Shown here: in pieces, positions 1 to 64,000 of the stretch
Layout: each line of letters opens with the position of its first letter
Numbering within the stretch: position 1 is the stretch's first letter
Source: Oehlia diaphana
Taxonomy: Eukaryota > Glomeromycota > Glomeromycetes > Glomerales > Glomeraceae
DNA length: 64,000 bases
Assembly: GCA_003833135.1 (NCBI GenBank)
Contig: QZLH01000015.1
Location: forward strand, 23,081-87,080
Direction of reading: 5' to 3'
The notes under the pieces: generated by a model
Told to the model about the DNA's origin: nothing
What the model saw: the letters and a program-made list of their open reading frames with translations, nothing else
Databases searched by the model: none
Program-made: the position numbers and the translations under genes

Positions 1-433
1 TATCTTTATAATAAAACAATGATAATAAACATTTTCCGATAATAACATTAATGTATTGTAATGTATCATAAAATTCATCATTATTTCCATTTAATAAATG
101 TGAATTTATACATTTTTGTTTTAAAGAGTTTTCATTATTAACAGCTAATAAATACAATTCTAGTGCTTTATTTCTATCAATAATACAACCAATACCATGT
201 TGATAAAAAAATCCAATGATACTAGTAAAATAAGAATTTTCTTTATGATACTGCATTAATTTTAAAATTGTTTTATTCTTGTTAATGTTTTTTATCCAAT
301 CGCATAAATTATTTTCAAATGTATTATGAAAATCTTTTATTTCTAAAATTTTATGATAAAAATCTCTCACAAACTCTTTTAATAAAATTTCATCACTTTC
401 AGAAATATTGATAATTGACGAATAATGTGTCAT
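1..433 (-). CDS. Sel1-repeat protein, N-terminal part only (runs off the window start)
   Basis: An open frame starts at the ATG whose first base is 433 and stays open to base 1, about 144 codons, so only the N-terminus is visible. It includes DFYHKILEI, a NTFENNLCDWIKN stretch and IGFFYQHGIGC followed by RNKALELYLLA, which is a degenerate first Sel1 unit. These segments align with the N-terminus of the complete Sel1 gene at 35002-37173 (DFYQNILKI, TFENNLIEWIN, IGFFYQHGIGC, KNKALELYLL). The two are therefore paralogues, and this one should continue into Sel1 repeats beyond the window. Sel1 repeats are TPR-like helical pairs that scaffold protein complexes. The start is supported by the paralogue: homology begins about 15 residues after the Met. 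Whether the gene stays intact outside the window cannot be seen. Confidence 0.8.
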   Translation of the reverse strand, partial: MTHYSSIINISESDEILLKEFVRDFYHKILEIKDFHNTFENNLCDWIKNINKNKTILKLMQYHKENSYFTSIIGFFYQHGIGCIIDRNKALELYLLAVNNENSLKQKCINSHLLNGNNDEFYDTLQYINVIIGKCLLSLFYYKD

Positions 434-1360
434 TTTAATAATTTTAATAAATTTGAATTTTTGAATTTTGCAAACATTTTCTGTATAAGCTTTACTTATA
501 TATATATAGAAAAGAATGAATGAATTCAAATTTAGCTTAGCAATGAAAAACGCCGTATCTGTTATTAACTTCGTTCAATCAAATGATTTTACCCTGTACA
601 TAAGTAAATTATAGTTAAGAGAAACTTTTGCAAGCTACATTTCTATATTGATTATTTATTTTTAAGCATAGAAAGATATATAAGAAATAAATCCAAATTT
701 GGCTTCTTTACAATGAAAAAGAGCCTGGTGTAATAGAAATATTTATAGTTGACAAAGAAATTTATATATCATATTAAGAAGTAAACAATCAATTTGAGCT
801 TTATAAAGAAAACCGGCGTATCCATTATATATATTATTTCAACCAAATGATTTAATTAGAACGTAAAAATTTCACAAAATATGTCCAACAAAATAAGAAA
901 TATTTATAGTAAACTATAGTAACCTTTATTTCTTTAAAAACAAACTTTTATTATTATCTTTGTTTTTACTTAAGCATTGAAAATATGTAAGAAAATATCA
1001 ATCTAAAATCGGCTTAACAAAGAAAGTGAATACTTAGCATGTAAAAATTCTCTTCGCCCGTACAGCGAAATAGGAAATATCTATAGTTGTGTCATAAGCT
1101 TTATTTAAATATATACAGAAAAGGATCAATCCAAATTTGACTTCATAATGAAGCGCCATATCACGTGATTGCCGTACTCATAGGTATTTTTGAGATACAT
1201 GGCCAAAAGTAACCTAATTCTACCGGAACTGATTAACATTTTTAAGCCGTATATTGTATCCAGCATGAATGCATGATGCTACTTACTAAATACACATAAT
1301 AAAATATAATGAAAATCGTTATAGTAAATATTAAACCAAAATTTATTCGTTTGTTTTGCT
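434..1360. other. Intergenic, AT-rich
   Basis: No supported gene. It separates the partial Sel1 gene from the kinase tail, both on the minus strand. It holds several imperfect dispersed copies of a segment resembling 'aatccaaatttggctt' (near 530, 690, 1000 and 1130), often close to a TATATA stretch and a cagaaaag-like word, which suggests an old degenerate tandem repeat. A TCACGTGA palindrome lies at 1161-1168. Confidence 0.5.
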
Positions 1361-1965
1361 TTATCGACTTTTATTAATTTTAATGCACTTTCCTGATTAA
1401 ATTTAAGTAAAATAAAAGATTGACGTATATGAATATAAAATAATGAAACAATATACAATACAGCAATATATTTACAAATACTTACTACCATTATCATTAT
1501 TTTCAACATTTGATTCTTCAATTTTACGTTTTCTTGAAATAATTGAACTATTAGTATTATTTGCATTTTGGTTATGAACCGTTAATGGATTTTGAATTGT
1601 AAAATTTAAACTTGGATTAGATGAACTGAATAACATAAAATCGGATTAATATAAAATTTATTTTAATACGACTTGCTTATCAAACTTATTTAAGTACCTT
1701 AGGGTATTATTAATGTCAAATTCATAAGCTTTTGTAATGTATTCTTGTAATGACCTACTTGTATATATAGCTTCTGAATGGCGGTATACAGTAAAGTGAG
1801 GACTGAGCTTCTTTGAATTTATTAAGTCTCTTCTTTTTAATTCAGCCTCATTAAATTGCCCAATATTTTTATTTCTAAAATACCAACTACCAAGAATTTC
1901 ACAAACTTTTTTCATAGATGGTCTTTCTTGAGGATCAGAGCTCCAACAACTATTCATTAGAATAT
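1361..1965 (-). pseudogene. Truncated 3' tail of a TKL-type kinase gene
   Basis: The frame reads WSSDPQERPSMKKV, WYFRNKNIGQFNEAELKR and HSEAIYTSRSLQ, the kinase C-lobe end and tail also found in the complete kinase at 5583-8045. Two later exons are recognisable: 1625-1486 (ending in SRKRKIEESNVENND) and 1392-1361 (ending CIKINKSR and stop), with GT-AG introns at the same places as in the complete gene. Everything upstream of the C-lobe (glycine loop, HRD and DLG region) is missing. Homology stops at about 1962-1965, against a TA dinucleotide run. The exon boundary that interrupts the complete gene after SRSLQ is absent here, so two exons are fused. It looks like a partial duplicate without a kinase domain. 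A short independent product starting at 1957 is possible but unlikely. Confidence 0.75.
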
Positions 1966-2268
1966 ATATATATATTTTAATCTCGCTAACACGGATATCC
2001 GTGAATATATCATGTTTTCACGGAAATTTTTACGGAAATCACTGAGTAATAATGGAAATATTCTGACAAAAATTTTTTATAGGGCAATTCTTTATAGGAT
2101 TTATATATTCATATCCGAAATATGACTTTATAGTGATGTTATGTTTAATTCTGTTCTTAATTAACCGAAAATTTAACATTGTAAATTAATTTTTATTGAA
2201 AGAAGAGTATCATAATTATCATAATTTACAAAATGATTATAATAATAGCAACAATATTTATTCATATA

Positions 2269-2451
2269 CAGTCGACTCCCTCTATAGGCATACCCCTTGG
2301 GACCAAAAAATATGGTGTGATTATAAAATTACTAATACTATAAAAGAGGGGGGTTTTTTTTAATAAGTTTATTAGTAACTTGGGTTAACGTAAATGTGCT
2401 TATAAGGAGGGTGTGATTATACCTGAGTATGCCTATAGAGGGGGTCGATTG
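2269..2451. mobile_element. MITE, pogo/Tc1-mariner-like, TA target duplication
   Basis: The 183-bp element starts CAGTCGACTCCCTCTATAGG and ends with its imperfect inverse complement (CCTATAGAGGGGGTCGATTG). It is bounded by TA at 2267-2268 and 2452-2453. Terminal inverted repeats of about 28 bp starting CAGT plus a TA duplication fit non-autonomous pogo/Tc1-mariner elements. It has no coding capacity. Confidence 0.8.
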
Positions 2452-2622
2452 TATATTTGTTCTATGATAAATATCTAATCTAAATTCTAAAAATTTATAT
2501 TTTTAACAGCCACGTACAAGTCGGATTACGTAATTCTGAAATATTTATTGATTATAATTATTAAAAATATTATTAAGACAAATATAAAAATAAAAATATT
2601 TTTGTTTTATTTAAACAGCGCA

Positions 2623-2862
2623 TTACCAAAATGAGGAGCCGTTAAAGAATTGATCAACCAGCTGATTGTTTACACCCTGCTGACGTGGAAAATTTACGAT
2701 TCGGTTCAATGTATCTTCCTGAATAGTATCAGATACATTTAATTGAATATTTCTTCGATAATATACTCCATTTGTGTTCCTTTGTCTGTAGCCATTTCGT
2801 CTTATTCTTGAAGTACGCATCGGACCATAATTAATTACTACAGTTGGATTTGAAGAAGACAT
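2623..2862 (-). CDS. Small hypothetical protein, 79 aa
   Basis: Uninterrupted single-exon frame from an ATG at 2862 to TAA at 2623. The product is basic and Asn/Arg-rich (MRTSRIRRNGYRQRN), with no membrane segment or domain I recognise. A poly(A/T) stretch lies just upstream of the ATG, as for other genes in this window. Length alone is not strong evidence in such AT-rich DNA, but its composition is more balanced than in random frames nearby. Function unknown; it could be chance. Confidence 0.35.
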   Translation of the reverse strand: MSSSNPTVVINYGPMRTSRIRRNGYRQRNTNGVYYRRNIQLNVSDTIQEDTLNRIVNFPRQQGVNNQLVDQFFNGSSFW

Positions 2863-4029
2863 CGTGTATACTTTTTTTTTTTTTTAAAAAAAAATAATAC
2901 TTTGTGATATAAAAACAAAAAAAAAAAAAAAAATTACAACTCGACGTATTTATATATCGTAAACAAAATTAAATGTTAATTTAAAATTGATCTGATTGTC
3001 CATGAATGCTGGGGTCTGTGTGAAGATACATAATTTATGTGGCTGAAAGAACATTATTGTGCAAAGCATTTATTCCGAATATTTAATAATTAAGCAGGAT
3101 ACCTATTTAATAATCTAAAAGATATGCCCTTTATATGTGATTTTCCTCCTAAAAGGAGTGCATACTTGACAAGGTTTGAACCAATTATTAAATATTATCA
3201 GCCATAAAAAAAAAAATTTTTTAATACATAGAATTAAGATTTTATGATTATCTTTAGGATTTTTTTTATTTACATCTGGGACAATGGTCCAAGTGATCAT
3301 AATTATATGTATTTATATGGATAACTATAGAGTGAGTTGATTATAATATGTTCTACAAAGTACAAACTCCCTATTTACTATTTATTTATTTTAACTCTTT
3401 CTAATCATGTCTTTACCCCTTGCATCATCCTGCTAAGTCATTCCATATTTTTTACCTATTAATAGGTATTTTAATTTTTTATAGCGCTGAGCACGTGATA
3501 TACGTTCATTGTAAGAAATTACATAATAAATGACCTATTGTTCTTGCAGATCGTGCGCGACAACAATATACGATATTATTCTATCTGATATTGCTCCATT
3601 TGACTAAAGATCTTTTACACAAAAATTTATAATACGAAAATCAATAAATAATTATAAGCATGATAGCAATCCATGTATGGTTTAATATATTAAATTATAA
3701 ATCTCCAAATAGAATCAATCAGCGAGACGCGATTCCTGACATAATGATATTAATAAAATGAAAGAAATAAAGAAAGAAGATTTCTTTCTGGTAAGTAAAT
3801 AAAGAAACAGGGGTTTAAATAAACGTAACTTTATTATATAAACAGTTCGTCATTCTATTCATTATGTTTCTTTTCCCCTTGAGAAGGCGTACTTTCGTAT
3901 GCGAAATTTAGAGTCAACTCTTTTATATGCACTCCCTATCATATACATGCATTTGAAAAAATATAATGCATCTACGAAGAGGATCAATTTGAATATATAG
4001 ATTATATTTTTAGCGATGCATCATTAATA
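2863..4029. other. Intergenic
   Basis: Homopolymer A/T runs at about 2870-2935, then AT-rich sequence without a supported gene. A 61-codon frame at 3115-3300 (-) has low-complexity composition and no homologous feature, so I do not call it. A CACGTG site lies at 3492-3497. Confidence 0.5.
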
Positions 4030-4208
4030 GGTGTTAATTGTATAATCAAAAATTAATTTAGCCAGCGAGATATCAAATAATTTATTATAAGAATAAAAAA
4101 AAAAAAAAATTTTTTTTTTTTTTATATCGGATATAATTCGATATAAAATTTTTGTGATTACGGCTAAATTTATTTTCATGCCAATTAAAAATAATACAAT
4201 TTGATACC
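4030..4208. repeat. Foldback repeat with a poly(A)-poly(T) centre
   Basis: Two imperfect inverted arms of roughly 85-90 bp meet at an A14/T14 centre near 4110. The left arm contains AATTAATTTAGCC and the right arm the complement GGCTAAATTTATT. The outer ends GGTGTTAATTG and CAATTTGATACC also pair. It is likely a palindromic MITE remnant able to form a long hairpin. Confidence 0.65.
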
Positions 4209-5384
4209 CGTCTAGTGTTTCTCTTTTTTTAGGTACCGTATTCCAAATATGATAATTTATTCATTCTCCTGAACCTTACTAATAATTGCTGGAATAAACA
4301 CAAAGAAATATCAACAGAAATTATTCCAAATGTATTAATTAATAGTAGTACAATATTTTACAATCATAAATTCATCAATCATATAACACAGAACTATATA
4401 TTAATTTATTAATTAACAACTTATTATAAATTATAATAAAGTTGTAGCTATTTAAAATTAAAGAATTGGGGTTGATTGTATTGATAAAATTATTGATGGA
4501 AGGAATGCTGATAACAATATAGTCATCATAATAAGATTACTAAGAAACTTTAAAAAATTGTGTAAAATTACACGGATATTATCGGAGTATGTTAATTGTT
4601 CGAAAATAGAATGAAATTTTGTTCATCAGTACATGTGGACGATAAATAATTTCCGAATATATCATATTCAATTAAATAATCAAACTTAATTTTGGCGAAT
4701 TAAATTGATTATTAGATAATTTTGATTTATCGCCTATCTTTGATTTTTTCGCCTTATACCTTATATGGTCAATGAATCAACGTATTCAGGGATTATTTTC
4801 ATGTTCTGGTTTATATAAGCCCTTTATTGACCTTATTGTACGATTTTTTTTTGCTATTTAAAGTACTTGCACATGAATTTTGTACGCACAAAGAACTTTC
4901 TAATTATCCTTATTTGTACTAATTTTTATTATAGGACGTTTAATTACCGTTTAAATGTTTTTTTTTTCAAATTTTATACACTGCATTCATTGTTATTAAG
5001 GAGAATGTCGATCCTTGTGATTATGAACTAGAACTTTTAGACCCTAATTGTTTTTTTTTAAAGTTTGGTCATTCATGTCAGCAGACCGAGTAAAAGAAAT
5101 AACCCAGATTCTACTCCAAATTCCGTCCAGAATTTAAAAAGAGTAAAATGTAAATCATACTTGGAGACTCCTTAACTAGACGTTTACGATTAGAAAATGT
5201 GAAAAAAAAAAAAATAGTATAATTCGACATTTTTTGGTAAAAAAGGTGAAGCAAGTTATTCAAAATACCAAATTTTTTTACAAATTTACAAGTATTTTGC
5301 AGTGTTCATATAAATAGAATAATAAAAAAAAGAAAAGAAAAATTCTAACTAAAAATTTTAGACATATAGACAAACTATACAAAC
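4209..5384. other. Intergenic
   Basis: AT-rich sequence without a frame or repeat I can support. Confidence 0.5.
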
Positions 5385-5510
5385 TAGAGGTGCAAACTTT
5401 ACCGACGCAACTGCCGTAACAAAGTTACGTCACTGTAGATGCTCACATATAATATCGAGCTACGTCACGAGTTACAACCTTTCATTGACTTAATGAGTGA
5501 CGTATCTAAA
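5385..5510 (+). mobile_element. hAT-like element terminus with ACGTCA motifs (partial)
   Basis: TAGAGGTGCAAACTTT at 5385 resembles the inverse complement of the end of the element at 15719-16456 (TAGTGGTGCAAACTTT). Like that element, it is followed by several ACGTCA/TGACGT motifs (near 5426, 5463 and 5499) that could be subterminal transposase sites. I found no matching second end nearby, so this is probably a solo or decayed end. Confidence 0.4.
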
Positions 5511-5582
5511 AAAAGAAAAAGCTGCATATATATATACTGTATATATATCGCCCTAATACAAACGAAAAAAAATAATAATTTT

Positions 5583-8045
5583 TTATGATAGACTTGAATT
5601 ACTATTAATTTTAATGTGTTTTCCTAATTAAGATGAAAAATCAATATATTAATTAAAATTAATAAAGAATAAACAACATATACAAAATACAAATACTTAC
5701 CACTATTATCATAATTTTCAACATCTGATTCTTCAATTTTACGTTTTCTTGAAGTAATTATATTCGAAATAATCGGCCTGTTAGTATGAATTGTAACTTG
5801 GTGATGAGTAATTGATTGGCTTTGAATTGTAGGGTTTTTACTTGGAGCAAACGAACTGAATATTTTAAATCACATTAATCACATATTAAATACCTTGGAA
5901 TATTATTAATGTCAAGCTCATAAGCTTTTGTAATGTATCCTAATAAAAAATTATATAAATCAATTTATTTATATGAAAAAAAAAAGAAATCAACGTTTAT
6001 TAATCGTTATTTACCTATTGTACCTTGTAATGACCTACTTGTATATATAGCTTCTGAATGGCGGTTTTCAATAAATTTAGGACCAAGTTTCTTTGATTTT
6101 ATTAACTCTGTTCTTTTTAATTCAGCCTCATTAAATTGCCCAATATTTCTATTTCTAAAATACCAACCACCAAGAATTTCACGAACCTCTTTAATAGAAG
6201 GTCTTTTTTTGGGATCTGCATCCCAACAACGTTTCATTAGATTAGCATAACACTCTGGTGTATCTTCTGTAATTGCAGGTCTTGTACCATCAATAATTTG
6301 ATAAATAAGTGCGTGATCATGTCCAATATTAGCAAAAGGTTTGCAACCTGTTGTAAGTTCCCACATAATCATACCCATACTATAAACGTCAGATTCTTTA
6401 GAAAATGCAAAACCTTGAAATATTTCCGGCGCAATGTATGGTATTACTCCGTATATTTCATTATTCAATAAAATAGTATTTGCAGGCTGTGACAATCCTA
6501 AATCCCCAATTTTCCATCGATATCTTGCAGCCACTGACATATTTGAGTCAAATAATATGTTACCACTGTGAATGTCTCGATGTATAAAGTTTGAATTGTG
6601 AATATTTTCAAGGCTAATATAAAAATAAGTTAATAAGTTAGTACTCGTTGCAATCATTAAAAAATACATATATATGTATTTCAAATATAGTAATTACCCT
6701 TCCGAAATTTGCCATAAAATATACAGTTTTTCTTTATTCCATGTAATATCTGTAAAATTATTTTTCAAATAAAAATGTAAGTCCCCTCCTGATGCATACT
6801 TCATTACCAACATATAAGTTTCGGATATAGGATCTTTTGTAAATCCATAATGCCTAATAAGATGATGTTTAAATTTATAGCAGTAACGGCTTGATTTTAT
6901 CTAAATTTAATAAAAAAAAAAGATTAAATTTACAAAATCACGTGATTGTGACACAGACTGATAATTATATACTGTACCTCATTTAAAAAATGGTCACTGT
7001 CTTCAAATCCTTTTATAGCAACAATCTCATTTTCTTTTCTAGAAGAAATTCGATCTCTCATTGGACCATCCTTCCATATTGCTCGATATATGGTACCAAA
7101 TCCTCCTCTTGCTATTTCTTCTTTATCTTTAATTTGAGAATACGGTATCCATTCGATCATCGGTTCGGGTTGAACAATACCATATTTATCACGTATCAAC
7201 TTATAAATATCCAATAACTTGCCTTTCTTTTTTATCTGATCAATAATCTTATCTAACTCTAAATTGTTATAAAATTCAAATCTTAAATCATATAAAAAAC
7301 GGTCTAATTCACTATTCCCGCTGCTGGCGTATGTGAAATCAATGGTGTTATACAATATTCTTTTACATTTTTTACATGTAGACTTATCTGTAAAACCAAA
7401 AATAATGTTGGTAGTTAAACAATATCTACATCCAATGTAATTTACATAGCAATGTCCGCAATACTTTTGACTTTGTGATGACGTGGATTTTAGTTTTAAA
7501 TCACAAGCTATGCAATTAGGGTGATCATCCCACCATGGTAAATAAAGAATTGGAATGGGTCTTTTAATCAGAGTTGATTCTATCCATCCAGAGGAAATCA
7601 AATAGCAATTTGAACACATTTCTAATTTATTTTGGTTATTGTTATGAATATATTTATTACATAAAGTGCACCATTTTTCACATTCGGAAAACTTGCCGGT
7701 ACAATAATCGCCAAAGCATATTTGTTTGAACAATGAAATCTCCGAACAATATTTGCACCATTCTTGAATATTTGATACAAGTGATTCCTTATTCCCGTTT
7801 TCGCTACATTCTGAGTTCATGCGTATAATTACATCTAAGTATGAATTATTAAACGGTTTATCAGCTATACCGTCGATATAATGTGATAAACATTTTTTGC
7901 AATATTTTTGGGCGCCAACGAGAGTTTGAAAGTATTTATCTCCACAACGAAAACAATTTTGATCATTCCAATTATTAGTAATAAACAAAATTGGGATAGG
8001 AGTAGGATTTAAATTAGGTGTTGGATCATTATTAACATTCTCCAT
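5583..8045 (-). CDS. TKL-type protein kinase with cysteine-rich N-terminus, six exons
   Basis: Proposed exons are 8045-6978, 6900-6698, 6613-6024, 5939-5894, 5855-5701 and 5623-5583. All have GT-AG introns, the second with a TACTAAC branch site, and the spliced length is 2103 nt (700 aa). Residues 20-235 hold repeated CxxC and CxxxxC pairs (NCFRCGDKYF, KYCKKC, EWCKYC, WCTLC, NCIAC, GCRYC, TCKKC), which look like zinc ribbons. The kinase domain follows: glycine loop ARGGFGTIYRA near 310, VAIK lysine near 338, helix-C FLNEIK, catalytic FIHRDIHSGNIL near 436, DLG in place of DFG near 460, and APE near 481. The tail has the conserved WYFRNRNIGQF and a basic SRKRKIEESDVEN segment. It should phosphorylate Ser/Thr in the cytosol or nucleus, but no substrate is implied. 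The start at 8045 is the first in-frame ATG after a poly(T) run on the plus strand. DLG is common in TKL-like fungal expansions and need not mean inactivity. Confidence 0.88.
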
Positions 8046-8810
8046 TATGTTGAATTAAAAAAAAAAAAAACTTACGGATTTTTGACGTTATTTATAATTT
8101 ACGGTTAAAAGCAGTTGTTTATAATTTAAGGCGTTATTGTCTTATGGCGTGATAATACCTTATGACGTTATACCACTTTTATGGCGTTAACAATCTTTAA
8201 AAGATTTAGATGAGATGGCGTTTTGTTGATAAGACAATAGAATTCTAAAATAACATTCCAACTAGGTTGCTAGATTTTTGCACATGTTTCAGAAATTGCT
8301 GCCTGGAAGTACTTTATCGAAGGTTAATATCGCCATCTAAATATTGTAATGATAATATTTATTAACATACTAAACTGTGTTTGAAAGATTTTGGTTTATT
8401 TTTTAATTGGTCGTTTATTCTACTTTGTTTGTTGATTTGAAAAGTTTAGTTGAAAGAAGCTCTCAAGTTAAAGAATTTGGCCTACGTTTATACTTAGACA
8501 ATATCAATTTTATAATTTATAAATTATCGTAAATTAAAAAAAAAAAAGAAACAAAGAAAAATTTATCAATAATTTGGTAATTAAATATTTACTTAAAATG
8601 GTTTATTAATAAAATCGTGATGCATAATAATCGATTGATTGTCAGGGATGGGGAATGGGGGAACTTTCAGTGATCAACAAATATGGTTAGTACTGCTGCA
8701 TTAATCATTCATAGGTACGACAATAACAATCCCCATTGATATATACACAAATTTGGTTAATCAGATTTTAAACTAAAAATAAATTTTTATTTTCAAAATG
8801 AAACATACGA
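8046..8810. promoter_or_regulatory. Intergenic with iterated TTATGRCGT motif upstream of the kinase gene
   Basis: Between 8070 and 8240 the words GACGTTAT, GGCGTTATTG, TTATGGCGTG, TTATGACGTTA and TTATGGCGTTA recur at short spacing just upstream of the kinase start. They could be regulatory sites or a relic of a transposon like the one at 15719-16456, which carries a related TTATGACGCC word. The rest (8250-8810) shows nothing I can support. Confidence 0.35.
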
Positions 8811-10294
8811 TTAGGTAGATATTTTCAAAGAGATTTTATATATTTCATAATCCTCAATGAAAAATAAATTTTTACATTGAATTCTTTTTTCATAATATTT
8901 ATGATTATAAATTCCATTTGGTAAAAATTGTAAATCTCCAAACCCAATCGCATTAACAAAATTTTTAATCGCAAAATTTTGATATTTAATTCTACTTAAT
9001 ATATAAGAATCAGATTCTAATTTAGAATTATCAAAAGAAAATATAAAAGAATTATTAACAGGTATCCAATCATAATCCGATGAATTCCAAGTTTTTGGAT
9101 TATATCCTCCGACCACAATATCTGACCCTTCTAATTTTATTACAATCAATGTTGAAGTCTTAAAATAACACATGTTACAAAATGTGTGTAAATTCATTCC
9201 ATCCCAACTACCACGATTTATAAGTTCCAAATTATAATTATTTAAAATATTATGTTCAATTTTATTATCATTATTATATATCCAGTTCAATATAATATTT
9301 GTTTGTTTTAAACTAATTATATCAGAATTTAAATTTTTTGTCGGCCTTCTCGTTAATGAATCAACTATTAACGTATCATCCTTTGTACAAAGATGATATT
9401 CGACCAATTTAACTATTAAATCATTCGAAAATAATTTTCTTAATGGCCAAATCACATTATAAAATTCATCGCTGGTAAGTGTAAATAATCTGATATGCTT
9501 TAATAATTCATGTAATCTATTTTTTAACTCCTCATAATCTTCTTGTGTTAATTCTGATATTTTTGAATTAATTTGAGGCCTTTGCTTCATTCCCCAATTT
9601 ATCACATAATTAAAAATTTCAATTTCTTTATACGCAAGTTCTTTCTTTATAACGATATTTAATAAACTTTCGTCTATTAAATGAAAATCATTCGATTCAA
9701 ACATTAATTCAGGACTTTTGCAAATTAATTCTTCACAATATTCTTGAATGACTCCAAACCCCTCGTATTTGATGGAAGCATTATAAATCTTTACATAGTT
9801 TTGTTGTACCAATTTAACTTTGTTATGAATAATGTATTCCTTAATAGGCTCAAGTAATTCAACAAGATTTAACTCATCGGCGGCATCGAGGAAGTCAATC
9901 ATGTAAATTTGATTGCTTGCATCTTCGAGAGAATACTTCCCAGTATAATAATACCTAATGATAACGATAATGTTCGATTAATGTTCCATATAATCAATGA
10001 TTTATAAAAAAATATATATATATAAATATTATTCACTTACTCTAAAAGTATACTGAAGACTTGTGGCTTAATATTTGGTTTCTTAAAAACAATAACATTA
10101 TCTTCTTTTTTGGTCCATTCATTGTAAAATGCCGCTTGAAAATATTTCGATCTTGTTCCTAAAACAATTGAATGAGCAGTGAATGTTTCTACGTTATCAT
10201 CTTCTCCAACAATTATTTTAACGTCATGGCTATTTGGATTATTACGAAGTCGAGAAATATCCTCTAAAAATTTGTTTCTTAAATTATTTGACAT
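8811..10294 (-). CDS. BTB-BACK-TLDc protein, two exons
   Basis: Exons 10294-10041 and 9954-8811 give 465 aa. The intron is phase 2, GTAAGT...TTAG, at the position shared by every BTB-TLDc locus in the window. The BTB domain is encoded by exon 1 and the start of exon 2 (DVKIIVGEDD, FTAHSIVLGTRSKYFQAAF, then YYYTGKYSL). BACK follows at about 130-235 (YVKIYNASI, LICKSPELMF, LLNIVIKKEL). TLDc occupies the C-terminus (RGSWDGMNLHTFCNMC, IVVGGYNPKTW, NSFIFSF, IEDYEIYKI). BTB-BACK proteins commonly bind cullin-3. TLDc domains are linked to oxidation resistance and V-ATPase binding in other eukaryotes. Here RGSWDG replaces the RGSRDG seen in the paralogues. The start is the ATG at 10294, 14 residues before the BTB core. 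Confidence 0.9.
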
Positions 10295-10978
10295 TTTTCA
10301 AAGAAATAAATTTATAATTTAAATAAAAAAAAAAATTTAGAATACTTTGAATCACAAGTTGGAGTTACCTTCCTGGACTGTATCATTTATTTGCATATAA
10401 ATATGCGGGTAAAATTAGTCACACGAGAAGGATCAAGAAGGTAAATTTTTGTTTCTCCGAAACCTCAATTTTAAACAGGTTCTAATTCTTGTTTTGTGTT
10501 CACATGGATTATTACGCCAAAATAAACAAATACTAGTTTTACTAAAAATATATCTGTTCATGTGATCTCCTTTTTTACTGGGGTGGCCCGTAAGTCGTTC
10601 CTACTTCCTATATTATTTCTTATATGAATATATTTCATGCTAGTTTTTTTTTCAGTGTGCATGAATGATTATTAATTATGTAATTATTTGTATTAAACTA
10701 AATTAAGGAACAACTCTTTTAACTCTTTATGGTATCAAAGAATTTTTGATCTCAAGAATCACGTGCAGTTACTTGGATTCTAGTCGGTATGCTCTCGAAG
10801 CAATTCTTTTCCATATTAAGTTTCAGTTCTCGGGCGGGGATCGGTAAATTTCGTGACTTTGTGCTATTTCAGTTAGCTCTTTTGATTGGCTAATTTAAAT
10901 TGATGGTATGACAAAAAAAAAATAATTTATAAGCAAAACTCGCAGATTTTCATCTTTTTACTTTCGTTACCCTTAGTC
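10295..10978. other. Divergent intergenic region between BTB-TLDc (-) and F-box (+) genes
   Basis: The 684 bp separate two divergently transcribed genes and so should carry both promoters. A CACGTG site lies at 10760-10765. I see no unambiguous TATA element or repeat. Confidence 0.5.
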
Positions 10979-12538
10979 ATGACCCCTCAATTAAATTTTG
11001 ATTGTCTGACTCGAATATTTAAGTTTATAATTGAAAAAGATGATGATTCATCATTATTATATTCTCCTTCTCTGGTGAATAAACTTTGGTGTCAAGCTGC
11101 TATTCCATTTTTATGGAGTAATCCATGGAAGTTTAATAGTAATAGGAATAATTTACAATGGAAACGTAACATACTTATTAAAACTTATCTTTCATGTTTA
11201 TATCAAGAATCAAGAGAAATTTTAATTAATAAAGATTTTTTTAAAGAATTATTCTTAATTTTAAGTGACCATTCATCATCTCAAGAAACGATAAAAACTA
11301 ACAAGGATGGTAAAAATTTACTTATTAATAATATCCAAAATCGTCCGACGTTTGTTTATCCTGAATTCTTACGTCATTTGAAGTTGAATTCTTTGGTCTA
11401 TGCCGTCAAATTTTGGTCTAAATCCAATCTTTCAGAATCTAATATTCAAACAGTTTATAAAAATACTCTTATAGAGATGATAAATTATCTTTTCAACAAA
11501 TCAACCTGTTTATTCACGTTAGATATTAGATATTGTGATGGTGAGAATTACCAAAGTTTACAAATTCTTGCAAATCTTTTGGATACTTCTAATGGAAACA
11601 TTAAAAGTCTTTTGGGACTTAAAACTTTTGAATATAATCCTGGAACAATACCGGAATTAGATCGAATTTTTAAATCACTCTCAATAACAAGTCATAAAAT
11701 TAAAAGAATACCTATTTATCCTGATATTGTGATTGATAATTTAACGAAACTTATCAAAGTTCAAAAAAATATATCAGAAGTTATAGTAACGAATGGTTCT
11801 TACGATCCTTACGATTGGGAAGAAAGTGATGTTATAAGTATAATTATTGAAAGAGCATATTCAATCACTCATTTAACATTAGAAGATATTTATTTTCCAC
11901 TTTCTTTTCTTTCATTATTTGTAAATTTGAAAGAATTATTTTTAAAATCAACTCATTTTAATGAACATTGGAATCCATTATCTGAAATTTTTTTACCAAA
12001 TTTACAAATGTTTCATTTTGAACCAAAAAATTCTGATATGAAATTAATTTCTAAATTTATATATAATAATCCTTATGAATTATTACAAATAAAAATAAAA
12101 TGTGAAACTATTGAAAATTCTTTTTTAACAAAAGATTTATTTATAACGATGACAAATTATTGTCAAAATCTTACAATTTATGAAGGTCCAATTATTTCAA
12201 ATGCAACGAAAGAATTAAAAGAATTTTTAAAATCTTGTAAAAATTTATTAATCTTACATTTATATTCAATCAATAATAATTTAAATTATGAAAATTTTGA
12301 TAATTTATTAAATGAAATTTCACAGATAATTCCAAAAAAGTTAAATACTTTAATAATTAGTGGAAGGTGGACAATTACTTCAAATTCTTTAGAAAATTTT
12401 TTAAAAAGTAGAGAATCTTTATCTTCAAAAAAGATCAGTTTTTATTGGGGTTCTCTGGTAAATTATGAAGGAAAATTTAGAAAAATCTGTAGTAAATATC
12501 GAAAGAAAGGAATTGTTGATAAGTACGGAGATTTTTAA
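10979..12538 (+). CDS. F-box protein with degenerate leucine-rich repeats, single exon
   Basis: The 519-aa product begins with an F-box-like segment (NFDCLTRIFKFII, then YSPSLVNKLWCQAAIPFLWS at about 25-47), typical of fungal F-box proteins that dock onto Skp1 in SCF ubiquitin ligases. The rest is rich in Leu/Ile/Asn with spaced LxxLxL-like units (LTHLTLEDIYFPLSFLS, NLKELFLKSTHF, NLLILHLYSI, LNTLIISGRW). This is consistent with a leucine-rich repeat substrate-binding region. The start ATG at 10979 places the F-box at the N-terminus as usual. A poly(A) stretch lies about 60 bp upstream. It shares the overall plan of the F-box gene at 49411-51095 but has no intron. Substrate unknown. Confidence 0.85.
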   Translation: MTPQLNFDCLTRIFKFIIEKDDDSSLLYSPSLVNKLWCQAAIPFLWSNPWKFNSNRNNLQWKRNILIKTYLSCLYQESREILINKDFFKELFLILSDHSSSQETIKTNKDGKNLLINNIQNRPTFVYPEFLRHLKLNSLVYAVKFWSKSNLSESNIQTVYKNTLIEMINYLFNKSTCLFTLDIRYCDGENYQSLQILANLLDTSNGNIKSLLGLKTFEYNPGTIPELDRIFKSLSITSHKIKRIPIYPDIVIDNLTKLIKVQKNISEVIVTNGSYDPYDWEESDVISIIIERAYSITHLTLEDIYFPLSFLSLFVNLKELFLKSTHFNEHWNPLSEIFLPNLQMFHFEPKNSDMKLISKFIYNNPYELLQIKIKCETIENSFLTKDLFITMTNYCQNLTIYEGPIISNATKELKEFLKSCKNLLILHLYSINNNLNYENFDNLLNEISQIIPKKLNTLIISGRWTITSNSLENFLKSRESLSSKKISFYWGSLVNYEGKFRKICSKYRKKGIVDKYGDF

Positions 12539-13349
12539 TTATAATCATTACACTTCATCTTCTTAAGCAATAAAAAAAAATTCTTATTATAACAACATTT
12601 AATATTTGTTACAACATTTGATATTTGATTACATTCATATAATTATAATTTTTTTCTTCGTTGAAAAAAAAATTTCTAGCCGAATTGGTTGAATTTGGCG
12701 GCACTACAAACTTCCCATACGGGACGAGCATCAGCGGCATTTCAAGAATATCCACGCTTCGCTCATCCTTAAAGCGATATTAAGTGTTACAAATTCCTGA
12801 GGAATATCTATAGGAATATTTCGTAGTTAAAAATAATTCCAAATCAGTTTATAAGAATTTCTCAATAACGTATGATCCTATTGATATGGGTAAAGATAGA
12901 AAATGAATTTCAGATTTAAATACAAAATAATTCTCGTAGTTTTAATTCTACTGAATTTATTTCGAGGCAAAAAGCCTAAAAAAAGTCTTATAATCAATAA
13001 ATATAGATTACGAAAAAATTAATAATTTATGATATAAATAATAAATGAATTTTTTTTTGTTTCTAACATTTTCTGTTACGCCATATTCTGCTAAAAGTTT
13101 CTTTCCATCAGCACCAGTGACTTATTGACCATTTGCTAATAACTTCTAATCTACCATATAAGATAGTATCGATAGTCTTAGCTTACTAATTATGGACAAA
13201 GAAATTCTAAAATGTCAATAATACTATAAGAAAGGTAATAATTCACCTAATATGAGAGAAGGACTATAGATCTGGGGCAAGATTATGATCAATGGAGTCA
13301 TCTATGAAGATTTCTAAATTTGTATAAAAAGATTCCAAATTCAAAATTA
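12539..13349. other. Intergenic
   Basis: The region lies between the convergent ends of the F-box gene and the next BTB-TLDc gene. A less AT-rich patch at about 12680-12780 could be a decayed coding or repeat fragment, but I could not identify it. Nothing else is supported. Confidence 0.4.
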
Positions 13350-14973
13350 TTAAAATACACTAAATACTTCATAATCCTCTATAATAAATGAATTTGTGTC
13401 AATTATCTTTTTTTTGTAATAACGATGATTATAATTTCCGTCAGGGAAAAATTGCAAATCTCCAAATCCAATTTTCCAGTCGAAAACAATTGCACGACTA
13501 AAGTTTTTAACTCGACTTAAAATGTACGAATCCATTTCAAGTTTATCAAAAGAAAATATGAAGGAATTACTAGTATATAACCAACACACATCATCGTCAA
13601 AATCATCATCACCACCATCATAAACAAAGCCATCATAATCACCAATATCACCATCGTCACCATAGTTATCATCATCGTCATCGTCTTCATTGTCATCATC
13701 GTCACCATTATTGTAAACAAAATCAATATTGGAATCGATATCAGTTAAATCAACGTCGAGATAAGAATCATCATCCCAATAGCTCCAAAGTTTTGGATTA
13801 TATCCGCCAATTATTTTATCTGATCCTCGTAGTTTGATTACAACTAGGGTATTTCTTTGTTTACAACATATGGACTCAAAATGATTCATATCTATTCCAT
13901 CACGGCTACCACGAAGTAAAAGTTCATAATTGTAAGTAGTACCTAATTTATGTGCAAATTTATTATCGTTCCTATCGATCCAATTTGCGATAATGTTTGC
14001 TTGTCTATAATTAATTATATTAGAATCATTTAACATTTTTGGTATTCTTTTTGATAATGAACCTGTTGGTGGAGGTATCCTCGAAGGAAGATTATAATTA
14101 ACTAATTTATTTAATATATTATCCGGTAAGAGATCTTTTAATGGCCAAATCTTATTCCAAAAATCATCACTAGACATTGTAAAAAATCTAATGTGTTCTA
14201 ATATTCCATGCAATCTATTTTTTAGTTCCTCATAATCATCTTGTGTTAATTCTGATATTTTTGAATTAATTTGAGGTTTTTGCTCCGTTCCCCATTTGAT
14301 AACGTAATTCCAAATTTCAATTTCTCCAAGCGCAAGCTCATCTTTCTTTATAATCGAAATCAATAAGGATTTATCAATCAAATTAAAATTATGTGATTCA
14401 AAAATTAATTCAACATTTTTACTAATCAACTCGTCACAATATTTTCGAATAAATTCTAACTCTACATTTTTGAAAGCTAAATTATAAACCTGCATAAAAT
14501 TATTTTGTATCCAACTAACTTTACTATAGATAATATTCTCTTGAATATGTTCAACTAATTCAAATATTTCTAATTCATCGGCAGCAATAAGGAGATCAAT
14601 AATATATTTTTCGTTGTTTTCTTCATCAAGTGAATAATCTCCAGTATAAAAATACCTACAAAAAAATAATATATATATATATATTATATATTGAATTTAT
14701 TATAAATTAAAAAAGAAAATATTTTTTTCGTAAAACTTACTTTAATATAATTTTAAAAGCATGTGGGTTAATATTTGGAATGATAACATTTTTAGTCCAT
14801 TTCTTTAATATTGTACTAAAATAATTTGACCTCTCTCTTAAAATAACCGAATGAGCATTAAATTTCTCAATATTATTACCTTTTCCTACAATTATTTTAA
14901 CGTCATAATTATTTGAATTATTGAAGAGTTTTGAAATATCTTGTATTAATAGTTTAGAATTGTCTATTGACAT
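13350..14973 (-). CDS. BTB-BACK-TLDc protein with an acidic insert inside TLDc, two exons
   Basis: Exons 14973-14741 and 14655-13350 give 512 aa, with the shared phase-2 intron (AA|GTAAGT...GTAG|GTATTT). BTB: DVKIIVGKGNN, FNAHSVILRERSNYF, YFYTGDYSL. BACK: MQVYNLAFKN, LISKNVELIF, LLISIIKKDE. TLDc: RGSRDGIDMNHF, KIIGGYNPKLW, NSFIFSF, IEDYEVF. At about residues 385-433, between the GGYNP turn and the SFIFSF strand, the protein has an Asp-rich insert (blocks such as NEDDDDDDNYGDDG) from an expanded GAT/GAC-rich tract that the paralogues lack. An upstream in-frame ATG at 15141 would add a hydrophobic stretch not shared by relatives, so I use the ATG at 14973. It is the closest relative of the gene at 8811-10294. 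Confidence 0.88.
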
Positions 14974-15718
14974 GATTTTTTGGGGGAAAGACCCCCAGAT
15001 CATGAAATTTATACCAATGATTGAAGTAACCCCCGAAAAATATAAGATCGGCAAGATTATAAACATCTTTTTCAGGGCCGGAATTACGAAAAACCGGCAC
15101 TGTTTAATAAAGGAAAGATTTACATAAATATTTTGACGCAAAGCTCAAATGTGACTTTTTTTTGTGTTTTTTCAGGGTCTTATTGTTAGCCTTTTTTTAG
15201 AAGTTCATTTACGTAATCTTAACTTCGTTTATAAAATTAGTCTTTATTGATGCACTTTTTGTGATGGTGCATTCCGCCCAATAAAATTAACAGTAAAATA
15301 ATTAGTCCGAAGTGTAACGAAGGACTATATAAGGGGATACAAATAATCCGGATGTCCGTCCGGCACGTGTCGTTGTATAACAATAAAACTTTAACCGCTT
15401 CTTAGTTTGTATTACAGAGTTATTACGCGACATAATTAAAAAATGTATTATGCTTGTATTCGTTGATATTAATTTAGACTTGGTACACTTTTTCTTCTGA
15501 TTTTGAATCTATAATTGAAGCACTTTTTATTCGAAGATTCCGCCCATAAACTGACCTCTAGTCATAATTCAGTTTACGTATCAATATGATACAAATATAT
15601 AATTGGGAGTACAAAAAAGTTAAATCAATACGAATATCGGACAAATTATGTAAAAAAAGTGACGTTTTTTATATGATTTAAAAATTATGCATTAACATAT
15701 AGTAAATATAGTAAATAT
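14974..15718. other. Intergenic
   Basis: 5' flank of the minus-strand BTB-TLDc gene. Two related segments, near 15250-15290 and 15510-15555, share gcactttttgtg/gcactttttatt and attccgccca words, suggesting an old duplication. A CACGTG site lies at 15364-15369. No gene is supported. Confidence 0.4.
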
Positions 15719-16456
15719 TAGTTGTGACAGACTTTTGAACCTTATGTAGTTACGTCATTTTTTTTTCAACATCCTGTCAGTAGCGTCACATTGTCTTATG
15801 ACGCCATAAATGACTTTTGCCATATGGATTTTTTTAGACTTTAGACTTTACATAAGCTTTTGACATAATTACTTTTAAATTTTTTAGGCTTTATGTAATA
15901 AACTTTTGATGTAAACTTAATATCAGATATACTTAATATAAATAATATAAACTTTTATTTTTTATTTTTTATTTTTATTTGAAAACTGCTTTTAAGTTTC
16001 GAAATTTAACATATCGACATATTCTACTACTATAATTTACAAATCCAATCTTTCAGGATGGAGAAAATGGATTGCGTGAAGAAACTAAATATACCTAATA
16101 CTAATAAAGAAGTTAATAATAATATGAAATTAATCCTATTGACATAGTTGATGATGTTTTAAATACTAGATTAGAGTGAATTGTTTACATGCTATCATTA
16201 TGATTTTATATCCTTCGTTTATATACTAGTAATAGTAAAATTGCATATTAGAAAAATGTTAAATAATGTTGTTAATTAAAAGAAGCAGTAACTGTTATTA
16301 TTTTTAATTATATATAAATAATAAAAAATATGTTAATTTATTTACAGTAATATTTTTATTTTGTTTTAATTATTTAATTATTTTTAATTACGTCATACGT
16401 CAAAACTACGTCCATGATGTTACGTCACTTGAGACCATCAAAAGTTTGCACCACTA
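15719..16456. mobile_element. Non-autonomous hAT-like element (probable)
   Basis: The left end reads TAGTTGTGACAGACTTTTGA and the inverse complement of the right end reads TAGTGGTGCAAACTTTTGA, imperfect terminal repeats of hAT style. Both ends carry ACGTCA-type motifs internally (near 15750, 15783, 16391, 16398 and 16432), possible subterminal binding sites. The flanks share only the word AAATAT, so an 8-bp target duplication is not clearly preserved. The interior is AT-rich and encodes nothing recognisable. Confidence 0.5.
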
Positions 16457-17503
16457 AATATGCTTTAATAGTTTATGACTATCGGGATTTTGTTTCAACC
16501 GGGATTTGGGTTTATAAGGATCTTGGTTCAGGATTGTAGACTATCAATAATATTATCGTTGTCGGTAAACCTACGTGACATGATATTTTCAATCACGATG
16601 AAAATTCCTTATCAAGGGATTACAATTATATACATATGAATTTAATACAGCAGCTGAAATCATTTTTAGACGAATGAATAAATTATATTATTAAAAAGTA
16701 TTAAAGTACCAACTACTGAATAATTAACGTTAAGGAAATTGATACCGGTTTCATATTTTCATTAATATAATATTGATTGTTACGTTGATAATAAGGTATC
16801 AATCAAAAATTTACAAATTTGTATTTATTGTAAGAAATTATAATAAATTTAATAAATTTGATTCGTACTTGATTATTAAGCATAAATATTATGATTAGGA
16901 AATATTACTATTATTATAAAGACATTAATGAAGTCTAAATTTGAATGCTATCCAATCAGCTAAATGAATTTACAACGTTTAGTATCAAATTTATAGGGAA
17001 TAATATTTTTTGTAATAGAATTCACTCCATAAGGCATTTATATAGTATTCTGCTCCAAATACAGTACATTAGGGCACAAACAAAGCTTCTATTTAATCGT
17101 TGGCAATAGCCAACCATTTCTAATATTTCTATTACAAACTAATAAATATTTCCAATTCCAACCCTAATAAATATTATTGGTTACATGTCCTAAATTTTTC
17201 GGAATAAAGCTAGGAAAATTATCATTTATCGGAGACTCGGAGTTTGTCCCAGAAAATTTTTATAGGGTAAATGATCGCATTTACATTTATTTCTGCGCGA
17301 TATACTGTACTACTATTTTTCTACAGTATCTTGCATGATAGGATGAAGTTGCAAATCAATTAAATTAATTAAATTAAAATAAATTATTGTTTATTGTCTA
17401 TCATTTGTTATCATCACAAATCGGAGAATTCTCCGAAAGTCTAATTTGTGCATATATAAGTTTTAAAGAATTTTATATTATATTTTGAATTTTTTTTTCA
17501 AAA
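16457..17503. other. Intergenic, upstream of a BTB-TLDc gene
   Basis: AT-rich, no gene supported. A poly(T) run lies immediately before the ATG at 17504. Confidence 0.45.
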
Positions 17504-19005
17504 ATGGCTACGCAATTTTTACCTCACTTGTCGCAAGACTTTACAAATCTTTTAGAAAGTAAAAAAAAACATGATGTTATAATTAAAGTTGATAAAAGTA
17601 ATAATGAGAAAACATTTTGCGTGCATTCAATTATTCTTGAAACGAGATCCGTTTATTTTGAAAACGTCTTTTCTAATAAACAATCTAGAAAAGAGAATAA
17701 TATTTTTATTTTAGAATTTCCTGATCTTTCCTCTGATATATTCAATATTTTAATCAGGTAATATACGAAATAATTCAATCATACATATTAATTAAATTAT
17801 TTATACACAATTAGTAATAAATATCTTTTTTAATAAGGTATATCTACGGTGGTATTATTAATCTTGATAATAAGAAAGCTTCTGATATTTTGAATCTTTT
17901 AACAGCTTGTGGAACATTCAAGCTTAAAGAATTATATGATTACGTTCAACAAAATCTAATTGAACACCATCACGATTGGCTCTTTCAAAATCTTTTTTTA
18001 GTTCAAAAAATCAGTTTTAAAAATTCTGATTTCACCAAATTACAAAATTATTGGACAACAACTATTTGCAAGCAACCTGAAATTCTATTCAATGCTACCG
18101 ATTTTACATCTGTAGATAAAGAAGCATTATTGTCGATTTGTAAAGAAGAAAATTCGTGCATGGAAGAAAATGAATTATGGGATCATATCATTCGTTGGGG
18201 TAAAGCTCAAAACACTGAATTATCAGAAGAAATTAATAACTGGACACCAAGTGACTTTAATGCTTTAAAGAAATCTTTAGAAGATTTTATACCTTATATT
18301 AGATTTTATGATTTCTCATCTGATGATTTTTGTTTCAAAATAACGCCTTATAGCGGAATTTTTCCTAATGATTTGTATCAGGATCTTTTAAAATATAATT
18401 TAGTATCGGATTGGCAACCAAAATTCAATAATCTTATATCAAGAAAAGCAATTTTGAATATTCCTAATATAACTATTGATTCTAAATTAATTAATGGTGA
18501 ACAGGCGGCATTAATTTCCTCATGGATTCAAGGAAATAATGAAAGCGAAATATCAAATAAATTTAGAAAAATCTATTATGAATTTAAATTACTTACACGT
18601 GGAAGTCGAGATGGATTTACAGGATCAATATTTCATAAAATGTGCGATAACAAAGGTCCCACAATTACTGTTATAAGATTAAAAGATGAAACGTCAATTC
18701 TTGGAGGTTACAATCCAATTAATTGGGATATTAATAAAGGTGAAAAATATGAAAAAATTACAGATAGTTTTATCTTCAATATTGATAATAAAGAAATAAT
18801 TTTATCTAGAATTCAAAATTATGACAATGCAATAAATCAATATGGTGGTGGACCAAATTTTAATGATTTACAATTAACTTGGACTTTTAATGTAGATAAT
18901 GGTGCTACATATAACAAAAAAGCATATAATAAAAAAATACATAATGAAGGAAGTTTTATCGTTAGTGAGTATGAAGTTTTTGGTATAACCAGAAAACGGC
19001 AGTAA
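17504..19005 (+). CDS. BTB-BACK-TLDc protein, two exons
   Basis: Exons 17504-17757 and 17838-19005 give 473 aa, joined at AG|GTAATA...AAG|GTATAT in phase 2. BTB: FLPHLSQDFTNLLES, DVIIKVDKSNN, FCVHSIILETRSVYF, YIYGGIINL. BACK at about 130-235: KLQNYWTTTICKQPEILF, LSICKEENSCMEENELWDH. TLDc from about 300: RGSRDGFTGSIFHKMCDNKG, SILGGYNPINW, DSFIFNI, VSEYEVFGI. It belongs to the same subfamily as the tandem cluster at 39980-48680 (shared FLPxLSxDxxxLLE start and FHKMCDNKGPTIT signature), although it sits 22 kb away. Its likely role is as an adaptor for cullin-3 with a TLDc module; the substrate is unknown. Confidence 0.92.
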
Positions 19006-19266
19006 ATCTCGTTTATATTATCAATAATATTAATATTTATTAAATAATATTTATTTCATGGATTCATAATAATACAGCATACAGCATATACAAAATATTA
19101 TTCTTAATAAATAATGAAAATAATTTTCATATTTAACATTTTAGCCGACAAATTATAGTAAGAAATCTTAAATTTTTTTTCGCCAACACTTGTATTTCAA
19201 TATTATATCACCACTTTCATTGGTAAAATTCATGTTATAAAAATTCATCATCATCATTATCACAAC
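19006..19266. other. Short intergenic region
   Basis: 3' flank of the BTB-TLDc gene, AT-rich. Nothing further is supported. Confidence 0.4.
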
Positions 19267-19449
19267 ATACATGGGGGTGAATTAGGTTCAAGTTATGCCG
19301 AAATATTACGCCACATTATAACCATACGACATACCGTTGTAATACTGATGTAATACTATTTTTATGTGATCTTCGAACAAAAATTTGGTGTAATATATTT
19401 CATCATTACGCCGCCTTAATGCTGAACTATCTGACACCCTCATGTATAC
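19267..19449. mobile_element. MITE with about 40-bp inverted ends and near-perfect 8-bp flanking duplication
   Basis: The left end ATACATGGGGGTGAATTAGG pairs imperfectly with the inverse complement of the right end (GTATACATGAGGGTGTCAG). Outside the ends, ATCACAAC (19259-19266) and TTCACAAC (19450-19457) match 7 of 8, consistent with an 8-bp target duplication of hAT type. Length is 183 bp with no coding capacity. Confidence 0.6.
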
Positions 19450-20779
19450 TTCACAACCGATAATATTTTTATAATTTCTCACCATCTGAATTGCCTGCCA
19501 CTAAAAAATAAAGATTATGACTAAAACCAATATTGTTTTCGCTGCGGTTGTGTTACTATAATGAATTTAGTCTCCCTTAATTTCTTATTAAAATCCTATT
19601 TTATTGAAGATGGAATAAACTGGAATTTAAACAATTGTGATTTGAATATTTCAATTAAGCATTAGTAGTTTAATAATACTATATATAATCTCAGAAAAAA
19701 TATTTTAATCATTAATTGATTTGCAGAAAAACTTTGGTCTCACTAATGATAATCGCGTTTCTGTTTAGAAACAATGATTAAACGAGGGCTTTCCCGGAAT
19801 TTGATTCTACAAGCTATTTAAAATGGTTCTTTAGTTCATTAGAAACAAATATAAAGTATTTCGCTAATATAAAATGAGAGTTGTAACGAAACTCTTGGAC
19901 ATAATCCGATCATAGTATTCGTAATTTTAATGTAGTGTATTATCGACAATAAAGTTTTATTAATTCAGCATATCGGATCTTTAAAAATAAAGTTTTATGT
20001 GAGCAACGTCAAAAATCTTTACTGAATAATGAAAAAACGCGTATAAATATGTGACATAAAAGTAGAACTATTTTCTTATTTTTTAAATCTAATAGCATAT
20101 TTATTTGTATTATATTTAAACAATTCATAACCATATTATGTACTAGTAAAAGCATATACAGTATATTAGAAGGCAATGATTAAAAAATTTATATGAAAAA
20201 ATAGGAGCTGGGTATGATAAAGTTTTCTTTCTTGGTTGCATCGCATTGTTTAGTTTAATGTTTCAAAAATTTTAACCCATTATATCGAGTATATCCTTTT
20301 TTTAGAATTATATGAAAAATCGTGATATTTGACCATGCAAACCTTTCAGTCATCTCCATCTGTCATTATCACCGGAACAGAAATCAGCAAAAAAAAATCG
20401 ACATAGACGATGTTTGAAACTCACTTTTATTACTTCTATTGTATATTTGTGTGTCTTTTAATCATACATTAATTAAATTTAAATTAGTTTTTTAATAAAA
20501 TTGAATTATTTTTAAAAAAAAAGTATGATTAGCTCGTTAAAAAGAAGAGACGTTTACAGCATGAAAAAAAATCGAGAATGTAAAAAGGATCCAGAGCAAT
20601 GATCATTGGGTAAAATTGCACACTGATTATCCAAGCATGATTTCTTTATTATAGAACGATGCGATGTAATTTATATTTAAAAAGCTGACTACTCGATTGC
20701 CACTCCAGGCACGTGTATTAGGGATATTCATGATACGCATTAATAATAAATGAAACGAAACTTATTTTTTTTTTTTTTT
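19450..20779. other. Intergenic
   Basis: No frame or repeat I can support. A CACGTG site lies at 20710-20715. Confidence 0.4.
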
Positions 20780-21433
20780 TGATAAGTTTCAAACAAACTT
20801 TCAAAGCTTTTTATACATAAAGTTTCGAAAAACTTTTTGTAATTTTTTTAAGAGTTTTGAATCTTCGAAACTTATTTATTTAAATTTTTTTTATACATAA
20901 AGTTTAATAGTTTCAAACTAAAAAATGGAAACTGTAGAATGAAAGTCATCCGATAATATTGTTGCAGCTTGAAGAATAGGCGTTTTATATATACTTTATA
21001 ATTTTTTTTTAGCACTATAGTAAAGTTTCGAACTTTCGAAACTTATTTTTAGAAACTTTTTTATACATGAAGTTTCGAATTGAAAATGTCAATGTTGCTG
21101 TAATGGGAACTGTTGTCTTGTGAAATTGCTACTTTGTAAATTCGTTGCTATGTCGTATACGTTATTAACTTTACTTTACAGAATGTGGGAAAAAGGTGAG
21201 TAAAATCTCGAACTTTTTATTTGTTTTTTTTTTAAAGGAAGCGTTGACTGACCAACGTTTCTTTAATTTTTTTGTAGGTTTCTTCCAATTTCATACGGAA
21301 TCATAAGTGCTGGTAAAGTTTCGTAACTTTGGAATTTTATTTTCTAACTTTTATTTAAAGAAATATAAACTAATGTTTCTTTCCTTTTGTATCTTTTTGT
21401 AGGTTTTGGACTTTTGAGTGAATTGGGAGACGG
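20780..21433 (+). repeat. Iterated TTTATACATAAAGTTTCGAA repeat and tandem intron-like units
   Basis: Three diverged copies of TTTTTATACATAAAGTTT begin near 20808, 20886 and 21057, each next to GTTTCGAA-type palindromes. Downstream, two units of about 118 bp at 21196-21433 each read as a donor-like GTGAGT or GTAAAG, a T-rich stretch with AACGTTTCTTT or AATGTTTCTTT, an acceptor TTTTTGTAG, then 30-35 bp before the next donor. This may be a decayed gene with tandemly repeated tiny exons, or a satellite that happens to carry splice-like words. No long frame exists. Confidence 0.4.
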
Positions 21434-21880
21434 TAAGTTTCGCAATATCTGTGAATTTTAGTTTTTCGCGTTCTGATTTTATGTCCTAGTTTAAATATAT
21501 ATGATTTTTGGAGCATTTCAATTCGTACTAATAAACGATGTGGTTATTATAGTTTGAGTACGGATTCTATTTTTTTTTTCTTTGTATCATGTAACGATAA
21601 ATTAGTGAACGTAAGGCAAATATTGCCATCTTAATAAAATTAAATCAGTTGCAGTATCGCTACGCCACTAATTTAGATTTACTGTAATCAAATATTTTGT
21701 GCTGCTTTCGTAAAGACTGACCAATACGTTCGGTCAAATTAAAATGTTAATATCCGCTTGTCATTAACAAAAAATTTTTTTAAAGATATTACGACATGTT
21801 CTTTAGTAAAATTATAAATGGTTTTATAATAATTAATGTCAATATACAATATAATAAAATTCTCATAGTAAAGAAGTTCA

Positions 21881-21942
21881 TCCGCATTGGTCCCAGTGGT
21901 TATGATTTCGCGCTTTCACCGCGACGGCCGACCCAATGCGGA
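21881..21942 (+). pseudogene. tRNA-Glu(UUC)-like sequence lacking the T arm
   Basis: The acceptor strands TCCGCAT and ATGCGGA pair over seven bases. The D arm contains the typical CAGTGGTTA loop. The anticodon arm is a perfect five-pair stem TCGCG/CGCGA around CTTTCAC, giving anticodon UUC. After a normal CGGCC variable segment, the expected T arm with its GGTTCGATTCC-type B box is replaced by about six bases. Total length is about 62 instead of 72-73. A T run starts about eight bases downstream. It is probably a tRNA-Glu gene with an internal 10-base deletion and hence no functional B box; a T-armless tRNA is less likely in a nuclear genome. Confidence 0.65.
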
Positions 21943-22559
21943 AAATAGGATTTTTTTTTTTTTGAATTGCATAGGAAAACTTTGGGAGAAAAAAAGGTAA
22001 GCGACACCAGGAAATTTTCCGTATAGAAAAATTTCTAATCAGGGTCAAAATCTAAGACAGTAATTATCGCTTTCATAATAAAATCATCAATGTGTCATGG
22101 AAATACGTGAGAATTTATAATGAATGGGAAACAAGCCACAGTGTACGAGCAACTTGCTTACTATAGCAGAAAGTTCTTTGCAAGTAGAGTGTAGGGTAAT
22201 TACACATTGTAATCTACATGATGTAGAAGTCTGGTCAGCATAATTGCCATATATATATTCTCGTACTTTGTTTCATTAAAATGGTTTGCTCCATTTTTTC
22301 TCATTAGTTAACTTGTTTTAGCGACATAGTAATCATCTAAGAAAAAAATACTAGCAAAAAAAATTAGCACGATGCAGTAAAAATGCACCTAAAAGTATAT
22401 ATCTTTATCATCAAGTGGAACATGGAATAAAGAGTGGAAATTTTTATGCAGTAACTGGGCAACTCTTAAGCAGAATATTAGTAACACAATATCAAGTAAT
22501 TAAAACCGTTTTATTCATCACTTGGTTGTAGTACATTCGAATCCCAATCTTCACCAACT

Positions 22560-22772
22560 AACTATTTCAAAACAACAAAACAACTAGGTCGTAAAATCAA
22601 AAAATCCAAAATGCAACTATCCACGTTTATACCCCAGAAAGGTTGTCAGTTGTCAAGAATGTCATGAAGCTGCAGACACTAATCCACATGTCATTACATA
22701 TATCAAACACGCGAATGCCATCCATTCTACTCTAATACATCACAAACTTCTATTAATTAATATTTTTAGATA
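22560..22772 (+). pseudogene. Degenerate coding fragment with a CxxC...H zinc-knuckle-like motif
   Basis: From about 22622 a frame encodes RLYPRKVVSCQECHEAADTN followed by PHVITYIKHANAIHS and ends at TAG near 22770. The CQECH and NPHV spacing resembles short zinc-binding ends of retroelement or transposase proteins. No intact upstream frame is visible. Identity is uncertain; it may be the end of a decayed LINE-like ORF. Confidence 0.25.
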
Positions 22773-24039
22773 GTGATAGTATATTTACCGGCGATATTGA
22801 ACACAGGTTAATAATTCTCCCTTTTTTCGATCATTAATCATTCACCACTATCAGTTTTGATGTTTAGCCATAACTACCCGGCTTTCATTTTGATCCACCA
22901 TATGATCCCAAATGGCCTTTCTTATTTATTTTATAACTATATTGAGACACAAAAATTAAACAAGAATTTATAACTGCCTTCATTAAAGATTTACACAAAA
23001 TTACGTTTATCAGCGTTCAAAGCATGGATAATGGACACAAGATTTGATATTTATTAGACGATATACCAAGGAGAGTTTTCTACCTACACCACTATAAGAA
23101 GGATTCTTATTTTGATTTGAGGCACATGTAAGATGGACTTCGTCCAATTTTTACATTCAGGTATTCAAGTAGTTGGTTTGATCATAGAAATAAATCGTTA
23201 TTTAATATAGACTTACTAAATATTTTTCCTTATAAATGTATTTTTAGACAATTTCTTATAGTGTCACCAATTTCTTTTTTTCTTTTTTTATTTCTTTTTC
23301 TCGCTAGGTGAGACTTCTTGGCTTTTAATGTATTTCCACTTAAGTGAAGTGGTCTTCGGTAGTTATCAGTTTTATACGTATTACTTTTCAATTTTTGTAT
23401 AAAGTTTCTATGTAGTCATTACTGATGCTGTTTTCACTTTTGTAATAATAATAATAAAAATAAAAATAAAAATTGTTGTTAATGATAGTGCTATATGTGT
23501 CTTGTACGATACTTTCTTCCAATTCTAAATTGGTAGTGAAAGGGTATGTATGATTTTTGTCAATTATTTATTAGAAGAACTTCTGGTAAGTCTTTGATGG
23601 GAGCTTGTGTTGACATATTGTAAAATATTGTAAAAGGGTAAAAGTCATTGACTTTATATTTATAATGTTATTAGAGTAATTATTTATATAAAAATTTTAT
23701 GTTTATAATTGACGTTTATTTATTTTTGTAAAAAATTCTGTGATCGTTAGATCGATGAGGAAAGCTCTTTTTTAATACATCAAAATAACAATCAATAAAA
23801 TCACTAATTATCAAATTTATCTTATGTGTGAATACAATTTAACTCTTTGCTCTTCAAGAATTCATGAATTTCATCTACATTATCACCAGTTTGAAGAACT
23901 GCATTAAGTCATGATACTCTAATAGTAGTATTATTTTGTGATTATACCATTTAACTATCTACAGTATATTAATTAAAAAATATTGAGTGAGAAATTTAAA
24001 ACTACTACTACTATAAATTAGTAATTCTCTTCAATTTCA
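22773..24039. other. Intergenic
   Basis: AT-rich, without a supported gene. Around 23285-23405 the base composition is less skewed and a small hairpin (CCACTTAAGTGAAGTGG) occurs. Nothing else is identified. Confidence 0.4.
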
Positions 24040-24970
24040 GCTCATTTTCCCTTTTGGACAAATCCAGAGCACGGACATTAACCTCTCTTTCTCTGGGAGC
24101 CATTTCACGCTCTTTAAGAGAGAACTCTTTTCCTCATAAGTTTTCTTCTAGAGTCCATGTCTTCATCATCCTTAAATCCTTCACGATCTTCCTGAGAAGA
24201 TCCAGATTTTTCCATAGAGAACCAACAAATTTTAATTCATCCTAATAAAGAGAAAATTGTTAATTATATACATAATACATGTAAGTAAATAACAAATAAG
24301 TTCTACAATACAATCAGCTAGAAAGTAAAGCTTTTTTAACTAAGAAAGATTCATAACTGGTTCCTCCTTCATAACCAGTAGACCTTAGTTTAAAAATTTT
24401 ACTTTCATGAAAATAAGATAACTAACAATAATCATTTCCAGAAACTGATCAGTAGGAAGGTTAATAATTAATTGCTAGGTTTACTCAATTTTTGATATTA
24501 GTAGGAAAGAAGTTCAGATAAGAAACAATCATCAAGTTGACACCTTTCTCAGATCGTTGCAATGCAAACGCTGTGAAAGGCTTGAGGATTCAGTTAGATT
24601 TACCTAAAAATCTTTCTAACTAAAATCATTACAAAGAAGTTAAGGAAAGAGGTTAAGATAAGAAACAATCATCAAGTTGACACCTTTCTCAGATCGTTGC
24701 AATGCAACGCTGTGAAAGGCTTGAGGATTCAGTTAAACATATCAAAAAGTTTTCCTAACTACCTTGCAATAAATTGAGTAAGAAACAACTAATAATACCA
24801 TTCCATGATTCAGCTAAGAACTTGATACTGAAAGTTTCTTAGTTTCAGTTCATTAACTGTATGTTGAATTTGTTTGAATTTACTCACCTTTTTCATTTTA
24901 ATTAGGTCTCTAACTGTGCTAATTTCTTCCTCTAACGCGTTTTCATCTAACAAGATGGAATTAAGGGTAT
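24040..24970 (-). pseudogene. Remnant of a coiled-coil protein gene
   Basis: Minus-strand segment 24950-24891 reads ILLDENALEEEISTVRDLIK and ends at AAAAAG|GTGAGT, a good donor. The next candidate exon, entered through TTATTAG near 24243, continues in frame as DELKFVGSLWKNLDLLRKIV, reaches an in-frame TGA, then reads EFSLKEREMAPREREV and LDLSKRENELKLK. The heptad-like, charged composition indicates a coiled coil similar in style to the tail of the MULE-like pseudogene at 57541-59575 (LREREIKVRAAEAEAR). The stop and the lack of a convincing start suggest decay. The intron contains the 24501-24735 duplicated hairpin. Confidence 0.4.
24501..24735. repeat. Duplicated 95-bp unit, each copy with a strong hairpin
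   Basis: Copies at 24501-24596 and 24641-24735 are nearly identical over about 86 bp. Each contains a stem built from CCTTTC/GAAAGG, CAG/CTG and CGTTGC/GCAACG around a three-base loop. The second copy's central stem is perfect; the first carries one extra A. It could be a structured RNA element or a small foldback transposon. Confidence 0.7.
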
Positions 24971-26182
24971 AATAAAATTTTTATGAGTGCTGTCCATCTG
25001 ACAGTAGTCAAAGTTTTGAATTAACCAACTGTCAAAGTCGATCAATTCTTTAGTTCTTGCTTTTGAAAGTATTGTTCAGAAATATTTGTTTACAAAGTTT
25101 ATAATATTTCTCTTTTTCGCGAATAAAGGGAGGGTGGATATTTATACTAAAAATCTCACGTCATTTATGCATGACCACAACATTTGTATCACACATGACC
25201 TTTTTAGCATAAACAACTTGGAATTTTGCTAAGCCATTGATTTTACGTGTTATCTATTGACTCTATTAACTCAACTATAAACGCGAAAAAAATTGTATCA
25301 CACATAACCCTTTTATCAAACTCCGATGCACAAGCTATGAATATGATGTTATCTATCAGCTTACCAAATTGATCATAAGCTTGATATGATCAATTACACA
25401 AAGTCACAAAGACACATTAGTCAAATATATCTCAATATAATTAAGTATTTTAGACGCGTACTTTTTGTACAAATATCTGCTTTCTTAACTAAATTTCTAA
25501 AAAAAAAATGCAAAATTTATTAATATGTGCAAGTCTTTTTGTTGGTCCGCCCATAATGCCCATTATTCTTTATAATTTTAAGAAGTTTCCTGGCTTCATC
25601 TTAATGATCATAAAGTAAAAGGTGGTTGACCATAGCATTGCGCTATTCGTTATTTATACTTTATAGTACCTACCATAGAATATTAAATAAGTATTATTAA
25701 AGTATTATTAACTTTTTCAAATAATTATTAATCATTTATCTCTTCAAACCATCTTTTTATTAACACTTTCAAGTATTACTTTTGAGTTTCCAAAATTTTT
25801 CGATTGATTATAAAATCCAATCAATCCAATCCATTGTCTTTGTTTTTAATCATGCCGTTTTATTTGAAATTTGTAAATTAACATTATTTCGAGGTAATTA
25901 GTTTAATAATTTCAATATTCATAGTATATTATAACTAGCTAAACATTAATATTAACAATTTTCAAGAGAACTTTTACAATAAACAAGATTTCAACTAATA
26001 TACTTACTGCGTAATGAGTTAGTTTTTCATTCTTTTAAGAGATTCGTTAGCAAGAATAATTTCTTTTTTAAATTTATGTCTTTTTTAAATTATTTTAAGT
26101 GATGATCTTTGTCCTTTGGTAATACATATACATTATAAAGTCCAATTAATTCTGAGTCACTAAAGTGAATACATGTGACTGA
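24971..26182. other. Intergenic
   Basis: No supported gene. A half-kilobase of ordinary AT-rich DNA precedes the MITE at 26183. Confidence 0.4.
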
Positions 26183-26316
26183 TGTGACTCAGATGCAAAT
26201 GTATCGTTCTTATACGATCAGGTGCTATGTTCTTATACGACGTATATGTCACACAATATAGGTCGTATAAGATAGTATGTCGTACAGTATAAGAACGATA
26301 CATTTGCGACTCAGAT
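26183..26316. mobile_element. Hairpin MITE with arms of about 55 bp
   Basis: The left arm carries GACTCAGATGCAAATGTATC and GTTCTTATACGAC. The right arm carries GTCGTATAAG and GATACATTTGCGACTCAGA in the inverse orientation. A short spacer of about 20 bp lies between them. Several TCTTATACGA words recur within the arms. A predicted 61-codon frame on the minus strand is only the translation of this palindrome. Confidence 0.7.
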
Positions 26317-27134
26317 TGTGATCTTGTGATCTTACCAGTTACCACTTACCAAAAATCTAAATGTCGTACAAACAATCTTTAAAATTAAAGATGGCACAAC
26401 GCTTACCTGAATTAGTTTAAATCTGGCAAAAATTTTTAGATATAAAGGAGGTTCAGGCATACATAATGAATCATCAAAGAAAATTATTTTTTTTAAAAAA
26501 AAAATTAATAAAATATTTATTGGCAGACAGATGAATGAATTTACTGTACTTTTGAAATATGACGATTTTTTATCGTAAATATTTTGTTAATTTAATATAC
26601 ATTATACAATTTTTCTATTTATTTTAAATTCAAAAAAATCTTTTGATTATCGGCTGATTTGCCTTTTTGTTTACATCATGATTTGTAATTTTTGGTAAGC
26701 TTTATCGTGATCATTTCCATTTTTATTATGATTCTTTGTTCAAATTATCCAATAATCAAATGATTCATGTTCGACACTCTTTTAGTTTGCATCTCGAAAG
26801 AATACCCTCCAATTAAAAGATTTCAAATTTCATTTATTTTTTTCATAAAACCGAAATAACCTGATATTAATAGTTTTAATATTGTTTCAAAATGTTACCT
26901 ATTTTAAATGTTCCTTATTTATAAAACAAAAACATTTTTTAAAATGGCCGATTGACGAGTATCATTTGACAATTTCGTTTCACAAAATTTAATCTTAAAA
27001 ATGTGGAAGAAAATACACTAACAAATCGTGATAACTGCATGCAAAAGGATTTTCACAAGAACAATAAATTAGATTACATTTTTTTTTTTTTATTTGTTTT
27101 TTCTTTCCCTTCTATAACTCGTAATTATTTCTCT
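26317..27134. other. Intergenic, 5' flank of the KH-like gene
   Basis: AT-rich with poly(A/T) near 26490. A T-rich tract at about 27078-27102 immediately precedes the chosen start of the next gene. Confidence 0.4.
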
Positions 27135-30100
27135 ATGACAAACCGTAATAAGAAATCAAAGAACCGTCGTAAAAAAGCGGAAAATCGACAAGTGGAGAGC
27201 AATAGTAAAGAAGTGGATGACAGTAATAAAGATTCTGTATCAAACAATAGTAAAGAAGTGGATGTAGATTCTGTATCAAATAATAGTAAAGAAGTGGATG
27301 TCAATAATAAAGATTCTGTATCAAACAATAAAGAAGTTGATGACAATTATAAAGATTCTGTATCAAAAAAGGAAGATATCAAAGTATTCTATGAAGAAGA
27401 TGAAGTCGAATGGAAGCAATTGAATCTTAAATCGACTCCATTGAGTTTAATAAAAGAGAAGATTGATGATGATCAATTTGCTCCAGTCAGTATACCCGAC
27501 ATGGTTTGGATGGTAAAAAAAATTTTTTTATTAACCTTCTTTATTTTCTTTTTTTTTTGATTATAATTATCAACGTTTTAAAAGACTATAAAAAATTTTG
27601 AAGATCCCTCCACATTGTAATATTTCCCCAAGTGAACTTTTCGGTGAAAAAGAAATGTATTTAAAACGCATCGCAATATTGACTGATTCTCAAATTGAAT
27701 TTAATAAAAGTAAAAATGTAAGTAATGCATGCTTTTTTTTTTATAATGTATTCTTTATTTTCTTTATTTTCATTATTGATTAATCGGTTTGTATATATTA
27801 TTTCGTTTAAATCGATTTTAGCGTATCGAAATGTGGGGAGGAGATGAGAATTTTGATAATCTCAAAGAAGCTGCCAGGCAATTTGAAGCTATTGCTAACA
27901 CTGTGTTAGAACGAAAAAAACGTGGAAGAAATAAGACTTGGGATGACTGGGAAAAAGCTGAAAGAGCTCCTCTTACTAAGAAGGAAGAAAAAAAGTTGGA
28001 ACGTAGAAAAAAAAGAGAAGAGGAAGAAAATAAGTATAAAGAAATGACGAATGATCCTCACCCTTTTTACGGCTTCTTTGTTATTCCTGATAGCGACATT
28101 CCTATTGAACAATTTATTGGAAAGAATGGATATATGTTGGATCCTGTGCGAATCAAGTTTAAATGCCATATTTGGCATGAACCTAAACACTCTGTAAGTA
28201 GTATTATAGAGATAAATAATTTAATTAACGTAATAATAATTTTTATGCCTTCATTTTTTTAAAAATTTTTTGTAGTATATAAAAGTTGTTGGAAAAAATC
28301 ACGAATCTGTTGAAGAAGCTTCACTACGAGTAAGAGGCTTATTTGTAAAAGTTTTTGCGGTATGAAATAATTTTTAAATAAAATAATAAAAAGATCGAAT
28401 CTATTTTAATTGTAATCTTGTTTTTTTTTCTTAGTATAAATCTATTCCACCAAGGGGCTGGGTTTTTCATATGTTAGAACCACCGAATAAGCCACACAAA
28501 GTAAGAATAGCGGATCCACCATCTTGGTTTATAAAACCATACGATGTAATAGATTTCAAACTTCTTGAGCCAGTTTTTGAAGGAGATAAGATTCCGGTTG
28601 TTGGTAAAGAAGATGCTTCAAAGGAATTAGATCAAAGTTTTGATCCTGCTATTTTACAAGGGTAAGTTTTTAATATTATGTTTTAGATTTATATTATGAT
28701 AAAATATTAATTTCGTTAAATATTTAGGATTCGTGAGTCTAATTCTAAAAATATCGAGGATGCTTTTGTTAAAGCTCTTCAACATATTCATTTACTTGAT
28801 GAAGTAATAAAAATAAGAATTAGGTATAGCATTTAAGGAAAAGCTGGTTATTATTTATTTAATTATTAATTCACAAGTTTTACATCATATTCAGGGTTGG
28901 TCACGTGTGTTTGACACGTTTTCCTCAGCGTAAGGACTCTAACCCATTGTGGGCTATCGATAAATTTGAAAAGGTGGTCCTAAAAAATCCTCGCATATTA
29001 TCTAAATTTGCTACATGGTGAGAAATAATATGTGAATTATTAATTTGCTTTATATCAAAGTTTAAATTTTTTTTACCTTCTCTTTCTTTTAGTATCGCCA
29101 CCAAAGACGAACAATTAGATAAATTATTTGATGATCTCATATTCCGTTCCAAAGCTTGGGAAAAATCAAATGAATCTAGGAAAGATGAAAAGGAAACTCG
29201 AGATTTGGACTATTCCACATGTTGTCAAGAATTAGATGGTTCCCCATTTCGTGAATTTAAAATTTACGCAATTCGTAAAATCCCTGACAGTGAAAATGAA
29301 TCATGGCCCTGCTCATTTGACGTCAAAGTTGAGAGATACGAGAATGAAAAAGGGAAAATCGATAGGTCAAGTAATTCTAGCAAAAGAACTGATAGAACAC
29401 ACGATAAAAATGATAAAATTGGATTATGGGATGCTGTTTTAAATGAAAAAGATATATTGAACATAAGCATGGCATGTTTAGATACTAGTTATTCATGGAA
29501 AATACATATCCAAACGGCAAGAAGACTTTCAAACGATAAAATCGGGGCACAGGGGAATTTTGTTTATAAATTAAGAATTTGGTAATTATAATAATATCGC
29601 AAATAAATTAATTAATAATATTATTAAAAGGAAAGCTAATTAATTTACAAAATAATAGTCCAAAAGGTCGTTTGGTTTATTCGAACACTAAAGAAATAAA
29701 TGTTCTTTCAGTATGTGAAAAAACGAAATGGAAATATTGGTGGCTTAAAGATTATATTATAGAAATAACCAAGTATGAATATTGGAATTTATCAGAACAT
29801 CAGAACTCACCCCCAGGAATTGACATTCCACTTAGCAAAGAACCATCACCCATTGTTACTTATGGAATCACTGTAAGCAAATATTATTATTTTTTTTGAA
29901 TTATCATTAATTTCATTTTTAATAAATTAACAATTAATAATCATATTTACTGTATATAGTTATATAACAAGTCTTGGGATGAAGTTTCTTTTAATAGTAA
30001 CTTGGAGCCTGGTGAAGTTCCTGAATGGTATCCTCATGAAATCGTAGATGAAGAGAAAACGGGTGGTATAAATTCTTTGATGAAAGATATAAATAGTTTT

Positions 30101-30136
30101 ATGGAAATAATTCAAAAAAATGTAAAGATGTATTAA
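27135..30136 (+). CDS. Ten-exon gene: KH-like core protein with repetitive charged N-terminus
   Basis: Exons are 27135-27512, 27604-27717, 27822-28193, 28276-28359, 28435-28661, 28728-28823, 28895-29017, 29093-29581, 29659-29872 and 29960-30136. All introns are GT-AG and 64-104 bp. The joined CDS is 2274 nt, 757 aa. Residues 20-95 repeat a motif like NNSKEVDVNNKDSVS. Residues about 205-240 form a charged coiled coil (KKEEKKLERRKKREEEENK). From about 245, IPIEQFIGKNGYMLDPVR and the following IKVVGKNHESVEEASLRVRG look like a KH-type RNA-binding fold with a GKNG loop, followed by GWVFHMLEPPNKP. The C-terminal half (HIHLLDEVIKIRIRVGHVC, LDTSYSWKIHIQTARRL) resembles fungal proteins with uncharacterised domains of the DUF7905 type; that name is tentative. 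An earlier ATG at 27039 would add a poly(T)-encoded Phe-rich stretch, so I start at 27135. An RNA-related role is inferred only. Confidence 0.85.
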
Positions 30137-31700
30137 ATATACAATAAATTATAATATACCAGCATTTAAGTCAGTTATTAAACTAAATGATGAATGAAGC
30201 GAAGGACTAGACATGGTAGGATGAGTCTATAGATTATTGGTTCTGTCAGTAAATAAGAAAGCACCCATGATATATTCTATTTTATTTTATTTCTCAGAAA
30301 AATACATTATCAGTAAGAACTACAGGAAATCATATATATATTCTCATCTTTAAAAACAAAACACATTAAAGTACTACTCCAGTTAAATGAATTAAAAGAT
30401 ATTCGCTTTTCCTTAAGGCTTACACGCACTAACCGTGGTCTGGATATCTCTATTCTCATAAGTAATTGAATCGAAAAAAAAATATTTTGTAACAAATATT
30501 TCTAATTTCGTATATTTCGTAAACTTGTAAGATCACGTACATTTATAAATTTTTGATATCTAATAATTCAACGAAAAGAACACTTTAACTGGAATAAATT
30601 TGATGTTACATGATCACTAAAGCTTAACTACGAAAATTACTTATTCTGGGCCTTTGTAATTATAAATAAAGCCAATTTTAAAAAAATTATGATTAGCAAA
30701 AGAACATATTAGAATTAAATTTTTTTTTGTGGTAAAACGTAATACTTTATTAATTATTTCATACCATCCGATGAAATGGTAACCTTTTCATGTACTACTA
30801 ACTATTAAATATTATATAAATCAAAAACCCACTTTCTCTTTTTGTAATTAACGAGTTTTTCCGATTTTCTAAATTTTCTTAAACGGGGCTCATCATACAA
30901 ATTATACTACACTAGAACCGAATACGTATTATGTGAATTCTCTTTAATCACGCGTTGAAATTTTCTCTGTCTTCTCTATCTTCATTTTTGTTGAATCGCT
31001 TTTTACCATCTTTATGACCATCAACCTCCTTATCTTTTTGTTAAAGTCGATTAATGAAAGACACATTCATTGTATTGACTTCTTTTACAATTTTTCTTCC
31101 TTCCTCGACTCGTTAATTATTTCAACTACTTTTTCCATCTTCGTATAATTAGCTAGATTTTTTGCCGTTTTCTTCGTCCAAGAGATCTTATTAACCATAT
31201 ATTATAATTAAATCACTAGTATATAAATAAAATAGATAAATCTGGATAATAAGAAAATGAATAAATACTCAGTATTTACATTTATCCTTAGGTGGCACTT
31301 TCTTGGCGTACGGTTAAAATTGTAGGATTACGAGAATATATAATTGATAACATTGTTATAGTCTCTTTGATTACTGTCGGAGCATATTATAATTAAATAG
31401 TTAGTATATATTCGCCATCCTTTACTTCCTCCACTTATTCTTAATTTGAGAAGCCAAATCCAGACCATCATAGCATGATAAAGATGAGAGGACTCACGTT
31501 CCTACTAGACAACTTACCCAACTAACGTTCCAAACCTGTCCTTTTCTACTACGCTTTGTTAGCAAACTGTTACAAGTCAAACAAACAGAAGTTTCAAGAA
31601 GAAACACTGTAAAAGATGGAGAGATCTTTTATTCACCACCCTTTACTTCCTCCACTTGTTCTTAATTTCACTGCTTCGTCACTTCCTCTAAGGTTGGTTA
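30137..31700. other. Intergenic
   Basis: No supported gene. Two similar segments, near 31415-31445 and 31640-31667 (CTTTACTTCCTCCACTT), mark a short direct duplication. ATTATAATTAAAT words near 31202 and 31387 also repeat. Confidence 0.4.
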
Positions 31701-31869
31701 GTAACGATTATTATATATCGAATTACAACCTTTAACGGTTGTAATATTAAAACGTAAGCTGTAAATTGGCTGTAAATACTACACTATTGTGGTTAGCTAA
31801 AAGGTGGTTAGCCAAAAGATCGTACAACAATTAAATTTACTTGACCTTTGGACTTACAACTATTTACGG
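31701..31869 (+). repeat. Dispersed repeat, copy A
   Basis: It matches the segment 44530-44692 in inverse orientation along almost its whole length. Shared words include CGATTATTATATATCGAATT, TACACTATTGTGGTTAGCTA and GGACTTACAACTATTTACG. No coding frame is present. It is probably a non-autonomous transposon or solo repeat. Confidence 0.75.
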
Positions 31870-32049
31870 GAAAGGTTGCGTAGCATAAAAGGACAGTCTG
31901 TTTACTGATCCTTTTATAAAAAAAAAAAAAAAATGTGGAAAGCAAGTGTAAAACGCGAAACGCGTTAATCAAAAAATAACACCGTAAATTTAACGGAATC
32001 ATGGATTATCACGTGCTAAATCCAATCTACAATATTTCATACAACATAT

Positions 32050-32234
32050 ACTGGTGAGGATGTTGAGTGGAGTACGGTGACATTTGGCGGTGTGTAACAT
32101 AATGGGTGTGAAGCGTACTCAGGTGATGTATAGTGTCTCAGCCCACTCTGAATCACGTGTTTGGCCCGTCGTGTTATTTATCACTTGAGTAAACTGTCAC
32201 ATAGGGGACCGTACTCCACTCATCATCCCCACCG
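32050..32234. mobile_element. MITE with about 28-bp terminal inverted repeats
   Basis: The left end contains GGTGAGGATGTTGAGTGGAG followed by TACGGT. The right end is its near-perfect inverse complement (ACCGTACTCCACTCATCATC, then CCCACC). The element is about 185 bp. A clear target duplication was not found. The CACGTG at 32154 is internal. Confidence 0.7.
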
Positions 32235-34178
32235 GACTCCACAACTTTCCGTATCACTCCTGGTATATAGTATTTTACTATACAAAAATTCGTTTAGTAA
32301 ACTTATTACGGTATGTTATAATAATTTAATCGTGATTCATAAAAAGACAATGAGGAGGAGCAGCTGGGAGAGCAGCTGAACCCAGAGTACAACCTGAATA
32401 TATAATTCAAAATATTAACTGTATCCCCCCTTATTTATATTTAGTGCACCCGTAGTGCAAATGTGAATGGAGTAGACCAGCATCTTTACAATGCTGGTCA
32501 TTGACAAATTTAGGATCCTTTAAATATCTACAACCGCTGTTTCTGTCAGTGGGCTTCTACAGGTAAATCATTCGAAGGACCAACAACCGTGATTTCTAGC
32601 TCCTACGAGTCCGGTAACCATTTGGCATTTGTAACACTAGAAGCGGCAAGCTATGAAAAAAAAATATCCATTTTTTATTTTTTTATTATACCCAAAAAGT
32701 TGTGAACAATAACAATAGGGATAGTTTGAAATCAATATACACGAACTAATTGTGTTATTGCTATTAGGATTACATTCAATACCAGCAGGATGACACCCTT
32801 AAGTTTTCAACATATATAAGGAATAAAAATACAAACAGATCTATTGAAAAAAAAAAATAATAAACAAATGAGGTATCATCCGAACACGGAGAAAAGAGAT
32901 AGCGTACGAAATAATACAATTTCCTTTTATATAAATTAAATTGCGGTTCATTTAGAAAGTAACAATTCAAATACCTGATACATTAAATAAATAGTAACTT
33001 TCTATATTTTGCATTGTGTTATACAATAATAAATAGTATTTCATATTTTGAAATATTAAATACCAAAAAAAAAAAATTAGTTAATATTTGACACATATTT
33101 GTAAATCATCATTGGATTGTAGGAATCTGAATTTTCTTGGCAATTGTCATATGCTTGGCAAGATTTTCCCATGGAAAAAAAATAATTCCATTTACAAAAA
33201 AGAAGTAAATATATTTTTCGGTAATACGCCGTTTGTTCACGTGATATAATATCAACACGTGATTACATATGCACCAATTCACCAATAAACCACCTACAAG
33301 TACATATTGATAGTGAGCGAGTAAACATTACAATACCGTTCAGACCGAAAAAATAATTAAATACGATTGGCTTTCGCGTATCGAAAATGGTTATTATTAA
33401 AGACGTAGAAAGAGCAAAGTATTACAGTCCGTAATTTAAATAGAGGGCATTACATTGTGTTGCATCAATTTTAATAGATAAAGCCGCTTTATAAAATATG
33501 TAAAATCAAGGTTCGCGTTTCACTTCATCCAATCATTCTAATCTGTCATCCAATAATATTATTATTACGTACAATTTTTATAGACTCCCACTACTATTTG
33601 ATAACTTTATTGTTATACTAACTGACTAAAGTAACAATTATGTTAAATCTGCATGAACTTATGATAAACTAATTATGATTTTTTAAATTCAATTTACGAT
33701 AAATCCTACATCTTGATTAACTATATTATATATTACAACCATCTTGAATAAAAGTTATAAAAGAAATAATTTATACTTGTAATTCCAAATTTTTTCAAAG
33801 AGAGTTTAAAATTGGACAAGGTTGGCATGTTCGCTTTTATTATATGATCCATAACGTTAAGTTCGAATCTAATATCAGTTTTTTAATTATATTACCGTAT
33901 AATGTTAATAAAAAGTACATCTTACGCCAAAAGAGAATTACGTGTACGAATAAAATAGGGCAAATGAATAGCGCAACGAGCCAGTGCGATGATACAGTAT
34001 GTATCAGGCAACTTATTAAGAGTTAGTTTAATAAATACAGTAATTATATTAAATTTTTTACGTGTTCTGAACTTAGTTGAATAATAATCATCAGTTTTAC
34101 TGTAATTATGGTTTTCCTATCTTAACTAATATGTCATATTTTTAATATGTTATATAATAACCTTTTGTCCTCGTTTTC
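32235..34178. other. Intergenic
   Basis: No supported gene. CACGTG sites at 33238-33243 and 33256-33261 lie 18 bp apart. A 64-codon frame on the minus strand at 32776-32970 is Phe-rich, encoded by AT-rich DNA, and not called. Confidence 0.4.
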
Positions 34179-34194
34179 TCTTTTATTTAGATAA

Positions 34195-34585
34195 AATTTG
34201 TATGGAGCAGTCAGCTCTAGTGTAGACTGGAGCTAGACGACCAATGTATTACCTCCTTTGGGGAAGGTTAGAGTTGGGTATAGGGTGGTACCAACTATGT
34301 TAGGCCACCCTATATCACTTTCGAAAGACAGTGTTGTCAAATGACACTGAAATGACATTGAAATGACATCAAATGATATTAAATGACATCGATTTTACTA
34401 TGAAAATGTATGAGAAATGATAAATGTCATTTGAAAAATGGGCAAATGACATGGCAATTTAACAAATTTAACAACACTGAATGTGTATTACTAGTGGAAT
34501 GAGTCTTATGACTCTTATACCTTTGTAATTATGTGTGTCAGTTTCAGCAGTTTACCTGCCTTTCTTGAAATAAAATAAAATAAAA
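34195..34585 (+). mobile_element. SINE-like retroposon with a 16-bp target duplication, interrupted by a MITE
   Basis: TCTTTTATTTAGATAA occurs at 34179-34194 and again at 34586-34601, directly flanking the element. The 3' end is a short A-rich tandem tail (ATAAA repeated at 34569-34585), as in SINEs. The body begins TATGGAGCAGTCAGCTC and is notably less AT-rich than its surroundings. Its length without the nested MITE is about 240 bp. I do not see a clear tRNA A and B box pair, so the parent RNA is unknown. Confidence 0.75.
34329..34479. mobile_element. MITE nested in the SINE-like element
   Basis: The ends CAGTGTTGTCAAAT and ATTTAACAACACTG are inverted repeats. The interior has direct repeats of AAATGACAT-like words. 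At 151 bp it sits wholly within the retroposon at 34195-34585 and so is the younger insertion. No clean target duplication is visible. Confidence 0.7.
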
Positions 34586-34601
34586 TCTTTTATTTAGATA
34601 A

Positions 34602-35001
34602 TTAATAAAGTTATATAGAACCTTAATTGATTTTTTTGTTGATTCGAAATTAATATTAATGACCATTGGAACGTCCAATTTAATACTATGGTCTCACAAC
34701 GGTAGTCCATTTTTAGATTATGATTGTAAATCGTAAATTTTGACACAGCACAGTATGCACAGTAAAAATTTTGTACACTTAGTAACATCTATAATGAATA
34801 ATCAAACTCCGTGTGTTACTCCATTCTTGTTATTTTCTTTCTAAATCAGTTGAAAGTTTGAAATACGAATAATGTTGTCTAACTGAACTACCGGAGTTGA
34901 ATGCGTCTTTTGTTGACCTTAATTTAGCCAATATTTCATTCATATTTATAAAGCATAATTTTTCCCAGATTATTTATTATTCATACTTTTTGTTCATTAC
35001 A
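34602..35001. other. Intergenic, 5' flank of the Sel1 gene
   Basis: AT-rich. The plus-strand frame of the Sel1 gene is open back to about 34897, but without an ATG before 35002. Confidence 0.4.
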
Positions 35002-37173
35002 ATGTTATCAAATTCTAAATTAACTTTCTTGGACGTTAAAGAATTCTCAAAAGATTTTTATCAAAATATTCTTAAAATCATTGAAACAAATGATTTTAAT
35101 ACGTTTGAAAATAATTTAATCGAATGGATAAATAGTTTTATCATGGATACTAAAATGATTTTGGAATTAATGCAAAATCATGAAGAATATGAATTTTGGT
35201 TTTCAAGTATAATTGGTTTCTTTTATCAACATGGTATAGGTTGTAATGTTGATAAAAATAAAGCATTAGAATTATATTTATTAATAATTAATAATAATCA
35301 TCGTAATGATGATGATTATAACGATGACAACAATAATGATGAATTTATTATTTTAAAAAATATTAATTATAATATTGGAAAATATTTATTATCAACTTTT
35401 TATTATAAAGATATTATTTTGGATGATATACATTTTAGAAACGCGCCTGATTTTATAATTAAATATTTAAAACTTGCTAGAAGAAATGATTCAACGGCTC
35501 AATGTAATTTAGGTCATTGTTATGAATATGGTGAAGGAGTAACAAAAGATTTTAATAAAGCATTTGAATGGTATACTAAATCAGCTAATAATAAAAATGC
35601 TTTAGGTCAACATAATTTAGGAAATTGTCATTATTATGGAAGAGGAACAACATTAGATTTTAAGAAAGCACTTAATTGGTATTGTAAATCGGCTATTAAT
35701 GGAAATTCTGAAAGTCAATATAATATAGGAGAATTCTTTTACTATGGAAAAGGATTAAAACAAAGTTATAAAAAAGCATATGGATGGTATTTTAAATCAG
35801 CTAATAATGGACATGCTTTAGGTCAATATAAATTAGGAAATTGCCATGAAAATGGTAAAGGTACTGAACAAGATTATAATATGGCATTTGAATGGTATTC
35901 TAAATCAGCTAATAATGGAAATTCTGAAGGTCAAAATAATTTGGGTTATTGTTATAGAGATGGTAAAGGTGTAGAACAAGATTACAAGAAAGCGTTTGAA
36001 TGGTTTGATCAATCTGCTAATAATGGATGTGCTAAAGGTCAAAATAATTTAGGAGAATGCTATTATTATGGAATTGGAATAGAACAAGATTATGAGAAAG
36101 CATTTGAATGGTATTCTAAATCTGCAAATAATGGAGATGCTAAAGGACAAAATAATATGGGTCATTGTTATGAGTATGGTGAAGGAGTAGCACAAAATTT
36201 TAATAAAGCATTTGAATTGTATTCTAAATCAGTAGCCAATAATGAATGTGCTGAAGGTCAAAATAATTTAGGAAATTGTTATTATTATGGAAAGGGAATA
36301 AAACAAGATTATAAAAAAGCAGTTGAATGGTATTCTAAATCAGCTAATAATGGATGTGCTGAAGGTCAATATTCTTTAGGTACTTGTTATACACATGGTA
36401 AAGGAGTTAAAAAAAAATATGAAACAGCATTTCTATGGTTCTCTAAATCGGCTATGAGTGGATATTCCAAAAGTCAATATCATTTAGCAGATTGTTATTA
36501 TTATGGAAGAGGAGTATTACGAGATTATATAAAAGCATTTAATTATTATTATGAATTAGCTAATAATGGACATGCTTTAAGTCAAAATAAATTAGGTACT
36601 TGTTATGAACATGGTAAAGGAGTGAAACAAGATTATAATATGGCATTTGAATGGTATTCTAAATCAGCTAATAATGGGTGTGTTGAAGGTCAAAATAATT
36701 TAGCACTTTGTTATGAAAATGGAATTGGAATAGATAAAGATTATGGTAAAGCATTTGAATTGTATTTTAAAGCAACCAATAATGGATATATTATTGCCCG
36801 AAGTAATTTAGGTCGTTGTTACGAGAAAGGGTTCGGAACTGATAAAAATTATATGCGAGCATTTGAATTATATAATAAGTCAGCTAATGAAGGATGTTCT
36901 AAAGGTCAAAATGATTTAGGGAATTGTTATTTTTATGGAAAGGGAATAACAAAAGATTATAAAAAAGCATTTGAATTATATAAAAGATCAGCCAATAATG
37001 GGTTTGCTTTAGGCCAAAATAATTTAGGTGTTTGTTATGAGAAAGGATTTGGAACTCGTAAAGATTACCACGAAGCGTTTAAATGGTATTCCAAATCAGC
37101 TAATAATGAATGTGATGAAGGTAAAAAAAATTTAAAATTCCTACTATTATGGTATCATAAAGTAAGTATATAA
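35002..37173 (+). CDS. Sel1-repeat scaffold protein with about 15 repeats, single exon
   Basis: The 723-aa product starts MLSNSKLTFLDVKEF at the first ATG of the frame; this start is supported by the paralogue at 1-433. After an N-terminal segment with one degenerate unit (IGFFYQHGIGCNVDKNKALE) and an Asn/Asp-rich spacer, about 15 tandem 36-residue Sel1 units begin near residue 165, of the form GQNNLGxCYxxGxGxxxDYxKAFEWYSKSANNG. Sel1/TPR-like arrays form a superhelix that binds partner proteins. In fungi such proteins include activators of chitin synthase and ERAD components, but this one has no signal peptide, membrane segment or kinase domain. The array extends almost to the C-terminus, leaving a short tail (LKFLLLWYHKVSI). 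High DNA similarity among repeats suggests ongoing unit turnover. Confidence 0.93.
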   Translation: MLSNSKLTFLDVKEFSKDFYQNILKIIETNDFNTFENNLIEWINSFIMDTKMILELMQNHEEYEFWFSSIIGFFYQHGIGCNVDKNKALELYLLIINNNHRNDDDYNDDNNNDEFIILKNINYNIGKYLLSTFYYKDIILDDIHFRNAPDFIIKYLKLARRNDSTAQCNLGHCYEYGEGVTKDFNKAFEWYTKSANNKNALGQHNLGNCHYYGRGTTLDFKKALNWYCKSAINGNSESQYNIGEFFYYGKGLKQSYKKAYGWYFKSANNGHALGQYKLGNCHENGKGTEQDYNMAFEWYSKSANNGNSEGQNNLGYCYRDGKGVEQDYKKAFEWFDQSANNGCAKGQNNLGECYYYGIGIEQDYEKAFEWYSKSANNGDAKGQNNMGHCYEYGEGVAQNFNKAFELYSKSVANNECAEGQNNLGNCYYYGKGIKQDYKKAVEWYSKSANNGCAEGQYSLGTCYTHGKGVKKKYETAFLWFSKSAMSGYSKSQYHLADCYYYGRGVLRDYIKAFNYYYELANNGHALSQNKLGTCYEHGKGVKQDYNMAFEWYSKSANNGCVEGQNNLALCYENGIGIDKDYGKAFELYFKATNNGYIIARSNLGRCYEKGFGTDKNYMRAFELYNKSANEGCSKGQNDLGNCYFYGKGITKDYKKAFELYKRSANNGFALGQNNLGVCYEKGFGTRKDYHEAFKWYSKSANNECDEGKKNLKFLLLWYHKVSI

Positions 37174-37834
37174 ATTAGTATTCTTTAAAAAAATATACGT
37201 TTTTGTGTGCTTCTTCCTTGCTTATCTATATCCTAGAAAAATAGTTTTTACAAAATGGTTTAAGATTTATAATTTTTTGTAAACCATTACCCATAGAATA
37301 TGCTTTCTTCTTTATATATATGAATTGTATTAACTGTATGTTATTTAAATTTATTATATTATATATATATATATATTGTAATATATAAATAATGAATATT
37401 ATTTAGTTACATTTTTATTTAATTTCTCTAATCTCTAATCGAAGCAATAAGGTTACGAGATACGAGAATATTTTTCTTAATAAGTCGAATTACAAAATTT
37501 TCGATGACAAACTAATTTATCATAAGTGTTCAAAATTATTTTAATAGTCGCCAAAAATTTTAATTTCCGCTCTTTAAATACAACAAACATTATTAATATT
37601 TAACGAATGCTACACATAAATTGGTTTTTTTTACGTTAGAAATCTCAAATGATACACACGCGAATACGCATTTTATGAAGAAAACGCATTTGTTATTAAA
37701 TATATTCAATACTAGTAATTAACTTTTAATTATTAAAGGGATTTAGGGATTTGAAAATATATAAAAAAAGTATAAAAAAAGTATAAAATTCATCGGTGTA
37801 CACGTCATACACAACGATGAATATCTAATAAATA
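37174..37834. other. Intergenic
   Basis: 3' flank of the Sel1 gene with a TA microsatellite near 37360-37375. No gene is supported. Confidence 0.4.
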
Positions 37835-37976
37835 CTCCATCCTTTATATAACGGTATGTCGGGACATTTATGAAATTTTTAGAAAATATCGTTATACAAA
37901 GTTATACCAATATTTATATGTCGGGAAAATAAAATTTTATCGGTATATCGAATATCGGTATATCGAGGTTAGACTG
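37835..37976. mobile_element. MITE, pogo-like, decayed left end
   Basis: The right end, read inverted, is CAGTCTAACCTCGATATACC, a classic pogo-type terminus, followed by TA at 37977. The left end (CTCCATCCTTTATATAACGG) pairs with it only partly and is preceded by TA at 37833. Internal segments around TATGTCGGGA are repeated directly. Confidence 0.55.
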
Positions 37977-39256
37977 TATACACCGATGCTTCCCACCCTC
38001 CCCAAGGCATCGGCAGTTATTCATTTGATACATGTCATGGCTTGGCATCAGTTTATAAAAGATTTGCCGTTGCATTTTATGATAATCTTTTACTGTTGTT
38101 GCGGCAATAATATGCCAAATAAGTATTAGTTTATAATTCACGATATATATTTACACGTGCAATCTAAATCTAATCTGTAATTCTATTAACTTCCAAAACA
38201 ATACATTCTCTAAAGCAGAGAAACCTGATATAATGGTCCATATATATATTTTTAATATGATCATAATAAATAACCTTTAAATTATTTTAAATCTTGTTAA
38301 TGAATTATAGTAGTTTTTTTTTTATTAAACGAACAAACAAATGAGCAATAAAAGAGATAATTCATGTGATCATAGAATATTAGAAGTTTCTTACTTACCC
38401 TTTTACTGTTATAGTGATTTAAAAATTCTATATCCGGCATACATGATGCTACCTGTTTTGTTCATATTTGTATATATTATGAAATATATTATGTCATATT
38501 GTCATTATAAGGCGTGCGGACATGTCCGCTATTGGATAGGGTTACCCAATAACTAATTGGGAACCAAGTTTATATGATCTTGTACCAAGGTAAACACATA
38601 TTTTGCGAAAGAATCAAATTAATAAGACCAAAATTCGTTGGGAATTTAACCTCTTTATATATAAAGCATCATCATTTACATATAAAAACTAATTAAAATA
38701 AAGAAATGAGAAAAATCGTACTTTTGTGTGTGTAAACTATACAAAAACAAAGTAAGTAATAGTATTTCCAGAAAGTAAATTGTATTAAGATTATCATAAA
38801 AACATTTGGAAACATATGACAAAATGAATTTTTTAATAAAGACTAATAAGTTATTAACTTCTATATAAGTTTAAACAATAACCTAATTTGTTCAATTTAT
38901 CCAAAGAAATTCTTATTGGAAATTTGAAACAATACAGTCGCCCTTAGATCACAGCCAATTTTGGTAATTTATTCCCATACATTAAATTACCATAAGGTAA
39001 TTTTCCGTGGCACATTATTCTAACCAAAAATGTCCTATTCATTTATAGGTTCTCTGTTGTACTATTCTATAAGCTTACCAATTTTACTTTCGGCTGGAAA
39101 TAAGTCTATCTTTTTTAATAAAAACAAATAGATTTTTTTATTTATTTTATGGTTTTTATGGTTGCAATCGTGTATCCCATGAAATAGCAGGCGTATTAAA
39201 ACTTGAACAGAACAAGATTTATGTAAACTTTAAATTCATTCTCCGTAAAAAAGAAT
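37977..39256. other. Intergenic
   Basis: Includes a CACGTG at 38154-38159. A 71-codon frame at 38341-38556 (+) has one hydrophobic stretch but no family resemblance, so it is left uncalled. CAGTCGCCCTTAGATC near 38936 resembles a solo pogo-type end. Confidence 0.4.
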
Positions 39257-39299
39257 TTTCTCTCCTGAAATTTTTTTTTTTTTTTTAAAAAAAAAAAAA

Positions 39300-39342
<43 letters not shown>

Positions 39343-39346
39343 AAAA
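39257..39346 (+). promoter_or_regulatory. Promoter-like poly(T)/poly(A) block at the left edge of the assembly gap
   Basis: TTTTCTCTCCTGAAA followed by T18 and then long A runs is almost the same as the block directly before the BTB-TLDc start at 39980 (TTTTTTCTCTGAAA, T16, A14). By analogy it should precede a BTB-TLDc ATG, which would lie inside the gap. Confidence 0.5.
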
Positions 39347-39783
39347 NNNNNNNNNNNNNNNNNNNNNNNNNNNNNNNNNNNNNNNNNNNNNNNNNNNNNN
39401 NNNNNNNNNNNNNNNNNNNNNNNNNNNNNNNNNNNNNNNNNNNNNNNNNNNNNNNNNNNNNNNNNNNNNNNNNNNNNNNNNNNNNNNNNNNNNNNNNNNN
39501 NNNNNNNNNNNNNNNNNNNNNNNNNNNNNNNNNNNNNNNNNNNNNNNNNNNNNNNNNNNNNNNNNNNNNNNNNNNNNNNNNNNNNNNNNNNNNNNNNNNN
39601 NNNNNNNNNNNNNNNNNNNNNNNNNNNNNNNNNNNNNNNNNNNNNNNNNNNNNNNNNNNNNNNNNNNNNNNNNNNNNNNNNNNNNNNNNNNNNNNNNNNN
39701 NNNNNNNNNNNNNNNNNNNNNNNNNNNNNNNNNNNNNNNNNNNNNNNNNNNNNNNNNNNNNNNNNNNNNNNNNNNNNNNNNNN
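39347..39783. other. Assembly gap (437 N)
   Basis: Run of N between a promoter-like homopolymer block and a sequence identical to the 3' flank of the next BTB-TLDc gene. Its stated length is probably arbitrary. Context suggests it replaces a tandem gene copy of about 1.6 kb. Confidence 0.95.
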
Positions 39784-39897
39784 GTTACTAGTTACATCAC
39801 ATAAGTTTTGCATCTCCAATCCTCTAATCGCTACTAATTTAGGAAATAAAAAATGTACTTAAATATAAAAAATTTAACGCTAAAAAAAAAAAAAAAA
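39784..39897 (+). repeat. Direct repeat, copy 1 of a BTB-TLDc 3' flank
   Basis: From the first base after the gap, about 100 bp (GTTACTAGTTACATCACATA to TTAACGCT plus an A run) are identical to 41656-41770, which lies just downstream of the BTB-TLDc gene at 39980-41507. The left extent is hidden by the gap. Confidence 0.9.
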
Positions 39898-39979
39898 ATT
39901 TTTTCTCTGAAATTTTTTTTTTTTTTTTAAAAAAAAAAAAAAGTGAAAAAAGAGTGAAAAAAAAAGAAAAAAAATAAAA
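39898..39979 (+). promoter_or_regulatory. Poly(T)-poly(A) block directly before a BTB-TLDc start
   Basis: T16 followed by A14 and GTGAAAAAAGAGTGAAAA leads straight into the ATG at 39980. Comparable blocks precede the ATGs at 45489 and 46888. Poly(dA:dT) tracts disfavour nucleosomes and often mark fungal promoters; their use here is inferred. Confidence 0.45.
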
Positions 39980-41507
39980 ATGACCACACAATTTTTACCA
40001 TATTTGTCGCAAGACATGACTAAACTTTTGGAAAATAAAAAGAATTATGATCTTATAATTAATGTTGATAAAGAGAACAATAAAAAAGAATTTTGTGTGC
40101 ATTCAATTATTCTTGAAACGAGATCTTCTTATTTTGAACATGCTTTTTCTAATGGATTTGCAAAGAAAGAAAATAATACTTATATTTTGGATTTTCCCGA
40201 TATATCTGTTAATGCGTTCAATATTCTGATTAGGTAAATACAAAAATTAAATAATTGTTTTAAAATTTTTTTTTAGTATCGTTAAAATTGAGGCAAAAAA
40301 AAAAAAAAATTTTTTTTTTTTTAGGTATGCTTATGGTGGTGTCATAAATCTTGATAATAGAGAGGCTTCAGATATTATGAATCTTTTAATTGCTTGTGAA
40401 AAATTCAAACTTAAAGAATTATATGATTATATTCAGGATTATCTTATCATACATCACCCGACTTGGCTTTTTCAAAATCTTCTTTTAATTCAACAAATCG
40501 GTTTTAAACATCCTGAATTTATTAAATTACAAAATTATTGGACAGCAACAATTTGTGAACAACCAGAAATTTTATTCAATTCTGCCGATTTTATATCTGT
40601 TGATAAAAAAGCGTTATTATCTCTTTATAAAAATGAAACTTTATGCATGGAAGAAAATGAATTATGGGATTATATTATTCTTTGGGGGAAAGCTCAAAAT
40701 CCTGAATTACCTGAAAAAATTTCTAATTGGACATCAAATGAATTTAATATTTTAAAGAAAACTATCGATGAATTTATACCTCATATTAGATTTTATGAAA
40801 TCCCTTCTGATGATTTTTGTTTCAATATTATGCCTTATGGTTCAATGATTTGTAATGATTTATATCAAGATCTTTCCCGATATCATTTGGTATCAAATTG
40901 GCAACCAAAATTTAATAGTCTTAAATCAAGAAAAATAAATTTAAATCTTTCTAATATACCTATCGATTCTAAACTGATTAATGGTGAACAAGCAGCATTG
41001 ATTTCTTCTTGGATTCAAGGAAATAATGAAAGCAAAATATCAAAAAAGTATAATAAGGCTAATCATGAATTTCAATTACTTGCTCGTGGAAGTCGTGATG
41101 GATTTACGGGTGCATCATTTCATAAAATGTGTGATAACAAAGGTCCCACAATTACAATTATAAAATTAAAGGGTGAACCTTCAATTCTTGGAGGTTATAA
41201 TCCTATTAATTGGGAAATTAATAAACATGGGAATTATGAAAAAACTTCAGATAGTTTTATTTTTAGTTTAGATAAAGAAATAACTTTGTCTAGAGTTCAA
41301 AATTATGATAATGCTATATTTCAAAATAAAAATGGTCCTAATTTTAATGATTTAACGTTAAGGGGAACTTTTAATTCAACGAATGGTGTTTATTATGCTA
41401 AATATATTTATGATCAAAAGATACATGCTAAAGGATATTTTATTGCAGATGAATATGAAGTTTTCAGCATTATTACAAGGAAAAAGAAAATAATTAAATC
41501 GTTGTAG
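39980..41507 (+). CDS. BTB-BACK-TLDc protein, tandem cluster member 1
   Basis: Exons 39980-40233 and 40325-41507 give 478 aa with the shared phase-2 intron (AG|GTAAAT...TTAG|GTATGC). The intron itself holds an A14/T12 homopolymer hairpin. BTB: FLPYLSQDMTKLLENKKNYD, FCVHSIILETRSSYFEHAF, YAYGGVINL. BACK: NYWTATICEQPEILF, LSLYKNETLCMEENELWDY. TLDc: RGSRDGFTGASFHKMCDNKG, SILGGYNPINW, DSFIFSL, ADEYEVFSI. All domains look complete. It lies directly after the assembly gap and is bracketed by identical repeats at 39784 and 41656, which marks it as part of a recent tandem duplication. It is closest to the gene at 46888-48680. Confidence 0.92.
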
Positions 41508-41655
41508 GAGAATAAATATATATTTTTTTTTTAGTATTTAGATTAGTTAATTTTATATAAATTTATATATATATATTAAAAAATAAAAAAAAATAAAACG
41601 TGTTTATACATTTATTGCAACAAAGACGCAAACTTATGACTTAATTATGACATAT

Positions 41656-41770
41656 GTTACTAGTTACATCACATAAGTTTTGCATCTCCAATCCTCTAAT
41701 CGCTACTAATTTAGGAAATAAAAAATGTACTTAAATATAAAAAATTTAACGCTAAAAAAAAAAAAAAAAA
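41656..41770 (+). repeat. Direct repeat, copy 2 (3' flank of cluster member 1)
   Basis: Identical partner of 39784-39897, located about 150 bp after the stop codon at 41507. The period between copies is 1872 bp, the size of one gene unit. Confidence 0.9.
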
Positions 41771-41929
41771 CTTTTTTCTACTTTTTTGCTCTTTCTTTCT
41801 TTAAAATTAAAATTAACTTCCACATAATTTTTGTCTCGATCATCGCTGAGAGAAGGTAAATAGTATTATGATTTATGATTTATAAAATCAATTATAAAGA
41901 AAAACAATAATTATAATTTTGTGTATTTT

Positions 41930-43170
41930 CAAATATGTATATTCAATTTATTCTTGAAGTGAAGTCCTCCTGCTTTGTAAAATGTTTTCTCTGATGGATT
42001 AGTAAGGAAAGAAAATAAATTTTTATCTTGGATTTTCCTGATACATTTGCTGTTAATATATCAAAATTTTAATTAGGTAATATATTATTTAAATTTTTAA
42101 CATAGAAAATTTATTTATATTAATGCAAGTTTCGTTTTATCTAGATATATTTATGGTGTGGTATCATCGATCTTGATTATGTAGAAGCTGCAGACATTTA
42201 ATGTATATGTGTACATATATGAGAATTAGACAATTAAACAACTCTTGTTTAAAGAATTTTACGTTCAAGAACATCATCATATTGGACATCATCAATCTTG
42301 GATCTTTCGAAATTTTGCCTTTAATTCAATCATTTAGTTTTAAAATACTTTGAAATCACCACATTACAAAATTATTAGACAACCTTCATTCTATCATTTA
42401 TAGGGAGCCTGAATCTTTTTTTTTTTTTTTAGGATTTCTAATTCAGTCGGAAAGTTGGCTGAAGGGTTCAGGAGGGTTAGGAAGCTAGCTCGACACATTT
42501 AAAGGTTGGACGGTTAAACTCAAGCGAAGCACCAACAATCACCTAACAGGCAGGTCCAACCGGCCGACCCACTATCATTATAACCTAACATTAAAGTCAC
42601 TTAAACAGGAGCCTGAATCATTTATTTAATGTTACTATTTTATATTCGTTGGGCAATTGATCACGTGATAGAATCAGAATTCGTTAGGGTAAAGCTCAAG
42701 ATTCCGAAAAAAGAACTAATCGGACAACAAATAACTATACTAGATGATTTCATGCCTCACAATATGAAGATTCTTGTTACAAGATTATGCCTTACGATGT
42801 AATTCTTTTAACGATTTATAATTTGGAAACCAAAATTCAAAAATCGAAAAGCAAATTAAAACTTCTTTCTAATACTACTTTTGATCACAATTTTTTTCCT
42901 CTCGGATCAAGGAAGCAATGAAGCAAAGGAAGAAAAAGAAGAAAAGAAAACAGAGTATCAAATAGATTTGAAAAAATATGTTATGGATTTCAATTACTTG
43001 CTCGTATCTTCGTGGAAGTTGCGATGATTAAATTAGTATAAGTGTATGGTTCATAAAATGTGTGTTTATAAATATAAGACTTATCATTTTAATTAGATTA
43101 ACATTAATTTGGGAATTAGAAATTATGAATAAATTTTGGATAGAGTTTATTTTAAAACAAAGAATACATC
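41930..43170 (+). pseudogene. BTB-BACK-TLDc pseudogene, tandem cluster member 2, split by a retroposon
   Basis: Recognisable pieces appear in gene order but in changing frames: ATTCTTGAAGTGAAGTCCTC (BTB core), GATGGATTAGTAAGGAAAG, the BTB exon end ATTAGGTAATA with an intron similar to that of the 45489 gene, ATATATTTATGG at exon 2, ATCAATCTTGGATC (BACK), GGTAAAGCTCAAGATTC (WGKAQ), AAGATTATGCCTTACGATG (KIMPY), CAATTACTTGCTCG (TLDc QLLAR) and TTCATAAAATGTG (FHKMC). Many indels and stops exclude a working product. Nucleotide similarity across exon and intron makes the 45489 copy its sister. The 192-bp insertion at 42416-42607 interrupts the codons that read QPEILFN in relatives. The start codon region is not recognisable. 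Confidence 0.85.
42416..42607 (-). mobile_element. SINE-like retroposon inserted in the BTB-TLDc pseudogene
   Basis: GGAGCCTGAATC stands at 42404-42415 and again at 42608-42619, a 12-bp target duplication. The insert starts with a T15 run, so on the minus strand it ends in poly(A) as a retroposon should. The body is GC-richer than the surroundings (GGTCGGCCGGTTGGACC). The host sequence resumes in register after the second copy of the duplication, so the insertion is exact. Clear Pol III boxes were not identified. Confidence 0.8.
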
Positions 43171-44529
43171 AATATTACGGTCAAAATTTTAGCAAATGTA
43201 GCACGTGATACAATGTACCATCTCATTCTACCTGGTCATACTATGATCGCTTCGATATCATACAACTGCAACAAGTGAACATTTTGTCAAAAGAATTCGA
43301 AGAACAGAATTAATACGACCCAATCTCGAAAGGATATATTGATTATATTCTGTATGTAGACATTGGAGACTTATATGCAATTTTATGATCAGGAATTATT
43401 GACGGAATGATGTGGAGCATCTGGAACAGTTATTTTGTATAATTAAATTCAAAGTAACAGGTACGCATCACTTGTTCAAAATTACGTGGCATTCATGATT
43501 TTTTTACTAATTACCCCTTGTCATATGTAGAAAAGTTCAGACTACAAGTCTCATAAACTTGTTATTAGGCGTAAACCGTAATTCTTGGGTAACGATGACA
43601 CTAGACATTCTGTGAATGTATAATATAACAATACAATAAAATGAAATCATCATAGGAGTATCGCAAGATTTTTTACATTAAAATATTTATATATATTAAT
43701 TTTCTTGTTCACCACGAGTCATATCTGTATTGATATAGCTAACAGTCTGTCTTTAACATAAAAACAAAATAAAAAATATCCATATCTCCTGGTATTGAGA
43801 AATTTTATTATTCTCTTACTTAATTAATTATTAAAAATAAATGTAGATAATAATTATTATTATTTAAGGTTCTGCTATTCATTACTATATAGTGGCAAAT
43901 AATTATTTATCACCATATCATTTGAGTTTAATCAACTAATCCATTAAATCATTATGCTTAAGTATTACTATATATTTACAAATAATTATTTAATATTCTT
44001 TAATCTTAATTAATTTCATTTACTAGATTCATTCTTTTATATTTGTACTATATAATTTTAATTTTAAATCTTGACTTTTAGCAGATTTCATTATATAATT
44101 ATTTTTTAAATAAAAGGTTAGTTATATAAGCAATATTACTATTATTAGCTATGATGAGAACTCAGAATTTGGGTGTGCCTTAGATACCTTTCTGCATTAA
44201 GAATTTTCTTTGCATATTAATTATATTAAATTGAAAGTTCCAGTCATCTTCGTTAAGATAATAATAAAGTTTAATGATTTGTGTGCGAAACTCTGATTTT
44301 AATTCGTTAGAACATTTAATTATCGGATCTAAAATTCATTCTTTGTCAATATCATCATCAATTATTGATTGAACCTTGATCCTGTTGTTTCGCTTCTTGT
44401 TTCGCTTGTTTCGCTCGTTGTTTCACACGTCCGGAACCGGCGGATTTTTAAACAGGAAATTTTAACTTAGGAGCACCCTTTACGGATAATACTTTCTATG
44501 ACCCAATAACCTCGATTAGTGTTGGTCTC
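43171..44529. other. Intergenic
   Basis: Spacer in the tandem cluster. A CACGTG site lies at 43202-43207. No gene is supported. Confidence 0.4.
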
Positions 44530-44692
44530 CGTAAATAGTTGTAAGTCCAAAAGTCAAGTAAATATAATGGTTGTAAATCAAAATTACCATCTTTTAGCTA
44601 ACCACAATAGTGTAGTATTTACAGCCAATTTACAACTTACGTTTATAATATTACGCTAAAGGTTGTAATTCGATATATAATAATCGTTTATT
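44530..44692 (-). repeat. Dispersed repeat, copy B (inverted relative to copy A)
   Basis: Inverse counterpart of 31701-31869, for example CGTAAATAGTTGTAAGTCC, TAGCTAACCACAATAGTGTA and AATTCGATATATAATAATCG. Identity is high over about 160 bp with small indels. Confidence 0.75.
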
Positions 44693-45454
44693 ACGGATCA
44701 TTAAGAACATTAGCTGCTTTTTCGTGCAAAGAAGGATGGTGAGTTTTTGCGTTATTAAATTTTATAGGGTCTTCTTTAATTTTACGAAGAATTTTCCTTA
44801 GGTTTTTGAAATCATATTCTCTTTTATAATATTATTGCTCAGTTGACGTCACTAAAAAAAATCCATGATCTGCTAGTAATGACGAGTAACTCAATAGACT
44901 TTCGGAAGGAGTTTAATAAGAAGTATTTAAATAAAAAACAGTACTAGGCAAAGTTCATCACTGATGTTTATTACTTATTATTACTGCGTAAATTGTTTTT
45001 ATTTACAGTATATGAAAGAGTTTAAAGAGTTAAAGAGTTTGCGAAGTACGTGTCTGACTTTATATATTTATACCAACGAGCAATAAGCAACACACAGTAA
45101 GCCCGTTCAATTCTGTTTTGGGTTAATACTTATTGGATGACGAAATTCTTAAAAACCTGAACAATCAATTTGAATAACAATAGACATCGGATCAAAAAAC
45201 ATAGAGTGATCTTCTCCAGTATCACCATGATTTTTTAGCATGTGATTTTTCTATACATGGCTGCTGGGGGGTGATGATTTTCAATTTGGGCTTGGGTTTT
45301 GTCTAAATAAATGTTATCCGATATGAGGCGATATTCGAATACTTTTTTTGGTAAAGTTACTTAGACGGTTATCTTTACTAAATTAAGAATCAAAAGCTTT
45401 TTTAAAACTAACATACTAACGTTTAATAATTTTTTTCCTGGTTTTCTTTTCTTT
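44693..45454. other. Intergenic, 5' flank of cluster member 3
   Basis: No gene supported. A segment near 45296-45330 (TTTTGTCTAAATAAATG, then TATGAGGCGATATTCG) is similar to 46710-46760 upstream of cluster member 4, indicating shared 5' flanks of the duplicated units. Confidence 0.5.
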
Positions 45455-45488
45455 TATTTTTTTTTTTAAAAAAAAAAGAAAAAAAAAA

Positions 45489-46426
45489 ATGTCTACACAT
45501 TTTTTATCGCAAGATTTAATAAAACTTTTAGAAAGTAAACGAAACTATGATTTTGTAATTAATATTGATAAAGAAGACAACAAAAGAGAATTTTATGCAC
45601 ATTCAATTATTCTTGAAGTGAGGTCCTCTTATTTCGAAGACGTTCTCTCTAATGGATTAGTAAGAAAAGAAAATAATATCTTTATTGTGGATTTTCCTGA
45701 TATATCTGTTAATGCGTTCAAAATTCTAATTAGGTAATAAATTATTTAAAATTTAACACGGAGAAATTTATTCTATAATCATATTAATGCAAATTTTATT
45801 TATTTAGATATATTTATGGTGGTACCATCTATCTTGATCATGTAGAAGCTGCAGATGTTTTGAATCTTCTATTTGCTTGTGAAAAACTCAAGCTTTATGA
45901 ATTATATGATTATGTTCAAGATTCTTTTATTAAACATCATGAATCTTGGATCTTCCAAAATTTTGTTTTAATTCAACAACTCAGTTCCAAATATTCTGAT
46001 TTCACCAAATTACAAAATTATTTGACAACGACTGTTTGTGAGCAGCCTGAAATTTTATTTGGTGCTAATAATTTTACATCTATAGGTAAAGAAGCATTAT
46101 TATCCATTTGTAAAGATGAAAATTTGTGCATAGAAGAAAATGAATTATGGGATCATCTCATTCGTTGGGGTAAAGCTCAAAACGCTGAATTAGATGAAGA
46201 AATTAATAACTGGACAAATAATGATTTTGATATCTTAAAAAAATCTTTAGAAGATTTTCTACCTCTTATAAGATTTTATGAAATCTCATCTGAAGATTTT
46301 TGTTTTAAAATTATGCCTTATAGTTTAATTCTCTCTAATGAATTATTTCAAGATCTTTCAAAATTTCATTTAGTTTCAAATTGGAAACCAAAATTTAATA
46401 ATCTTGTACCAAGAAAAGTAAATTAA
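45489..46426 (+). CDS. Truncated BTB-BACK protein lacking TLDc, tandem cluster member 3
   Basis: Exons 45489-45733 and 45808-46426 give 287 aa. The conserved phase-2 intron is intact (AG|GTAATA...TTAG|ATATAT). BTB (FYAHSIILEVRSSYFEDVL, YIYGGTIYL) and BACK (NYLTTTVCEQPEILF, CIEENELWDHLIRWGKAQ, KIMPYSLILSNELF) are complete, and the frame ends at PRKVN and a stop exactly where relatives continue toward TLDc. Beyond the stop, decayed TLDc-encoding sequence is still visible to about 46570. The protein could still bind cullin through BTB-BACK and act as a competitor of full-length paralogues, or the locus may be an early pseudogene. The N-terminus lacks the three-residue LPY segment of its relatives. 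Confidence 0.8.
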
Positions 46427-46680
46427 AATCTTTCTAATGTTACTATTGATTACGTTTATTTCTTGAATTTTAAAAAAACAAAGAAAACAAAGAATAGATT
46501 TAAAAAATGTATCATTGATTTCAAAGCCGTGATTAGGGGATTTGCTGCTGTGGCGTCCATAAAATAATCATAGAATTTATTATGAGATGAAGTGATTAAC
46601 ATAACAATTAATAAAATAATTTTTTTTTGTACTAAGATTATGGTAAAAATTTTCAGCAAATGTAACACATCATGCAAAAA
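46427..46680 (+). pseudogene. Decayed TLDc-encoding 3' remainder of cluster member 3
   Basis: CTTTCTAATGTTACTATTGA corresponds to the LSNxxID segment of relatives. AATAGATTTAAAAAATGTAT followed by GATTTCAAAGCCGTGATTAG and GGATTTGCTG corresponds to the region before and at RGSRDGF. TCCATAAAATAA corresponds to FHKM. Frame and several blocks are lost, then similarity ends. Confidence 0.6.
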
Positions 46681-46887
46681 CCACTGATCTAAAAAGAATT
46701 TGGCTAAGTTTTATCTAAATAAATACAATCCGATATGGGGCGATACTCGGATAAGCTGGTCATCACTTCTAAATTGAGAATCTAAACTTGAATAAAACAA
46801 GGCAAAAATTCCAGTTCTAACGCTTAAATTTTTTTTTCCCGATTTTTTTTTTTTTTCCCTCCTCAAAACCAAAAATAATTAAAAAAA

Positions 46888-48680
46888 ATGTCCACCCAAT
46901 TTTTACCTTACTTATCGCGAGACCTAACAAAACTTTTAGAGAATAAAAAAAATTATGATTTTATTATTAATGTTGATGATGAAAATAATAAGAAAGAATT
47001 TTGTGTGCACTCAATTATTCTTGAAGCGAGGTCGTCATATTTTAGGAATTCTCTTCTAAACGGATTTACAAAGAAAGAAAATAATATATATATTTTGGAT
47101 TTACCTGATATCTCTGTTAATGTTTTCAATATTGTAATTAGGTAATGCAAAAAAAAATAAAATAAAAAAAATCTTGAAATAAATTAAATGTTTTGCTCTT
47201 ATATGCAATGACGCAATGATTGTTTGATTTTTTTTTTTCTTTTTTTTTTTTTTTAACTTGCAGATATATTTATGGTGGCACCATCGATCTTGATCGTAAA
47301 GAGGCTTTAGATATTTTGAACCTTTTAGTTGTTTGCGAAAATTTTAAACTCAAAGAATTATATGATTATATTCAAGATTATCTTATAAAGCATCATCGAG
47401 ATTGGATCTTTCAGAATTTTGTGTTAACTCAACAAGTCAGTTTTACATACTCTGAATTTACCAAATTACAAGATTATTGGACAGAAATCGTTGTTGAACA
47501 ACCCGAAATTTTATTTAATGCTGCTGACTTTACATCCGTAGATAAAGATGCATTATTGTCCCTTTATAAAAATGGAGATATATGTGTGAAAGAAAGTGAA
47601 TTATGGGATCATATTATTTGTTGGGGTAAGGCCCAAAATACCAAGTTGTTAGGAGAGATTTCTGATTGGACAACGGATGAATTCAATATTTTAAAGGGAA
47701 TTATCGAAGATTTTGTACCTCATATTAGGTTTTATGAAATTTCATCCGAAGATTTTTGTTATAAAATTATGCCTTACTGTGGCGTACTTTCGAATGAATT
47801 ATATCAAGATCTTTCAAAATATCATTTAGTACCAAATTGGCAACCAATATTTAATAATCTTACACCGAGGAAAAAAGATTTAAGTGCCTCGAATTCTCCG
47901 ATTATTACAAATGTTGTAAAGAAACCTAATATTATCAATCTTCCAAATCCTCCCCCTCCCAATTCTCCTAAGTCACCTAATACTTTTAATTCCTCTATTA
48001 CATCTAATACCCTCAATTCACCCAATTCACCCAATACTCTTAATTCTCCTAGTTCTCCTAATTCATACAGTTCTCCTAATTCGTATAGTTCGCAGAGTTC
48101 TAACAAATTTTCTAATTCATTCAATGTTTATAGTGTTAATCATCTTTCTAATTCTCCAATTGAATCTAAACTGATCAATAGTGAACAAGCAGCATTGATT
48201 TCTTCTTGGATTCAAGGAAATAATGATACCGAGATATCAAATAAATGGAAGGTTTATGGATTTAAATTACTCATTCGTGGAAGTCGAGATGGATTTACAA
48301 GTGCGTCATTTCACAAAATGTGCGATAACAAAGGTCCCACAATTACAATTATAAAATTGAAAGGTGAAAGTACCATTATTGGAGGATATAATCCTACTGA
48401 CTGGGACATTAATAAACATGGAAATTATGTAAAAACCTCAGATAGTTTTATTTTTAGTTTAGATAAAGAAATAATTTTATCCAGAGTTTCAAAATATGAT
48501 ACTGCTATATTTCAATCTAGTCGTGGGATAAGTTTTAGAGACCTACAACTTATCGATTATTTTAGTGCTGAAAAAGGAATATATTTTACCCATAATTCAT
48601 ATAGTAAAAAAATACATGATATTGGATACTCTAGTGCCGAAGAATATGAAATTTTTAGTATAATTTTAAATTCTCCATAG
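46888..48680 (+). CDS. BTB-BACK-TLDc protein with a Pro/Ser/Asn linker, tandem cluster member 4
   Basis: Exons 46888-47141 and 47264-48680 give 556 aa, with the shared phase-2 intron (AG|GTAATG...GCAG|ATATAT). BTB: FLPYLSRDLTKLLENKKNYD, FCVHSIILEARSSYFRN, YIYGGTIDL. BACK: DYWTEIVVEQPEILF, KESELWDHIICWGKAQ, KIMPYCGVLSNELY. Between BACK and TLDc (about residues 291-380) it has a low-complexity linker of repeated NSPN, NTLNSPN and SYSSPN units; relatives have only about 15 residues there. TLDc: RGSRDGFTSASFHKMCDNKG, TIIGGYNPTDW, DSFIFSL, AEEYEIFSI. The linker probably adds flexibility or phosphorylation sites (many SP pairs). A poly(T) tract precedes the gene and a second lies in the intron. Confidence 0.93.
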
Positions 48681-49410
48681 ATGAGTAATTAAGATTAACA
48701 ACATATAAATACAAATTTAATGTAAACGCCAAATGTTTTTTTTTCAGACTTAAATAAAAATATTTCGACTTTAATCATCATCAAATAATTTTTTTTTCGG
48801 TTTTTTTTTTAGTCATTAAAAAAAAATACGTATGAGATTGGCAAGTGATAAATAGTGCTACGACTGTTACGTGCTAAAAAGGGTTTTTCATTGTGTATAA
48901 TGTCGGGTAAAAGTGAAAGTGACTAGGTTGTAAAAATTTAATTCTTTCGTTAATCTGATCTCGTATCGGATTAACGGCAAAATTTATGATTTTTATAATC
49001 TAATATGAAAAAGAATTTTAAATTATTTAAATAGTGTATCGATATTAAATAATGATTGCGAAGACGATTTCGGGATCAAAGAATCTAACTTGAAAAAAAA
49101 TGTATTTATTTACAGTAGTTATATACGTCGGATCTGAACCATATTTTTTTAAAAAATTTTCATGTACATATATATTGTTCCTAATTCATGATTTAAAAAA
49201 GTTAATTCGTCGTATTTCTTTAAAGGTTAAACTAATTATTTTCTTGTAATTACGCTAGCTTATATCATTAAATTTATTATTAGTGATATAAGAATTATAA
49301 GAATACAATCATTTTTTAAATGGATAATAAAAAAAAAAAAAAATACCATATAATAATAATAATAAATAATCTATAACTTTCTAACTACAGTATAAACCAG
49401 ACTCGCTAGG
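48681..49410. other. Intergenic, convergent 3' ends
   Basis: Lies between the end of the BTB-TLDc cluster (+) and the 3' end of the F-box gene (-). Contains short poly(T/A) runs. Nothing else is supported. Confidence 0.45.
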
Positions 49411-51095
49411 TTATGATTGATTTTTCAAAGATTTCTTAATCTCTTTCATGTAAGAAGTGTATCGATGATGTTTAACCGCATCAACTTTTAATCCTATGCA
49501 TTCAAAAAAAAAAAAAAAAAAAAAAATCTTTTCGTTAATAAAAACATTCATTCGCATTTAATCTCATCCATAACAATGTTCCGCCCTCCGCCCCTTCTCC
49601 CGCCTCTCATTTTGTAAAAATACTTACCACTTATCATAGACTCATGATAAATCCTAACATTTTCCAACCCGGGATTTTCTAAAGCGACGATAGCATGTTG
49701 TTGTACACCCCAAAGTACAAGTTCACTTTTAGCTTCATCTTCAATATTAACTTCATTTGTAACACAAACAAATAATTTTAAATGATTAAATTGCATTTGA
49801 GTTATGATAGAAAACATTTTTTGTTTACTATCGTCATCAACAATTGGATTAAACCAACATTGAATTAATTTCATTTTTCTTAATTGAGTGAAATTGGATA
49901 AAAGATGCCAAGCATCAGAAGTATCAAATGCAATACTATCAAAAATTAAATGTTGAATTGACGATGAATATTTTGGTGATAAAAGCGGTAATATGTACTT
50001 CGTTTCACCAGAAACGAGTTTCAATTTACGTAAATGGGATGTGGATTGTAAAATTCGTGATAGATTTGAATAATGATTATCTAATGGATATTCCACCTTT
50101 ATCGAAAGAGAGGTTAAGTTGGACTATTAAGAAGGAGATGGAATGGAAAAGAAAAGAAAAGGATTAATAAAATACGTTAATAACCTCAAATTTTGTTATC
50201 AACTCATCATCACTAAGAAAAGAGAGAGAGAAAATCCTTTCTTTTGATTACTTACAAAATCTTTCCAAATGTTTAACATATCTGGATACTCCGGAATTCT
50301 CATTTCAAGTATATCCAATTTTTGAATTTGTTTAAAACAATTAATGAATTGACCTTTGAAAAAACATTTATTAAAATCATTCTCAACGTAAACATTTTTG
50401 AAACCAACGTTTCTGGCGACAAACATTTGTAATAAACATTCAATAATTTGCTCCACGAATGTTCTTCTTTCAGATTTACTCCATGCATCAGAATTGGAAG
50501 TATCATTATTAATACTTAATGAACTGCTTGATCTATCCTTCAACGATATACTATTAAGCGTTCCGGACGAGCTAGAAGTTGTGATGCTCGAAGAATTAAG
50601 TTCACTAGTATTTGAACTACTGATTTCTTCACCGTTTTGATAAGTAATTTTGAACCAATTCCATGCAGAATTAATCAACCCCTTTGTATGTAAATGTTTA
50701 ATATAATTAGGATAATTAAAAAAAGGACGTCTTCTAAATAACGGAGGAAGGCTTATAAATTTAGGTCCAATATATCCCTTCATTGTTAAATAAAATTGTT
50801 GACATTCTTCTTTTGTTAAACAACATAATAATGTAGTAACCAATTCTCCCGCTTTATCATTTGAAGGAGAGTCATCACTAATAAATTGAAAAGGATCCCT
50901 CCAAAGAAGTGGTAAAGCTGATTCACACCATTGTTTATTTACCAACGTACAAGCAAATAATGTGTCGGCTATCTTAATATCTTCTGTTCGTGAATAAATA
51001 AAAAATTGCTCGAATATCTTCGTTAAAATATCAAAGTTCAATGATGCATTATTCATTGAAAGAAAATTTTCTTTTTTTAATGATGGTGAAGACAT
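49411..51095 (-). CDS. F-box protein, three exons
   Basis: Exons 51095-50256, 50123-49628 and 49493-49411 give 472 aa. Introns are GTAAGT...AATAG (phase 0) and GTAAGT...GCATAG (phase 1). The N-terminus has an F-box-like segment (NFDILTKIFEQFFIY, then FACTLVNKQWCESALPLLWR at about 46-65). Next come a conserved FPNYIKHL-like HL segment, a Ser-rich stretch (about 165-205, SSSSGTLNSISL) and LRR-like units (IQHLIFDSIAF, LRKMKLIQCWF). Joining the third exon replaces a Gly/Arg-rich read-through end (MRGGRRGGGR) with LKVDAVKHHRYTSYMKEIKK, a more plausible C-terminus, although transcript data would decide. As an F-box protein it should bridge Skp1 to a substrate. It shares its overall plan with 10979-12538 (LVNKxWCxxAxPxLW) and is a paralogue. 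Confidence 0.82.
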
Positions 51096-51997
51096 GGTTA
51101 CGAAGAGAGAAATTATTTTTTATTATTATTTTTTTTTTTTTTTTTCGAGAGAAGAAAAAAAAACCGAAAATAGAAATGAAAAATTTGGCGTTTATTTAAA
51201 TAAAAAAAAAAAAGATCCCGAGTACAAATTTTATTGATTTACACTAAACAGTAAAATATGAACTATGACAATCAATTCTTTTTCGATTTGTTTGTTGTAC
51301 GGTTTTAAAATAAACAATTTCGACTTTTTACAAAGAAATTGACTTTAAAGAGAATTAAAGTTTATTATTAATGACGTAAATAATATAACTATTAAGCTCT
51401 TAGAAAGTGCGTGGTTGAAGCTGATGTTTATTTTTTCTCAGCCTAATTACTTAAATCAATGGAACAAAATTTTGGGGAAAAAGAAATTTCCATTTGCCGT
51501 TAAACTAAGGCAAAAAAGTATTAGAAAAATGTAGTATTGTAGATTCGTAGCGCAAGTACATCAAAATTAATAATTCTAAAGGAGGAAATTTTTTAAATTA
51601 ATACTAATTTTTAAAAAAGGCTTTTTGATAGTTGTCATGTGTTTATTGATCGCATGTTAAAATCTTGATTTTTTTTTTAATAAAATGTCAAAATCATTTA
51701 AAATCATTTAATATTACGCATATTAAATGCTTTTGGGCGTCATAGCCATTATTTACGCATGAAACACATGATTATAAAACCTATATGCATAAACCTGAGT
51801 TGAGTTATTTAAATATGCATAAAATATTCTTGATTTGAATACAATTTACAACTAAAAAAGAAACTTGTTAGTAAACCAGTTAATCAAATCATATGATATA
51901 TGATATATAAATTTGGTTTTTCATTTGAATATTTCTCACATTTCATTTCTTTCTTTCTTTCTTAATTATATTTAATCAATTTTCTTCTCAAATTATA
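51096..51997. other. Divergent intergenic region between F-box (-) and BTB-TLDc (+) genes
   Basis: Contains a T-rich tract just upstream of the F-box start (51119-51145) and a CTTTCTTTCTTTCTT pyrimidine repeat at about 51949-51963, just before the BTB-TLDc start. No other feature is supported. Confidence 0.45.
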
Positions 51998-53806
51998 ATG
52001 GATTTAACGAAAGGATTGTTAAGAGATATTTGTAAATTATATTATGAATCTGATGATTATAATGTTTGTATTACGGTCGGTGGAGAAGATGAAGGTATCG
52101 AAACAGAAACTTTCAAGGCACATTCAGTAATACTTCGTTCAAGATCCAAATATTTTCAAAACGTACTTTCTAATAAGAATGATGAAGTAAAAAAAGATGG
52201 TGAATTCTTTTTATTAAAAAAACCAAACATTTATCCAGATGTATTTCGATTAATACTCAAGTAAGTATCGAATGCATAGTAGTACAATATACGCCTCATC
52301 TAAAGATTTGTATTAAATCATCTCTATCCAAAAAAAAGATATATTTATACCGGGACTTGTAATTTAAAGGAATCAGATATGCAAGATATGTATGTACCAT
52401 TGTTATTAGCGGCCGGCGAATTGTCTCTCTTAGATTTAGTGAAATATATTCAACTACACATTATCGCCAACGAACAATCATGGTTACACGAGAATATTAT
52501 TCACGTATTTCACATTGTCACTCACTCCACAACATTTTCATTACTAGCCAATCATTGCAGTGAATTAATTTGTGAGATTCCTTCATTATTATTTAATACT
52601 CCATCTTTTACAAGATTGGAAAAACTTTCACTGTTAACGATAATTAAACGAGATAATTTATGTTTAGATGAAATTGATATATGGAATTATTTATTACAAT
52701 GGGCGATTAATCAATACCCTTTCCTTAATTCCTGTACTGATATTTCTGATTATTCTTCATGGACAAAAAAAGATTTTATTGAACTAGAAAATATATTAAA
52801 AGATTTTCTTCCTTTTATCAGATTTTTTCAAATACCTGGCGATCAATTATATGAATTTGTATGGCCATTCAAGAAGATTTTACCCAAACAACTTAAATCT
52901 CAATTAATTAAATTTCACATGATACCAAATTCAGAATTACCATCATGTGATAATAATTTTAATTTATCATTACGTGTTCCAAAATATAAGATTGATTCTT
53001 TATACATTTCAGCTAGGCATGCTGGTATATTGAGATCGTGGATGAATAAAGGTTCTAAGAGCGAGATAAAGAAAAAGGATGCAGTTGAGTTTAAATTGTT
53101 ATTGAGAGGGAGCAAAGATGGTATGGACGTAAAAACATTTCATAAGTTATGTGATAACAAGGGTCCTACTCTAGTATTGATTAAAATACTTGAAAATAAT
53201 CATGATGATAGAGATGAATCAAATGATAATAGTAATCATATTATTAATAAAAGACATACTATTGGAGATGTTTCTGAAAATTTGAAAAATAATAAAAGTG
53301 ATAACTTTAAGGTTAGGAGATTTAGTACTAGTAATATCATTAATAATACTACTATTCCAAGTGGTGATACTTCTATTGTGATTGGAGGATACAATCCTTT
53401 AGATTGGAGTTCATCGGATTCATATAAACAAACGAATGATTCATTTATATTCTCATTCACAAATCCACTTATATGTGACTCTAACGAATACATTCTAAGT
53501 AGAATACAAAATTCTCAATACGCTATTCGTGATATGTCTTGCAAATATAATAATCTTGGTTTTGGTCATGATCTTTGGTGGTTTAGTGGTAGTTGTACTC
53601 AACAATATTACGGAAAACGAATCTTGCCTATTACCTATGCTGGTACTTTTGTTATGGAAGACTATGAAGTATTTCAAGTAATTTATTCCAATGGGAAAAG
53701 TAAAGAAAATTTTGAAGAAGAAATTTTAGAAGAAAGTGAAAGTGTTAGTGGAGGTGAAGTGAAGGGTGAAATGAAAAGTGCTGCCAATGAATCGGATGAT
53801 TCCTGA
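51998..53806 (+). CDS. BTB-BACK-TLDc protein with an insert before the GGYNP motif, two exons
   Basis: Exons 51998-52260 and 52339-53806 give 576 aa, with the phase-2 intron (AA|GTAAGT...AAAG|ATATAT). BTB: NVCITVGGEDE, FKAHSVILRSRSKYFQNVL, YIYTGTCNL. BACK: IIHVFHIVTHST, LICEIPSLLF, LLTIIKRDNLCLDEIDIWNY. TLDc: RGSKDGMDVKTFHKLCDNKG, VIGGYNPLDW, DSFIFSF, MEDYEVFQV. At about residues 372-433, between the strand LVLIKIL and IGGYNP, there is an Asn/Asp/Ser-rich insert (DDRDESNDNSNH, RRFSTSNIINN) at a site different from those in the other paralogues. The C-terminus has an extra acidic Ser-rich tail (EEEILEESESVSGG). It sits between the two subfamilies, with a start resembling the 8811 and 13350 genes and an FHKxCDNKG motif like the cluster genes. 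Confidence 0.92.
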
Positions 53807-55895
53807 TGACGATCAGAGTCACGTGATTTTAACAATCATATTCGGATGTTCTTTCATAAAATAAATGCCCAACAGGGAGACCGTGGCCCATTATGAGCGT
53901 ATCTCCTAAAACCTCTAGTTGAATAAGATCTTCGGATGATAACGGTTCCATATTACTTGGCGGCTACAAAGTAGAATTGCTATATGTATATATATACTTC
54001 TTCTGCGCAATATGTATATTATAGATAAATGTTATCGATAACTATTATTTTTTTTGGTTTTGCTCTTTATTTGGCCGTCTTTCACGCTCATTCCATTAAC
54101 CGACTCGTACATGATTATATCCACTGTATTCGAATAACATACAAAACGCATACGGAAAAATTATGATGGTCACAGTTGTACTTTGGAACTGCGCACATGT
54201 TGTACAAATTTTGTTCCCGGAATAAATGTAATAAATGTAATGGAAAAATATGTAATACAAACGATAGACTACCTAATAAAGTTCATTAGCAATTATTCTA
54301 TAATCCCTTTATGGAAATATCTTATTTTCAACACGACATCTAATTTATCACTTATGGTTATTTGATTCACAAAGAAGTTGTACGAGATTCCAATAAAGTA
54401 AAATCATGCTACAACGACTGCGGTAAAAATTTCTATATCCGGATAGTTTTATTCCAATACACTAACTACGATAAGAATGTGATGTGCTATAGAAATAAAT
54501 CTAACTGCATTTAGTCTCGATTGCTTAGAACAGACTCTGATAAGTACAATATGCTATAGAGAGAGGCATTGCAATTTCTGACAATAACACGAGGTGGTCA
54601 ACTTTAGAGAAGCAATGCAAAAAGATTTTCCCATAATTTATACCTGAAGGTACCGAACTACTAACAGATAACAGGTAACGTTAATACCAAACAAAAACCA
54701 TTATCATATTTAGTAGTCAACTGTCAAGTATTATTTTTTTCTTATCTGTGTTAATTCGTACACTAACATATAGTGCATCATTTAGTAGATATGACATTTA
54801 CACTGTAAAGTGTTGAGCGATTTATTAATTACTCGTACTAATACCCTCCAAGTATGCGACTCTTCTGTTTGTTATAGTGGATTAAGTTACTTATTTTTTT
54901 TGTTAATAATCGCTAAAGTAAAACAATGATATATACTTCAATTATGTAAATATCCTGCTTACTATTTAACTACATTAGTGATCTATATGAACGAAAAAAG
55001 ATTCTAACGAGTGACATAGTTATACGATAATATTTTTGTAACCGATGGGACTAATACTGTATATGTCTCGAGTGCAATGATGGGATTTTTAAATTGGCAA
55101 CAAGGTATTTATATTTTATGCATCTGCACTATATTTTTTCACGTAAAATACTTGTCGAATTAATGAATCATATAATTTACTATTATTCTGGATTACCGTA
55201 ATATCCGTAAATTTCAGAATATATAATCAATTTTTTCCGCCCGTTTTTATTTCGTAATTTTGTGTGAATAAACCCAAAAGTAGAACAATTTCTTTCGCTA
55301 ATTCTAGATGTTGGTAGTATTGAAAGTATTCGAATAGTTACAACACTAAGAATAGGATATCTTCCTTTCATCAAATTCCACCAATTAATAGGTTTTTTAA
55401 ATTACATCTCCCCACAAGTGGTTATGCGCAAAATCTCCTTTTTTCCAACATATTTAATTATCTTATTGGTCGTCCTCTGGAAACGTAATTAACAAAAATA
55501 GGATTTTATTCATAATTAGATGACATCATTCAAAAAATAGCACTCCATTCTCATAGTTCAAAACATAATGTATTATATTATAAGTTGTATATATATCTTT
55601 TCTCACAATAAATCTAATATATTTATGTTTGAATATATAATATCAAGGATCTTGATGCAAAGTTCTTGATGCGCAAAATATTAACTTTATTATAAGAATT
55701 ACTGTTTTACATTATTTATAATTTTAATCATTTCTATTATTAATTATATATATATATATATATACAAAGTCTTACTTTATACAAATAAGCAAGAATGCTA
55801 AAGTATTATATTTAAACCGTATATTTTTATATAATTACTTATTTAAAAAATATTGTTGCTGATAGCATTAGAAGCAAAGAATATGAGATTTTGGT
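53807..55895. other. Intergenic
   Basis: The 2.1 kb have no supported gene. A CACGTG site lies at 53820-53825 right after the BTB-TLDc stop, and there is a TA microsatellite near 55746-55765. Small frames in this interval have AT-driven composition only. Confidence 0.45.
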
Positions 55896-57214
55896 TCACA
55901 TTGCAAGAAAAATTGCTTGCTGGACGTCATAAAGATCGATCGCGACTCCCGGCCTCTGGAGAGGAGATGGGGATTGACGAGGTAAAGGTGCTGATGACAT
56001 GACAAAATTAAATGAGGGAATTGGTGGTTGGCAACCGGAAAAGATACAGCTGCAGTCAACGGTAACCCATCTCATATGTGGGCCTGAACAAAAATAATCT
56101 TCTCGTCCATTTTCATGGACAGATCCAAATTCGATCTGAAACAAGTAAAAAATAACAATTGTAAAAATACACAAATCCTACTTCTTCGATTGGATCGAAT
56201 CTTGTTGTATTCGGGTTTTGTTGAAGCGAAGCAGTTCGGCAGAACTTCAAGCACTGCCAAGAATATAAAAAGAACAGATTAAGTAGATGAAGAATGAAGG
56301 AAAAAAAAAAATCTCAAAATTATACTTACTCGTAAACGACGCAACGGACGTTGAGTTTGATTATTGCAACGTCTATTTCTCCAATCACCTATTTTTATAA
56401 TAATGACGTCCTCAGCACAATTCGGCAAAAACCAATGATTATTTACTTTATCAATCGCGTGAATAAGAGACTCTGATGAAGCAACTTCGACAATAATAGT
56501 TGGCCACGGTTTTCCCTAAAAAATTTATAAATTCAAATGAATTCATATTTTTCATACATAACAAATTAGTAATAATATTGCCAAATCATTCATACTTCTC
56601 GATCACAGGGATTTGCTACCACAATCCCATTATTAGGAGTTGGTACTAGACTTTTGGGCACATAACACGAATCGGGCTCTTCATAAGGGCCTTGGCCTCC
56701 TTGAGAGTGTAAACCTGAATGCAATAAAGTTAGCTTCAGAACAGCAAAATATGTGCACAAACTAAATGCTTAAAAGAACATACTTTTCGCCCCCCAGTTG
56801 TAGATATATTGTTGTGTCGAATTGACAGCTGTCATAAACTTTTCAGCAAAAAAATTATTTGCCGCTTCGTGTCTGCCACTAGGTAACTTAATAAGAACTA
56901 CAGTACCGTTTCGAAAGGAAAAAAACCTTCTCACCTTGATTTTACCAACACGTTTTTCGAACTGCTTCAATGTTACATGTCTTGCTAAGATTAAGGGTAA
57001 CCTAACAAGATAAATCAAACTTTAGCAATGAGAAAATGCAATTAGTGAATGTTAATCTTTACCTTTCTTCTTCAACATCTAGAGAACCTAAAGAATCCTT
57101 ACTTCACCACCACTCTTTTTCCTTTTCAGTAGCTTCGTTCTCAGTACTGTTTTCAGTATCGTCCATACTGGTGTCCATACTTTCAATACTTTCAATACTT
57201 GTAGCCGTGTCCAT
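55896..57214 (-). CDS. Uma2-like PD-(D/E)XK nuclease-fold protein, six exons, with an in-frame stop near the 5' end
   Basis: Proposed exons are 57214-57063, 57001-56784, 56714-56596, 56515-56330, 56253-56182 and 56135-55896, with GT-AG junctions that keep one frame. The body reads LPLILARHVTLKQFEKRVGK, VLIKLPSGRHEAANNFF, GGQGPYEEPDSCYVP, KPWPTIIVEVASSES, EDVIIIKIGDW, IEFGSV and the end DLYDVQQAIF. EPD, the Glu of VEV and the IIIKI lysine fit the D, E and K pattern of Uma2-type putative restriction endonuclease folds, a family expanded in Rhizophagus; catalytic activity is unproven. Exon 1 encodes MDTATSIESIESMDTSMDDT, then EKEWW, a TGA at about 57101, and resumes in frame as SKDSLGSLDVEEER. 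Thus either the gene is disrupted or an unseen 5' exon supplies the start. Upstream, degenerate repeats of the MDTATS unit are present. Confidence 0.72.
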
Positions 57215-57540
57215 ACTTTCAATACTTTCATTACCCTTTCAAACTTGTGGCCGTGTCCATACTAGCACCAGCACCGGAAATTTGAATTCCTTTGCTTTTT
57301 TCGAATCATGTATGGACATGTATTGTGTATTCATACGTTCATCCCTAATATATATATATAATGTATGGATAGCGGATTTCACATGACCATACACTTGAAA
57401 TGAGCCAATAGGAAATTTTAAATTTGATAAACTTATTGATTGTTCCACTACGTCTGGTCATCAATGTTAAAAAATGGCGTATTTTAATGTAAAGTAAACT
57501 TTATTTATCTAATTTTTCGCAATTTACAAAAGAGAAAATC
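57215..57540. other. Short spacer between the Uma2-like gene and the MULE-like pseudogene
   Basis: Contains degraded copies of the ATGGACACGGCCACAAGT unit that belongs to the 5' end of the Uma2-like gene, and a TA microsatellite at about 57350-57360. Confidence 0.5.
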
Positions 57541-59575
57541 TTATTTATCTTTAGCATTATCATATTTCTCTTTCTGATTTTCTAATTCTAACGCTCAGCT
57601 TTAGCTTCTATAAGTCGTGCTTCTGCTTCAGCTGCCCGTACTTTAATTTCACGCTCTCTTAATGTCATCTTTCTCTCTTCAATATCTAATTTGAGCAATT
57701 CATTATTATTAGTCTTGGGTAATGCTGTCTCCTCATTTTCTGATGCTGAATCTTGTCTTTTTTTTGATTGGTTTTGCTAGTAGAGGAAGAAAGCTTTCTT
57801 TTTTTTGATGGCAATTTATCATTTGTATCAAGATTATTATTACGAGTATAAGATTCTATATTAAACATAAAATTAAATAGTAAACAATATATATTCTTAT
57901 TTACCTTTACGTTTTATTGATCTTTGAATTCTCTTGACTTCACTTTTATCCTGATGAGTATAAGGGACTCCCGTTTTATCATGAATCTCAATTGTCTTAT
58001 AACATCGTTCATCATATCTTTTTTCCTCTTTTAAAGATTGATTTGAATTATTTGATTACAAAAATTATTTATGATTACACACTAAATTTAAATTAGAAAA
58101 TTATAACCAACTAACCTTGAAATAGCCGATAATAAACTCCCTTCTTTATTAACCATAGCATGTGCTGCTTCAGCATTATTTGTATTTGTACCACTCTTGC
58201 GCCAAATTTCAGGATTAATTTTTGAAATATATTGATTTAAAGAAGCTATGACATACAGCTGCTGACAATAGCTCAACCAGTCTACAAAAAAAAAAATTAA
58301 ATAAATTTTTTTTATTTTAATTAAATACTACTAATTCCTTCATCATTTGTATCTCTGATTTGCTGTAAAAGATCATGGACTTGTTCTTTGCTAGACATAT
58401 TAGGAATTTGTCTTATTAGATTTTTTGTAGTTTTATCAAATGGTTTATTGCGCAAATTTCTAAAAAACATTTAATTAGAATTAAAAATAAAATATAATAT
58501 GTGAAATTGTAAATAATTAACAAAATCAATAAACATCTTTCAAAGTGTATGAGACATGATTTGAAAACAAATGTCAAATGAGTTTGCCAGTCTTTTTCAT
58601 GATCCAGATCATGCAGAGTTAATCCCAAACCCTCGGCCTGTGCTGCATCTAAGTTGGCCAAGATACAACCAATACCTTGTTGGTGAATGTGCTGAAATTT
58701 AATAGGCTAACCACTTACTTTATGAATTATTTTAAATAATGATGAGAATAACCTATGGTAACCTTCAGCAGTAAAGATATTTGTAAAAACTCTACACAGT
58801 GATAATACTACAAGAAAATAATAAAGATAATTTAAATTTACATTTTAAACATTCAATTAATCAAAAAGAAATCTTTACTTACTTAAATGATGATCAGAAT
58901 CATATGTATTGATTTCAAATTCATTAATCTCTCCTTTTACACGTTTAAAACTAACATCAATTTGAAATCATTCAAGTGTAATTAATTTTATGGCTTGTTC
59001 AGTAAGCATACATGTAATAATTACTTGATTGTTATTTGTAAAAAGATCTAAATAAATAAATAATTATTAATATAACTCACTTATTGTAAATTAAGACAGA
59101 AATTAAATAAATTTACCAATTTTGCGAACATAATAATAAACTAAATCAGAACTTGTATTTGATACATTATGATAAACACCCATAATTCCCTGTCTGAATG
59201 GATGTAAAGTTTTATATGCCTTTCCCATTAAGTAATGCAATTTGTCAATATTATTAAATGATATATGCACTTCAGCCAAAGTTTCTTTATTGAAATAAGC
59301 TTTAATTAGATTTCCTATTAATAAATATATAGATAAAAAATTGAATCAATAACATTAATAAATAATAAAATAATTACTATTATTTTTATTTTATACTTAA
59401 TTACCTGATAGTAATGATCTTAGAGTAATAGTATTATTTTCATGAATTGCTTGTTTAATTAAGGATTGTAAATTATTTTTAACTTTAGATGAAGTTCTTT
59501 TTGGCAAAGAAGAAGCATGACAGAAGTATGATTTCATTAGTTTATCAACAAGAATTCTGATTGGTTGAATCAAAT
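57541..59575 (-). pseudogene. MULE-like transposase pseudogene with a coiled-coil tail
   Basis: Exon-like blocks in order are: IQPIRILVDKLMKSYFCHAS and TLRSLLSG (59575-59406); NLIKAYFNKETLAEVHISFN and YKTLHPFRQGIMGVYHNVS; FQIDVSFKRVKGEINEFEIN; CRVFTNIFTAEGYHRLF; HIHQQGIGCILANLDAAQAE; FKSCLIHFER; WLSYCQQLYVIASLNQYISK; TNTNNAEAAHAMVNKEG; YKTIEIHDKTGVPYTHQDKS; and a charged tail LDIEERKMTLREREIKVRAA. An acidic residue, a later Asp and a CxxHF motif fit a MULE-type transposase core. In-frame stops interrupt it before FQIDVSFK (TGA near 58970) and before PIKFQHI (TAG near 58707), and the tail is frameshifted at an A8 run near 57760 and again near 57595. It is therefore not functional as it stands. 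Introns are otherwise still recognisable, so decay is recent or the gene was an expressed, domesticated member. Confidence 0.7.
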
Positions 59576-59930
59576 TCTAAAAGAATATCTTTGTAACATT
59601 AAATTTTAAAAGTTTTACAAAAAATTTTAAAGAAATGATCATTTATTCAAATCACATCTTGCTCATATGAATCTCAAAGGTTTTTAGCAAGATAAAGATC
59701 AAAGTTTTATTAGTATTTTGATCTTTAAAGGTTATAAAACCGATATATTGACTTAGTGTAATGTATATGTAATTCTAAAAGTCTTCCTAATAAAACTTGA
59801 TAGAACTTAGAGAACTTAGAGATCTTATTAGATATTATGTTAGAGAAGTATTTAAAAAATATATTGATAAAATTTCAGAGTAAACAGTCATATCTGTCAT
59901 ATGTTGCAATATGACCATTATAAATCTTAT
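59576..59930. other. Intergenic or decayed intron
   Basis: AT-rich sequence between the MULE-like blocks and the MITE at 59931. Nothing is identified. Confidence 0.4.
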
Positions 59931-60325
59931 ATATGGGCAGACCTATAGCAAAAGGTGAGGTTCAAACAATCACGTAATTTTGAAAAAAATCGCACTTAAA
60001 TTTTATTAGTTATTTTAATAAATTATAATTTATTCCATCATTTTTAAAGATTTTTAAAATCAATTTTTTGCAAACTAGGGTAAAATTTTGTAAGAAATTC
60101 ATTAAAAGCATTAGTTTTTTTCTAAAGTATTTATACTATCTGTTGAATGCAATAATAGAAAAATACAAAATTTGCAAATTCTTTAATAAAAAATTTTTTT
60201 ATTAATATATTATAAACAAAAATTTTTTTTTTCTGAAAGGTTAAATAAAGTAATATATAATTAAAATAAAATCTCAAAAAAAAATTTTTGGCTGAGCCCT
60301 CCCTTTTGCTATAAGTCCACCCATA
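59931..60325. mobile_element. MITE of about 400 bp with GGGTGGACTTATAGCAAAAG-type ends
   Basis: The left end ATGGGCAGACCTATAGCAAA is followed by AGGTGAGGTTCA. The right end, read inverted, is ATGGGTGGACTTATAGCAAA followed by AGGGAGGGCTCA. The imperfect inverted repeats are about 32 bp long. The interior is AT-rich and non-coding. No certain target duplication is visible. Confidence 0.75.
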
Positions 60326-60879
60326 TGTACTATTGTATACATTATATAAATAATTTGTATAAAATAATTTAAAATAGAACTTCTGTTATGCTTGAAAGAA
60401 AGGATAGTTATGAATTCCAATATAAACAAGAGTAATAAAAGAACATTTAGTAATATTATTTGAAATAAATTTAATAAACTTTACTGGACAAGATTTATTA
60501 ATAATTCTATCACAATCAATATTTCATTATTTATGTAAACTACATCTTAATTAAAAAAGCTAGTAATAATTAGTTGAAATAATAAAATAAAGTTTAATAC
60601 ATATTATAAATAAACTTAATATATTAATATATTACCACATTTTTTATATTTGTAAGATTTAAGAACTATTATACTGCATTGTAATATCTTAGTTTGTTCC
60701 TAAAATAATAAATTAGTATTTATTATTATACTAAATTCAAAAAAATACAATAAAAAAAGAAATTATAAATACTTACAGATATAAAACCTGCAAATAAATT
60801 TTAAAGTAATGAAATATTAATTTCATCTAACTTTACCCTTATAAATCAATGTTATCTCTTATTTTACTGATATTTATTA
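60326..60879. other. Intergenic, extremely AT-rich
   Basis: No features supported. Confidence 0.4.
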
Positions 60880-61051
60880 TAATCAAACCTTAATATAGTG
60901 AACCCTTGATATAGTGAATTTTTTAAACAACTATAATAAATTTCCCCTTACTATAACAAATTAACCAATCAAATCTTTTAAAATCTTCACTATAGCTCTT
61001 ATAGTGAAGTTGAGGTCTGGACCTAGGGTTCATTATAACAAGGATTGACTG
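60880..61051. mobile_element. MITE, pogo-like, about 172 bp
   Basis: The right end, read inverted, is CAGTCAATCCTTGTTATAAT followed by GAACCCT. The left end TAATCAAACCTTAATATAGT followed by GAACCCT pairs with it. TA precedes the left end at 60878-60879; the right flank reads TG. Copies of TATAGTGAA recur inside. This is the third pogo-type element in the window. Confidence 0.7.
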
Positions 61052-61374
61052 TGCATCCAATAAAGTATGATATTACATTAGTTTGATAGTTAGTAATCCT
61101 TTTAATCCAAGATCCTCTATTACAAGGTATATTATTTCTTTTAAAAAAACAAGAAATTTCTTTTATAGCTAAAAAAAACTAATAAAATCATAAATATTTA
61201 GAAGATAATACTTATATATTGAAATAAAATAATAAGTAAAAATTTTACATGAATGTTTTAGCTTCTTTGGTATTTTCATCAGTTTTATCTCAGAATCAAA
61301 ATCAACATTACAATGCTCTTGATTAATAAGTTCTTAATTTATAAATTCACAAAATTTGATACCTTGACATGTTC

Positions 61375-62125
61375 TTTGGGTTATACTCTGATTTCCTAAC
61401 ATCTATTTTCCAGATATACATACACTTTGCCTAATTCTGATTTTCTGATATGTCATATTACCGAATAGACTTTTTGCCAATATATCATTTTTCTGATATA
61501 ATATTATACTGACAGGAAATTTACCTGAAAATGATTTACAAAGAAAATATCTAAATAACTAAATATAAATGATGTAATTTTTAACTTTCATTTTATGCTA
61601 GTAATAAAATATTATTCTACATAAATTAATATTTTGTAATCAAATATGAATTGAATAATAAAATTTTTTTTGATAATAATTTATTTTTTTTAATAATAAA
61701 TTTGTGTAAAATAATATTTTCTATAGTTTATTATTATTTCTGCTTTATTTTAGTATTAGCTATATAATTTATGTGTAAAAAGAAACTAATAAAAATAAAG
61801 AAATAAAAATAAATAAAATTTATGCTTAGTTATTTATAAATTTAAAAATTTTTATAAGTATTTCTATTTTTACATATTATTTAATAAATTAAAATAATAT
61901 ATTTCTAAATTAAATTATATTTGGTAAATGATTTTTGGTAAAATCACTCATTTTGTAAAAATATCTGTTGGGAAAATGTCTGTCAGGATATACAGTATAT
62001 TGTTAGTATATATCATGTCAAGAAAATGGTATATCAGTAAAAAGGTTATTTGGTAATATGACATGTCAAACAATCAGGATCAGGTAAAATGTATATCTGA
62101 AAAATGGATATCAGAAATTGTCTGT
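61375..62125. repeat. Long diverged inverted repeat, arms 61375-61525 and 61965-62125
   Basis: The inverse complement of the left arm aligns with the right arm over about 150 bp at roughly three-quarters identity. Shared words include GGTAATATGACAT, TGATATA/TGGTATA, TATATCTG.AAAAT and CCTGTCA/TCATGTCA. A spacer of about 440 bp is AT-rich. Both arms carry repeated TCTGATAT/ATATCAGA words. It is perhaps a foldback transposon or two inverted copies of one repeat. Confidence 0.6.
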
Positions 62126-62426
62126 CATCAGTTTTTTAATCCTTTTTAACAGATATACCATCAAAGAAGAAACAATCTTTATTCTACCTAATCTATTAAT
62201 CGAATATTGAATCTTCATTGTAATAAAAAATGTATTTTAATTAAAAATTATGTTAATTTTTTTTATTTTATAATGTTTAAAGCAAATATATAGTACTTAC
62301 ATCTAAAAAAATATCACTGGGATTTTTTTAGCCAGTTATATTATATATATAGTAACAACACCTTTTGGAAAGATATCTGGATATCCTATAGGGATGGTTA
62401 TATATATTACTTGTGAGACTTATACA

Positions 62427-62538
62427 GGTCAAAAAGTGAAAATCAGGAGTCAATCAGTGTATCAATTAGTCACCAATCAGCTAGCTGATTGGTGATTAAT
62501 TGGTAACTGATTGATGCCTAATTTTTCACTTTTTGATG
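62427..62538. repeat. Near-continuous palindrome (foldback), about 55-bp arms
   Basis: GGTCAAAAAGTGAAAATCAG through CACCAATCAGCTA on the left pairs with TAGCTGATTGGTG through TTTTTCACTTTTTGATGTC on the right, with essentially no spacer. Inner direct words AATCAG and CAATTAGTC recur. Probably a short MITE. Confidence 0.75.
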
Positions 62539-62549
62539 TCACAACTTAG

Positions 62550-62729
62550 AAATGAAGGCAAATACTTCTTCAACTTCTAATTCATTATTATCTTCATCCT
62601 ATTGATTTTTATTTGTTAGACTTTAAAGAAAATAAATGATATTAAAATAGTCAAAATATTTACTTACTATTTTGCAAAATCTTCAGAAGTATAATCATCA
62701 ATATCTGAAAAGTTAATAGTAAATGACAT
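62550..62729 (-). pseudogene. Two candidate 5' exons of a minus-strand gene
   Basis: Exon 62729-62668 encodes MSFTINFSDIDDYTSEDFAK and ends at a GTAAGT donor. After a TTTAAAG acceptor the next block (62620-62552) continues in frame as YLTNKNQ, a TAG stop, and DEDNNELEVEEVFAFISK. The acidic, ordered composition differs from chance AT-rich frames. The exons face the MULE-like pseudogene 3 kb downstream and may be its 5' end, separated by the MITE-rich interval. The in-frame stop suggests decay. Confidence 0.4.
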
Positions 62730-63089
62730 TATTAAGCTTGTAATTAAAGAACAGTTTTTAGAGTAAAGGGAAGGAAAAGTCTTTAAAATAAAATATAGTC
62801 ATGTTACTCACATATATTATTATATATTTTAGAAATATAGTTGTACATGAATTAATAAAATTAATCAAATAATATTGCTGAACAATTTTCATTTTTACTA
62901 CTGTTCAATGATTTATATAGATAAAAAATAAATCAAATAATTCAGGATTAATAATTTTTCAGAAATATAATTGCAAGAAAAAAAGTTGATTATGGTTAAA
63001 TAAAAAAATCCTTTGATTAATATATTATTCTAAATCTATCTATATTAATCTTAGTTATTTTAATTATTATTAAAAATGGTGTTATTAAC
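62730..63089. other. Intergenic
   Basis: AT-rich. Nothing is identified. Confidence 0.4.
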
Positions 63090-63770
63090 AGTCCAGTTTA
63101 GTTTAACTTTAAGCTGAACTGATTAGAAATCAAACCGATTCAGACTGAACCATATCAACTTGAAGGTTCAAGTCAGACCGAACTGGACTGAGTTACTGAA
63201 GCTGATAGAACTGATAAGACTAAAAGAAATCAATGGTACTGATAATTATAATTTTGGCCAAATTAATAAAATTTTGGCCAGCATTATACCATAATGCCAA
63301 CCAAATAAAAATAATTGGCCAGCACTATACTGTAATACTGGTCAAACAAGTATAATTTTGGCCAACACTATACTGTAATGCCAGTTAAACAAGTATAATT
63401 TCAGTCAGCACTATACTATAATGCCAGTCAAATAAGTATAATTTTAGCCAGTACTATACTAAAATATAACTATTATTATAATCAGATGAGATGATCTGAT
63501 CATTCACTTAGCCATCAGTCCCATTGGTCTTATCAGCCTACTACCATCAGCCTTATCAATTCTATCAATCCTATCGGTCTTATTGACCTGCCACTATTAA
63601 CCCTATTAGTCCTATCAGCAGTCCTATTGGTGCTATCAGCCCACTTTAACTAAGTTAAACTGAACTGAATCAACTTCAAGTTGAAGTCAAACTGAACTAA
63701 ATTAGCTTCAAGTTGAAGTTAGATCGAATCGACCCTATCAGTATGGTTTGACATGCTTTAGCGTAACTTA
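63090..63770. repeat. Composite tandem-repeat island
   Basis: Three layers are visible. At 63244-63470, about five copies of a 43-bp unit (ATAATTTTGGCCAGCACTAT, ACTGTAATGCCAGTCAAACAAGT). At 63505-63650, a run of short CCTATCAG/TCTTATC-type units of about 9-10 bp. At both edges, words such as AACTGAACTGAATC and CAACTTCAAGTTGAAG appear in inverted arrangement. The composition is satellite-like with no coding capacity. Confidence 0.65.
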
Positions 63771-64000
63771 GATTTAATAATACTAATTAAAAATCTACCC
63801 ATCCAAATCTATTGTTAAAAATCTACCCATTTGAATCTATTGTTATGAGAAATTTTTAATTAAAAATTATTGATTAGGTAATTATATACTTGTGTCCGAA
63901 ATTATTTTAGTATTACGGAAATACGTAATTACGTAATTCTGTAATTATTAAGTAATTTGCTAGAAAAATTCCGTATTCCGTAATTAATTTCGGACTCCGT
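63771..64000. repeat. Short tandem duplication and TACGTAATTACGTAATT-type low-complexity end
   Basis: AAAAATCTACCCATCCAAAT followed by CTATTGTT is repeated once with small changes (63788-63843). The last 100 bp repeat the palindromic words ACGTAATT and TTCCGTA. Confidence 0.6.

Follow-up and report, generated by a model that had tools for sequence, protein, structure and literature searches.

The right-hand contig at an assembly gap in the DNA studied here opens with a head-to-tail junction. Judged from sequence, this speaks for a young duplication in tandem; the unit is 1872 bp long and includes a BTB-TLDc gene. We see an even chance that the gap hides a gene-sized and near-identical copy of that unit, as a collapsed tandem duplication. 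Note that the weight given to this reading is a matter of judgement, as are the weights attached below to a false gap, a truncated copy, and the remaining explanations. The window, by which we mean the whole 64-kb stretch analysed, is C15:23081-87080 of a 108.8-Mb assembly of 1672 contigs. It contains a single N run, of 437 bases. Features of the locus, in window coordinates, are listed below.

39247..39346, + strand: left gap edge, a T16/A14 block and then a long A tract (39265-39300 = 39907-39942; pattern match)
39347..39783, no strand: N run of 437 bases, assembly gap (sequence)
39784..39898, + strand: right edge of the gap, where the flank 3' of the visible gene recurs exactly (115/115 identical to 41656-41770)
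39899..39906, + strand: TTTTTTCT at the head-to-tail junction (continues the 3' flank save for one extra base there)
39907..39942, + strand: block CTGAAA-T16-A14 upstream of the gene, matching the left-edge block (36 bp exact)
39980..40233, + strand: first exon of the visible BTB-TLDc gene, encoding most of BTB (splice sites read from sequence)
40234..40324, + strand: predicted 91-bp intron (the spliced frame fits P0001 gap-free)
40325..41507, + strand: exon 2, with the remaining BTB, a weak BACK match, TLDc and the stop (domain matches)
41656..41770, + strand: flank 3' of the visible gene, where the 115-bp repeat occurs again (identity to 39784-39898)
41941..43005, + strand: decayed head-to-tail relative of the visible gene (four blastn pieces, 67-96%; repeat families D5 and D6)

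The first landmark lies to the right of the gap. Starting at the first base past the N run, 39784-39898 matches 41656-41770 at 115/115 positions; a preliminary description of this DNA had reported about 100. The downstream flank copy has one extra base, and similarity of the upstream copy continues through a T run to 39906. Both 115-bp copies are inside one contig, with no N between them. The second landmark is the T/A block. Here, 39247-39334, at the left gap edge, aligns with 39890-39980, before the gene, and the exact part of the alignment is only 36 bp long (39265-39300 and 39907-39942). These blocks had been called almost identical. The description holds for the 36 bp and overstates the last ~45 bp, where the A-rich tracts differ: at the left edge, over 40 A are interrupted by a single T and a single C, and the gene side reads GTGAAAAAAGAGTG. 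The repeated ends of a gap on a different contig, C31, likewise differ in their A/T tract and, hence, we give this mismatch little weight. The T run of the left block, previously put at 18, is 16. Immediately 5' of the exact 36 bp, before CTGAAAT, one block has TTTTCTCTC and the other TTTTTTCT. Since a duplication junction predicts that the two blocks mismatch upstream, this difference is as expected. The landmark spacings described at the outset hold; the 3'-flank copies are 1872 bp apart, and the block copies 642 bp. The head-to-tail junction itself is present in assembled sequence; 39784-39906 matches the 3' flank, with one indel, and 39907-39942 matches the left-edge block.

The flanking landmarks are locus-specific and not dispersed. 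A DNA search of the 108.8-Mb assembly, by a method that passes over very common words, found two matches for the 196-bp 3' flank, both at the gap locus. Similarly, the block pattern, allowing 0-3 free bases, had two genome matches, again both at this locus and with starts 645 bp apart. The reversed control of the pattern had one match. Hence, for such a low-complexity block, position is informative and the genome-wide count is not. A dispersed repeat, or family-wide promoter, was ruled out because both landmarks were found only at the gap locus. We also surveyed stretches of C1, C15, and C31, with 227,391 non-N bases in total, for exact repeats of at least 80 bp within 20 kb, excluding low-complexity words. 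Five were found: three straddle other N runs, one is the repeat at our gap, and one is at C15:16932. The 115-bp repeat is rare. By chance, one of the surveyed intra-contig repeats would end 5 bp or less from a gap edge with a probability of roughly 0.6%, and the contig break is thus probably due to the repeat. As a separate observation, the repeat at C15:16932-17020 and 18670-18758 is an 89-bp exact direct repeat, with an offset of 1738, in one contig and with no N between copies. It is possibly another young local duplication.

We favour the following sequence of events. The 1872-bp unit, consisting of the T/A block, BTB-TLDc gene, and 3' flank, would have been duplicated head to tail very recently. 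The left contig would stop ~82 bp into the upstream copy, within the long A tract. The right contig would start 115-123 bp before the end of the upstream copy, cross the junction, and contain the entire downstream copy. Short reads of both copies would have collapsed onto the visible gene, so that ~1667 bp would be absent from the assembly at the place now filled by 437 N. Tandem arrays do collapse into fewer copies in assemblies, according to the accessible text of PMC7757076. We infer that the upstream copy still holds a gene and is nearly identical. The latter had also been the initial claim. It is drawn from the 115-bp flank, for which divergence is at most ~2.6% at 95%, and from the 36-bp low-complexity block; the gene body in the gap is unseen. 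No near-identical copy of the visible gene was found elsewhere in the assembly, the nearest paralogue being 80% identical over exon 2 plus flank among 40 of 145 candidates scored. On this basis, we rejected a hidden copy on another contig. Note that no contig with the missing copy was found, and that a collapsed copy would not give one anyway.

The original case for a hidden gene also drew on the length of the N run. We surveyed twenty 10-kb stretches, and these contained seven other interior N runs (354, 379, 379, 396, 782, 3528, and 4179), leaving out two runs at contig starts and one cut run in locus L020. Among the five shorter than 1 kb, four are of an overlap type, with 354-396 N. In these, the last bases of the left contig appear again where the right contig begins or close by, over 104, 177, and 239 bp exactly, and over ~113 bp with one indel on C31. 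The exact cases are all on C1 (L038 1761-2347, L039 9154-9903, and L042 1401-2257; 379-396 N). The C31 case, at 177.0-177.6 kb (L034 7002-7628; 354 N), has repeated flanks and a long T/A tract, and is just upstream of the closest off-contig paralogue. The overlap extends to both contig ends at three of the four gaps, and the fourth has a 46-base A/T-rich overhang. Three of the four sit in genes. The 782 and 4179 N runs have no contig-end repeat, and the 3528 run is within a tandem-repeat tract.

What lies beneath the overlap-type runs can be judged at three of them. Two paralogues without gaps (57.2-59.0 and 82.0-83.7 kb, ~68-71% identical) read uninterrupted across the places where the C1 runs at 49.3 and 71.6 kb stand, and contig ends overlap in paralogue coordinates. 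At the run at 31.9 kb, coding points are 77 bp apart if the contigs are joined, giving an intron of ~73 bp, compared to 560 bp as scaffolded. Hence, gap-free paralogues for two runs, and intron geometry for one, make all three look spurious, with nothing missing. Separately, C1:48.8-83.7 kb (L039-L043) has at least four local paralogues, 68-95% alike in their 5' part, with what reads by eye as a signal-peptide-like start.

At the overlap-type gaps, N plus overlap is 483-618 (mean 547). Calibrated on these four, a run of 437 N stands for contigs that are really -181 to -46 bp apart, about -110. An intact hidden unit would give a gap of 1667 bp, which is 1230 more than written. With inserts of 3-5 kb, a hidden unit would give a mean gap estimate of 1174-1590, and it fits 437 only if inserts are no longer than ~1.75 kb. 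Runs of 3.5-4.2 kb elsewhere hint at long inserts, and those runs may not be assembly gaps. Another assembly, of R. diaphanus, was built with SPAdes and SSPACE, according to the portion of PMC6281316 available. A single-copy locus, in which both blocks are the same DNA, predicts 278-413 N, and so does a collapsed duplication with all left-flank links on the visible copy. Either the links landed on the collapsed copy, or there is no gene-sized loss and the contig edge is chimeric. After this survey, N length was rejected as a measure of missing sequence. The preliminary description was right to distrust it, since runs of 379-396 N stand where contigs overlap. Its further step, from landmark spacing to a wrong N length, may lead to a correct conclusion but is no demonstration of what is absent; the error observed in this assembly runs the opposite way. 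Its collapsed gene-sized unit retains the locus-specific landmarks in head-to-tail order; the 437 N are no evidence for a loss of 1.2 kb and, with long-insert links, would count against it. We conclude that the observation stands, on slightly firmer ground than first described, and that the hidden-copy explanation is plausible, although partly argued from a length that is worthless as a measure here.

The same survey bears on whether the gap is simply false. In that case, there would be a single gene, both blocks would be the same DNA, and the contigs would overlap unmerged. The 115-bp overhang would then be chimeric, joining 3' flank to 5' block via A/T runs. The prevalence of overlap-type gaps, three of which look spurious, fits this explanation. 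The block offset of 642 is near the 483-618 of overlap-type gaps, and the predicted N length is near the 437 observed. However, the 115-bp overhang is complex in sequence and does not align to the left contig; elsewhere there is none, or 46 A/T-rich bases. Furthermore, the blocks already diverge just 5' of the exact 36 bp, and an assembler would presumably need reads spanning the junction. The end of the left contig is not repeated as the start of the right contig: the T/A block alone is common to both, and its exact 36 bp are 123 bp inside the right contig. We therefore consider a false gap possible but doubtful. Real duplication is favoured because the complex overhang does not fit the left contig and the junction is clean, unlike at other gaps. 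It is also favoured because the 115-bp pair is within one contig. As Kelley and Salzberg state in the accessible part of PMC2864568, intra-contig duplications are rarely misassembled single-copy sequence, since the read overlap graph needs an unambiguous path. A gap between duplicated pairs is listed as a mark of false duplication in the text seen of PMC9516828; this mark fits the block pair and not the 115-bp pair.

A real duplication need not have left a gene in the gap. The upstream gene body could have been lost, leaving the A-rich tract nearly next to the 3' flank, with little or no gap between them. A truncated copy of this kind agrees with a real junction and with a calibrated distance near zero, and a decayed family member adjoins the visible gene. 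Conversely, it requires that a duplication so young has already undergone a further event, and no deletion is visible in the sequence. We think it unlikely. Pieces of the decayed member, at 41941-43005, match ~1840, 1957, and 1918 bp downstream of the corresponding gene positions. Other relatives of the visible gene are at window 17.5, 45.5, and 46.9 kb, with more distant ones at 8.8, 14, and 52 kb, and the array reaches C15:126.7 kb (155 kb examined). Unequal exchange in this array would be the most likely source of the 1.87-kb head-to-tail copy. Returning to duplication with a collapsed copy, support comes from 115/115 identity starting at the gap edge, landmarks found only at the locus, the array setting, and a decayed neighbour of similar period. 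Against a hidden unit stand the negative calibrated distance, the mismatched A tracts, and a reversed control with one match where the block pattern has two.

The remaining explanations are that duplication is confined to some nuclei or to circular DNA, or that the N run is no assembly gap. For R. diaphanus MUCL 43196, the part of PMC6281316 available describes a single MAT locus and allele frequencies of homokaryotic pattern, which argues against the first. The run stops exactly at a repeat edge, like an assembler break, and this argues against the last. Together, we regard these explanations as very improbable.

Two further features of the window were apparent. A gene of the same family at 45489-46450 has BTB and BACK, and its match to the visible protein stops at residue 299, before most of TLDc; it is probably truncated. 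The open frame at 34873-37173, of 766 aa, repeats at the DNA level with a period of 108 bp, and we take it to resemble Sel1 repeats.

The visible gene is a member of a hugely expanded BTB-TLDc family. Its spliced product has 478 residues, 468 of which (98%) are shared with P0001 (RhiirC2_844952, from R. irregularis C2) in a gap-free alignment. Matches to BTB (2.9e-15; 56.8 bits) and TLDc (1.6e-16; 61.1 bits) are both over cut-off. BACK is below the Pfam cut-off (18.4 bits compared to 20.9; E 0.0024) in this protein, and passes it in window genes at 45.8, 8.8, and 52.3 kb. Structure-sequence matches number 13, all to the BTB-BACK part (KBTBD4, ZBTB7A, KLHL26, a fly BTB protein, and BCL6). Presumably, the protein is a BTB adaptor for a Cullin-3 ligase that carries a TLDc module. 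At least 150 TLDc matches are present in the genome; 150 of 678 candidates were scored, and all 150 listed are over cut-off. The size of the P0001 cluster (12 members) was set aside, since more than one isolate could be represented in it. C1646_661811 of Rhizophagus diaphanus agrees at 473/473 positions with the protein spliced from window 17504-19005, which makes R. diaphanus, or an isolate very near it, the source of this DNA. In R. irregularis, BTB, Sel1, and Kelch genes are high-copy, strain-specific families, in the available text of PMC8647823. Oxr1p, a TLDc protein, disassembles V-ATPase, as stated in the accessible portion of PMC11094088.

If the favoured reading is true, one more copy is added to a very large family. 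Gene counts for this family, among the most expanded in mycorrhizal fungi, would be lower bounds, with the youngest duplicates missed. The gap could also hide several near-identical head-to-tail copies, the product of a species-specific and very recent BTB-TLDc amplification missed by short-read Rhizophagus assemblies. We consider this distinctly unlikely; BTB-TLDc copy numbers would then be undercounted in such assemblies. Our literature searches, of incomplete coverage, found no paper joining at least three of Rhizophagus, TLD, BTB, and tandem duplication. The survey also carries a warning about this assembly. Sampled N runs of 354-396 mark overlapping contigs, create false second exon or intron pieces, and hold no information on missing sequence.

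Compared to the BTB-BACK-TLDc family of arbuscular mycorrhizal fungi, the visible gene is alike in domain order, in membership of a local array, and in having a 98% relative. It differs in that its own BACK match is under the Pfam cut-off. The locus resembles collapsed tandem duplications of short-read assemblies in having repeat ends on both sides of a gap, in head-to-tail order, with the break inside the repeat. Such cases are established by read depth and spanning reads; ours is proposed from assembled sequence. Finally, as with the duplicated overlapping contigs of PMC2864568, in the text available, the gap is flanked on each side by similar sequence, a feature of four other gaps of this assembly. 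The difference is that the longer repeat here occurs twice inside the right contig, and is not common to the left and right ends.
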